NCBI GenBank assembly: GCA_034439735.1
Contig: JAWXAX010000056.1
Location: forward strand, 1 to 43,820
Length of the DNA: 43,820 bases
Reading direction: 5' to 3'
Source: Rhodothermales bacterium
Lineage (GTDB): Bacteria > Bacteroidota > Rhodothermia > Rhodothermales > JAHQVL01
Shown here: in pieces, positions 1-43,820 of the stretch
Layout of the letters: the number at the start of each line of letters is the position of its first letter
Position numbering within the stretch: the stretch's first letter is position 1
Translations under genes and position numbers: made by a program
The notes under the pieces: generated by a model
What the model saw: only the letters and a program-made list of their open reading frames with translations
Told to the model about the DNA's origin: nothing
Database searches by the model: none

Positions 1-190
1 AATGATACCGACATCCCCTAGAGACGCCAGGTATGGCGTCGCTACGACGAATGATACCGACATTCCCTAGAGACGCCAGGTATGGCGTCGCTACGACAAA
101 TGATACCGACATCCCCTAGAGACGCCAGGTATGGCGTCGCTACGACAAATGATACCGACATCCCCTAGAGACGCCAGGTATGGCGTCTCT
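1..190. repeat. Tandem array of a 49-bp hairpin-forming repeat (four copies, last one partial)
   Basis: Units begin at 1, 50, 99 and 148 and are nearly identical; copies differ at single bases such as C/T near position 64. Each unit contains the palindrome GACGCCA-GGTA-TGGCGTC. In the last unit (about 167-192) the stem lengthens to TAGAGACGCCA / TGGCGTCTCTA, 11 perfect pairs around a GGTA loop. In the first three units one base of that longer stem is mismatched. The array begins at the window edge, so it may continue to the left. It ends about 30 bp before the start of the dehydrogenase gene. There are no unique spacers, so it is not CRISPR. It looks like a REP-type or MITE-like intergenic repeat. 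Confidence 0.9.
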
Positions 191-217
191 ACCAGCGTAC
201 ATTCACCTGGACACCCC

Positions 218-3151
218 ATGCCCACCCCCACCGCCCTGCCCGATTTCCTCGCCGACCTCCGGCGCGTCGTCAACGGCGCGCTGCGCGACGACACCTACAG
301 CAAGATCCTGTACAGCACCGACGCCAGCATCTACCAGGCGATGCCGTACGGGGTGCTCATCCCGGAATCGTTCGAACACGTCCACGCGGCCGTCGAGCTG
401 GCGCATCGGTACGAGATCCCCATCCTGCCCCGGACAAGCGGCAGCAGCCTCGCCGGCCAGGCCGTCAACGAGGCGCTGGTGATCGACATGTCGCGCCACC
501 TGAATCGGGTGCTGGAGGTGAACACGGACGAGCACTGGGTGCGCTTGCAGCCGGGGATCGTGCTGGACGAACTCAACCTCCACCTCAAGCCGATGGGGCT
601 CCAGTTCGGGCCGGACCCGGCCAGCAGTAACCGGGCGGCCATGGGGGGGATCGTGTCCAACAACTCGACCGGCAGCCACTCGATCATGTACGGGATGACG
701 GCCGACCACGTGATGGAGATGGATGTCTTCCTGAGCGACGGAACTTCGGCCTACCTGGAGCCGCTGAGCGCCGCCGGCCTGGAAGAGCGTAAGCGCCGCG
801 CCGGCCTGGAGGGCGCCATCTACCGGCAGGTGTCCGACCTCGTGTCCGACCCCTCGAACAAGGGCGTCATCGAAGCCGGCACCCCGCGCCACTGGCGGCG
901 ATGCGGCGGGTATAATCTGGAGCGGCTGATCGACTCCACCTGCACGTATAAATGGCCCCGCGACAACCGGTTCAACCTGGCCCAGATGGTGTGCGGCGCG
1001 GAAGGGACGTTTGCGGTGATGAAGGAGATAAAACTCAACCTCGTCCCGCTCCCTAAAAAAACCGCCCTGGCCATCGTCCACTACAACAGCCTTTTCGAGG
1101 CGCTGCAGTCCGTACCGGTGCTGCTGGAGGTGAACCCGTCGGCCGTCGAGTTGCTCGACAACCTCGGCCTCACGATGTGCCGCGATGTGCCGTCCTACGC
1201 CCGCCTGCTCGACAGCTTCATCGAGGGCACGCCCAACTGCGTGCTCATCATGGAGTTCTGTGGGGAATCGGACGCGGAGTTGGCCGGCAAGATGGACGAG
1301 CTGAAGGCGCACGTCGCCCGACGGAAGATCGGGGTGACGGCCATCGTGCCGGCGCTCGACGCGCCGCGCCAGGCCAATGTGTGGACGGTGCGAAAGGTCG
1401 GCCTCGGCCTCATGATGAGCGTCAAGGGAGATTACAAGCCGATCCCGTTTATCGAGGACGCGGCGGTGCCCGTCGAGTACCTCGCCGAATACGTCACCAA
1501 AATCGAGAACTACTGCAACGACATCGGGACCAACGTAGCCTACTATGCTCACGCCAGCGTCGGGTGCATCCATATCCGCCCGATCATCAACACCAAACTC
1601 GCCGGCGAAGTAGCCAAACTGCCCGATATCGCCACCTTTTCGGTGGACCTCCTCAAGGGCTACGGCGGCTCCCTCTCCAGCGAACACGGCGACGGACGCG
1701 TCCGCAGCTGGCTCAACGAACGCTTCTTTGGAACCGATCTCTACCGCCTCTACCAACAGGCCAAACAGATCTTCGACCCCAAAAACCTGCTCAACCCGGG
1801 CAACGTCGTCAACGCCCCGTCGATCACGCAGGACCTGCGGTATGGCGCGGACTACCAGACGCTGCCGATCCGCGAGCACATCGACTTCAGCTCGGACCAT
1901 GGATTCGTTCGCGCGGTCGAGATGTGCAACGGCGCCGGCATCTGCCGCAAACGCACCACGGGTACGATGTGCCCGAGTTTTATGGTCACCCGCGAGGAAG
2001 AACACAGCACCCGCGGCCGCGCCAATGCGTTACGCAACGCGCTCTCCGGCCGGCTGCCCCACGAGGAGCTTACCAGCAAGCGTATGTACGAGGTGATGGA
2101 CCTCTGCATCGAGTGCAAGGCCTGTAAGGCCGAATGCCCGTCCTCGGTGGATATGGCGAAGATCAAGTTCGAATTCCTCGCCCAGTATTATAAAGCGAAC
2201 GGCACGCCACTTCGCGCGCGGCTCTTTGGCCAGATCCCGGCGCTGAGCCGGCTCTCCAGCGGGTGGCGCGCCCCCTTCGCCAACCTGGGCTCCCGCCTGG
2301 GCCCCATGAAATGGTCGATGGAAAAGCTGCTGGGCATCAGCCAGAAACGCACACTGCCGGCCTTCGCCCGGCAACCGTTTACGGCCTGGTTCAAACGGCA
2401 CAAGGCGCCAGCGCCGGCGACGCGTGGCACGGTGGTGCTGTTCAACGACACCTTCAACACCTACAACAGCCCCGAAGTGGCCATTGCCGCCACCGAGGTC
2501 CTCGAAGCCGCCGGCTACGAAGTCGTCTTGCCGGGCCACCGCTGTTGCGGCCGGCCGATGATTTCGAAAGGGCTGGTGGATGAAGCCCGCGCCGCCGCCC
2601 GTGAAACCGTAGACTTCCTGGCGCCCTTCGCCGAACGCGGTCTGCCGATCGTCGGCCTCGAACCCAGCTGCCTGCTCTCGTTGAAAGACGAGTACCTCTC
2701 GCTGCTCCCCGGAGACACAAAAGCGCGCGCCGTGGCAGACCATGCGATGTTATTCGAGGTATTTATCGCCCGCGAAGCCGCCGCCGGCCACCTGGACGGC
2801 GTCTTCTCCACCGATCCGCGCAAGACCCTGCTGCATGGCCACTGTCACCAGAAGTCGCTCGTCGGCACCGAACCCAGCAAAAAAGCCCTGGCCGTCGCCG
2901 GCTGCTCGGTCGATGAAGTGGACTCGGGCTGCTGCGGCATGGCCGGCTCGTTCGGCTACGAAGCCGAGCATTACGACCTCTCGATGCAGATGGCCGAACG
3001 GCGCCTCCTCCCCGCTGTCCGCGCCGCCAGCCCGGATACCGTCATCGTGGCCGCCGGCTTCAGCTGCCGGCACCAGATCAAAGACGGATCAGGCCGCGAA
3101 GCCCTCCATCCGGCGCAGGTGCTGCGAAACGCGCTGGAAAAGGCAAAATGA
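218..3151 (+). CDS. FAD-linked oxidase / 4Fe-4S / CCG-domain dehydrogenase (YdiJ-like, probable D-2-hydroxyacid dehydrogenase)
   Basis: A 977-residue three-part flavo-iron-sulfur enzyme. The N-terminal FAD-binding PCMH domain (about residues 15-250) carries the FAD loop PRTSGSSLAGQAV. A FAD-linked oxidase C-terminal domain follows, to about 520, with a HGDGRVR motif. A ferredoxin-like region has cysteines from about 570 and the cluster CIECKACKAEC at 630-640. Two CCG (heterodisulfide-reductase-like) modules follow, with HRCCGRP and SGCCGMAGSFGYE. This order and length match E. coli YdiJ (about 1,018 aa), a D-2-hydroxyglutarate dehydrogenase, and fused GlcD/GlcF-type oxidases. It probably oxidises a D-2-hydroxyacid and passes electrons to a membrane or soluble acceptor; the substrate is not visible. 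ATG 218 was chosen because the longer reading to 131 would translate the upstream DNA repeat. It stands alone, in convergent orientation to the next gene. Confidence 0.88.
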   Translation: MPTPTALPDFLADLRRVVNGALRDDTYSKILYSTDASIYQAMPYGVLIPESFEHVHAAVELAHRYEIPILPRTSGSSLAGQAVNEALVIDMSRHLNRVLEVNTDEHWVRLQPGIVLDELNLHLKPMGLQFGPDPASSNRAAMGGIVSNNSTGSHSIMYGMTADHVMEMDVFLSDGTSAYLEPLSAAGLEERKRRAGLEGAIYRQVSDLVSDPSNKGVIEAGTPRHWRRCGGYNLERLIDSTCTYKWPRDNRFNLAQMVCGAEGTFAVMKEIKLNLVPLPKKTALAIVHYNSLFEALQSVPVLLEVNPSAVELLDNLGLTMCRDVPSYARLLDSFIEGTPNCVLIMEFCGESDAELAGKMDELKAHVARRKIGVTAIVPALDAPRQANVWTVRKVGLGLMMSVKGDYKPIPFIEDAAVPVEYLAEYVTKIENYCNDIGTNVAYYAHASVGCIHIRPIINTKLAGEVAKLPDIATFSVDLLKGYGGSLSSEHGDGRVRSWLNERFFGTDLYRLYQQAKQIFDPKNLLNPGNVVNAPSITQDLRYGADYQTLPIREHIDFSSDHGFVRAVEMCNGAGICRKRTTGTMCPSFMVTREEEHSTRGRANALRNALSGRLPHEELTSKRMYEVMDLCIECKACKAECPSSVDMAKIKFEFLAQYYKANGTPLRARLFGQIPALSRLSSGWRAPFANLGSRLGPMKWSMEKLLGISQKRTLPAFARQPFTAWFKRHKAPAPATRGTVVLFNDTFNTYNSPEVAIAATEVLEAAGYEVVLPGHRCCGRPMISKGLVDEARAAARETVDFLAPFAERGLPIVGLEPSCLLSLKDEYLSLLPGDTKARAVADHAMLFEVFIAREAAAGHLDGVFSTDPRKTLLHGHCHQKSLVGTEPSKKALAVAGCSVDEVDSGCCGMAGSFGYEAEHYDLSMQMAERRLLPAVRAASPDTVIVAAGFSCRHQIKDGSGREALHPAQVLRNALEKAK

Positions 3152-3226
3152 AAAAGGCAAAAGGCAAAACGGTGTATTCTTTCGCCTAGTCGCCATCCTT
3201 CATGACCGTGTGCGAAGCACGCTCAC

Positions 3227-4036
3227 TTATGGCAGCCGCTCCAGCATCCGTCGGGCGATGACGCGGTTGCGGATGTCCTGCGTCGTGGAGGCCGGCAGGT
3301 CGAGCGAGGCGCGGAAGGCCTCGCCGGCGCGTTTCTGGTCGCCCATGCCCATATACGTCACGCCCAGCTCGTAGTACGCGAACGCAAAATCGGGGCGCAG
3401 CTCGATGGCTCGCAGCAGGGCGCGGACGGCTTCCTCCTTCGTGCCCGATGGGACGGCGCCAAATAATGCCCGGGCAAAGGTGCGCTCGATCCAGCTCAGA
3501 TCGGCCACCTCGCGCTGGAAGATCCCGTAGCTGACCTGGATATCGGGATCGTTTTCGTCCAGCTCGAGACCACGCTGGCAATACCGTTCGATGTGACGCC
3601 CGGTCTCGACCTTCTCTTTGCCACCGCGGAACAGCGCCAGCTTGCCGCGAGTCCGGATGAGGTGAAAATAGGTCTCGGCGCTGTCCGGATAGAGCCGCTC
3701 CAGAGCGTCGGCATACCCCATGGCCTCTTCGTACAACGACGCGGCGCGATCCATCTCCCCGTCCGCTTCCAGGTCCATCCCGAAATCCACGGTCGTCCGC
3801 GCTAGCCGCGCCAGCACATCAAACGACTCCGCGGCGACTTCGTACGCGGATACGAAAAGGGTATGCGCCTCATCGTTCTGGTACTGGGCATAAAGCGCGT
3901 CGCCGCGTTCGAGCAGCTGGTCGAGCGACGCCGGCCCGCTCTGCGCGGCCGTCGAACCGACGCCGGCGAGCATCATCATACCGGATAACATGCCAATACG
4001 CCAGGCGCGTACCAGAACGGTAGCAGTCGGAGACAT
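3227..4036 (-). CDS. Secreted TPR-like protein of unknown function
   Basis: The 269-residue product starts with a basic stretch and a hydrophobic segment ending in STAAQ, a likely Sec signal peptide for export to the periplasm. The mature part is helical and contains TPR-like repeats: a middle section around ALERLYPDSAETYFHLIRTRG, and a C-terminal pair around LLRAIELRPDFAFAYYELGVTYMGMGDQKRAGEAF (split here only by context, about residues 205-255). Such proteins usually act as scaffolds in envelope complexes; no enzymatic motif is visible. The start at 4036 was preferred to 4069 because it places the signal peptide near the N-terminus. The gene is convergent with the dehydrogenase gene and separated from the CHRD gene by two hairpins, so it is probably transcribed alone. 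Confidence 0.75.
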   Translation of the reverse strand: MSPTATVLVRAWRIGMLSGMMMLAGVGSTAAQSGPASLDQLLERGDALYAQYQNDEAHTLFVSAYEVAAESFDVLARLARTTVDFGMDLEADGEMDRAASLYEEAMGYADALERLYPDSAETYFHLIRTRGKLALFRGGKEKVETGRHIERYCQRGLELDENDPDIQVSYGIFQREVADLSWIERTFARALFGAVPSGTKEEAVRALLRAIELRPDFAFAYYELGVTYMGMGDQKRAGEAFRASLDLPASTTQDIRNRVIARRMLERLP

Positions 4037-4139
4037 ACGTGCAACAGTGTCGTAATTCCTTAAGTCCATCCAGCAGACGTAGGCAGCACCCTACTTTGTT
4101 GCGCAGTACGTCACAATCTGTAAAAAGGTAACAACGAGA

Positions 4140-4172
4140 GAAAGCCCCGGCCTGTTGCGTGCCGGGGCTTTC
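4140..4172 (-). terminator. Strong 12-bp hairpin, possible second terminator or leader structure
   Basis: The arms GAAAGCCCCGGC (4140-4151) and GCCGGGGCTTTC (4161-4172) pair perfectly around a 9-nt loop. On the minus strand the stem is followed by TCTCGTTGTT, only a weak U-tract. It lies about 270 bp beyond the CHRD stop and about 100 bp before the TPR gene start. It may back up the main terminator or act in the TPR leader. The strand is uncertain. Confidence 0.5.
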
Positions 4173-4378
4173 GGACACGATACGCACTGTCCCTGTTGCG
4201 TATCGCGGGTGGGGTTTCATGTTGATGGATAGGCAAGAAACAAAGCGGGTGCCGGCATTACCACCGTCATCTAAAACGTTAAAAATGCTGTTTTTGGGGC
4301 CATGATGCGGGATTCAGGAGTCAGCCGTTGTGCAAAACATCGACACCTGCCGCAGGCGAAGCAGTATCCCCCGATCAC

Positions 4379-4411
4379 AAAAAAGGGCTCGACGCCGAAG
4401 CGCCGAGCCCT
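4379..4411 (-). terminator. Rho-independent terminator of the CHRD gene
   Basis: Read on the minus strand, arms of 12 nt (4411-4400 and 4395-4384) close a TTCG tetraloop and run directly into six Ts (4384-4379). One pair is G-U when read as minus-strand RNA but would be A-C as plus-strand RNA. This shows that the hairpin serves the minus-strand transcript. It begins about 35 bp after the CHRD stop codon. Confidence 0.9.
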
Positions 4412-4445
4412 GAATCGGGGCGACCTGTCGCGCAGAGTCGATCGG

Positions 4446-7400
4446 TTACTTAATCAACACCATCCGTCCATTCGACACCGTGATGTCGTTCCCGACGGCG
4501 GCCTTCACCTGGTAGACGTACATCCCGGAGGCGAGCTCGGAGGCATCGATCCGGATCGCCTGATTGGCGCCGGGCGCAAACGCCTGTGCCGGCACGTGCA
4601 TCACCTGGCGCCCGAGCACGTCGTGGATCGTGACGTCGACCATCGCCTGGGCGGGAAGGTCGAAGATAACCGTGGTCGTCGGGTTAAACGGGTTCGGGAA
4701 GTTGCCCTGGAGGCGGAAGGCCTCCGGCAGCGCGCCCGGTTCGTCCGTGCTTGTCACCTCGCCGCGGGTAAGGATCACGGAGGCGGCAGGCCCGGTCACG
4801 CGGAAGTTGCCGTCCGTCGCGATGGCGCGGTGATAGAGGGTAGTAGACTGGTCGAGTTCCACGCCGGCGTCCAGCAGCAGGGTGTTCACATCGCCAAAGG
4901 TCGAGGCAAACACGGGCGCCTCGGTAGCGGCCTGGACAAGCAGCGTCTCGAATGCTTCATCCACAGCCAGCTGCCAGGTGTAGAACACCGGGTTGGCGTT
5001 GCGGTCGCCGCCGTTCCAGGCCGGCTCAAACGGCGTGTCGGGGTCGCCCACGACCACCACCGTCGCGCCATCGGCCGGCGCCGTGATCACGGGGTTATTC
5101 GGAGCCACGTTGCCGCTGGGCACCAGCTGGCCGCGCAGTTCGCCCGGGGCGTGGTCGCGGCTGTGGACGTTGACATAGTATAGACCATCCAGCAGGGCCA
5201 ATTTCTGTTCGGACGTGATGGACAACACGTTCTCGGCGGCCGGGAAGGTGCCGCTGAGGCTGTCGTCCGCGAGCGCCGAGGTGAGGACGAAGTCCACACT
5301 GCCGTTGGCATTAGCCGCCCCGGCATGCAGGTGCGCGCCCCCGGCGATGCCGACATTCAGCGCCGAACTGAGGTCCTTGAACGAGCCCGAGACGATCAGG
5401 CTCGTATCACCCAGCACGGCCAACACGGCGCCAGAGGCATTGCTATGGTCCGCAACCGATTGGCTGCCGCCATGGTGGGCGTGCGCCTTGCCCGGGGTGG
5501 AGGAGACCTGGTTATCGAACGCCAGATTCGCCTCGAACGGCCGGTAGCTGAGCGGGTGGATCTGCCCGCGCAGTTCGCCCGACGGCAGCGTATCCGTATG
5601 GACGTTGACGTAGTTGACGAGGGTGAGCAGGTTGGTCCGCACCTCCTCGGTGATGTCGAACACGTTGTCCGCCGCCGCGAAGGTGCCGTTCAGATCGTCC
5701 GGCGTCCGGGTAGCCGTCAGACCAATGGCGATGCTGCCGTTGGTGCCCAGGCCGCCGTCGTGGATGTGGGCGCCGCCGGCTACGTTTTCGTTGAAGCCGG
5801 AGGTCAGCCCGTTAAACGCGCCCGTGACGGTGAGTTTAGACCCGCTGATCTCCAGCATCGCGCCGCCGGTGGCCTGCGAGGTATTGGGCGATGACTGCGC
5901 ACGACCCGAAAGCACGGCGCGGAGGGGGACCGACCACGCCGGGATTACCTGACCACGCAGCTCGCCGGAGGCCTGGTACTGGGTGTGGATGTTCACGTAG
6001 TGGCCGCGCGCGAAGAGCGCGTCGATCGCCGAATCGTCCACTTCGAAAATATTAGACGCGGCTTCAAACACCCCGCTCAGTTCATCCGTCGCCCGGACAG
6101 AGGCGAGGCCATAGGCGATACTGCCCGACTGGCCGGCTAGGCCGCCGTGCAAGTGGGCGCCGCCGGCGACGTTCGGGTTGAAGGCGCCGCGCAATTCGCT
6201 GAAGCTGCCGTGTACGTGCAGGGAGCCGTCGTTTAGCTCCGCGATCACCGATCCTTTTCCCGCGCTGGCGTTGGCCGCCTCCGCGCTCGCCCCACTGAGG
6301 GCAGCGAGGAACGGCGTGCTGCCGGCGTCGATCATCTGACCGCGCAGCTCGCCGGAGGGCAGGTCGACCGTGTGGATGTTGGTGTAGATACCGCGGAGCC
6401 GGATCGCTTCAGCTTGCTCGGGTGCGATCTCGAACGTGTTGTCGGCCGCGGCGAACGTCACGCTGCGGTTGTCGTCGCCTATGGTAGCGACCAGACCCAC
6501 CTCGATGCTCCCGTTCTGGCCGGCCATGCCGGCATGCAGGTGGGCGCCACCCGCGACGTTCGGGTTGAAGTCGCTCGCCAGACCCGACAACGCGCCGCTC
6601 ACGGTGAGCGTCGTGCCCTCAAGCTCGGCGACGATCATACCGCGCCCGAGGGAGGTATTTCCTGGCATCTGACCGCTGCCGGAGAGCACGGATTTAAACG
6701 TCTCGGCCGCGGCGGAGACCATCTGGCCACGCAGTTCGCCACCGGGATTTCCCAGCGTGTGGATATTCATGTACAGGGCGCGGGCCGAGAGGCTCGCCAC
6801 CTGCTCCGGCGTCAGGGCGAATGTGTTGTTCGCCGCTTCAAACTGGCCACCGCGGTTGTCGCCATCGAGCGTAACGGTGAGACCAATCGCGATGCCGCCT
6901 CCCTGGCCGGCCAGGCCGTTGTGGAGGTGCGCGCCGCCGGCGACCGCCACGTTAAAGTCGGTCTCGAGACCGCTGAAGGTACCGGAGACCGTCAGCGTGG
7001 TATCCTCCAGAATGGCGTCGATGACGCCGGTCCCACGGCTCAGGACCCCGGGGCTCTGGCTTCCACCCGAAAGCATGGCGCGGTACAAGGTCGCGTTGGC
7101 GGCGCCGGGCGTTGGCGCCGATACGCGCCAGTTGCCGACAAAATCATCGCCCGTGGGAACGTACGACAGGCTTTGGCCAGACGCTGGAGCAGCGACAAAC
7201 GTGCCGGCTGTCCATTCGCTGGCGCCGACGGCGACGCTCTCCCGAAAATGGCCACCCGTGCCCCATTGCAGGTAGTCGACCATGCTATCGGAGTTGCTGA
7301 AGTCGCTGTTCGTATACAGGCCCACCTCGCCGTTCCCGTCGGGCGTGCCGTCGCCCATGGCATCGTCCAGACGTTCCCAGGCCACGACAAGAAAACCGCC

Positions 7401-7658
7401 AGCCGGAATCGTCGTTGACCCCGATAGCGCCGTCAGCGAAGAGAGAGCCGGGTACGCCGGAAAATTACAGAGTACATAACTGGACACATCGGCTTCGGCA
7501 GGGCCGGCATTGTACAGCTCCACCCATTTCGGCTGCTCGCCGAAATCGACACCATCAAACCCAATTTCGTTGATGATGACCTGTGCATGTGCGTCGCGCA
7601 GAGCGGGGGACAGCGCGAACAGGATAGCGATAAGCCAGAGTCGTAGCGTTCTTGTCAT
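4446..7658 (-). CDS. Secreted multidomain protein: lamin-tail domain, five CHRD repeats, Fn3-like module, T9SS sorting tail
   Basis: The 1,070-residue protein has a Sec signal peptide ending ALRDAHAQ at about residue 26. A lamin-tail-type domain follows (about 27-190, beginning VIINEIGFDGVDFGEQPKWVEL). Then come five CHRD-type domains spaced about 127 residues apart, starting near 193, 320, 447, 574 and 704. Each has an LSG-type opening, a GGAHLH-type core and an INIHT/VNVHT-PSGELRGQ end; the fifth is more divergent. An Fn3-like segment spans about 855-950. The last ~95 residues (GNFPNPFNPTT to the terminal MVLIK) form a type A T9SS sorting domain, implying export across the outer membrane and surface attachment or release. 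CHRD domains are known from chordin and many bacterial surface proteins; their ligand here is unknown. The gene lies 127 bp downstream of the TonB receptor and may be co-transcribed or separately promoted. Confidence 0.88.
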   Translation of the reverse strand: MTRTLRLWLIAILFALSPALRDAHAQVIINEIGFDGVDFGEQPKWVELYNAGPAEADVSSYVLCNFPAYPALSSLTALSGSTTIPAGGFLVVAWERLDDAMGDGTPDGNGEVGLYTNSDFSNSDSMVDYLQWGTGGHFRESVAVGASEWTAGTFVAAPASGQSLSYVPTGDDFVGNWRVSAPTPGAANATLYRAMLSGGSQSPGVLSRGTGVIDAILEDTTLTVSGTFSGLETDFNVAVAGGAHLHNGLAGQGGGIAIGLTVTLDGDNRGGQFEAANNTFALTPEQVASLSARALYMNIHTLGNPGGELRGQMVSAAAETFKSVLSGSGQMPGNTSLGRGMIVAELEGTTLTVSGALSGLASDFNPNVAGGAHLHAGMAGQNGSIEVGLVATIGDDNRSVTFAAADNTFEIAPEQAEAIRLRGIYTNIHTVDLPSGELRGQMIDAGSTPFLAALSGASAEAANASAGKGSVIAELNDGSLHVHGSFSELRGAFNPNVAGGAHLHGGLAGQSGSIAYGLASVRATDELSGVFEAASNIFEVDDSAIDALFARGHYVNIHTQYQASGELRGQVIPAWSVPLRAVLSGRAQSSPNTSQATGGAMLEISGSKLTVTGAFNGLTSGFNENVAGGAHIHDGGLGTNGSIAIGLTATRTPDDLNGTFAAADNVFDITEEVRTNLLTLVNYVNVHTDTLPSGELRGQIHPLSYRPFEANLAFDNQVSSTPGKAHAHHGGSQSVADHSNASGAVLAVLGDTSLIVSGSFKDLSSALNVGIAGGAHLHAGAANANGSVDFVLTSALADDSLSGTFPAAENVLSITSEQKLALLDGLYYVNVHSRDHAPGELRGQLVPSGNVAPNNPVITAPADGATVVVVGDPDTPFEPAWNGGDRNANPVFYTWQLAVDEAFETLLVQAATEAPVFASTFGDVNTLLLDAGVELDQSTTLYHRAIATDGNFRVTGPAASVILTRGEVTSTDEPGALPEAFRLQGNFPNPFNPTTTVIFDLPAQAMVDVTIHDVLGRQVMHVPAQAFAPGANQAIRIDASELASGMYVYQVKAAVGNDITVSNGRMVLIK

Positions 7659-7785
7659 AACATCCTCTTCGTGATTGACGTTGCTCGATTACGCCCTCCA
7701 TGGGATACGACTGGCTGAGGGGCTCGAACGATGGGTTTCCAGGGAGAAGTACGTGAACCTGGCGGAATGACTACACGGCAGGCAA

Positions 7786-10578
7786 TCACATATCCAACCG
7801 CAACGACAACACCACCTGCCGGCCCGGGAGAACCCGCGGCACCCGGTCGAACACATCGCCGTTTTGTTCGATGCTGTAATCATACACGTTCTGGCGGTCG
7901 TACAGATTGAGAACGGTAGCGCGGAACCGCACCCAGGTCGGCCCGACGCGTTGTTCGTAGGTGAGGCCTATGTCGAAGGTCAGGTACGCCGGTACTCCCT
8001 CATCTCCCGGAGCGTTAAGGTCGATCGCGCCGGTCACGGGCGGCGCCGAGCCGGCGGCCAGGAAGTCGTAATACGTACGCCGCAACGCCCAGCGCCGGCC
8101 CCACGACCCCTGGCCGGCGACGGTAGCCGAGAGGTAACTCAGGAGCGGCAACCGCGCCTCGGCCACCACGCGATGGGGTTCGTTCCAGGGCACAGGCACA
8201 AAGGCCTCTCCGAAACGACCCGGATACCGCCGGACGGCATGGCTGTAGGAATATCCCACCGAAAAATCACCCCAGTCGGCATCGCGCTGTACACTCAGAC
8301 TGCCCCCGGCGGATCGCCCCGCCATCGGACTGATAAAAGCCGACTGATCGGTCAGGCCTACGATCTCGGTAGTACCATTACGCCTCAGTTCCTGGAGGAT
8401 ACGGACGTAATCGATGTCCACCAGCCGGGGCTGCAGCTTCAGGTACGATTCAAGCCGCACGCTCCAACCCGTGGCTGGCATGAGCAGCAGGTCGCCGACG
8501 AGATGCGCCACCCGCGGCGGCGCCATCGAAGCGTCCACCGGCAGCCAGAACCGGATCGAGGGGACGACGGCCGTCGCGCCGGTGCTCGTCAACTCAAATT
8601 GATTGGTGAATTGCCGGTAGAGCCCGCCGGAAAACCGCAGGGCGTAATCGCCGAGAACTCCTCCCTGCCGGTCGTAGCGGAGGGCGAGGCGGGGTTCGCC
8701 GTAGAGCGTCTGGCGGGCCGGCAGGTAGGTCGTCCGCAGGCCGGCCTCGAGTACCAGCCCCAAGCCCAGCGACGTGGTGGATTTTATAAACCCGGCCAGC
8801 AGCCAGGCGTTACGCTCGTACTGGAATGGACGAAGGAAGGCGTTGCGCAACAGAAACCAGCTTTCCGTGCGGGATCCCTCGATGCCAAGGTCGAGCTGCC
8901 GCGACGGGGAGAAGCTGTGAGAGACCTGTCCGACTAGCGCATACTCGTTCACCTGGTTGCCTTCCGACGAGCCGGGTGCATCGGCGATGCGGGCGCTGAG
9001 CGAGTCCAGGCCGGCGAACTGACGCGTCAAGTCCTGATCGGCCACAACGGCCGTATGGAGTGCTTGATACCCGTATCGGGAATCGTGCCAGCTCCCACGC
9101 GCCTGCACGGACGCCACCGACCGCGCACCGAGGATCCAACTGTGGCGCACCTGCGCCGCCCAGTTCGTCCAGTCGTAGTCGTCCCGAGTATACATCAACT
9201 CTTGCTGATCCTGGCCGTTGGCGTTGATGCCTTGCATCACGGAGCGGATGCCGTTCGTGGCCCGATACACCGACGCGTTGAGCACCCGGAACGGTCCGAA
9301 GTGAAAGCGGAGCGCGGCGTGGGCGTCAGAGAAGTTGACGACGGGGTCGTTTCGGTACCAGCGAAGCGAGGTCGTGTTGACGGTCTGACCGGTCCATCGT
9401 GAGGACAGGAGCGGATCCGGGCTGTGCCAGTTGCTGAGCAGGCTGCGCAGGCTGGGGTCCTGGTACACCTCCCAGGCGCTGGTTCGGACCGTAGCCATAT
9501 AGCTGCCAGAACGATCCCCCGTAAAACGGATGCGGCCCTTCACTTTGGCGTTGGCACTCAGCGGGTCGGCGGTGATCGTGCCGCTGTGTGCGCCGGCTAC
9601 ATCGACATCGTGCTCCACCAGCACCAGGCCTGAGAGATGGCTGCCGTACTCGGCGCCGAAGCCGGCCTTCTGCACGCGAAGCCGCTCGATCGACAGCGGA
9701 CTGAAAGCGCTGAGATGGCGCCCCAGGCTGACGGGGTCCCGGACGGGCACGCCGTCCAACAAGGTAAGATGTTCGCCGCTGGCCCCGCCCTGGATGTGGA
9801 TATCCGCCAGCGGTTGTTGAACGGTCACGCCGGTCACGAAGCCGGCGCCACGCGCGACATCGGGCGTTCCAAGCGAACCAATGGCCTCCAGATCGGCCGC
9901 CCCCCGCTCGCCCCTACCAAGCCGCTCGGACGGGAGACGCTGTTCGATGCCGGTCACCACGATGGGGTCCATCGCGATTTCCCTCGGGCGTAGCCGGATC
10001 TGCATCCGGCTCGACAGGCCTGGCCGCACCCAGATGCTGTCCACCCGTGTTTCGTACCCCATATAGGTCACGATCACCCGGTGCTTCCCCGACACCAACT
10101 GCGAAAAGCCAAAAAGTCCATCCTCATTCGTCGTCGTGCCCGCCGCCGCATCGGCCAGCAACACGTTGGCGAATGGCAGCGGACGGCCCGATACTTCATC
10201 GACGATGCTGCCGGCCAGGTTACCACGCGCGGCCGGCTGCCGGAGGGCCTCGATCAACACGTAGGTACCCGAAGACGACCGCACGAAATCGACGCCCGTG
10301 GCGTTCAGTACGCAGCGCAACAGGGCCTCTAGTTCCAGCGCGCGCGCCGCGCAATACGCCGTCTGCCCCCCCACCAGGCTCTCCGAATACACCAGATCGA
10401 TCCCCGTGCGCGCGGCTACATCTTCAAGCGCTTGGTCCAGGGCCACACCCTGTAGCACGAGGGTATACCGAACCGGCGCCGCCTCCTGGGCGGCGAGCGG
10501 TCGCTGGACGGCGATCCCCGACAGGCCGATCACCGCCAGGCTCACGAGGGCCAGACGGATCGTGTTTACCATGTGCAT
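7786..10578 (-). CDS. STN-domain TonB-dependent receptor (FecA/SusC-like transducer)
   Basis: The 930-residue outer-membrane receptor has a signal peptide ending QRPLAAQ and an STN signalling domain (about 33-115). A carboxypeptidase-regulatory-like domain follows (about 120-195, with LPFANVLL and GLFGF). The plug domain is about 205-330, containing the LTLLDGVPVRDP segment. A long C-terminal beta-barrel completes it. The STN domain contacts FecR in the periplasm, so ligand uptake and sigma release are expected to be coupled. The receptor imports an unidentified ligand (siderophore, oligosaccharide or similar) using TonB energy. No SusD-like partner is adjacent, which argues against a standard Sus glycan locus. 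It follows the fecR-like gene after 18 nt, within the same operon. The chain ends in Met rather than the common terminal Phe. Confidence 0.92.
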   Translation of the reverse strand: MHMVNTIRLALVSLAVIGLSGIAVQRPLAAQEAAPVRYTLVLQGVALDQALEDVAARTGIDLVYSESLVGGQTAYCAARALELEALLRCVLNATGVDFVRSSSGTYVLIEALRQPAARGNLAGSIVDEVSGRPLPFANVLLADAAAGTTTNEDGLFGFSQLVSGKHRVIVTYMGYETRVDSIWVRPGLSSRMQIRLRPREIAMDPIVVTGIEQRLPSERLGRGERGAADLEAIGSLGTPDVARGAGFVTGVTVQQPLADIHIQGGASGEHLTLLDGVPVRDPVSLGRHLSAFSPLSIERLRVQKAGFGAEYGSHLSGLVLVEHDVDVAGAHSGTITADPLSANAKVKGRIRFTGDRSGSYMATVRTSAWEVYQDPSLRSLLSNWHSPDPLLSSRWTGQTVNTTSLRWYRNDPVVNFSDAHAALRFHFGPFRVLNASVYRATNGIRSVMQGINANGQDQQELMYTRDDYDWTNWAAQVRHSWILGARSVASVQARGSWHDSRYGYQALHTAVVADQDLTRQFAGLDSLSARIADAPGSSEGNQVNEYALVGQVSHSFSPSRQLDLGIEGSRTESWFLLRNAFLRPFQYERNAWLLAGFIKSTTSLGLGLVLEAGLRTTYLPARQTLYGEPRLALRYDRQGGVLGDYALRFSGGLYRQFTNQFELTSTGATAVVPSIRFWLPVDASMAPPRVAHLVGDLLLMPATGWSVRLESYLKLQPRLVDIDYVRILQELRRNGTTEIVGLTDQSAFISPMAGRSAGGSLSVQRDADWGDFSVGYSYSHAVRRYPGRFGEAFVPVPWNEPHRVVAEARLPLLSYLSATVAGQGSWGRRWALRRTYYDFLAAGSAPPVTGAIDLNAPGDEGVPAYLTFDIGLTYEQRVGPTWVRFRATVLNLYDRQNVYDYSIEQNGDVFDRVPRVLPGRQVVLSLRLDM

Positions 10579-10596
10579 TGTGGACGGACGCCGTGG

Positions 10597-11610
10597 CTAC
10601 CAGGCCGGCGACGTTCCGGCTTCGTATACCGTGTACCCCTGACTGGATTTCCGGAACCGGCAATCCAGCGCCAGGCACACGTCGGTGAGAATGCTCTCAG
10701 GCGTTGCGTCGCGGGCGATGAGGACGGTCATGCGTTGCGACAGGAGATCGGCCGGCTCTACGTCCACGTGGGTGTCAAACCGACGTTCGAGCTCGGCGAG
10801 GACGATGCCCATCGGCTCGGCGATGAACACAAAGCCGCGACGCCTCCAGGACATCACGTGGTCCAGCGTGGCCATATCCTGCGCGCCCCCTCCATCGTCC
10901 GAAATCCCGATCCGGGCCATGTCGCCGGCCTCCTCGAGCAGTACGGCTTCGTCGGTCGATGCTCGTCCTCGTACCTGAACCCGACCTGTCGCAAGCGTGA
11001 CGCGGGTCTCAAACGGCGCGTGATCACCCCGCGCCCAGACATTAAACGTCGTACCCACCACCTGCGTCTCGGCGTTCTCCGTCAGGATCACAAACGGGCG
11101 TCCCGAGGGCATCACCTCAAAGAAGGCCTCGCCCTCCAGTTCGACCCGGCGCTGCGCGGCGGGGAAAAACGGCGCTACCGCAAACCCACGCTGATACCGA
11201 AGCGTGGTGCCGCTATTGAGTTCGACCCGGGACCCATCGGGCAGATCGACGGTCGCTACGTCGCCGGCCGGGACGTACACGCGAACGGGCATGCGCCAGA
11301 ACAGCGCTCCAACGACGAGCAACAGGGTCACGCCAGCCACCGTCGGCAGCCAGCGAAGCCGCCACGAAGCTCGCCGGCCGCGGCGCAGAGCCACCCGGTC
11401 TGGACTTCCCGACGAGCCCCCGGAAGCCGCCGTCAGGCGAGCTTCGACGTCCGCCCACGCCGCATCGTCGTCCGGCGCGGCCACAAGCGAGGGCTCGATA
11501 CCGCCGGTCAAGGCCCAGATGCGCTCGATCCCCGGGCGTGCCGAAGGCGGAATGCCGGCGGCTTCTCTCCAGACGTCCTCGGGAATCGGCGATGGATTTT
11601 CCGTACTCAT
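10597..11610 (-). CDS. FecR-family anti-sigma / sigma regulator
   Basis: The 337-residue single-pass membrane protein has an N-terminal cytosolic region that would bind the sigma factor, a transmembrane segment (about 92-110, LPTVAGVTLLLVVGALFW) and a periplasmic FecR domain with VDLPDGSRVELNSGTTLRY. A C-terminal DUF4974/STN-like domain follows (about 255-335). In the family, it keeps the ECF sigma inactive until the TonB receptor signals. The start codon overlaps the sigma stop as ATGA (11607-11610), implying translational coupling. Confidence 0.92.
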   Translation of the reverse strand: MSTENPSPIPEDVWREAAGIPPSARPGIERIWALTGGIEPSLVAAPDDDAAWADVEARLTAASGGSSGSPDRVALRRGRRASWRLRWLPTVAGVTLLLVVGALFWRMPVRVYVPAGDVATVDLPDGSRVELNSGTTLRYQRGFAVAPFFPAAQRRVELEGEAFFEVMPSGRPFVILTENAETQVVGTTFNVWARGDHAPFETRVTLATGRVQVRGRASTDEAVLLEEAGDMARIGISDDGGGAQDMATLDHVMSWRRRGFVFIAEPMGIVLAELERRFDTHVDVEPADLLSQRMTVLIARDATPESILTDVCLALDCRFRKSSQGYTVYEAGTSPAW

Positions 11611-12197
11611 GACGCTAAAAATGAGGGTTCATACGCTTGAACGCGTAGATGCAGGTGCTCCAGGGCCCGCATAATATGATTGTTCACCGTACGCGGCGAT
11701 ACCCCCATCACGTCCGCCACCTCGCGGTGACTCATGCCGTGGTACCGGCTCAGGCTAATGGCCTCGCGCTGCCGATCCGGCAGCTCCTCGATCCATGCCT
11801 GAAGCCGTAATTTAAGGGCATCCGCATCGATGTGCGCGCTCGGCCATTCCCGCGTCGAGATAAACGCGGAGGATTCCTCCTTGATGATCGCGTGCTTCTG
11901 CCGGTGCACCCGCTCGTCGCGGAGGTACCGATACGCCCGGTTCCGAGCCATCGTGTACACATACGCCTTCAGCGAACGCGCCGGGTCCAGCGTGGCACGC
12001 AACCCCCACAGCGAGACGAATACGTCCTGCACCAGATCGTGGGCAATCGCATCGTCCGCCACGATCGACCGGACATACCGAAGCAAGCCGCCCCTGAGCA
12101 GGCGAAAAGCCGCCTCATAAGCGCTTCGATCCGAGGCCTGCAGCCTCCTGCAGAGATCCGTTTCGGTCTGATTTGATAGCATTGTGGGTGGCGCCAC
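11607..12197 (-). CDS. ECF sigma-70 factor, FecI-like
   Basis: The 196-residue sigma factor has region 2 (about 20-95), containing DLVQDVFVSLW and the RSLKAYVYTMARNRAYRYLR segment. Region 4 (about 130-185) has LPDRQREAISLSRYHGMSHREVADVMGVS as its helix-turn-helix; this is quoted only to locate the motif, and the key part is HREVADVMGVS. It lacks a long C-terminal extension. It heads a sigma / FecR / receptor operon and is expected to direct RNA polymerase to this operon and perhaps the CHRD gene once released. An in-frame ATG at 12182 is a possible alternative start. Confidence 0.93.
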   Translation of the reverse strand: MAPPTMLSNQTETDLCRRLQASDRSAYEAAFRLLRGGLLRYVRSIVADDAIAHDLVQDVFVSLWGLRATLDPARSLKAYVYTMARNRAYRYLRDERVHRQKHAIIKEESSAFISTREWPSAHIDADALKLRLQAWIEELPDRQREAISLSRYHGMSHREVADVMGVSPRTVNNHIMRALEHLHLRVQAYEPSFLAS

Positions 12198-12281
12198 GCG
12201 GTTACCGCGGCCGGGAGCTTACCGATCCGCTAGGTGAGATGTTCTCGAAGCAAGACGGATGACCAGTGTGGTTGCAAGTTG

Positions 12282-12350
12282 GCAGGTTGCAGGTTGGCAG
12301 GTTCCAGGTTACAGATTCACGACCTGCCAACCTGCCAACCTGCAACCTGC
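12282..12350. repeat. Low-complexity inverted repeat with 22-bp perfect arms
   Basis: The arms at 12282-12303 and 12329-12350 are perfect reverse complements separated by 25 nt. Both are built from iterated 7-8-nt units of the type GCAGGTT / GGCAGGTT, and the repeats spread over about 12271-12370. The structure ends just before the stop codon of the SPOR/barrel gene (12373), on its downstream side, and precedes the sigma gene. It may stop transcription from the upstream operon or stabilise its 3' end. No U-tract follows. Confidence 0.85.
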
Positions 12351-12372
12351 AACCTGCCAACCTGCCAACCCT

Positions 12373-13764
12373 TCAGATCCTGTACGACAGCATCAGCAGC
12401 AGCAGGTTCGCGTCGAAGTATTTCTCGGGGTCGTTCGAGTTGCGGAATTCGTATTCGTAGCCAAGCGTCAGGTTCAGGCTGCGGGCGATACGCTGGTTGA
12501 GTTCGACCTCCATGCTCCACTGCTGGTCCTGGCGCCGGTAATCCACGTCGTCCAGTTCCACCAGCTCCTCATCATACAATTTGCTGCGGTATTTCGCCTG
12601 CAGTTGGAACTGGGTGCCGCGCCGGCTGATCGGGGTCCGGTACTCGGCGCTGTAGGTCCAGCGCGAGTACCCTTCCACCGGCAGCTCTTCCATATTGCGC
12701 TCGTAGCGCGCCTCGAACGCGACGCGCTCCCCGTCGTCCATGCGGCGCTGGAAAATCAGGCCGGCGTTGGGTTTGAAGGCATTATCCTGCGGACTTTCGG
12801 GGAATCGTTTGAGGCGGTACGTCCCATACAGGATGACGCGATGCTCCCGGGTCAGGCGATACTCTATCTCCTGCACGATTTGAAACTGATTGGACAGGTC
12901 CCGATCCTCCGACGACCCCTTGAGCGACGCCTCGGCGATTGTCATCAGATGCAACTTGTCGGACAGCTCCGGCGCGAACGCGAGGCTGAATAGATTGCTC
13001 ACGCGATCCCAGCGCTGAGTGTTGCTGTAGGCGTGCCGCGCCACGACATAGTCGAATGTAAACAGCGGGTCGTCCAGCCGGCTCACCAGGCGCACACGCA
13101 GCGAGGGAACGTAGCCGTACGAGCGGGTGTCGTCCTCGTTGTGGTCGATGTTGGAGTCGTAGACGTTGCTGAACTGGACGTCCGCCTGCACGAGTTTGTG
13201 CAGCGGTGCCCGACGCAGCGGCTCGTCGGAATCCTGCTCATTGCGTTCAACAATGGCCTCCGTGGTCTCCTCGGGGACCTCCTGAGCCGGCGTGGACTCG
13301 GCTGCCGGTGCGGCGTTCGCTACGCGAACAGGGACCGCCATCGCTTCATCGGTCACCGCCCGCATTCCTTCTTTCACACCCATCACCCAGGCGTCCTCCA
13401 CCAGCTGCACCAGCTCGTCCCGCTCCTTTCCGGCGTCCGCGAACGACGCATATTCGCCATGCACCACCCGATACATCCCCCCTTCCCGCTCGGATCGCAG
13501 GACATGGCTGGAAACGCCCCGGCGCTCAAAAAGCTGGCGAACATCGCGGGATTCCTGGACATCAGACGAAGCAAATAATACCCAGGTGAACCGGCCGGCT
13601 CTCGGGGGCTGATCGTCTGGCATATACACCGAAGCCGTTGCCCCCTGAAGGGCCAGTGCCTCGCGCGGTTGCGCGCCTGTAGTGGCCGCAAAACCGGTCG
13701 CCACGGCGACAAGCAAGTAAAAGCGCAGCAGGGGACGATGGGTACTCATCACGTAGGTATTCAT
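12373..13764 (-). CDS. SPOR-domain outer-membrane beta-barrel protein
   Basis: The 463-residue product has a signal peptide (LLRFYLLVAVATGFAATTGAQ region, cut near residue 32). A SPOR-like domain follows (about 55-125: FTWVLFASSDVQESRDVRQ, then the GMYRVVHGEYASFADA strand-helix). An acidic/Pro linker leads to a C-terminal region of about 280 residues of alternating strands typical of an outer-membrane barrel (from about 180). SPOR domains are known to bind denuded peptidoglycan glycan strands, so this protein could tether a pore to the cell wall. ATG 13764 was chosen because it overlaps the stop of the kinase gene as ATGA; ATG 13749 is the alternative. It is the last gene of the six-gene operon and may be its outer-membrane exit component. 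That role is inferred. Confidence 0.72.
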   Translation of the reverse strand: MNTYVMSTHRPLLRFYLLVAVATGFAATTGAQPREALALQGATASVYMPDDQPPRAGRFTWVLFASSDVQESRDVRQLFERRGVSSHVLRSEREGGMYRVVHGEYASFADAGKERDELVQLVEDAWVMGVKEGMRAVTDEAMAVPVRVANAAPAAESTPAQEVPEETTEAIVERNEQDSDEPLRRAPLHKLVQADVQFSNVYDSNIDHNEDDTRSYGYVPSLRVRLVSRLDDPLFTFDYVVARHAYSNTQRWDRVSNLFSLAFAPELSDKLHLMTIAEASLKGSSEDRDLSNQFQIVQEIEYRLTREHRVILYGTYRLKRFPESPQDNAFKPNAGLIFQRRMDDGERVAFEARYERNMEELPVEGYSRWTYSAEYRTPISRRGTQFQLQAKYRSKLYDEELVELDDVDYRRQDQQWSMEVELNQRIARSLNLTLGYEYEFRNSNDPEKYFDANLLLLMLSYRI

Positions 13765-16097
13765 GACTGTGATAGGGCTACAAGCGGTGGGGCATCCGCA
13801 ACCCGGGATACCCCCAGGCGTGCTTCGCATAGATCGAGCAGCGTGTGGGTATACCGCCGACGCTCGGGGAACAGGGTACTGATGTGCATGTGGCGCACGA
13901 GCGCGAGGGTGGTGTAGCGTTCGACTGATTGGCATCTCGCTCCGGCCGACTCTTCCAGGAACGTATCCAGAAACGCCGAGACGCGGGATTCATACCGGCC
14001 GGCATCGTCGGCCTCGCGCAATCCCTGCTCCATCAGATGGGCAATGAAGTTGCCAGCGTCAAGCGCGGGATCACCCATCGCGTACAGATCCAGGTCGAGC
14101 AGCACCGTGTGATCGCCATCGATCAATACGTTGTCCGCGTAGAAATCGCGATGGATCGGCCGCAGAGGCTGCGTCGGCAGGGCCGCGACCTGCTGCCGGC
14201 AGGCGGCGAGCACGGCCCCGAGCCGCGGCGCCCAGTCGGGCCGCTCGTTCATCAACAGAGCCAGGCTCCCGTCCAGGATGCGCAGCTCATCGGCCACGCT
14301 GTGCCAGCGATCGGTCTCCGGACCCCTCGCGTGCAGCCGGACCAGCGCGGCGGCGATGCGCCGGGCGACATCGGCGCCGTCGGGGTCCGTCAGCCGCTCG
14401 GCGGCCGACACGCCGGCTTCTTTTTTCTGAAGCCACATATTCCACCCCCGCACGACGCCCACGGGCTCAGCTACGGAGACGCCGGCGTCGTTCGACCGGC
14501 CAAAGCCGTTCTCCCACAACGTCCGCGTACGCTCGTACGTCGCCCGATCCAGCCCCTTCGCTCGCATCTTCCCCAGCCAGCAGATGGCGTCCGGGGCATC
14601 GGGCGTGAGGCGGATGTCGTAGGCGATCAGGGCGCGCCGGCCGGCCTTGTGACGCACCAGTCGCGCCCGATCGACCTGGATCGCCTCGGCCCCGGGAATC
14701 CCGCGGAGCCGCGGGGTGGCCTGGGCAGGCTCCAACGCCTCTTCGAGGTGCGGCATACCGGCATCGATGGCGTTTGCAGGCGCTGAGGCTATCGCCGGGG
14801 CCGGGTGGACGGTGCGTGCGCCGCGTGTCGCATAGTCGTCCACGCACGCCAGAATCTGAAGTACCCGCTCGGGCCAGTCGGCCTCGCGGAATCGGAACGG
14901 GTGGGGCGCCAGTTTCAGCAGGCCGGCGGCCACCGACAGGGCGATATCCTGCGGCGCGACGCGGCCGGCCTGGCGGGCATACCCCTCCAGAAACGCCTCC
15001 TCGTAGCCCTGCATGGCATCGGCGGCGAGGTCGTTCCGCATCCGGTCTCGCTGGAGATGCGCGACAAAATTGCCCACATCGATCAGCGGGTTGTCGAGGG
15101 CGCTCTCGTCGAAGTCGAGCAGCTGGATCTGATCTCCCTGTATCAACACCTGCTTGGCGTAGAAATCGCCATGTGTCGGCCGGGCCACTCGGGGCAGGTG
15201 GGTCAAACCGGCCAGAATCCGGCGAACGATGCCTTCAACATACGCGGCCTGGCGGGGGAGCAGAAACGCGAGGCTCTCGGCCATGCCAGCCAGATGCCGA
15301 CACTCGTCGTCCGCGGTGCGCGTCGGCAGGCCGTCGCCGGCCTGACCGTGCATGAGGGCCAGCGACAGGCCCACCTGTTCCAGCACACGCGGGTCTGCGC
15401 TTCCGGCCACCAGCGACTCCGTCAACCGATCCCCGAACAGCCATTCGAACGCCAGGGCGTGGTAGCGATCCGTGTGCCCCACCAGCGGCGTCAGCCGCAG
15501 CGGGCCGGCGTTCTGGAAGGCCGTTGAACGCGCCCGGATGCCCTCGTAGGCGGAATCCGTATAAAACTTCAACACGGCTACCGGCTCCCCTTCCACATCG
15601 AGCCGGCCCACGAAGCGCCGCTCGGGCTTGTAGCGGATGGGTTCGATCTGCCCGGCGGTGAGGGCAGTCGATTTTCCGAACATCTCGCCAAGAAGGTGCG
15701 AGCGATCGGATGCCGTCTTCAGCCGGCGCAGCGCGCGCAGCTTTGCGTCGTGCGGGAAACGCGAGGTCAGCAGAAACCGCGCTTCGTCCACGAACCCGCC
15801 GCCTTCGCTTTTTCCCTCTTGCGAGAAGCGCTCGCTGGCTTTCGCCAGCTTGTCGCGCTCGTCGGTCCGGTAGGCTTTGGTGTATACCTGCTCCACGCCG
15901 GCCTCCGTCGCCAGCTCGTACCCGACGAGGCAGCTCTGGCCCGGTTTGTAGCGGATATACGTCATCGCAGCCGCGGACACCACGAGCGGGAAGTGGCTGG
16001 CGCGGAGCATCTCCACGAAGGCCGTGGGGTCCAGCACCGTGCGGAGGCCGGGCAGCGCCCGGTCGCGGGCCACGATATGTTCGTCGTAGGAATTCAT
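13761..16097 (-). CDS. Tandem aminoglycoside/choline-kinase-like phosphotransferase (two APH domains)
   Basis: A 778-residue protein made of two APH-fold kinase domains in one chain, separated by a linker around residues 425-440. Each domain carries the Brenner-type motif and the following metal-binding Asp motif. The first domain has HGDFYAKQ (His309, Asp311, Gln316) then LLDFDES. The second has HRDFYADN (His649, Asp651, Asn656) then LLDLDLY. Both copies share the downstream signature DxGNFxAHL, showing a duplication. The family phosphorylates hydroxyls of small molecules such as aminoglycosides, choline, homoserine or sugars. Beside three glycosyltransferases and an exporter, a sugar or lipid head-group is a reasonable substrate, but it is not determined. 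In domain 1, Gln replaces the Asn that normally binds Mg. The start is 14 nt after the ABC gene stop. Confidence 0.82.
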   Translation of the reverse strand: MNSYDEHIVARDRALPGLRTVLDPTAFVEMLRASHFPLVVSAAAMTYIRYKPGQSCLVGYELATEAGVEQVYTKAYRTDERDKLAKASERFSQEGKSEGGGFVDEARFLLTSRFPHDAKLRALRRLKTASDRSHLLGEMFGKSTALTAGQIEPIRYKPERRFVGRLDVEGEPVAVLKFYTDSAYEGIRARSTAFQNAGPLRLTPLVGHTDRYHALAFEWLFGDRLTESLVAGSADPRVLEQVGLSLALMHGQAGDGLPTRTADDECRHLAGMAESLAFLLPRQAAYVEGIVRRILAGLTHLPRVARPTHGDFYAKQVLIQGDQIQLLDFDESALDNPLIDVGNFVAHLQRDRMRNDLAADAMQGYEEAFLEGYARQAGRVAPQDIALSVAAGLLKLAPHPFRFREADWPERVLQILACVDDYATRGARTVHPAPAIASAPANAIDAGMPHLEEALEPAQATPRLRGIPGAEAIQVDRARLVRHKAGRRALIAYDIRLTPDAPDAICWLGKMRAKGLDRATYERTRTLWENGFGRSNDAGVSVAEPVGVVRGWNMWLQKKEAGVSAAERLTDPDGADVARRIAAALVRLHARGPETDRWHSVADELRILDGSLALLMNERPDWAPRLGAVLAACRQQVAALPTQPLRPIHRDFYADNVLIDGDHTVLLDLDLYAMGDPALDAGNFIAHLMEQGLREADDAGRYESRVSAFLDTFLEESAGARCQSVERYTTLALVRHMHISTLFPERRRYTHTLLDLCEARLGVSRVADAPPLVALSQS

Positions 16098-16111
16098 GGG
16101 ATGGGTTCGGT

Positions 16112-17956
16112 TCAGGACAGAGCGGCGGCGGCGGGCTCGGGCCGATCCATGCTCATCGACTGGAGCCGATACAGCGCGGCGTAGCGGCCGTCGAGTGCCA
16201 CGAGATCGTCGTGGGTGCCGTGTTCGGCGACGCGGCCCTGATCCAGGTAGAGGATCTGGTGCGCGTTCGCGGCAAGGTCGAGGTCGTGGGTGATGAGCAC
16301 CGTCGTGCGGCCCTTCGCGAGTCGACGCAGGGCGAGGATGACGTCCTGCCGGTTCTGCTCGTCGAGCCCCGTCGTGGGCTCGTCGAGGATGAGGATGGGG
16401 GCATTGCGGACGGCGGCTCGGGCGATGGCGATCCGCTGCCGCTGGCCGGCGGACAGCGTGACGCCGCGTTCACCCACCAGGGTGTCGTAACCTTCCTTCA
16501 GCTTCCCGATGAAGCCGTGGGCATTGGCGAGGCGAGCCGCCGCCTCGATCGCGGCATCGTCGGCCAGGGGATTACCGTAAGCGATGTTGTCCCGGACGCT
16601 CGATGCAAACAGCAGGTTATCCTGCAGCACGACGCCGATCTGCGTCCTGAGCGAGTGGAGCGTGTAGGCGCGGATGTCGTGCCCGTCGATCCCCACACGC
16701 CCTTCCGTCGGGTCGTAGAGACGAAGAAGGAGATTGGCGATGGTGGACTTCCCGGCGCCGGACGAGCCGACGAGCGCGAGGGTTTGCCCGGGCGGGATAG
16801 TCAGCGTAAACTGGTCGAGAATCGGCCGGCCCCCTTTTTCGTAGGCGAACGAGACCCGGTCGAACTGGATGGCTCCGCGCAGCGCCGGCGCCGGCTTCGC
16901 GCCCGGCGCATCCATGATATCGGGCTTCCGCTCGAGCAGTTCGATCACCCGTTCGCCGGCCGCCGTGGCCTTGGCCAGCCGACCGGTGTACTTGGCGAAA
17001 TCCTGCATGGGTTTAAAGGCGGACTTGAGGTACGCCAGGAAGACGAGTAGGCCGCCGGCGGTCAACGAGCCGCGCATCACCAGCCACGCCCCGTACGCCA
17101 GCACGAGCGCCGTCGAGATCCCGATCATCACGGTCACCATGCTCTCGAGCCGCACCGCCAGCCGCTTGCCGCGCACGCCTTCTTTCATGCTGCCCGCATT
17201 CTGGCCAGTGAACGCCTTCGAAAAGGTGCCCTCCAACGACAGCGCCTGTACGACGCGGATCGCGCCGATCGACTCGGCGGCCGTCGAGGCCATATCGCCC
17301 TCCCGGTGCCGCTGGTCGCGGGATACTTGCTGGATCCGCTTGCTCAACCGAACCGTCGGCAGCCAGTAGAGGGGGATTGTGACGATGGATACGAGGGCGA
17401 GCTGCCAGTTCATCCAGAACATGAGGATCATCATCACAACCAGCACCAGGATGCTCGCGATGAGCGGCATGAGCGCCGTCACGGCCATATCCCGCAACAT
17501 CCCGATATCGCTGATCACTCGAATCAGTAAGTCGCCGCTACGATTGCGGTCGTGGAACGAGGGAGACAGCAGCTGGATATGCCGGTACAGGGCGGCGCGC
17601 ACGGCGGTGAGCACCCGGTTACCGACCAGCGAGAAGCCGACCTTGTAGACGTACTCGAAAAACGCGCGGGCGCTCATGGTGACGATGACCAGGCCGGCGG
17701 ACATCGCCAGCAACTGGATCGGCGATGCGTTCTCCAGCCACGCATACAACGGCCCGGCCGCCGGATCCGGCGCCAACACATAGTCGAACACAAACTTGAG
17801 CGGCCAGGGCTCCAGCGCCTTGAAAAACACGGCGGCGAAGAGGCCGGCGAATGACCCCCATAGGAGCGTGCGGTGCTCGCGCAGATACGGCCCGAAGTGC
17901 CGCATCATGTGCATGAAGCCCGGAGCGGCGGCGCGAATTGATGTTGGACGTCCCAT
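16112..17956 (-). CDS. ABC exporter, fused permease and ATPase (MsbA-like)
   Basis: A 614-residue half-transporter. The six-helix exporter permease is about residues 20-330, and the nucleotide-binding domain about 360-600. It has Walker A GSSGAGKST (near 397), signature LSAGQRQRIAIARA (near 500) and Walker B ILILDEPTTGLD, with a switch His in TVLITHDLD. Half-transporters of this type flip lipids, lipid-linked glycans or peptides as homodimers. Its stop-start overlap with the upstream glycosyltransferase (TGATG at 17954-17958) and its place among glycosyltransferases suggest export of a glycolipid or glycoconjugate made by the same operon. Confidence 0.93.
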   Translation of the reverse strand: MGRPTSIRAAAPGFMHMMRHFGPYLREHRTLLWGSFAGLFAAVFFKALEPWPLKFVFDYVLAPDPAAGPLYAWLENASPIQLLAMSAGLVIVTMSARAFFEYVYKVGFSLVGNRVLTAVRAALYRHIQLLSPSFHDRNRSGDLLIRVISDIGMLRDMAVTALMPLIASILVLVVMMILMFWMNWQLALVSIVTIPLYWLPTVRLSKRIQQVSRDQRHREGDMASTAAESIGAIRVVQALSLEGTFSKAFTGQNAGSMKEGVRGKRLAVRLESMVTVMIGISTALVLAYGAWLVMRGSLTAGGLLVFLAYLKSAFKPMQDFAKYTGRLAKATAAGERVIELLERKPDIMDAPGAKPAPALRGAIQFDRVSFAYEKGGRPILDQFTLTIPPGQTLALVGSSGAGKSTIANLLLRLYDPTEGRVGIDGHDIRAYTLHSLRTQIGVVLQDNLLFASSVRDNIAYGNPLADDAAIEAAARLANAHGFIGKLKEGYDTLVGERGVTLSAGQRQRIAIARAAVRNAPILILDEPTTGLDEQNRQDVILALRRLAKGRTTVLITHDLDLAANAHQILYLDQGRVAEHGTHDDLVALDGRYAALYRLQSMSMDRPEPAAAALS

Positions 17957-19134
17957 CAGGCAGCCACCCCGATCGATGCCACGTTGCTGAAGGCCAGACG
18001 GTGCATACGCTCGGCGGTGGCGGACCAGCTGTGCGACTTCAGGATCTTAAACCGGGCGTTGGCGCCCAGCCTGTACCGCAACGAGGCGTCGCGGTACAAG
18101 CGGACCAGCGCTACGGACAACGCCGTGGTGTCGCCCGGCTCGTACAACAAGCCGTCGACGCCGTGGTCGATGATCGTCCCGAGCTGTCCGTTGCGACTTC
18201 CCACGACGGCGCGGCCGGAGGCCATGTATTCGAACACCTTCAGGGGCGAGAAATAACACGTATCCATCTTCGGATACGGTGCCACGGCCACGTCCATGCT
18301 CGCGATGTACGCCGGCACGTCGGCCGGCGACACCGCGCCGGTGAACTCGGCCGCGTCGGTCAGGCCGCGCAACGCCAGGTCCTGTTCGAGCGCCGCTTGC
18401 TCCGGACCCGTGCCCACGATCAGCAACCGCGCGTTCGGCGCGGCCAGGCGGAGGACAGCGAAGGCATCGATCAGGTCGGGCAACCCGTGCCAGGGCTTTA
18501 GGGTGCCCACGAACCCCACGGTAAAGACCTCTTCGGCGGCCGGGCTGGCCGGCGCGACATCGGGCGTGAACCGGTCGGGGTCGACGCCGTTCGGGACCAC
18601 GTGCACCCGCTCGGCCGGCGCGTTGGCGCCGATGAGATACTTCGCGACATCATCGGACACGGCGATCAGCGCGGAGGCCGAGCCAAACACATGCTGGGCG
18701 ACCGTTTCCGCGCCGCGTCGGTCGATCAGCACCCGATGGGTCGCCTGCTCCTCGATGAGGGGCGCGTTCACTTCCAGCAATCCCGGGATGTGGTGGTTCG
18801 CGGCATGCGTCATGCCGGCGTGGCTCCACAACGAGTACCGCTCATACACCATGTCGAAAGGCCCCTGCCGCTCCAGCAGCATGAGAATTCGATCGTTCGC
18901 GGCCAGCGCATCCCGCTCACGGGCCGCCGTATCTGTCGATGCCAACGAAGGCAACGGCCACACCGTGACGCTCGTTAGTTCGGGCGGCGGCGTACCACCG
19001 ATCCGCTGGGCGAATAACACGACGTCGTGGCCCTGCCGCACAAACGCGCGGATCACCTCCTGCACATGGATCGAACACCCTTTGGTGCCGAAAACGGGGA
19101 CGCCGGGGTCAGCGCAAACATAGGCGATCCTCAT
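17956..19134 (-). CDS. Glycosyltransferase family 4 (GT-B fold)
   Basis: The 392-residue cytosolic enzyme starts MRIAYVCADPGVPVFGTKG, the N-terminal acceptor domain of GT4 enzymes. The C-terminal donor domain has VGFVGTLKPWHGLPDLI and the nucleotide-sugar-binding stretch SPLKVFEYMASGRAVVGS, with the E-x7-E-type region near residue 300. These are retaining transferases that build polysaccharides or glycolipids; donor and acceptor are unknown. The start overlaps the preceding GT4 stop as ATGA, and the stop overlaps the ABC start by one base. Confidence 0.9.
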   Translation of the reverse strand: MRIAYVCADPGVPVFGTKGCSIHVQEVIRAFVRQGHDVVLFAQRIGGTPPPELTSVTVWPLPSLASTDTAARERDALAANDRILMLLERQGPFDMVYERYSLWSHAGMTHAANHHIPGLLEVNAPLIEEQATHRVLIDRRGAETVAQHVFGSASALIAVSDDVAKYLIGANAPAERVHVVPNGVDPDRFTPDVAPASPAAEEVFTVGFVGTLKPWHGLPDLIDAFAVLRLAAPNARLLIVGTGPEQAALEQDLALRGLTDAAEFTGAVSPADVPAYIASMDVAVAPYPKMDTCYFSPLKVFEYMASGRAVVGSRNGQLGTIIDHGVDGLLYEPGDTTALSVALVRLYRDASLRYRLGANARFKILKSHSWSATAERMHRLAFSNVASIGVAA

Positions 19135-20378
19135 GCCATCACCTCTTCCTGCATCTGGCTTTCCACTGCCTGTTCGAACAGGGACCGGATCTGAGCGGCG
19201 TTGCGGTGGATGTCGAACCGTTCTTCAATCAGCGTCCGGGCCGAACGGGCGAGGCGGACGCGATATGTCGCGTTGTTCAGTAGCCGCTGGATCGCATCGG
19301 CGAGTACGACGGGGTTGCTTTGCGGCACCATCACGCCCGTCTCGCGGTCGGTGATGACTTCCGGGATCCCCGTCACTTCGGTGGAGATACAGGGGACACC
19401 CAGCGCCATGGCTTCGAGGAGCACCGTTGGCAGACCGTCGCGGTTGCCGTCTTTGCCCACGATACACGGAGCGGCAAACACCGACGCGTTCTGCATCAGA
19501 CGGATCACCTCGGGCATGGGGAGCGGGCCCAGCATCCGGACGAAGCCGCCGAGGCGCTTCGCCGCGATGCGTTGCTTGAGGGCGCCCTCCAGCTCGCCGC
19601 CGCCGGCGATGTGGCATTCGAATTCCAACCCTTCCGCCGCCAGCAGATCGCAGGCATCGATCAGGTCCTCGAATCCCTTTTTCTCGACGAGCCGGCCGAC
19701 GGCCGCGACGATCGGCTTGCGGTCCGACGGATCGGCGTAGGGGAAGGTGGCGAGATCCAGTCCGTTGTAGATGCGGGCCACGCTATCCGCGTCGGCGCCG
19801 TAGCCCTCCCGCAGGAAGCGCAGGTTGAATTCGCTGACGGTGACCACGCCGGCCGCATCGCGCAACTTGCGGGTGAGGTCCGCCCGATCCACGCTTTCGT
19901 GGAAGATATCCTTCGCGTGCGCCGTGAACGTGAAGGAGATGCCGGCCATCAGCGCGGCCATGCGGGCGACCGACGTGGCGGAGGTGGCGAAGTGGGCATG
20001 CAGGTGCGTGATGCCCCGCTCGCGGGTCATACGAGCGAGCTGCAGCGCCTGAAAGACATCGCGGGGATCTTCTTTCTCGAACCGGGCCAGCATTCCTCCT
20101 ACTTCGGGTTGCTTCGCGGACAACCGGCCGAGGGCGCTCCAGAGGTCGGCCATCTTGTGCGCCTCCTCCAGGTACGTCACCGGAGCGCGCACGAGCGAGA
20201 TGGCGGCCTGAAAGTGTGTGTCGCACGGAGGCCGGAGCGAAAAGATCTCGAGGTCGAGCCCGGCGCGCTCGTGGGCCAGGATCTCATTGACGATAAACGT
20301 CTCGGAGTATCGCGGATATCGTTTAACGACATATCCGACGCGGGTAACGCTGCGATCAACGGTTTGATTATCAAACAT
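19131..20378 (-). CDS. Glycosyltransferase family 4 (colanic-acid WcaL-like)
   Basis: The 415-residue GT-B enzyme begins with an N-terminal region containing YPRYSETFIVNEILAHERAG, typical of the WcaL/EpsF-like branch. HAHFATSATSVARMAALM follows. The donor domain has VGRLVEKKGFEDLIDA and EAMALGVPCISTEVTGIPE (about 305-330). It is predicted to add a sugar to a lipid-linked or surface glycan in the cytosol. Its start lies inside the preceding gene (8-nt overlap), so translation is probably coupled. Confidence 0.92.
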   Translation of the reverse strand: MFDNQTVDRSVTRVGYVVKRYPRYSETFIVNEILAHERAGLDLEIFSLRPPCDTHFQAAISLVRAPVTYLEEAHKMADLWSALGRLSAKQPEVGGMLARFEKEDPRDVFQALQLARMTRERGITHLHAHFATSATSVARMAALMAGISFTFTAHAKDIFHESVDRADLTRKLRDAAGVVTVSEFNLRFLREGYGADADSVARIYNGLDLATFPYADPSDRKPIVAAVGRLVEKKGFEDLIDACDLLAAEGLEFECHIAGGGELEGALKQRIAAKRLGGFVRMLGPLPMPEVIRLMQNASVFAAPCIVGKDGNRDGLPTVLLEAMALGVPCISTEVTGIPEVITDRETGVMVPQSNPVVLADAIQRLLNNATYRVRLARSARTLIEERFDIHRNAAQIRSLFEQAVESQMQEEVMA

Positions 20379-21681
20379 GGAGCACCTCGGTCGCGGTCTG
20401 GAGGTTGGAAAGGGAGGGAGCCAGCAGGTCCAAGACGAGCCCGGGAAGTCGGTCGAGCCCGCTCATGTCCATGATCTCGCGCACGGGCGCGGTCGGGCGT
20501 ACTTCGCAGCGGAACCAGGTAGAAATCGCCGCAGCGGTCGGATGAGCGGGGTCGAGGATGTCGAGCAGACCGAGCCGGCTGAAGGCCTCGGCGCGGATCA
20601 TCTGCTCGCGGCGCGGTTCGATCCGCGGGAGGACGAGCGGACGCTTCCCCATCGAGATCATCTCCATGACGGTGTTGTAGCCGCCCATGCAAACGACCCG
20701 TTCGGCGCGTTGGTACAACACGGTGGGCTCGGGGTGGAAGCGCTCGATCTGGAGATGCGGACGGTCCGCGCAGAGCGCCTCCAGACGCGCCATCTCCGCC
20801 TTCGGCATGTGCGGGCCGGTCAGCACCAGGCCCGTGACGCCTTCGGGGAAGGTCGCGGTAGCAAAAAGTTCTGCCAGACGGAATCCATCCTGGCCGCCAC
20901 CCACGGCACAAAGATAGAAGGGGCCGTCTGGCAGTTTCTGGTCGTGGCGAGGCCGGCTCTCGGAGCCGCCTTCCCAACGAATTTTGGGGTCGAGGTAGCC
21001 CGTGTAGAGGAGCCGGTCGACCATCGCCGCGGGGAAATTGTAGATCTCGTCCGAAGGGAATACGTAGGCGTCGCCGTAGACCCAGACGGCATCGTAGTAT
21101 GCGGCCACGGCGCGGTAGTTATCCTCCTTCATCCATTCGCGCGCCACCACCTCGGGCTCGTCGAGTACATCGCGCAAACCCAGGACCACGCGCGTCGTCG
21201 TCTCGTTCTTCAGGTACTGCAACGCTGCGTCCAGTTCGCCCATCGTGCCCCGCGGCACTTTGTCGACGATCAACACGTCCGGGCGGAAAGCCTCAAGCGC
21301 CGTGCGCAGCGTCTGCGAGCGGAAAGAGACGAGGTCCTCCAGCGAGAGGTTGAAGCCGCGCGGTTTGTAGGCGCCGCCTTCCACCTTGTGAAAGGACGGC
21401 AGCGCGAGCGTGTCAACACCCGCCGGCAACTGGAACGCCGTCGCTTCCCGCGCCCCGGTGAGCATCAGGATGTCGACGCCCGGAAACGCAGCCACCAGCG
21501 CCTGAGCTATCAACAGATTGCGGCGCATGTGCCCGAGGCCGCACGTGTCGTGCGAGTACAGGGCGATCCGCCGGGGATGAGTCAGAGGAGAGAGGAACGA
21601 CAAGGGATTAGCCTTTATAGTTAAGGGTGTCTCGCGGCATGCGCTCGTGTAGGCGGGCAGGGTCAGTACCGGTTGCATCAT
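20371..21681 (-). CDS. Predicted GT-B glycosyltransferase (COG4671 type, GT28-like C-terminal domain)
   Basis: The 436-residue protein contains RIALYSHDTCGLGHMRRNLLIA near residue 38 (quoted in part: DTCGLGHMRRN is the diagnostic motif), typical of the COG4671 predicted glycosyltransferases. The C-terminal UDP-sugar-binding region includes ERVVCMGGYNTVMEMISMGK (about 335-355), as in MurG-like enzymes. It is the first gene of the six-gene operon and may set the first sugar. The roughly 35 residues before the core are not typical of the family. An in-frame TTG near residue 27 could be the true start, so the 5' end is uncertain. Confidence 0.85.
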   Translation of the reverse strand: MMQPVLTLPAYTSACRETPLTIKANPLSFLSPLTHPRRIALYSHDTCGLGHMRRNLLIAQALVAAFPGVDILMLTGAREATAFQLPAGVDTLALPSFHKVEGGAYKPRGFNLSLEDLVSFRSQTLRTALEAFRPDVLIVDKVPRGTMGELDAALQYLKNETTTRVVLGLRDVLDEPEVVAREWMKEDNYRAVAAYYDAVWVYGDAYVFPSDEIYNFPAAMVDRLLYTGYLDPKIRWEGGSESRPRHDQKLPDGPFYLCAVGGGQDGFRLAELFATATFPEGVTGLVLTGPHMPKAEMARLEALCADRPHLQIERFHPEPTVLYQRAERVVCMGGYNTVMEMISMGKRPLVLPRIEPRREQMIRAEAFSRLGLLDILDPAHPTAAAISTWFRCEVRPTAPVREIMDMSGLDRLPGLVLDLLAPSLSNLQTATEVLHV

Positions 21682-21729
21682 GGGTGGCTGCGCATCGCCG
21701 TGAGGGTTGTTATCAAATCGTTAACAGGC

Positions 21730-21748
21730 TTTTCCCAAAGGATGTACC
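21730..21748 (-). promoter_or_regulatory. Shared upstream element (sigma-54-like) before the glycan operon
   Basis: Minus-strand reading GGTACATCCTTTGGGAAAA, about 50 nt before the operon start. Its last 16 bases are identical to the element at 30567-30582 before the cytochrome operon. With the preceding T it gives TGGTACA-N4-TTGGG, which matches the sigma-54 -24 box well, but has GG instead of GC at -12. It could be an atypical sigma-54 promoter, another promoter class or an operator. Confidence 0.5.
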
Positions 21749-22007
21749 ACTTGGAAAGGTTTGGCGAGGGGAGAGGCCGCCGGATGAGACTTTGACGAGT
21801 GGATGGGCGGATAAACTCATTATTCTAATGACTTAGGAGACCTGCGATCTAGTCGTTTATTTTTGTTTGAACACGAATATTCCCGGCCGGCGGCGTTTCG
21901 TGTACAAATCCTGAACAACTGTCAGCATCAGAGCAGCCCCGACAGACGCTTCGAGATAACCCCGACGCCCGCGACCGAAAACCGGTGAGACAGGTGAGAA
22001 ACACATC

Positions 22008-22070
22008 ATCCCGGCGCCTGCACCGGGCTCCGGAGCTTCGCCCCACGGAGCCACGGCGCAAGGCCGGGAT
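22008..22070. repeat. Nested inverted-repeat structure downstream of the lipoprotein gene
   Basis: An outer stem ATCCCGGC (22008-22015) pairs with GCCGGGAT (22063-22070). An inner stem GGCTCCG (22026-22032) pairs with CGGAGCC (22046-22052). It lies 44 bp beyond the stop of the lipoprotein gene. No U-tract follows on either strand, so a simple intrinsic terminator is not supported. Confidence 0.5.
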
Positions 22071-22113
22071 GGACATGATGAAAGAAATGAAGGATGGGCC
22101 CCGAGGAGTGCTC

Positions 22114-22758
22114 TCAGTTACGCCGGCGGATTGACCGCCGAATGGCGTCGTCGATATCGTTGCTGTCCGACTCGTTGAGCGGGCTCAGTTCTTCGCCTTC
22201 ATCGCCCACGAACCAGCTATTGATATCGACCGTGAGTGCCACTTCCAGGCTGGTGTCGGGGGAGGAGACGACCAGGTCCGGGCTGAAGTCGATGCGCTGC
22301 TGGGCCGTCTTGCTGGACTTGTAGACAAACGGCTCGCCGTCGTACGTCCCCTTCACAACCACCGAAAACCGCTCGTTTCCGCTTGTCCCTTCCTTAAAGT
22401 CCGGGTCACTTACGGCTTCGTTGTCTTCGGGTTTGTGGATCTTGAACGAGACGTGTTCATACCGGCCGGCCGGAATAAAGCCTACAGAGACGACAACGGG
22501 TTCGTTGTTCAGATTCAGATTAACGATTACGCTGCCGGCCCGGAAGTCGAGCGAATCGGCATCGTCGCTGTGGAACTTGATCTGGTCCACGAGCAACTTG
22601 GCTTCCTGGATGACAATGGCCGCCTGCTTGGCCGCCGTCGGCGCGTATTCGGCCTGCATGGTGAGGCGCACTTCGGCGCCCTCTGTATCGTTCGCACCGC
22701 TGTCGCAGCCGGCAAACAAGAAGGCGAACAGGGCCACGATTAGGATGGATTTTGACAT
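22114..22758 (-). CDS. DUF4382-like lipoprotein
   Basis: The 214-residue protein starts with a lipoprotein signal peptide whose lipobox FAGC places the lipidated cysteine at residue 18. The mature region has an N-terminal strand-rich domain with LLVDQIKFHSDDADSLDF followed by VVSVGFIPAGRYEHVSFKI. This resembles bacterial DUF4382-type lipoproteins, though the family call is tentative. The tail is acidic then basic (ending RRSIRRRN). The function is unknown. ATG 22758 was preferred over 22875 because it gives a compact signal peptide. It is transcribed divergently from the YdeI-like gene. Confidence 0.75.
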   Translation of the reverse strand: MSKSILIVALFAFLFAGCDSGANDTEGAEVRLTMQAEYAPTAAKQAAIVIQEAKLLVDQIKFHSDDADSLDFRAGSVIVNLNLNNEPVVVSVGFIPAGRYEHVSFKIHKPEDNEAVSDPDFKEGTSGNERFSVVVKGTYDGEPFVYKSSKTAQQRIDFSPDLVVSSPDTSLEVALTVDINSWFVGDEGEELSPLNESDSNDIDDAIRRSIRRRN

Positions 22759-22895
22759 GATCGTATGGGCTATGGATGAATGCGGGTGGCTAATGAATCC
22801 GCTATCTCCAAACGATATGCCATAATCCAAACCGGAATCGAGACCGGGATCGACTATCGTACCTCGGTGGTTCATACCACACCAACCCTCATCGA

Positions 22896-23456
22896 ATGGA
22901 CATCGGTCTCACGGTATACGCACCCGAACGCGGCCTCTGGCGGGCCTGGCTGGCCGAACACTACCGGCACGCACCCGAGGTCTGGCTCGTCTTCCATGTA
23001 AAAGCCGCCGGCGTCCCGAACGTCTCCTACAACGACGCCGTCGAGGAAGCCCTCTGCTTTGGATGGATCGACAGCTTGCGTAAGCGCCTCGACGCCAACA
23101 GGCTCGCCCAGCGGTTCTCCCCCCGCCGGCCCAAGGTGGCCTATTCTCAGCCAAACAAGGAGCGCCTCCGCCGCATGATCTCCGCGGGACAGGTCACCGT
23201 GGAGGTGCGGCTTTCTGTCGAAGACCTCCTCGCCGAACCATTCGTTTTTCCACCCGACATCCTCGCCCGGCTTCAGGCTGACCCCGTGACGTGGGCCCAC
23301 TTCAACCAGTTTTCCGAGGCGTACCGCCGCATCCGGGTGGCTTTTGTGGATGATGGAAGAAAGCGACCCGGAGAGTTTGAGAAACGATTGGATCACCTTC
23401 TCGAAAAAACACGACGCGGCAAGCCGTTCGGCCACGGGATCGAGTCGTATTATTGA
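22896..23456 (+). CDS. YdeI/OmdA-family protein
   Basis: The 186-residue soluble protein has the family pattern WLAEHYRHAPEVWLVFHVKAAG, YNDAVEEALCFGWIDSLRKRLD, and RFSPRRPKVAYSQPNKERL, followed by a C-terminal helical region (about 130-186) of the OmdA type. Members are annotated as bacteriocin-protection or OmpD-associated proteins; the biochemical role is not established. It is followed after 28 bp by the hydrolase gene on the same strand, suggesting a two-gene unit. Confidence 0.85.
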   Translation: MDIGLTVYAPERGLWRAWLAEHYRHAPEVWLVFHVKAAGVPNVSYNDAVEEALCFGWIDSLRKRLDANRLAQRFSPRRPKVAYSQPNKERLRRMISAGQVTVEVRLSVEDLLAEPFVFPPDILARLQADPVTWAHFNQFSEAYRRIRVAFVDDGRKRPGEFEKRLDHLLEKTRRGKPFGHGIESYY

Positions 23457-23484
23457 TGTGGACAGCTTTCACTGCGCCGACACC

Positions 23485-24870
23485 ATGCCCCGTCAAGCCC
23501 GTCGTTTGCTTCGTTTCGCCGTCTGGGGTCTCCTCCTCGTGCTGGCCGGCTGGGCGGCCATCGCCTACCATCGGTTCACCGCCGCCCCCACCGAGCGGCT
23601 GGCCGAGGGAGCCCATTATCCTGACTTTCCGCCGGACGACCGCCTGCACTACCTCAGCCAGCCACTTGATCACACCGATCCCGGGGCCGGCCAGTTTGTC
23701 GGATTCTATCGGCTCAGTCCACACTTCTCCCCCAAAAACGGCGTCGTATTCGTGCTTACGGACGGACAGCAACCGCTCGTCGGCCCGGGCGACATACCGG
23801 ACGTCTTAGCCGATAAAGTGGATGGCCTATCGTATATCGTGATGGGCCGGCGTGGCCACGACCCCACACTGTTTCCGGAGGTCTACCACCCCGACGGCTC
23901 GCTCGACCGTCGCGCAGCGGTAAACCTCTACGGCTCATGGCAACACGTCGAAGACATCGAACGCGTCCGCCAGGACGCGGCGCGGAAAGGGCTCCTGCCA
24001 GCCGACGGCAGGATCATGCTCTATGGCGGCTCGGGCGGCGGCGTCCTGGTTCAACAGTTCCTCGCCCGCTACGGAACGCAGGTCTCGCGTGCACTCATCG
24101 AAGTAACCGGCGCGCCTGACCTCGCACGAACCCACCACCTCGACACGTACTGCACGTTCGTAGCCACGACGCAGGAGCACGCTCCGGAGAGCCTGGACCG
24201 GCTCCAATCCGTCCTGCACGAGGGCCGCTTCAATCGGGCCTCGCTGCTGTTTATGCTGCAACGTATCCCCTACGACAGCCTGAATGCCCCCGCCATCCAA
24301 CGGAACCTGATCGACGCACTCGCCGCCCGACGGTCGCTGCCCTACCTGCGACGCTGGATGAGCCCCTCCTCCAACCTCCCCCTGATCAGCACCCTGCTCT
24401 CTGTACCCTCAATGGATGCCGCGCGCGTCCGGATGTTCGAATTGCTGGGGGAAGGACTGCTGGCCTATCCCACGCCGGCCGATGTCCGTTCGCTCAACCT
24501 GATGTATGAGTGGACCGGGCCGCTGCTCGCGGACTTCCTCGATGACGCCCGCGCCGGCCGCCTCGATTCGCCCCGCTTCGATCTCGGTCAACATCGGTCT
24601 GACTTCACCGGACAGGTGCTCGTGATTGCCGCGGCCCGGGATCATGTGTACGGTACCGCGGAGGGCCGGCTACTCGCGGACGTCTATCCGAATGCCCGCC
24701 TGGCGATCTTTGATGATACCCACCGGATGCAACGCATGCCGGCGTTTTACCGGCAATTCCGGCAGACGTTTTTTACCGATGGCTTCGAAAGCGACGCGTT
24801 TCGGGCGCTGATGCAGGACCCGAATCAACTCAACCGTCCGACAGAAGAGCCGCCGCCGGCCATCCCCTAA
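23485..24870 (+). CDS. Membrane-anchored alpha/beta hydrolase
   Basis: The 461-residue protein has a single N-terminal hydrophobic segment (about 10-28, FAVWGLLLVLAGWAAIAY) that anchors or exports it. The hydrolase domain has a nucleophile elbow YGGSGGG (Ser at about residue 181), a later Asp in AARDHVYG and a His in DDTHRMQRM, a plausible catalytic triad. It resembles S33-type peptidases and esterases, but the substrate is unknown. ATG 23485 was chosen because the longer frame overlaps the YdeI-like gene. Its stop overlaps the convergent beta-barrel gene stop by 4 bp. Confidence 0.78.
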   Translation: MPRQARRLLRFAVWGLLLVLAGWAAIAYHRFTAAPTERLAEGAHYPDFPPDDRLHYLSQPLDHTDPGAGQFVGFYRLSPHFSPKNGVVFVLTDGQQPLVGPGDIPDVLADKVDGLSYIVMGRRGHDPTLFPEVYHPDGSLDRRAAVNLYGSWQHVEDIERVRQDAARKGLLPADGRIMLYGGSGGGVLVQQFLARYGTQVSRALIEVTGAPDLARTHHLDTYCTFVATTQEHAPESLDRLQSVLHEGRFNRASLLFMLQRIPYDSLNAPAIQRNLIDALAARRSLPYLRRWMSPSSNLPLISTLLSVPSMDAARVRMFELLGEGLLAYPTPADVRSLNLMYEWTGPLLADFLDDARAGRLDSPRFDLGQHRSDFTGQVLVIAAARDHVYGTAEGRLLADVYPNARLAIFDDTHRMQRMPAFYRQFRQTFFTDGFESDAFRALMQDPNQLNRPTEEPPPAIP

Positions 24871-26789
24871 AACCGACGCAGCAGATACAACGAAAGCCGA
24901 TTCCCGCTGGTCAGATAGAGCATCGATCGACGGTCGAACGCGTAGTTGGCGCGGACCTGCGTCTGCCCGATGGCATACTCGAGCGCGGCTGTCGCCGATA
25001 CGATGCGCTGGGGCTCCGTGAGGCGCTGCTCCCAGTACTGATAACCGGCCGACGCCCGCAGCCGCAGGCTCGCCAGTACTTCCCACGTCGCGATCCCGTT
25101 CAGCGCATAAAGCGACAGCCGGTCCGCCCCCTCCTCGACCCCGCGAACCACGCCTTCGATACTCAGGGTGGTGGACCGCCACGGCGGCAACCCGAGCGAT
25201 ACATTTGCCTCGGATGCCGTGTAGTCGATGTTCGTCGACTCCCGCTTTCGGTGGCTGAGCGTCATGCGAAGCATGCCGACCGGCAGCTTGCGCTGCATTC
25301 GGAACGAGGTGTTTTGCTGCTTGAAGTCGCCCGTGATCAGCCCCTCGCTCATCGATGTGGAACGACGGGAGCGGGTGTGCTGGGCGGAAATCCCGTCGAT
25401 CCGAAGCCCCAGATCCAGGCTGCCTACGGTGCCGCGCTCCTCGGCGGCGATTTCGGGCCGAAACCGGTAGCTGACCAGGATGGCGTCCCCCGGCGCGACG
25501 CGGGAGCCGGCGAGGATCTCGATCTGCACGAGCGCACCCACGGCGATCAACCGATAGTCCAGACCTTCAATAAACAGTGTGGTCTCATCGCCGCTCAGGA
25601 CGACCACGCTCGGCACCTCCACATCGGTCTGTTCCAGGATGACAAGACCGGTTGGATCCACCGTATACGATTCGCGGAGCACGGCCACGAAGCGGTCGCC
25701 GGCATCGTCGAGGTCCCGCCAGATAACGCCGATTGAACCGCCTCCCGAGAAATAGAGCCCGAGGGGCAGGTGCACCCCAAACCGAACCTGCGGGCCGGCG
25801 GAAGTCGCCGTCTGCATCCCCCCATCAAACCGGTTCATGCTCCGGCTGGCATCACCCCCGACACCCAGCCAGGGCCGGATGTCCGAGAACATCGCCCAGG
25901 TATACGCCTCGCCCGACGACATCCCGCCCAGGCCCTCGGTGTCGTACCGGTTCATGCCGAGTCGGGTGTAGGTGGAGGCTGTGTGCTGAAGGCGGACGTT
26001 TTCCGACCAGCTGGCGCGCTCGTACGGCAGCGTCCCGGTCCGATTCGTCCGTTGATACCGGCTCAGCAACTCGCTTCGCTTCCCCCAGCGTAGCGTGTGG
26101 TTCACGTGGAAGCTCTCGGCTCCAAAATCGTTTTCGTAGATCCGGTCGTCAAAGGCCGTGCGCTCGTAGGCGATGTCGATCTTCCGATTCGATGCCGCGG
26201 CTCGAAACGACTGCGTGGCATCCGATTGCTCGATCGGGGTTTGTGTCGGACCGACCTGGGTGATGTTGCGGTAGCTATTATCGGTGTACGACACCGTGAT
26301 CGGAAGCAGCCGGTTCTGGATGTGGAGCGTCGGGCTGAACCGGATCGTCTCGAACTCGCCCTGTGTCCCAAACCCGCCCTGGCGCAGGCCGGCGGTTCGC
26401 GAATAGTGGGTCTGCAGCGACACCGGGCTCGACGCCAGTACGGTGGCGTCGGCCATGTAGGCCAGGTTGCGGGAGATGAGCGGGTTCGGCAGATCGGTCG
26501 ATCGCTGCTGGGTGAAGGTCGGTTGGAACTCGAACCGGTAACGAACGAGCGACGGCCGGCCGATCGACCCATCAAAAGGCAGCACCACCCATTGCCGGAA
26601 GTTGTTCTGGGTGAACGAGCGATCCGTCAGGCCGGCATTGGTGCGCCAGTTGCCATCGTAGCTGGACCCCAGGCGGGTCTGCCGCGGAATCAGCCGCAGC
26701 ACCTGAGCCGTCGCCGGCCGCGCCGGCACGCCGGCCAGCGCGGTCACGATAACCACCGCGGCAAGACGATATGTGGCGCCCCTGAACAT
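24867..26789 (-). CDS. Outer-membrane beta-barrel protein of the cytochrome operon (possible conduit porin)
   Basis: The 640-residue product has a signal peptide (LAAVVIVTALAGVPARPATAQ region, about residues 8-29). A long series of alternating polar/hydrophobic strands follows, ending in terminal Phe (LYLLRRF), which is typical of outer-membrane barrels. No plug or STN domain is visible. In the middle, about 380-430, a more soluble segment (SVVVLSGDETTLFIEGLDY) is present. Located directly after three multihaem cytochrome genes, it may form the sheath of a porin-cytochrome complex comparable in concept to MtrB/PioB. This is inferred from context and size, not from a recognised family motif. 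The start overlaps the previous stop as TGATG at 26787-26791. Confidence 0.72.
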   Translation of the reverse strand: MFRGATYRLAAVVIVTALAGVPARPATAQVLRLIPRQTRLGSSYDGNWRTNAGLTDRSFTQNNFRQWVVLPFDGSIGRPSLVRYRFEFQPTFTQQRSTDLPNPLISRNLAYMADATVLASSPVSLQTHYSRTAGLRQGGFGTQGEFETIRFSPTLHIQNRLLPITVSYTDNSYRNITQVGPTQTPIEQSDATQSFRAAASNRKIDIAYERTAFDDRIYENDFGAESFHVNHTLRWGKRSELLSRYQRTNRTGTLPYERASWSENVRLQHTASTYTRLGMNRYDTEGLGGMSSGEAYTWAMFSDIRPWLGVGGDASRSMNRFDGGMQTATSAGPQVRFGVHLPLGLYFSGGGSIGVIWRDLDDAGDRFVAVLRESYTVDPTGLVILEQTDVEVPSVVVLSGDETTLFIEGLDYRLIAVGALVQIEILAGSRVAPGDAILVSYRFRPEIAAEERGTVGSLDLGLRIDGISAQHTRSRRSTSMSEGLITGDFKQQNTSFRMQRKLPVGMLRMTLSHRKRESTNIDYTASEANVSLGLPPWRSTTLSIEGVVRGVEEGADRLSLYALNGIATWEVLASLRLRASAGYQYWEQRLTEPQRIVSATAALEYAIGQTQVRANYAFDRRSMLYLTSGNRLSLYLLRRF

Positions 26790-27736
26790 CACGGAGCCGC
26801 TACTTCCACATGGCAGCGCTGGCAATTGCCGAAGCCAGCGGCAAAGGCGGTCTTCCCGTCGTGGCATTGCCCGCACGCCTCGCCGGCGCTGATCTGCGCC
26901 ATCGTGATCGCGTTGGCGCCGGCCTTCGGCTCGAACAGACCCGTATGACAGACATTGCACGTGAACCGGATGCGATGCACCCAGTGCGGAAACACGGCCT
27001 CGGGCAGCGAGGCGTTCGAAACGAGGTGCTGCTCGATGGCCGAAGTATCCGTTGCCGCCGAGTCGGCCACAACAGGTGGGGCATCCACGCGCGTCATGTG
27101 GATCGTGCCGAGCAGATCCGGTTGCGCCCGATCCGGAGGTTGGGGCAACTCCTGATGACAGCGCTCACACCCCGTGATGGGAGGAAAAGCGACCTTCCCG
27201 TGGCATTCGCCGCAGAACTTGCCCTCGAACACGTCGGCCATCTGGATCTCGTTGTCCTGGTACTTAAAGATGGGCCCGTGGCATTGGGTACAGGCGACCC
27301 ACTGGGTGTGGGCGGAGTGCGGGAAATAGGCATCGAACATCGACGCCGGCCCGGGGAAATAAAAATCAAACCCGAAGCGGAAGGGCGTCCCCACAAAGAG
27401 GCTGGCCGAATCGCCCGGGAGCGCCGTTCGAGGACGGATCGTGCCATCACGCAGCGCCTGCATCCAGTCGATGTTGCCGGCGTGATCCTTCGGCAGCATC
27501 AGGACGACACTATCGGCGACCAGGGTGGCCTCGATGGCCGGTCGCGGTCGGTCATCCAGCGGCGTCGCGAGGGGGGCTACCGCCAGCCGGCTGGGCGCCG
27601 GCGCGACCTGCCGCTCGGGCAGGTCGAACACCACCGAGAGCGCCTGCCGGCAGCCGGCAAGCGCAAGCACCCCGATGAATAGCAGCGGCCATACAAGCAA
27701 ACCATCGTTGGCGGCCCGGGAAAAGAGAAAACGCAT
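26789..27736 (-). CDS. Hexaheme c-type cytochrome lipoprotein
   Basis: The 315-residue protein has a lipobox LAGC with Cys at residue 29 and six CXXCH haem sites: CTQCH, CGECH, CERCH, then CNVCH, CGQCH, CQRCH. The two groups of three each begin with an FPHSAH/FPHWVH-type motif, giving two c7-like triheme modules separated by a linker of about 60 residues. The N-terminal ~130 residues carry no haem motif. It is predicted to be lipid-anchored in the periplasmic or outer membrane, passing electrons to the adjacent barrel. Haems require a c-type maturation system, not present in this window. Confidence 0.9.
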   Translation of the reverse strand: MRFLFSRAANDGLLVWPLLFIGVLALAGCRQALSVVFDLPERQVAPAPSRLAVAPLATPLDDRPRPAIEATLVADSVVLMLPKDHAGNIDWMQALRDGTIRPRTALPGDSASLFVGTPFRFGFDFYFPGPASMFDAYFPHSAHTQWVACTQCHGPIFKYQDNEIQMADVFEGKFCGECHGKVAFPPITGCERCHQELPQPPDRAQPDLLGTIHMTRVDAPPVVADSAATDTSAIEQHLVSNASLPEAVFPHWVHRIRFTCNVCHTGLFEPKAGANAITMAQISAGEACGQCHDGKTAFAAGFGNCQRCHVEVAAP

Positions 27737-27766
27737 GGAATGACCTCGTTGGGTGGGAGGCGGAGC

Positions 27767-28471
27767 CTACTTGATGTGGCAGGTGAGGCACAGGCTGCTG
27801 CCGCTGTTGTTCACGCGGAGCAGGGGCGAGTTCGTGTTGTTGTGTGGGTTGTGGCAACTCGCGCACTGCACCTTCTCCCCGAGCGAGGTGGGGTCGACAA
27901 ACAGCTTCACGCCAGCCGCCCGTACGGAGGCCACCGCATTAAAGGCCGGGTCCTGCGCCGGGTCATACACGACGGAGATCGGATGGTCGTTGCGCAGGTC
28001 GGTGTCCAGCAACGCATGGCTGCTCGCCGGCATGGTATTCGTCCCCGGAGTCGACCCCGGGACGCCGCCGGCGTACGAGTTCGGCGCGTTCACGACCACG
28101 TCGAGGCCGATCGTCCCGTCGTGGCAGCTGAGACAGGCCAGCGACGTACCGCTGGGCTGGGCGTCGACATTCATGTCGATCGTCGAGCTGTGGTTCGCGT
28201 CGTACATGTTGTACGTGGCCGACGAGAAGTTGCGGTTCCACAACGGCGCGCTGATGCTGCCGGTGTGCGGCGTGTGGCAATAGACGCACACCTCGCCGTA
28301 ATCGACCAGGTTGTCGCCCACCGTGGGGTCGTTACCGCCGGAAAGCATCGAGAGGTTGTGCTTGGTGATCAGCACATTGTCCGTCTGTGCGGCAACGCCC
28401 TGTGGCAAAGCCAGAAGGACCGTCAGAGCGGCGAGCAGGCGCAGGTGTAGGGTAACAGAGTACGACGTCAT
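27767..28471 (-). CDS. Tetraheme cytochrome c
   Basis: The 234-residue exported protein has a signal peptide ending GVAAQ and four CXXCH sites (CVYCH, CLSCH, CASCH, CLTCH). The first pair occurs in the doubled-CXXCH style, in the contexts YGEVCVYCHTPH and LACLSCHDGTIG. It is a paralogue of the pentaheme protein at 29733-30512, sharing the NDHPISVVYDP motif and the C-terminal LLRVNNSGSSLCLTCH pattern. It is expected to shuttle electrons in the periplasm. It lies 29 bp after the NHL gene and 30 bp before the hexaheme gene. Confidence 0.9.
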   Translation of the reverse strand: MTSYSVTLHLRLLAALTVLLALPQGVAAQTDNVLITKHNLSMLSGGNDPTVGDNLVDYGEVCVYCHTPHTGSISAPLWNRNFSSATYNMYDANHSSTIDMNVDAQPSGTSLACLSCHDGTIGLDVVVNAPNSYAGGVPGSTPGTNTMPASSHALLDTDLRNDHPISVVYDPAQDPAFNAVASVRAAGVKLFVDPTSLGEKVQCASCHNPHNNTNSPLLRVNNSGSSLCLTCHIK

Positions 28472-28500
28472 ACAGGTCGTCAGCTTGGGGTGAGCGGGTG

Positions 28501-29727
28501 TTAGCGATTAGCGCCGGATGTCGAGGAAGCATTCGACGGATCCCCGGCCGGCGCCTGGGAATCCGGGTGATACTGGTACATCTGGATCCGGCTGTTGTAG
28601 CGATCGGCCACATAGATCCGGTCGCTGGCGTCGATCGCCAGGCCCAGCGGAGGCCACAGCTGCCCGGGCCCACCGCCGATGGCGCCAAAGGAAAGCAACA
28701 GCTGCCCCTCGGCGTCAAAAATCTGCACATTGTTAAAGGCCGCGTCAGCTACGTAGACATGCCCTTCGGTACTGACGGCCAGGCCCTTTGGCCGGGCGAA
28801 CGCGCCGGGGGCATCGCCCTGCCGGCCAAATGCGAAGCGAAATTCGCCCTCCCGGTCGAAGGCCTGCACGCGAAAGTTCATCCCGTCGGACACGTAGACG
28901 GTGCCATCCGGGCCGACGTCGATGAACGCAGGGTAGCGGAATTCACCCGGCCCGTTGCCGCGGTTGTCCGTCAGGTCGCTGGGCTCGCTCACCGGATGCC
29001 CCGGCGCGGCGCTGGCCAGCAGGGCGCGGCGCTCCTGCTTCTCTTCGATGCTCCCCTGGTCCCGTCCAATACGCCGCAGCAGCGTCCCATCTCCCGCAAA
29101 AACTACTACCTGATGCAGGTAGCTGTCGGCCACATAGATCCGGTCGCCGGCGGCCGAGACCGCGACATCCACCGGGTTTAGCAATACGCCCTGGCCGCCA
29201 TACGCGCGGACGAAGTCACCCTGTGCCGTCAACGCGACCACGCGGCGTTGGACGGGGTCCGCCACGTACAGCAACCCCTGGTCGTCTCCGGAAAGCCCCA
29301 TCGGCTTGACTAGTACGCCGGCGCCAGTCGGCGTCATCCTTTCGGCATCGCGGCGCTCGGGATGAAACCGCATCACGCTGCCCTGCATCCCGTTGGTGAC
29401 ATAGATGCTCCCGTCGATACCCACATGCACATCGAACGGCCGATGCACGAGGATATCCTCGCCGAGGTCCCCCCCGAACACCATGCGGCGCACCCGTTCT
29501 CCGAGGCTATGGGTGAAGCCGATGCTCTCCTGCGAGGTCAATTCCCCCTGGTACTGGATCCGAAGGGGGTCGGGAGGCAGGGGCCATACGGTTTCAGCGC
29601 CCGGCTCCAGGCCGGCGTTATAAGACAACGTGGACGCTGGGGCGGCGCACCCGGCCAACAGGCCAAGCAGGGCCAGGGTCAGTCCTGTCGCGCGTACAAG
29701 AATATGCACTGGAGTGGGTTCGTACAT
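28501..29727 (-). CDS. NHL-repeat six-bladed beta-propeller lipoprotein
   Basis: The 408-residue protein has a lipoprotein signal with the lipobox LAGC (Cys27). About six NHL blades follow, each with an IYVTN/LYVAD/VYVSD-type signature, from about residue 90 to 390. Propellers of this kind are usually binding scaffolds. Sitting between two multihaem cytochromes, it may hold the complex together or bind an external ligand. ATG 29727 was chosen over an upstream ATG because it places the lipobox correctly and leaves 5 bp after the cytochrome stop. Confidence 0.88.
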   Translation of the reverse strand: MYEPTPVHILVRATGLTLALLGLLAGCAAPASTLSYNAGLEPGAETVWPLPPDPLRIQYQGELTSQESIGFTHSLGERVRRMVFGGDLGEDILVHRPFDVHVGIDGSIYVTNGMQGSVMRFHPERRDAERMTPTGAGVLVKPMGLSGDDQGLLYVADPVQRRVVALTAQGDFVRAYGGQGVLLNPVDVAVSAAGDRIYVADSYLHQVVVFAGDGTLLRRIGRDQGSIEEKQERRALLASAAPGHPVSEPSDLTDNRGNGPGEFRYPAFIDVGPDGTVYVSDGMNFRVQAFDREGEFRFAFGRQGDAPGAFARPKGLAVSTEGHVYVADAAFNNVQIFDAEGQLLLSFGAIGGGPGQLWPPLGLAIDASDRIYVADRYNSRIQMYQYHPDSQAPAGDPSNASSTSGANR

Positions 29728-29732
29728 CGAGG

Positions 29733-30512
29733 CTACCAGTCGTGCGCCGTGCCTTCGCCCGGCTGGGTTCTGTGGCATACCAGGCAAAAGCTGTTTCCAG
29801 CGTTGTTGACGCGCAGAAACGGCCGGAAGCGCTGGCTGTGGGGTTCGTGGCAGGTCATACACTGCACTTTGCCGTCGTACAACGTCAGGCCGGCGGCCTC
29901 GATTTCGGCGGCCGTCCGGAAGCCGGCGTCGCGGCCGGGGTCGTACAGCACCGAGATCGGGTGGGTATCCCGGAGATCGTCCGGCCGAAACCAAACGCCC
30001 TCGAAGTCGATACCCCCCTTGGGATTTCCCCCGCTGTGGCAGCCCTCGCATTCGTCGATGGGTGTCCCTGAAGGACCTCGACCCGAGTAGGTGTTGGGGG
30101 TATTGAGGATCTCATCGACCCCTATCGTGCCGTCGTGGCAGGAGAGGCAGGAAAGTGAGTTGCCCGTGGGCTGCGGGTCCGCTATCATGTCCAGATCGTC
30201 GGGATCGAACATACGGTAGGGGCCAGAGGGGATGGGTCGGTTCCAGAGCGGGCGATCGACGCGGCCGCCGTGTGGAGCGTGGCAGTACACACACACCTCG
30301 CCGTAATCTTGAACGAGGCCGGCCATGTCGGAACTCGTGTTGCGGGCCGGAACGGTGAGGTTGTGGAACGTCTGGGTGACCACCGGCCCGGTTGGCCACT
30401 GTGCGCGAACCGGGACAACGCGCAGCGATGCACCGACAAACACGCCGACGGCGATCAGGAAGACCGCCTGAAAGAATATGAGCCTGGGGGCCGGGCCTGG
30501 CATTACATCCAT
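29733..30512 (-). CDS. Pentaheme cytochrome c, first gene of the operon
   Basis: The 259-residue protein has an N-terminal hydrophobic export segment (about 10-30) ending VRAQ and five CXXCH sites: CVYCH, CLSCH, CEGCH, CMTCH, CLVCH. It is paralogous to the tetraheme protein, with an extra CEGCH inserted in the middle. The motif DTHPISVLYDP is conserved between them. It heads the five-gene cytochrome/NHL/barrel operon, and the shared upstream element lies about 55-73 bp before its start. It is probably periplasmic. Confidence 0.9.
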   Translation of the reverse strand: MDVMPGPAPRLIFFQAVFLIAVGVFVGASLRVVPVRAQWPTGPVVTQTFHNLTVPARNTSSDMAGLVQDYGEVCVYCHAPHGGRVDRPLWNRPIPSGPYRMFDPDDLDMIADPQPTGNSLSCLSCHDGTIGVDEILNTPNTYSGRGPSGTPIDECEGCHSGGNPKGGIDFEGVWFRPDDLRDTHPISVLYDPGRDAGFRTAAEIEAAGLTLYDGKVQCMTCHEPHSQRFRPFLRVNNAGNSFCLVCHRTQPGEGTAHDW

Positions 30513-30566
30513 GAATGGTAAACGAGTCGGTGCAATGCAGGCTTACAGGACTGCGTGTCGACCCCA

Positions 30567-30585
30567 TTTTCCCAAAGGATGTGCC
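30567..30585 (-). promoter_or_regulatory. Shared upstream element (sigma-54-like) before the cytochrome operon
   Basis: Minus-strand reading GGCACATCCTTTGGGAAAA, about 55 nt before the operon start. It differs at one position from the element at 21730-21748. GGCACA fits a sigma-54 -24 box, but the downstream TTGGG departs from TTGCA. It is probably regulatory because of its conservation and its similar distance to two operon starts. Confidence 0.5.
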
Positions 30586-30785
30586 GTGATGAGAACTCCG
30601 TGAGAGAAAGCGTTAGCCAGAAAATAATCTGCCTGAACAGTGCACCAGACGCATCAATCGCCGCATCAAATCCACCCCCACGGATTCACCTGTCCAGATC
30701 GTGCACAGGTGTCTATTGGAAGACAGAACCGGGTGTCAGGGATTCGCTCACAGGATCACGCATAACGGATATGTCGGCCCCGGGT

Positions 30786-31598
30786 TCAGAACCGGATCGA
30801 CAGCGCCACGCGGGTCTGGCCGGGCAACGGCACGAGCTGAATGCCCGCCACGGGCAACCCCGTCGAAGGCGCCTTCCAGACGAGCAACGCATCGACATAA
30901 CTGAACGCCCAGACGCCGACGGCCGAGAGGAAGAGATTATTACGGACGACATGCCAGGTGTTGAAGGTCTGGTAACGGTCCTGGATAGCAGCGGGGAGCA
31001 AGGCGTCTTCATATCGTTGCTCGGCGCGTTGCCGCAGCACGGCCGCCGCCAGGGTACCTCCGGCCGTGGCGGACCACAACCCGATGAGCAGGGCGCCCTT
31101 ACGGCGCTCGTTTTTGTAGAGCTGCCCCCATCCGGGCAGGACCATAGACCGCATGGTGGCGCTGGAGCGCGGGTCGTCGACGATCAAATAGCGCACGGCC
31201 GGCTCGGCCGCACCGGCGGCCGGCGTGTTCGCCATCTCCGCCAGCACCTCGTCAAACAGCGTCAGCAATTTCGGTGAGGCGTCGAGGGGATCAAGCTTCA
31301 TTTCAGGCGTGATCTGGAGCGCAAACATGAGCTGCCGCCGCGCCCCGCTCCGGTCGTTCTCCGAAAAAAGCACCTTGGCGTAGTACGTATGCACATCCGT
31401 CAGCTGGTACGGACTGAACTGATCGAACGCGTCCAGCGCATGTTCGATATGGGTCTTCGCCGCGCCGAAATCGATCCGCTGGTAGGCCGTCCGAATGCTA
31501 TCCAGCATCACCACCGGCGACGATTGCGCCGCGGCTTCCCTGTCGATCCCGGCAAGGAACGACACACACAGCAGAATCGGGAGGAAACGCATCCGCAT
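30786..31598 (-). CDS. DUF5683-like secreted or membrane protein
   Basis: The 270-residue protein has an N-terminal signal peptide ending REAAAQ. A helical TPR-like section follows (about 30-120), then a DUF5683-type region with MVLPGWGQLYKNERRKGA (about 150-170) and two hydrophobic segments (about 171-190 and 220-240). DUF5683 proteins are common in Bacteroidota and lack a known function. The start follows the Kelch gene stop by 6 bp, so the two are probably one transcript. Confidence 0.78.
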   Translation of the reverse strand: MRMRFLPILLCVSFLAGIDREAAAQSSPVVMLDSIRTAYQRIDFGAAKTHIEHALDAFDQFSPYQLTDVHTYYAKVLFSENDRSGARRQLMFALQITPEMKLDPLDASPKLLTLFDEVLAEMANTPAAGAAEPAVRYLIVDDPRSSATMRSMVLPGWGQLYKNERRKGALLIGLWSATAGGTLAAAVLRQRAEQRYEDALLPAAIQDRYQTFNTWHVVRNNLFLSAVGVWAFSYVDALLVWKAPSTGLPVAGIQLVPLPGQTRVALSIRF

Positions 31599-31604
31599 TG
31601 TATC

Positions 31605-33149
31605 CTATCGGAGCAGGATGAGGGTGCCGTTCGAGCGCCTTCCACCCTGGAGCAGCGTATAGATGTACAGGCCGCTCGCCACCGGCTGCCCGGCGCCATC
31701 ACGACCGTTCCAGGTGGCTTCGTGGGCGCCCGATGCAAAATAGCCATCGGCTACCACAGCTACCAGCCGGCCGCGCACATCGTGCACCTCGAGGTGGATG
31801 GGGTCCACCCCGTCAACCCCGATTTCGAAGGGAATCCGGGTTTCCTCGCGGAACGGGTTGGGGTAGTTGGGCTTCAGGGTGAAGAAGCGCGCCGGCACTT
31901 CGTTCTCGATTCCAACACCTTCGGCCGTCGTAAAGGTAAAGGGAGATGACCAGTCGCTCACGCCGGCGCTATTCCGGGCGCGCACGCGCCAGTAGTAGCT
32001 CGTGAGTCCTTCAAGCTGGTCCATCACGAGCGTCGCTACGTTGATATTGGGCGCATTGATCACCAGTGCCGTGAAGTCACTCGTGGTCGCTACCTGTACA
32101 TCTACCGTAGATGCGCCAGGTGCCGACCAGGCCAGCGAAGCCCCGCCCGGCACATCGCTTATGCCATTGGCCGGCGAGATAAGCGCCGGCGTCGCTGGCA
32201 GGAAGACGGTCGCCGAGGTGTACATCTCTACCGTCGCAAGCGTAGCGCCGGTGTTATCCCGACCGCCTAAAACGTACACCACATTCCCCACCCTCACCGC
32301 CACGAAGGACTCGCGGGGCGTGCTCATGGATGCGTCGGGCTCCCAGGCGTCACTCCCTGGATCATACCGATCCACCGTGGACACCACCTGGTTATTGGCC
32401 TTTCGACCGCCGATGGCCAGGATGCCACCCTGTACAGTCGCCGCGGAAAGGCCACCCCGTGCTATGCTGAGCGGAGCCTTTTCTATCGTCCCCTGGATAT
32501 CTGTATAACTCTGCACGAGATCCACCGGTCCGAAGGCGTTAAACCCGCCGATCACGTAGGCGATATCGTCCAGCACCACCACTCCGAACGAAGCGCGGGG
32601 TACATCTAGCTCCCAATCCGAATCGTCCCACTCGCCGTCGTCGTCTTCGTATTGCTCCACACTCGTCAGAATCTGCTCATTCTCGTTGGAACCACCCAGC
32701 GCATACAGTTCGCCACCGAGGACAATCGCGGCCAGGCCTTCGCGAGCTTCTTCAAGGCCGCCAAAGGACTCCCAACGGTTTTCGCCGGCGTTGAAGACTT
32801 CCACGTCATGCGTGGCTTCGTTTTCGTCCGTGTTCCCGCCAATCACCATAAGCTGACCTTTAAAAACGACGGCTGCCCCGTTCTCGCGTCCTTTGCGCAG
32901 GCTCGCAAACGACTCCCAGGTGTTCGTATCTGGATTATACTGCTCGACCGTGCTTAACACCTGCCCGGTCGCCGTTCGCCCGCCGAGGACGTAAATCCGG
33001 TTCTCGTGGTATACCGCCATCTGGCCAGACCGCGCCGTTGACATGGAGGCTCGAGCCTGCCAGGTACCAGCCGTCTGTCCGTGTACGGCCACGGTCGGCA
33101 TCAACCATGCAAACACAAGTACAAGGGACCAGGGGAAGTGCGCCTTCAT
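31605..33149 (-). CDS. Kelch-repeat surface protein with Fn3 module and T9SS sorting tail
   Basis: The 514-residue protein has a signal peptide ending AVHGQ. Six Kelch blades follow (about 30-325), each with a LGG/IGG plus YxxDxxxW-type pattern such as IYVLGG and MVIGG. An Fn3-like domain spans about 330-415. The C-terminal type A T9SS sorting domain (from about 425, PNYPNPF to the terminal LILLR) predicts outer-membrane translocation. Kelch propellers usually bind ligands; no enzyme motif is seen. The sigma-54-type promoter at 33220-33235 is well placed for this gene. Confidence 0.9.
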   Translation of the reverse strand: MKAHFPWSLVLVFAWLMPTVAVHGQTAGTWQARASMSTARSGQMAVYHENRIYVLGGRTATGQVLSTVEQYNPDTNTWESFASLRKGRENGAAVVFKGQLMVIGGNTDENEATHDVEVFNAGENRWESFGGLEEAREGLAAIVLGGELYALGGSNENEQILTSVEQYEDDDGEWDDSDWELDVPRASFGVVVLDDIAYVIGGFNAFGPVDLVQSYTDIQGTIEKAPLSIARGGLSAATVQGGILAIGGRKANNQVVSTVDRYDPGSDAWEPDASMSTPRESFVAVRVGNVVYVLGGRDNTGATLATVEMYTSATVFLPATPALISPANGISDVPGGASLAWSAPGASTVDVQVATTSDFTALVINAPNINVATLVMDQLEGLTSYYWRVRARNSAGVSDWSSPFTFTTAEGVGIENEVPARFFTLKPNYPNPFREETRIPFEIGVDGVDPIHLEVHDVRGRLVAVVADGYFASGAHEATWNGRDGAGQPVASGLYIYTLLQGGRRSNGTLILLR

Positions 33150-33219
33150 TGCGATTGTCGTGAACAGGTGTTCAGAATTTGATCAGTTGGGGGGATTTTT
33201 GGGGGGTAACACCCTTGAC

Positions 33220-33235
33220 TGCAAGCGGTGTACCA
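33220..33235 (-). promoter_or_regulatory. Sigma-54 (-24/-12) promoter for the Kelch gene
   Basis: The minus strand reads TGGTACACCGCTTGCA, matching the sigma-54 consensus TGGCACG-N4-TTGCW with the required GG and GC spaced by 10 nt. The start would be near 33209, giving an untranslated leader of about 60 nt before the ATG at 33149. A sigma-54 activator gene lies about 1.8 kb upstream. No activator-binding site was identified. Confidence 0.72.
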
Positions 33236-33305
33236 TAATCTCGGAGCCATCCCAGTCGGATAGCTGCGGGCCCCGTTCGCTGTCCCGCGTCCAACCGGCT
33301 CCAGC

Positions 33306-35048
33306 TTACTGGCCGAGCAGGTCCTGCATCTTGTACGCTCGCTTCAAAACGTCCCCAGCGGCGACGCTGAGGCTCGTCTCCCATCGGCCGACATCGGGTA
33401 GTTCCAGCATGAGGCGGTGCTCCCCGGGCCATAACACGATCGGCGTTTCGAGTGGGGTGTCATCAACGTAGTTCCCATTGATGTAGACCTTCGCCCAGGG
33501 GATGACATCGAGTTCGAGTGTCCCCACCAGTCGCCAGAGGGATACATTCATCGTATCCGTCTGGCCAGGCGCCAGGGTAACCGTGGCGTCATAGGGTGGG
33601 AACGATGGATGACTCAGCCGAATGCGGTACGCGCCCGCCGGCCGCTCGATCGTTCGCACCGGCGGCACCGTCCCGAGGGAGTCGTTTTCGATGATGGCCT
33701 CGCAATAAGGGGTGCAGAAAATCGAGAGCTTCGCCAGCGAAGGGGAGGGCGGCAGAACAGAACTGGCTTCGGTCGTATCCGCCGGCGCCGTTGTGAGATC
33801 GAGGCCCGTCACGCCTACAGAATCCGAATCCGTGTCCGGCAGACGCACATCCGTCTCCGCGTCTCCACGCGCAGGGCGTTGCAACACCACCAGAGGCTCG
33901 GGCAAGGCAGCGCCCAGGGATACGACGGTATCACCGTCGGGGAAGATTGCCGTTGAATCCTCTACAGGAGAAAGGGCGGCGGCCACTGGAGGCTCTGCAA
34001 CAGGCTCGTCGTTCCTTACCGCCCAGAGCGTCGCGGTCACCAGAAACAGGGCAACACCGAGCCATGCCGCATACACCAGCCGACGCGGAGCGCGGGCCAC
34101 CCCGCGCTCGATCGTCGCAGCGGCAGGCCTACGGGTTGGGACACGGGCCGCCGCGACCACGAGCGGCGTGTTCAGACGAGCGGCAACCTCCTCCGGTTGT
34201 TCAAGAAAAGCCTTGAGATCCGCGGCGCCAGCCGGGTGAACGGCTGATTTCAGGTCTAGCAGATCCCCGGCCAGTTCGTGGGCGCTGGCGTACCGATTCT
34301 CCGGCGATTTCGCGAGCAGACGGCCACACATGGCTTTCATACCGTCCGGCACGTACGGATTGGCCTCCAGCACCCGCACCGGATCGTACTGCAACACGGC
34401 ATCGATCACGCCGCTGGCGTCCCTGCCGGCAAAGGCCGATTGGCCAGCGAGCATTTCGAAAAACGTGGCGCCGAGTGAAAACAGGTCCGACGCGGCCGTA
34501 GGCACCGGGTCCATCAGGTACTCCGGCGCCATATAGGCCAGAGTCCCCCGGATTTCCGATTTCCCCACCCCGCCCTGATCGAGAGACGCCATCCCGAAGT
34601 CGGCGATCTTGACCTGACCCTCGTGGGAGAGCAGGATATTCGCTGGTTTCAGATCGCGGTGAAAGATGCCCTCCGCGTGCGCTGCCTCGAGTCCGGCTAC
34701 AACCGCCGAGAGGATATACAGCGCCAGGGCCGGCGGCAACCGGTGGTCGGAAAGCAGGGCGGCGAGAGACATCCCCTCGATGTATTCGGCTGTAAAATAG
34801 GCGCCGTTCGGCGAACGGCCGAAGCCGTAGACGCTTACTACGTTCGGGTGTTGGATACGCGCCATCAGGCGCGCCTCTTCCTCGAAGCGCGCCGTCAGGT
34901 CTTCGTCGTGTCGCGCATCGGGGTTGATGACCTTGAGCAGGACAAACCGATCCAGCGACGCCTGGTACGCCTTGTACACGACCGTCCATGCGCTCCGGGA
35001 GAGTTCCAGGAAGGGCTTGACGTCCGTCAGGAAATCGGTAGGTCCCAT
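33306..35048 (-). CDS. Membrane Ser/Thr protein kinase with two PEGA domains
   Basis: The 580-residue protein has a Hanks-type kinase domain (about 10-275) with Lys39, HRDLKPAN (Asp132, Asn137), DFG (Asp150) and APE. A transmembrane segment (about 325-345, AAWLGVALFLVTATLWA) leads to an outer region with two PEGA-type domains (about 440-580). The usual glycine-rich loop is replaced by LSRSAWTVVY, lacking all three glycines. The kinase would sense envelope signals through PEGA and signal inwards. The start at 35048 overlaps the activator gene by 22 nt, implying coupled expression. Confidence 0.88.
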   Translation of the reverse strand: MGPTDFLTDVKPFLELSRSAWTVVYKAYQASLDRFVLLKVINPDARHDEDLTARFEEEARLMARIQHPNVVSVYGFGRSPNGAYFTAEYIEGMSLAALLSDHRLPPALALYILSAVVAGLEAAHAEGIFHRDLKPANILLSHEGQVKIADFGMASLDQGGVGKSEIRGTLAYMAPEYLMDPVPTAASDLFSLGATFFEMLAGQSAFAGRDASGVIDAVLQYDPVRVLEANPYVPDGMKAMCGRLLAKSPENRYASAHELAGDLLDLKSAVHPAGAADLKAFLEQPEEVAARLNTPLVVAAARVPTRRPAAATIERGVARAPRRLVYAAWLGVALFLVTATLWAVRNDEPVAEPPVAAALSPVEDSTAIFPDGDTVVSLGAALPEPLVVLQRPARGDAETDVRLPDTDSDSVGVTGLDLTTAPADTTEASSVLPPSPSLAKLSIFCTPYCEAIIENDSLGTVPPVRTIERPAGAYRIRLSHPSFPPYDATVTLAPGQTDTMNVSLWRLVGTLELDVIPWAKVYINGNYVDDTPLETPIVLWPGEHRLMLELPDVGRWETSLSVAAGDVLKRAYKMQDLLGQ

Positions 35049-36538
35049 TCTTTAAGCCGATTATGGATCCAGCCGCGCGAAACGCCCAGCCGGCGGGCCG
35101 TTTCGGATACGTTGCCCTCGCAGGCCTTCATCGCCTCCTCGACGACGCGCCGCTCGATGTCCGCGAGGGTCTGCCCCTCGTTGAGCATCTCATGATACGA
35201 CCGTTTCAGCGGCTTGTCGCCCACGGGCAGGTTCATATCATCCACCCCCACAACATCACCCATCGTCATCACGACGGCACGCTCGATTGTGTTCTGCAGT
35301 TCGCGTACGTTGCCGGGCCAGGCATGGGCGCGCATCGCATCGATGGCTTCCGTCGTGAACCCTTTGATGTGCTCGCGCCGGCCGACGGCGTATTTGTCCA
35401 GGAAGAAATTCGCAAGCAGGGGGATGTCCATACCCCGATCCCGTAGAGGCGGCGTTGCGAGAGTGATCGTGTTCAGCCGGTAAAAAAGATCCTCTCGGAA
35501 CGAGCCGTCCTTGATGAGTTGCATCACCGGTTTGTTCGTGGCCGACAGGATGCGCACGTCTACATGACGCACACTGTTTTCGCCAATACGTTTGATCTCC
35601 CCCTCCTGGAGCACGCGCAACAGCGCCGTCTGAAGGGACGGACTGAGGTCGCCCACTTCGTCCAGAAACAGGGTCCCGCCGTCGGCGGCCTCGAACAGGC
35701 CGGCTTTATCCGCCACCGCGCCGGTGAATGACCCCTTTTTGTATCCGAACAGCTCGCTCTCAAGCAGCGTATCGGGCAGGGAGCCACAGAACAGCGCCAG
35801 AAACGGTTTCTTCTGGCGGTGCCCGCTATAATGGATGGCGCGAGCGACCAGCTCTTTGCCGGTGCCGCTTTCCCCCTGAATCAGCACGGTGGCGTCGTTG
35901 TCCAGCACGCGCTCCATGATCGCATACAACTTCCGCATGGGCGGGCTCTGCCCGATCATCTCGGCGAACCCGTGTATGTGCTGCAATTCACTCCGCAACT
36001 GGCGATTTTCGTCGCGCAGGGTCTGGTACAGCCGTGCGTTTTCAATGGCAACGGCGGCGAGATTCGAGAACGCCTCGAGGAAGGGAAGATTTTCTTGCTT
36101 GAACCGGCTCCTGTCGGTGAGGCAGTCCATGTAGATCGCGCCGATCTGACGGTTCTTAAGCCGCAGCGGGACGCATGCGATGGATTTGATGTGCTGCACG
36201 ACGATGCTTTCGGCCCCACTGAACCGCTCGTCCTCGAGTGCCTCGTGCACCAGCACGGGCTCGCCCGTTTGCAGGACGCGGTGTACCACGCTTGTGGAGA
36301 TGCGGACGACGTCGCCGAGTTGCTCCTCGGTGAAGTTGATCGTGCTTCGGATTTCGAACCCGACGCGTTCAGTCTCCGAGCTAAGCAGCACAAACCCGCG
36401 ATCGGCGCCAAGCGCTTCCATCGCGGCTTCCAGTACCTTACCCATCAGGGCGTCCGGCTCCTGGATGGAGTTCAGCGTCAACGCGATATCAAACAACGCG
36501 TCGAGGTTTGTGCGATAGTGGGGTTCAGCCGATGGCAT
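35027..36538 (-). CDS. Sigma-54-dependent activator (GAF-AAA+-Fis)
   Basis: The 503-residue activator has an N-terminal GAF domain (about 15-165). The AAA+ domain (about 190-415) has Walker A GESGTGKE near 220, the sigma-54 contact loop as GSFTGA (269-274, instead of GAFTGA) and Walker B LFLDEVGD. The C-terminal Fis-type helix-turn-helix (about 465-500) is [16 protein letters not shown]. It activates sigma-54 promoters by ATP hydrolysis; the GAF domain implies a small-molecule or partner signal. It forms an overlapping pair with the kinase gene, and a sigma-54-type promoter follows downstream, making that promoter a likely target. Confidence 0.94.
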
Positions 36539-36591
36539 GGCAGACGCTCCTGGTTATGACAGATGTACCCACCGGGCTTACTCCCCGGCAG

Positions 36592-37593
36592 TTACGGAAT
36601 GCGGAAGCCGGCTTCACGGGAATGGCTCCGGTTGCCGAATTCGTCGACCACCGAAATCGTCCAGAAATACTCGCCGGCTGCCAGCGCGTTGGGTGCTTTG
36701 AACGACTTGGCAGCCGGAGGCAGGTTCTCGATGATCTCGACGACCGTCTGGATGTTCTCATCCACCCGCACGATGTCTAACCGATAGGTGTACGGAAACA
36801 CCAAAAGCAGCGGCTCCCAGGTGAACAGCGGCGCCGCGTCGGCGAGCAGCGCCAGACTCGTAGGAGTCAGCGCCACGGGAGTCGGCGCGATGAGACGCGC
36901 GATCTGCCGGGCCCCACTCGCCGTGACGACGCCCGCTCGATCCCGCACGAAGAGCAGGTGGTCGTGGCCGAGCAGCGATTCTACCCCTACCGGGAGCGTA
37001 CTTTCCTGGAGGATCGTGAGGTACCGACCCGGCACCGCGCTGGCCACCAACGTGTCGACCAGGCCCACGGCGGGCACCTCGATCCACACCCGTTCGATAT
37101 CCGATAGTCCGTCTGGATCCCCCACCTCGGCCGTCACCTCTAACCGAAATAACTCCTGTGGCGGCGGCCACCAGCGGCTAATGTGGACCGATTGGATCTC
37201 CAGACGATCAACCGCTGGCAACCCATCCAGCCGAAGTTCCACCTGCGCGGTCTCGCCCACACGTACGGTACAGGTATCCACAACCGTGGCATAACCGGCC
37301 CGACTCGCCGTCAGAATGTATTCTCCTTCAGGTAGCTGATCTACACCGAACGCACCCCCGTCACGGGTCGTCGCGGTCACCGGCCCCGGCTCGATACGCA
37401 CCTCGACTCCATCCAGTCCGGCAAAGGGTGGGTAAAATCCCGTAACGCGCCCACTCACGGCACCCACGCCCTCAAAGTCCTCCCCACGAGGGTCCAACGG
37501 GTTCGTACGCGACGCCCCGTCTAAACACCCCCCCAGGAGCAGCGCCAGCACCACCATGCCGGCCAGGGGCCACCCATCACACGGGCACAACAT
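36592..37593 (-). CDS. Lipoprotein with carboxypeptidase-regulatory-like and Fn3-like domains
   Basis: The 333-residue product has a lipobox LGGC with Cys23. A carboxypeptidase-regulatory-like domain follows (about 45-120, with GGAFGVDQLPEGEYILTASRAGY, of which GEYILTA is the typical core). The C-terminal beta-sandwich region (about 225-330) contains YFWTISVVDEFGN, as in Fn3-like modules. ATG 37593 was preferred over 37692 because it fits the lipoprotein signal. It is upstream of the sigma-54 activator by 54 bp and may be in the same transcript. The function is unknown. Confidence 0.75.
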   Translation of the reverse strand: MLCPCDGWPLAGMVVLALLLGGCLDGASRTNPLDPRGEDFEGVGAVSGRVTGFYPPFAGLDGVEVRIEPGPVTATTRDGGAFGVDQLPEGEYILTASRAGYATVVDTCTVRVGETAQVELRLDGLPAVDRLEIQSVHISRWWPPPQELFRLEVTAEVGDPDGLSDIERVWIEVPAVGLVDTLVASAVPGRYLTILQESTLPVGVESLLGHDHLLFVRDRAGVVTASGARQIARLIAPTPVALTPTSLALLADAAPLFTWEPLLLVFPYTYRLDIVRVDENIQTVVEIIENLPPAAKSFKAPNALAAGEYFWTISVVDEFGNRSHSREAGFRIP

Positions 37594-37981
37594 AATTACA
37601 GACCTCAGACGCGTACCTCGCATGCTGGCACAAGTTATCGCCCCGGCACACCGGGGACGGTTGGATACACAGGCCCGGAGCTGTCTCCCCATCGGTGTCC
37701 GTACGCCCGGGTGGTTGTGGCGTATAGACTTCGCGGGGCTCCTGTGACTACATGAAACGCTACCTGGTAAGGGGCAAACGTATGTTCAAACACCTTTGCA
37801 GCTATAACTGGCTTCCGCTTCAGGTTAAATCCGACTGACCTGAATACGTTTCGCCGGCCGGCGGCCGGGTCAAAGTCGCGCCCTGCACGGGGGATGCGAT
37901 TTGCTCAATTGGGCCTTGCGAAGTAGATTGGGGGATTCAGGATAACAGTCGCCCTCCACCGTTACCCCCCTGTGTCCCCCC
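37594..37981. other. Divergent intergenic region, no gene seen
   Basis: This 388-bp gap separates the lipoprotein gene (-) from the SRPBCC gene (+), so promoters for both directions should lie here. A minus-strand TACGTTTG, matching the Bacteroidota -7 box TAnnTTTG, occurs near 37780 but lacks a good -33 partner. No coding sequence or clear RNA structure was recognised. Confidence 0.55.
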
Positions 37982-38449
37982 ATGGCCGACTACGAGTTCG
38001 TCACAACGTGGCGCATACCCGCGCCCGCGCAATTTGTCTGGGACGAGATCCACGATGTGGAGCACTGGCCCGATTGGTGGAAGGCCGTCGAACACGTAGA
38101 TACCCTCGAGGCCGGGGATCAGATCGGTCTGGGCGGCTTGCGTCGCATCGTCTGGCGAGGCCCCCTTCCGTACCGGATCACCATCGATGTACGGGTTACG
38201 CGCATCGCACAGCCGACCATGCTGGAAGGTGTCGCCACGGGCGATCTTACCGGGTGGGGCTGCTGGCAACTGACCAGCGAAGGGCGCTCGACCATTGTCC
38301 GGTTTGATTGGCGGGTGGACGCTACCCGCCGCTGGATGCGTGTCCTCGCCCCGCATTTGCGACCGGCCGTCCGCTGGAACCACGACGCCGTCATGCGCGC
38401 TGGCTACAAAGGCCTCCTTCGGCGCCTCCAGAAGGAGCTCGTGCACTGA
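37982..38449 (+). CDS. SRPBCC (START/polyketide cyclase-like) protein
   Basis: The 155-residue protein begins with a strand pattern YEFVTTWRIPAPAQFVWDEI followed by VEHWPDWWKAVEHVDTLE, typical of polyketide cyclase/SRPBCC ligand-binding proteins. The C-terminal long helix ends RLQKELVH. It likely binds a small hydrophobic ligand. No catalytic residue can be assigned. It is followed after 18 bp by the FAD oxidoreductase, in the same direction. Confidence 0.85.
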   Translation: MADYEFVTTWRIPAPAQFVWDEIHDVEHWPDWWKAVEHVDTLEAGDQIGLGGLRRIVWRGPLPYRITIDVRVTRIAQPTMLEGVATGDLTGWGCWQLTSEGRSTIVRFDWRVDATRRWMRVLAPHLRPAVRWNHDAVMRAGYKGLLRRLQKELVH

Positions 38450-38467
38450 CGCCTACGCCTGCAGAAC

Positions 38468-39502
38468 ATGAAACGAATCGCCATTATCGGTGGCGGCGTC
38501 GCCGGCCTCACCGCAGCCCTGGCACTGAAGGGCGACGAGATCGAAGTCGTCGTCTTCGAAAAAAGCCGCGGACTGGGGGGCCGGGTGGCCAGCCGAGGCC
38601 GGGCGGGTATCCGCTACGATCACGGCGCCAATTATTTCTGCGCCGACAGCGATCGAGTGCAAAAGTTGGTATATGCGGACTTGCCGTCGGTCGACCTCAT
38701 CGAAATCGCCGCACCCGTGCAGCCGTTCCCTCAAACCGGCCCGGCGCCAGCTCTCATGCCGGCCCCCCGACGACTCAACTATCGCCACGGCATCAGTCAG
38801 CTGGCCAAGCTCCTGGGCGCGGCATCGGGCGCTTCGATAGAGCACGAGGTACAGATCGAACGCCTGATGCACGTGAAGAACGGCTGGCGCCTCATAGCGG
38901 AAGGAGAGCGGGTGTTTAATGACTTCGATGCCGTGCTCCTTACCCCGCCAGCCCCCCAATCTGCCGTTATCATCGAAACGAGCGAGATGGACGCCACGCT
39001 GCGGTACACGCTCTCGAAAGCGCTGCGAAAAGCCCGGTACGAGTCGCAGCTGTGCTTCGTACTTGGATACGAAAGATTGGATATGCTGGAAGTTGACTGG
39101 TACGCACAGGTGGATACCGAACGCCGGCGGCCCCTCTCCTGGCTGGCGATGGAACACGCCAAGGCCGGCCATGTCCCAGCCGGACAGCACGTTCTCCTGA
39201 TTCAGATGGCCTCCTCCTGGAGCACGCGCCACTATCTGGAACCCTTCGACACGCTGTTGCCCGATGTGCTGACTCAGGTCCGCCAGCTACTTCCCGCCCT
39301 TCCCGAGCCCGCGTGGCACGACGCTCAGCGGTGGCGCTTCGCACGGGCAACAACGCCGGCGGACATCGAGGCGCTCGCTGTCGGTCGCCCGCAGGGCCTC
39401 TTCTTTGCCGGCGATGCGATCGCCTCCCGCTCTCGGGTCGAACGGGCCATCGAATCCGGCCTGGATGCCGCGGGTGAGATCCGACAGGCGCTGGGCGTGT
39501 GA
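38468..39502 (+). CDS. FAD-dependent amine-oxidase/renalase-like oxidoreductase (COG3380 type)
   Basis: The 344-residue protein starts with the dinucleotide-binding fingerprint IAIIGGGVAGLTAALAL, then VVVFEKSRGLGGRVASR. YDHGANYF lies near residue 55. The C-terminal FAD motif LFFAGDAI is near 312. This matches renalase-like and COG3380 flavoproteins. The substrate is unknown; oxidation of an NAD(P)-type or amine compound is possible. The neighbouring SRPBCC gene suggests a small-molecule pathway. Only 3 bp separate its stop from the convergent HAD gene stop. Confidence 0.85.
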   Translation: MKRIAIIGGGVAGLTAALALKGDEIEVVVFEKSRGLGGRVASRGRAGIRYDHGANYFCADSDRVQKLVYADLPSVDLIEIAAPVQPFPQTGPAPALMPAPRRLNYRHGISQLAKLLGAASGASIEHEVQIERLMHVKNGWRLIAEGERVFNDFDAVLLTPPAPQSAVIIETSEMDATLRYTLSKALRKARYESQLCFVLGYERLDMLEVDWYAQVDTERRRPLSWLAMEHAKAGHVPAGQHVLLIQMASSWSTRHYLEPFDTLLPDVLTQVRQLLPALPEPAWHDAQRWRFARATTPADIEALAVGRPQGLFFAGDAIASRSRVERAIESGLDAAGEIRQALGV

Positions 39503-39505
39503 GAT

Positions 39506-40261
39506 CTACGGGTCTGTATCGGAGCGCGGCGAAGTACGGGTGGTGTGTTCGGCCAGGTTCTCGACAATACCAGGGAGGGCGTCGACGGTGTGTACGATCA
39601 CCGCGGCGCCGGCCTCCCGTAGCCAGGCCTCCTCCTGGTCGGCCGCGGTTTCGTGCCCCGCTGAGACGCCAATCCCCCATACGCCGGCGGCGGCGGCGAC
39701 TGTCATATCTTCGGAAGAGGCAGACACGAACGCCGTTTCCCCCGGTTCGATGGGCCGGCCCGCGGCATCGAGGATCGCCAGGGCGCGCAACAGAGGATAT
39801 GGATCCAGGCCGCCGCGCCCATCCTGCGCCTCGCGGGTGATCAGCAGCGGGAAGTAGCGTTTCCACCCGAATCTCTCGAGAATCCACTGCACCTCGGCGT
39901 CCGGCCTCGACGAGACAATGACCATCACGCGGTCCGACCGCTGAAGCCGTTCCAGGGTGCGTACCTGCACGAGAGGGGTTTCTTCCAGGACGACGCCATC
40001 CCAATTTTCGCCCCGGTATCGGCGCTGGAACTCATCCGCGACGCGGCCGGCGGAGACCTGGATGCCGGCGTCCGCCACGATGGCCTGTGTGAGGCGCCAA
40101 TCGTCCGCGAACCCTCCAAGGATTTTGTATCGTTGGAGGGTTCCCGGTTCGATCGGGCGACCCGTGAAGTGGGCTACCGTTTCCTCGACGGCGCGGCGAT
40201 ACGATCGCGAAACGTCGACCAGTACGCCGTCGATTTCAAAAAAGAGGGCCTGAAGCTTCAC
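39506..40261 (-). CDS. HAD-superfamily (subfamily IA) protein with substituted nucleophile
   Basis: The 251-residue protein starts at GTG 40261 and begins LFFEIDGVLVDVSRSYRRAV. HAD motif I normally reads FDxDGVLVD, with the first Asp as nucleophile; here Glu9 is in that place and Asp11 is kept. Motif II lies in VIVSSRPDAEV and motif III/IV in the ETAFVSASSEDMTVAAAAG region. The DVSRSY pattern resembles the HAD-IA hypothetical-1 group (TIGR01548-like). Because Glu is an unusual replacement, activity may be altered or lost. It follows rho by 41 bp on the same strand and may share its transcript. Confidence 0.82.
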   Translation of the reverse strand: MKLQALFFEIDGVLVDVSRSYRRAVEETVAHFTGRPIEPGTLQRYKILGGFADDWRLTQAIVADAGIQVSAGRVADEFQRRYRGENWDGVVLEETPLVQVRTLERLQRSDRVMVIVSSRPDAEVQWILERFGWKRYFPLLITREAQDGRGGLDPYPLLRALAILDAAGRPIEPGETAFVSASSEDMTVAAAAGVWGIGVSAGHETAADQEEAWLREAGAAVIVHTVDALPGIVENLAEHTTRTSPRSDTDP

Positions 40262-40302
40262 GATAGGGGGCCGAGGTTACGCGAGGCTCCGGGCGCCGTT
40301 CG

Positions 40303-42600
40303 TTACGAATTCATGACGATCAGGAACTCATCGTTATCCCGCGTGCCGCGCATCTTGTCGAGCAGGAAGTTCATCGACTGGACCGGATCCATATCGGCCA
40401 GCAGCTTCCTGAGGATCCAGACACGGCTGAGTTTGGCCTCGGGCAGCAACAGCTCTTCGCGACGGGTGCCGGACTTGACGGTATCCATCGCAGGGAAGAT
40501 CCGGCGATCGGCCATTTCGCGGGAGAGCACGAGCTCCATGTTACCGGTGCCCTTGAACTCCTCGAAGATAACTTCGTCCATTCGACTTCCGGTGTCGATG
40601 AGCGCTGTCCCGATGATGGTCAGCGACCCTCCTTCTTCCACATTTCGCGCCGCGCCAAAGAAGCGCTTGGGGCCGCGGAGTGCGCCGGCTTCGATACCGC
40701 CCGAGAGGGTTTTGCCCGTATTCGGCGCTACCGCGTTGTGTGCACGCGCCAGGCGGGTGATGGAGTCGAGCAGGATGATGACATCCTGGCCCGCCTCCAC
40801 GAGGCGCTTGGCTTTTTCGAGCACGATGTCGGCCACTTCCACGTGGCGTTCCGGCTCCTGATCAAACGTGGAAGAGATCACCTCGGCCTGCACGTTGCGC
40901 ATGGTGTCGGTTACTTCTTCCGGGCGTTCGTCCACCAGCAGAATGATCAGGTAACACTCGGGGTGATTTGTGGTGATCGCGTTGGCAATCTTCTGAAGCA
41001 GGATCGTCTTACCCGTCTTGGGCTGCGCGACGATGAGGCCGCGCTGACCCTTACCGATGGGCGCGAAGAGATCCATCACGCGCATGCTGTAATCGGTCGC
41101 ATGGTATTCCAGCCGCAGTTGTTCTTCCGGATACAGCGGCGTCAGGAAATCGAAGCTGATTCGCTCTTCCAGCTCGGCCGGCGTGCGGCCGTTGATGCTG
41201 TTTACCTGGATGAGCGCAAAGAACCGCTCGCCTTCCTTGGGTGGGCGCACTTCGCCGTCCACCGTGTCGCCGAGGCGCAGGCTGAACCGTTTGATCTGCG
41301 AAGGCGAAACGTAAATGTCATCTGGACTGGGCAGGTAGTTGTATTCGGCGGAACGGAGGAAGCCGTAGCCGTCGGGGAGCACTTCGAGCACCCCGACCTT
41401 GTTGATCATGCCCTCCAGTTCTGTCTTATTCGGGTCGTAATTGGCCATGTATTTCGGCCGGCCCTCGTATACACGCTTGCGCTGCTCTTCGCGCGTACCG
41501 GTCATGGCCCGCTGCCGGCGGTTGTCGGGAACCGAAGGAGGTCCCCCACTGCCCGGTCGTTTCTCCGGTCGGCGCGGATCACGCCGTTCCATGCGGCGCG
41601 AATCGCGCTCGCCCGGACGTCCCGCGCTACGGGCGTCGCCCCGGTCTCCGCGAGCGTCGCGGTCCCGATCCCCACGGCTATCGCGGTCCCCGCGATCTCC
41701 GCGACTGTCGCGGTCGCTGCGGACTTCGCGATCTCGCTCGCCCCGGCTGTCGCGGTCGCTCCGTGTATCCCGGCTGTCCCGCTCGCCGCGGCTATCGCGG
41801 TCGCCCCGCGTATCCCGGCTGTCGCGGTCGCTACGCACCTCCCGATCTCTATCCCGGTCGCTCCGGGGCGCATCGCGGCTGTCGCGGTCGCTACGCACCT
41901 CCCGATCTCTATCCCGATCGCTCCGGGGCGCATCTCGGCTGTCGCGGTCGCTACGCCCTTCGCCGCGGGTTTCGTTGCGGCCATTGGACTTGCGGCCTTC
42001 ATACCGATCGTCTGTCCTGCGCGGTGGAGTACGTTCGTTCAAGGTGCGAACCTCACCTCGATCGTTTCCCTTGCGGGTTCTGGAGCCCGAATCGTCCGGC
42101 GCGTCGCTACTCGAGCGCTCGTCCACTCGAGGTCCGCGTCCTTCGGGACGGGCGTCCCTCGGGCGGTACGAGCCACGGCTGTCGCCACTGTCGGGTCGCT
42201 CTTCCCGGGGCCGGTTCTCCTCATAACGCCGGCCGCCCTCGCGCCCTTCGCTCCAGGATTCGGTGCTGCTGCCCCGAGCGGGACGCTCCTCCGTTTCACG
42301 CGGCGTCCGTGCTTCCGCCCGAGGACGACGCTGTTCGCGCGGCGAAGCTTCGTCGCCGGCGCGGCGAGGCGCCGGCGTATCGGCGGCCGACTCGGTCCGG
42401 TCCCGCGCGGCGGCGGATGGGGCGGATGCCGGAGCACCCGCAGCCGGCGCGGCCGTGTGTGCTACGGCTTCGGCACGGGTCTCAAGGATGAGATAGATTA
42501 AATCCTGCTTTCTCAGCCCGGAATAACCAGTTAGGCCCAGATCCCGGGCGATATCTCTGAGGTCGGCGAGTTTTTGGTTCTGCAGGTCGGCAATTTTCAT
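40303..42600 (-). CDS. rho: Transcription termination factor Rho with large disordered insert
   Basis: The 765-residue Rho is far longer than the 419-residue E. coli protein. The N-terminal Rho_N helices (about 1-45, [18 protein letters not shown]) are followed by an Ala/Arg/Asp/Glu/Gly/Ser-rich insert of about 320 residues, then the RNA-binding OB fold (about 390-460). The ATPase core has Walker A QPKTGKT, Walker [16 protein letters not shown] and [11 protein letters not shown]. Rho is a ring-shaped hexameric helicase that ends transcription. In Bacteroides, a disordered Rho insert has been reported to drive condensate formation, so the insert may serve a similar role. ATG 42600 was chosen because the longer frame adds an unrelated N-terminal extension. 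Confidence 0.96.
41813..41960 (-). repeat. 60-bp tandem coding repeat in the rho insert
   Basis: About two and a half copies of a 60-bp unit encode a 20-residue repeat of Asp, Arg and Ser ([18 protein letters not shown] pattern), roughly residues 215-262. The copies are nearly identical at the DNA level, implying recent duplication or gene conversion. Flanking sequence carries more degenerate DSRGDRD-type units. Confidence 0.85.
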
Positions 42601-42736
42601 ACAGCGTGGAAGAATAGATGCGGCAGGGGTGTTGTTGGCGTTCAGTGGAACCTCCGCTCTGGCATATCTGCGCGTACAATCCATCCTCGCGCGGTAGACG
42701 GCTCAGAAGTGAATCCAACAGGCTCGAAACACCCTC

Positions 42737-42770
42737 TCGTGAGGTTAAACCAGTCGTGAGATTAAACTAG
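42737..42770. repeat. Two tandem 17-bp direct repeats upstream of rho
   Basis: The units at 42737-42753 (TCGTGAGGTTAAACCAG) and 42754-42770 (TCGTGAGATTAAACTAG) differ at two positions and adjoin exactly. They lie about 140-170 bp before the rho start. They could be a regulator-binding site, but no regulator is known. Confidence 0.6.
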
Positions 42771-43082
42771 AAGATCCTGAACTAGGTAGGAAGAAACCCG
42801 TAGGTAGAAACCAGAAGGAAGGAAGGACGCTATTCGGGGAGGTAGGCAGGGCCTGTGAAGCCTGGCTCGCGCACGGTTACCTTGGTGTTGGTAGACCTGG
42901 AGGGGTCGTACGCGGCGTCGCGTAGCTTTCTTGCGAAATGCTGACCTCGCAAGATAGCGCATCGTACCGTAAAATCAACGATTGACGCGGCCGCATTGGC
43001 AAAATTTCATCTGAGACCCCCATGAAGCCGTGCGTGATTGCGCCGGCGGCTGAGCCCTTTCGACGTATGAAGCGCCTCTCTG

Positions 43083-43109
43083 CCGGGCGCCTGCATGCTG
43101 GCGCGCCGG
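43083..43109 (-). terminator. Possible 3' hairpin of folC
   Basis: Arms 43083-43091 and 43100-43109 form nine GC-rich pairs with one bulged base around an 8-nt loop, about 20 bp after the folC stop. No U-tract follows, so it may only stabilise the 3' end or assist Rho-dependent termination. Confidence 0.35.
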
Positions 43110-43129
43110 TGCTGGTTCGGTAAAGTGTG

Positions 43130-43820
43130 TTATGAAAGGTGAGGCCGGTTGAGGTCAGCCTCGGGAAGGACGTGCGCGGCGACATAATGTGAGCCAGTGA
43201 TCAGCAAACCGTCTTCGGGCCTGCCCAGCCGGCGGAACCACACCATGGCGTCCTCGACGCTATCGGAACGTTGTACGGAAAGGCCGTGCCGCGCACATAC
43301 AGCGGCCACCTCCTCGGGAGGCATCGCGCGCTCGACGCCGATCGGAACCAACACGACGCGCGCCCCGGCCTCCCTGAGCAATTGCGCCATGCGATCGATA
43401 TCCTTATCCCGCATGACGCCAAATACGACGAACAATCGACCTCCGCCCCATGCTAGTTGTTCGTTCATAAACCGCAGGCTGGCGGAAAGACCGTCATGAT
43501 TGTGCCCAACGTCCTGAACGATCAGGGGTTCCGTGGCCATCACATCGAGGCGCCCTTGAATGCCGGATAAGGCGCGTACGCGCCGCAAGCCGGCATAGAC
43601 GACCTTCGCGCTGGCCCGACTCTCCTCCTCAAAAATAACTTCCGCCGCCCGCACCGCGACGGCGGCATTTCGCGCCTGGAACCGCCCCGGCAACGCCACA
43701 TGCAACCCGACATACTGACGCACCGGCGTCGACAGATCCATCGTGATGCCGGCAAGCGACGCTGTCACATGGGCTATCTGCACGTCGCTATCGAGCGCCA
43801 GCAGGGGCGCGCCGACACGG
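43130..43820 (-). CDS. folC: Folylpolyglutamate/dihydrofolate synthase, 3' part (cut by window edge)
   Basis: The reading frame stays open to the window edge, so only the last ~230 residues are present and the start is outside. The Mur-ligase-type C-terminal domain is clear: FQARNAAVAVRAAEVI, then IQGRLDVM and VQDVGHNHDGL, matching the FolC/Mur ligase GRxx...DxAHN region. The enzyme adds glutamate to folates (and may make dihydrofolate) in the cytosol. The ATP-binding P-loop should lie beyond the edge. Confidence 0.88.
   Translation of the reverse strand, partial: RVGAPLLALDSDVQIAHVTASLAGITMDLSTPVRQYVGLHVALPGRFQARNAAVAVRAAEVIFEEESRASAKVVYAGLRRVRALSGIQGRLDVMATEPLIVQDVGHNHDGLSASLRFMNEQLAWGGGRLFVVFGVMRDKDIDRMAQLLREAGARVVLVPIGVERAMPPEEVAAVCARHGLSVQRSDSVEDAMVWFRRLGRPEDGLLITGSHYVAAHVLPEADLNRPHLS

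Follow-up and report, generated by a model that had tools for sequence, protein, structure and literature searches.

We consider it fairly probable that five contiguous genes of a Rhodothermales bacterium form a compact operon of the Uet (undecaheme electron transfer) type for extracellular electron transfer, in which a hexahaem lipoprotein and a putative outer-membrane barrel would make up a conduit coupled to a filament of OmcE-type cytochromes. The genes, here called A to E, lie in a stretch of 43,820 nucleotides (the window). This reading builds on the observed gene set, its homologies and conserved haem ligands, the conservation of the operon and its phylogenetic placement. The original prediction had taken the genes for a porin-cytochrome conduit; its pairing of D with the neighbouring E as a plausible conduit stands, while the OmcE-type filament subunits were overlooked. 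Because the 5-haem and 4-haem proteins are of this type, we read the operon as a filament-plus-conduit system and not as a conduit only.

Five contiguous genes encode 15 haem sites

Genes A to E are five intact reading frames that follow one another on the minus strand from 30512 to 24867 of the window (Table 1). A and B are separated by 5 bases, B and C by 29, and C and D by 30, and the stop codon of D overlaps the start codon of E in the common sequence TGATG. The prediction that the genes are contiguous with overlaps or short gaps is thus borne out, as is the predicted set of 15 haem sites, an NHL propeller and a barrel-like protein, which agrees with the reading frames, the domain matches and the CXXCH counts of A, C and D (5 + 4 + 6). 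Only the order needs correction: the propeller had been listed after the 4-haem protein, and the real order is 5-haem, propeller, 4-haem, 6-haem, barrel. When the sequences of A, C and D were shuffled, a CXXCH motif arose on average 0.01–0.02 times per protein and at most once, so the 15 sites are not due to chance.

Table 1. Coordinates and properties of the operon genes and of the region preceding them (positions in the window).
Feature	Position	Strand	Description
Gene A	30512–29733	minus	Pentahaem OmcE-family cytochrome, 259 aa, 5 CXXCH, ATG start
Gene B	29727–28501	minus	NHL-repeat beta-propeller lipoprotein, 408 aa, lipobox LAGC, ATG start
Gene C	28471–27767	minus	Tetrahaem OmcE-family cytochrome (UetA-like), 234 aa, 4 CXXCH, ATG start
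Gene D	27736–26789	minus	Hexahaem lipoprotein, 315 aa, lipobox LAGC, 6 CXXCH, two GSU1996/TIGR04257 trihaem domains, ATG start
Gene E	26789–24867	minus	Putative outer-membrane beta-barrel, 640 aa, UetC-like position, C-terminal RRF, no CXXCH, ATG start
Region upstream of A	30513–30785	minus	Intergenic; all other gaps are too short for an operon promoter

The region upstream of A (30513–30785) was searched for a consensus sigma-54 or TAnnTTTG site, and none was found. A few kilobases upstream of the operon, positions 33306–36538 of the window encode a Ser/Thr kinase with PEGA domains and a NifA-like sigma-54 activator. The NHL repeats of B matched PF01436 with an E-value of 5.6e-29, and B shares 34–48% identity with the NHL genes of homologous loci.

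A and C are related to the filament subunit OmcE

We searched the sequences of solved structures with a profile built from A, C and three relatives. The profile matched OmcE (7tfs), the Geobacter subunit that forms extracellular filaments, over its whole length with an E-value of 1e-42, and 9yuq, which holds 16 copies of one chain, with 1e-36; the next match followed at 4e-4. Each of the two proteins also retrieved both 7tfs and 9yuq singly, with phmmer matches to 7tfs at 3.2e-28 for C (102 bits, residues 14–234) and at 1.4e-16 for A (64 bits). Searches of Pfam/NCBIfam gave a match to a paired-CXXCH domain (3e-12) among the operon proteins.

In an alignment of 27 sequences (A, C, 24 relatives and OmcE) four CXXCH motifs are invariant, and only four other histidines are nearly so, at positions 38, 69, 163 and 210 of C. 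All four are present in OmcE, and the sole exception among the aligned proteins is one sequence cut by the end of its contig. We take these histidines to be the distal ligands, one for each haem. The adjacent subunit supplies a histidine ligand to one of the haems of OmcE (PMC9473688, PMC12954529). Judged by these comparisons, A and C are full-length homologues of OmcE of Geobacter sulfurreducens, with its four CXXCH motifs and its four other histidines at matching positions, although their sequences are distant from it and A has a fifth haem site. An AlphaFold model of C, computed from five sequences and without haem, reached a pLDDT of 33.

Homology to OmcE alone is no proof of polymerisation, and A and C could instead be monomeric surface or periplasmic cytochromes, in which case the operon would be a plain porin-cytochrome conduit as originally predicted. 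This would agree with the extra haem of A and with the outline of the Uet system in PMC10734462, where the only description of UetA is that of an extracellular tetrahaem cytochrome. We nevertheless regard it as improbable, since all eight haem-ligand positions of OmcE, including the N-terminal histidine, are kept in A, in C and in nearly all of the 24 relatives.

The fifth CXXCH motif of A (CEGCH, residues 155–159) belongs to an insert that follows haem 2 and precedes the histidine of the DxHPIS motif. The insert with this haem site, which reads CEGCHSGGNP or CAGCHSGSSP, also occurs in three Gemmatimonadota proteins (L034, L036 and L039). A and the proteins of L034 and L036 further have a C-terminal extension, absent from OmcE, with a histidine that is a possible sixth ligand. 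In quick trees, which carry SH-aLRT support and no bootstrap and contain some long branches, A grouped with the 5-haem proteins of Gemmatimonadota (SH-aLRT 99 and 95). Because A clusters with other pentahaem proteins, a recent lineage-specific duplication giving rise to A and C was rejected, and A is by its position in the tree an old paralogue that represents a conserved pentahaem OmcE type. We speculate that the side haem of A might bring the wire into contact with solvent or act as a marker of the filament base.

D is a hexahaem lipoprotein encoded next to a putative barrel

D contains two c7-type trihaem domains (TIGR04257, 8e-35; 72 and 60 bits, with a cut-off of 40, in Pfam/NCBIfam), and among solved-structure sequences these are closest to GSU1996 (5e-58). 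Across 14 relatives of D the six CXXCH motifs, four further histidines (140, 143, 251 and 254) and methionines 166 and 279 are conserved, the two methionines being lost together in two of the 14. Met 279 aligns with the axial methionine of GSU1996, and Met 166 is its equivalent in the first domain. One haem per domain has His-Met ligation in GSU1996 (PMC10138318). Each domain of D likewise has three CXXCH motifs, two distal histidines and an axial methionine, as in the GSU1996-type trihaem domain, and we predict bis-His, bis-His and His-Met ligation for its three haems. Thus D shares the domain type and the conserved His and Met ligands of the dodecahaem ‘nanowire’ cytochrome GSU1996 (3ov0), but differs from it in having two domains instead of four, a lipid anchor and a conserved N-terminal segment of about 100 residues.

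In the gammaproteobacterial locus L058, the place of D is taken by two genes, one for a trihaem lipoprotein and one for a second trihaem protein; the lipoprotein starts with FFD-x-x-PP after the lipid cysteine, similar to D. This suggests that D arose by fusion of two Uet-type trihaem proteins.

E has a signal peptide, a C-terminal phenylalanine and an alternating, amphipathic strand pattern, and is conserved in 20 homologues. No Pfam family matched E at E <= 1, 13 of its relatives gave only chance-level matches, and no solved structure matching E by sequence was found. AlphaFold modelling from three sequences yielded a low-confidence model (mean pLDDT 38) with about 26 strands; the amphipathicity profile of the family gave the same number as a weak estimate, and both place an inserted domain near residues 365–465. 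On these features we treat E as a putative outer-membrane barrel.

The arrangement is similar to MtrAB, MtoAB and PioAB in that a multihaem cytochrome adjoins a large barrel (about 26 strands for E, weakly estimated), but the operon is without a decahaem MtrA-type protein, and D has six c7-type haems. Membership in MtrAB, MtoAB or PioAB was rejected on account of this missing decahaem type and because 14 barrels had no Pfam match to any such family at E <= 1.

The gene set recurs in Gemmatimonadota and Gammaproteobacteria

The profile of D found proteins in 11 of 298 Gemmatimonadota genomes and that of E in 10 of 369 Gammaproteobacteria, and 4-haem, NHL and 11-haem genes surround most of the 10 gammaproteobacterial barrels. 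In the loci examined, the recurrent order is NHL, OmcE-type 4-haem, hexa- or trihaem and barrel, after which a second NHL gene and an 11-haem gene often come next, and L034 and L036 hold the same five kinds of gene as the window. The conservation of the set, on which the original prediction depended, is therefore found in both groups. Every examined locus with a complete D has the barrel next to it, except L004. Several gammaproteobacterial loci (L060, L061 and L063–L065) combine the barrel with an OmcE-type protein, NHL and 11-haem genes, with no tri- or hexahaem gene detected between NHL and barrel, so the pairing of D and E is not universal.

Some loci show further variation. On one contig of genome G246, a haemless remnant of D lies beside the barrel (L032:8587-8904), and about 15 kb from it there is an intact hexahaem D (L004:7911-9014) with an NHL and 11-haem pair as its neighbours; the D gene has apparently been relocated within this genome. 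Directly upstream of a Gemmatimonadota operon, L003:4073-5629 encodes one CXXCH motif followed by a barrel-like region, a putative Cyc2-like layout. Many of the loci L037–L040, L042 and L060–L065 have additional 7- and 8-haem proteins beside the cluster, and the Uet-like family is thus more varied than described.

The operon resembles the Uet cluster

As outlined in PMC10734462, the Uet cluster comprises the 11-haem UetJ, the extracellular 4-haem UetA, the PPIase UetB, the barrel UetC, the trihaem proteins UetDEG and the NHL proteins UetHI. It is described for Tenderiales and Gallionella (PMC10734462, PMC12575090). The cluster uetABCDEFGHIJ of Tenderiales is linked to cathode oxidation (PMC10734462, PMC12575090) and is assigned to extracellular electron uptake in the account of PMC12575090. 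Compared with the description in PMC10734462, the window has in common with Uet a 4-haem protein, a barrel, c7-type trihaem domains and an NHL protein. The same components are present in the gammaproteobacterial loci L058 and L062; L058 has in a row NHL, 4-haem, two trihaem, barrel, NHL and 11-haem genes, and a PPIase was not identified in it.

Unlike Uet, the window is without the 11-haem UetJ, the second NHL protein and the PPIase UetB, the two trihaem proteins are fused into a hexahaem lipoprotein, and there is an extra pentahaem paralogue. There is no 11-haem gene beside the operon, and an OmcE profile that finds 11-haem proteins in other genomes retrieved only A and C from the host genome; the window genes scanned around the operon contain no UetB-type PPIase domain. 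We therefore classify the operon as Uet-like and not as a complete Uet system. The claim of a new arrangement did not hold up, because the same set is that of the Uet cluster as described in PMC10734462 and PMC12575090. What is new here is the compact variant with its fused trihaem pair, the conserved pentahaem OmcE paralogue and the new host phylum. In the literature searched, outside which lie the primary Tenderiales paper (mSphere 2022) and the paper of Baquero et al., we did not find UetA named as a relative of OmcE, and we make no claim of priority.

A second comparison is offered by the osc (omcS-companion) operon of Geobacter, for which PMC13194489, in reporting Shen et al. 2025, gives proposed roles of OscH in folding, of OscE/F/G in secretion and of OscD in filament morphology. 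Compared by description, in both operons the neighbours of filament cytochrome paralogues are proteins with proposed roles in secretion and filament morphology, but OmcS is hexahaem and unrelated in sequence to OmcE, and the window operon is without a PPIase. By analogy, the osc roles support a filament-assembly role for B and perhaps for E.

The main alternative to a conduit of D and E follows from this analogy: E would be a secretion or anchoring pore for the filament, B would act like OscD, which we take to be propeller-like, and D would feed the filament base from outside the barrel. The constant core across both phyla, consisting of OmcE-type protein, NHL protein and barrel with or without a tri- or hexahaem protein, fits such a pore, and so does the pairing of a filament cytochrome with proposed folding, secretion and morphology proteins in osc, as presented in PMC13194489. 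We consider it rather unlikely, however, because in Gemmatimonadota as in the window D lies immediately upstream of the barrel gene, overlapping or nearly touching it, which favours a complex of D and E.

The operon was likely acquired from another phylum

The host is the only genome of its class with D or OmcE-type proteins (1 of 245) and the only one in the phylum sample with E (1 of 345, barrel profile). In the trees, E grouped with a Gemmatimonadota barrel (SH-aLRT 99) inside a Gemmatimonadota clade, and C with a protein of the same Gemmatimonadota genome (93). As the host stands alone in the class and phylum samples and E nests among Gemmatimonadota, the operon was likely acquired horizontally from another phylum. 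No match to the 4-haem protein turned up in a search of plasmids.

The occurrence of the operon in a single genome of the class and the grouping of E, C and A with Gemmatimonadota proteins would also fit a misbinned or chimeric contig whose operon belongs to a Gemmatimonadota genome. This is very improbable, since other genes of the contig fit the host lineage: its Rho shares 77–89% identity over 435–568 aa with genomes of the same family, its kelch protein has its best relatives in the host family, and a type-9 secretion sorting tail is present. The G+C content of the contig is even (0.59–0.68), and genome contamination is 0.71%. Horizontal gain is thus the simplest reading of the tree and the host-lineage flanks taken together. 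The Rhodothermales-like background proposed earlier is consistent with the sorting tails and the SusC/FecR-like genes.

Two of the flanking genes have features of their own. The Rho protein (40303–42684, 793 aa) contains a long, poorly conserved stretch between its N-terminal domain and its RNA-binding domain, and the large protein encoded at positions 4446–7658 combines five CHRD domains with a type-9 secretion sorting tail.

A proposed path of electrons through conduit and filament

In the mechanism we propose, A and C would be exported and would form polymers outside the cell, with a histidine of each subunit serving as ligand to a haem in the adjacent one; C would make up the main filament and A would occupy a special position. 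D would be a six-haem wire held at the outer membrane by its lipid anchor, possibly sitting in E, and together with this barrel would relay electrons from the periplasm to the filament base or back, while B may assist in the assembly or stabilisation of the filament or of its base. Electrons may move inward or outward. OmcE is assigned to metal reduction. Uet is assigned to electron uptake as reported in PMC12575090. The physiological role of cytochrome filaments, including long-range electron transfer, is disputed (PMC11077965). No inner-membrane electron-transfer partner was found in the window. A separate multihaem protein of the host genome, L067 (G000:C14:3805-4296), is a 652-aa frame with five CXXCH motifs and a weak NapC/NirT match.

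A bolder version of this proposal, which we hold to be possible though doubtful, is that the five genes encode one transferable machine, with C as the shaft subunit, the pentahaem A as its base or exposed contact, and the conduit of D and E feeding the filament. If this were true, filament and conduit would be a single machine and not separate pathways.

Judging from its genes, the host probably has a compact kit by which electrons cross the outer membrane and reach a conducting filament. According to PMC12307469, the export of cytochrome filaments, their anchoring and their electrical connection to the outer membrane are unresolved. Since one conserved and transferable operon here combines filament subunits with a propeller, a lipid-anchored wire and a barrel, only a few genes would be needed to test this question. 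The OmcE filament family would thereby be linked to the Uet systems known from iron- and cathode-oxidising bacteria, and these systems would be extended to a further phylum.
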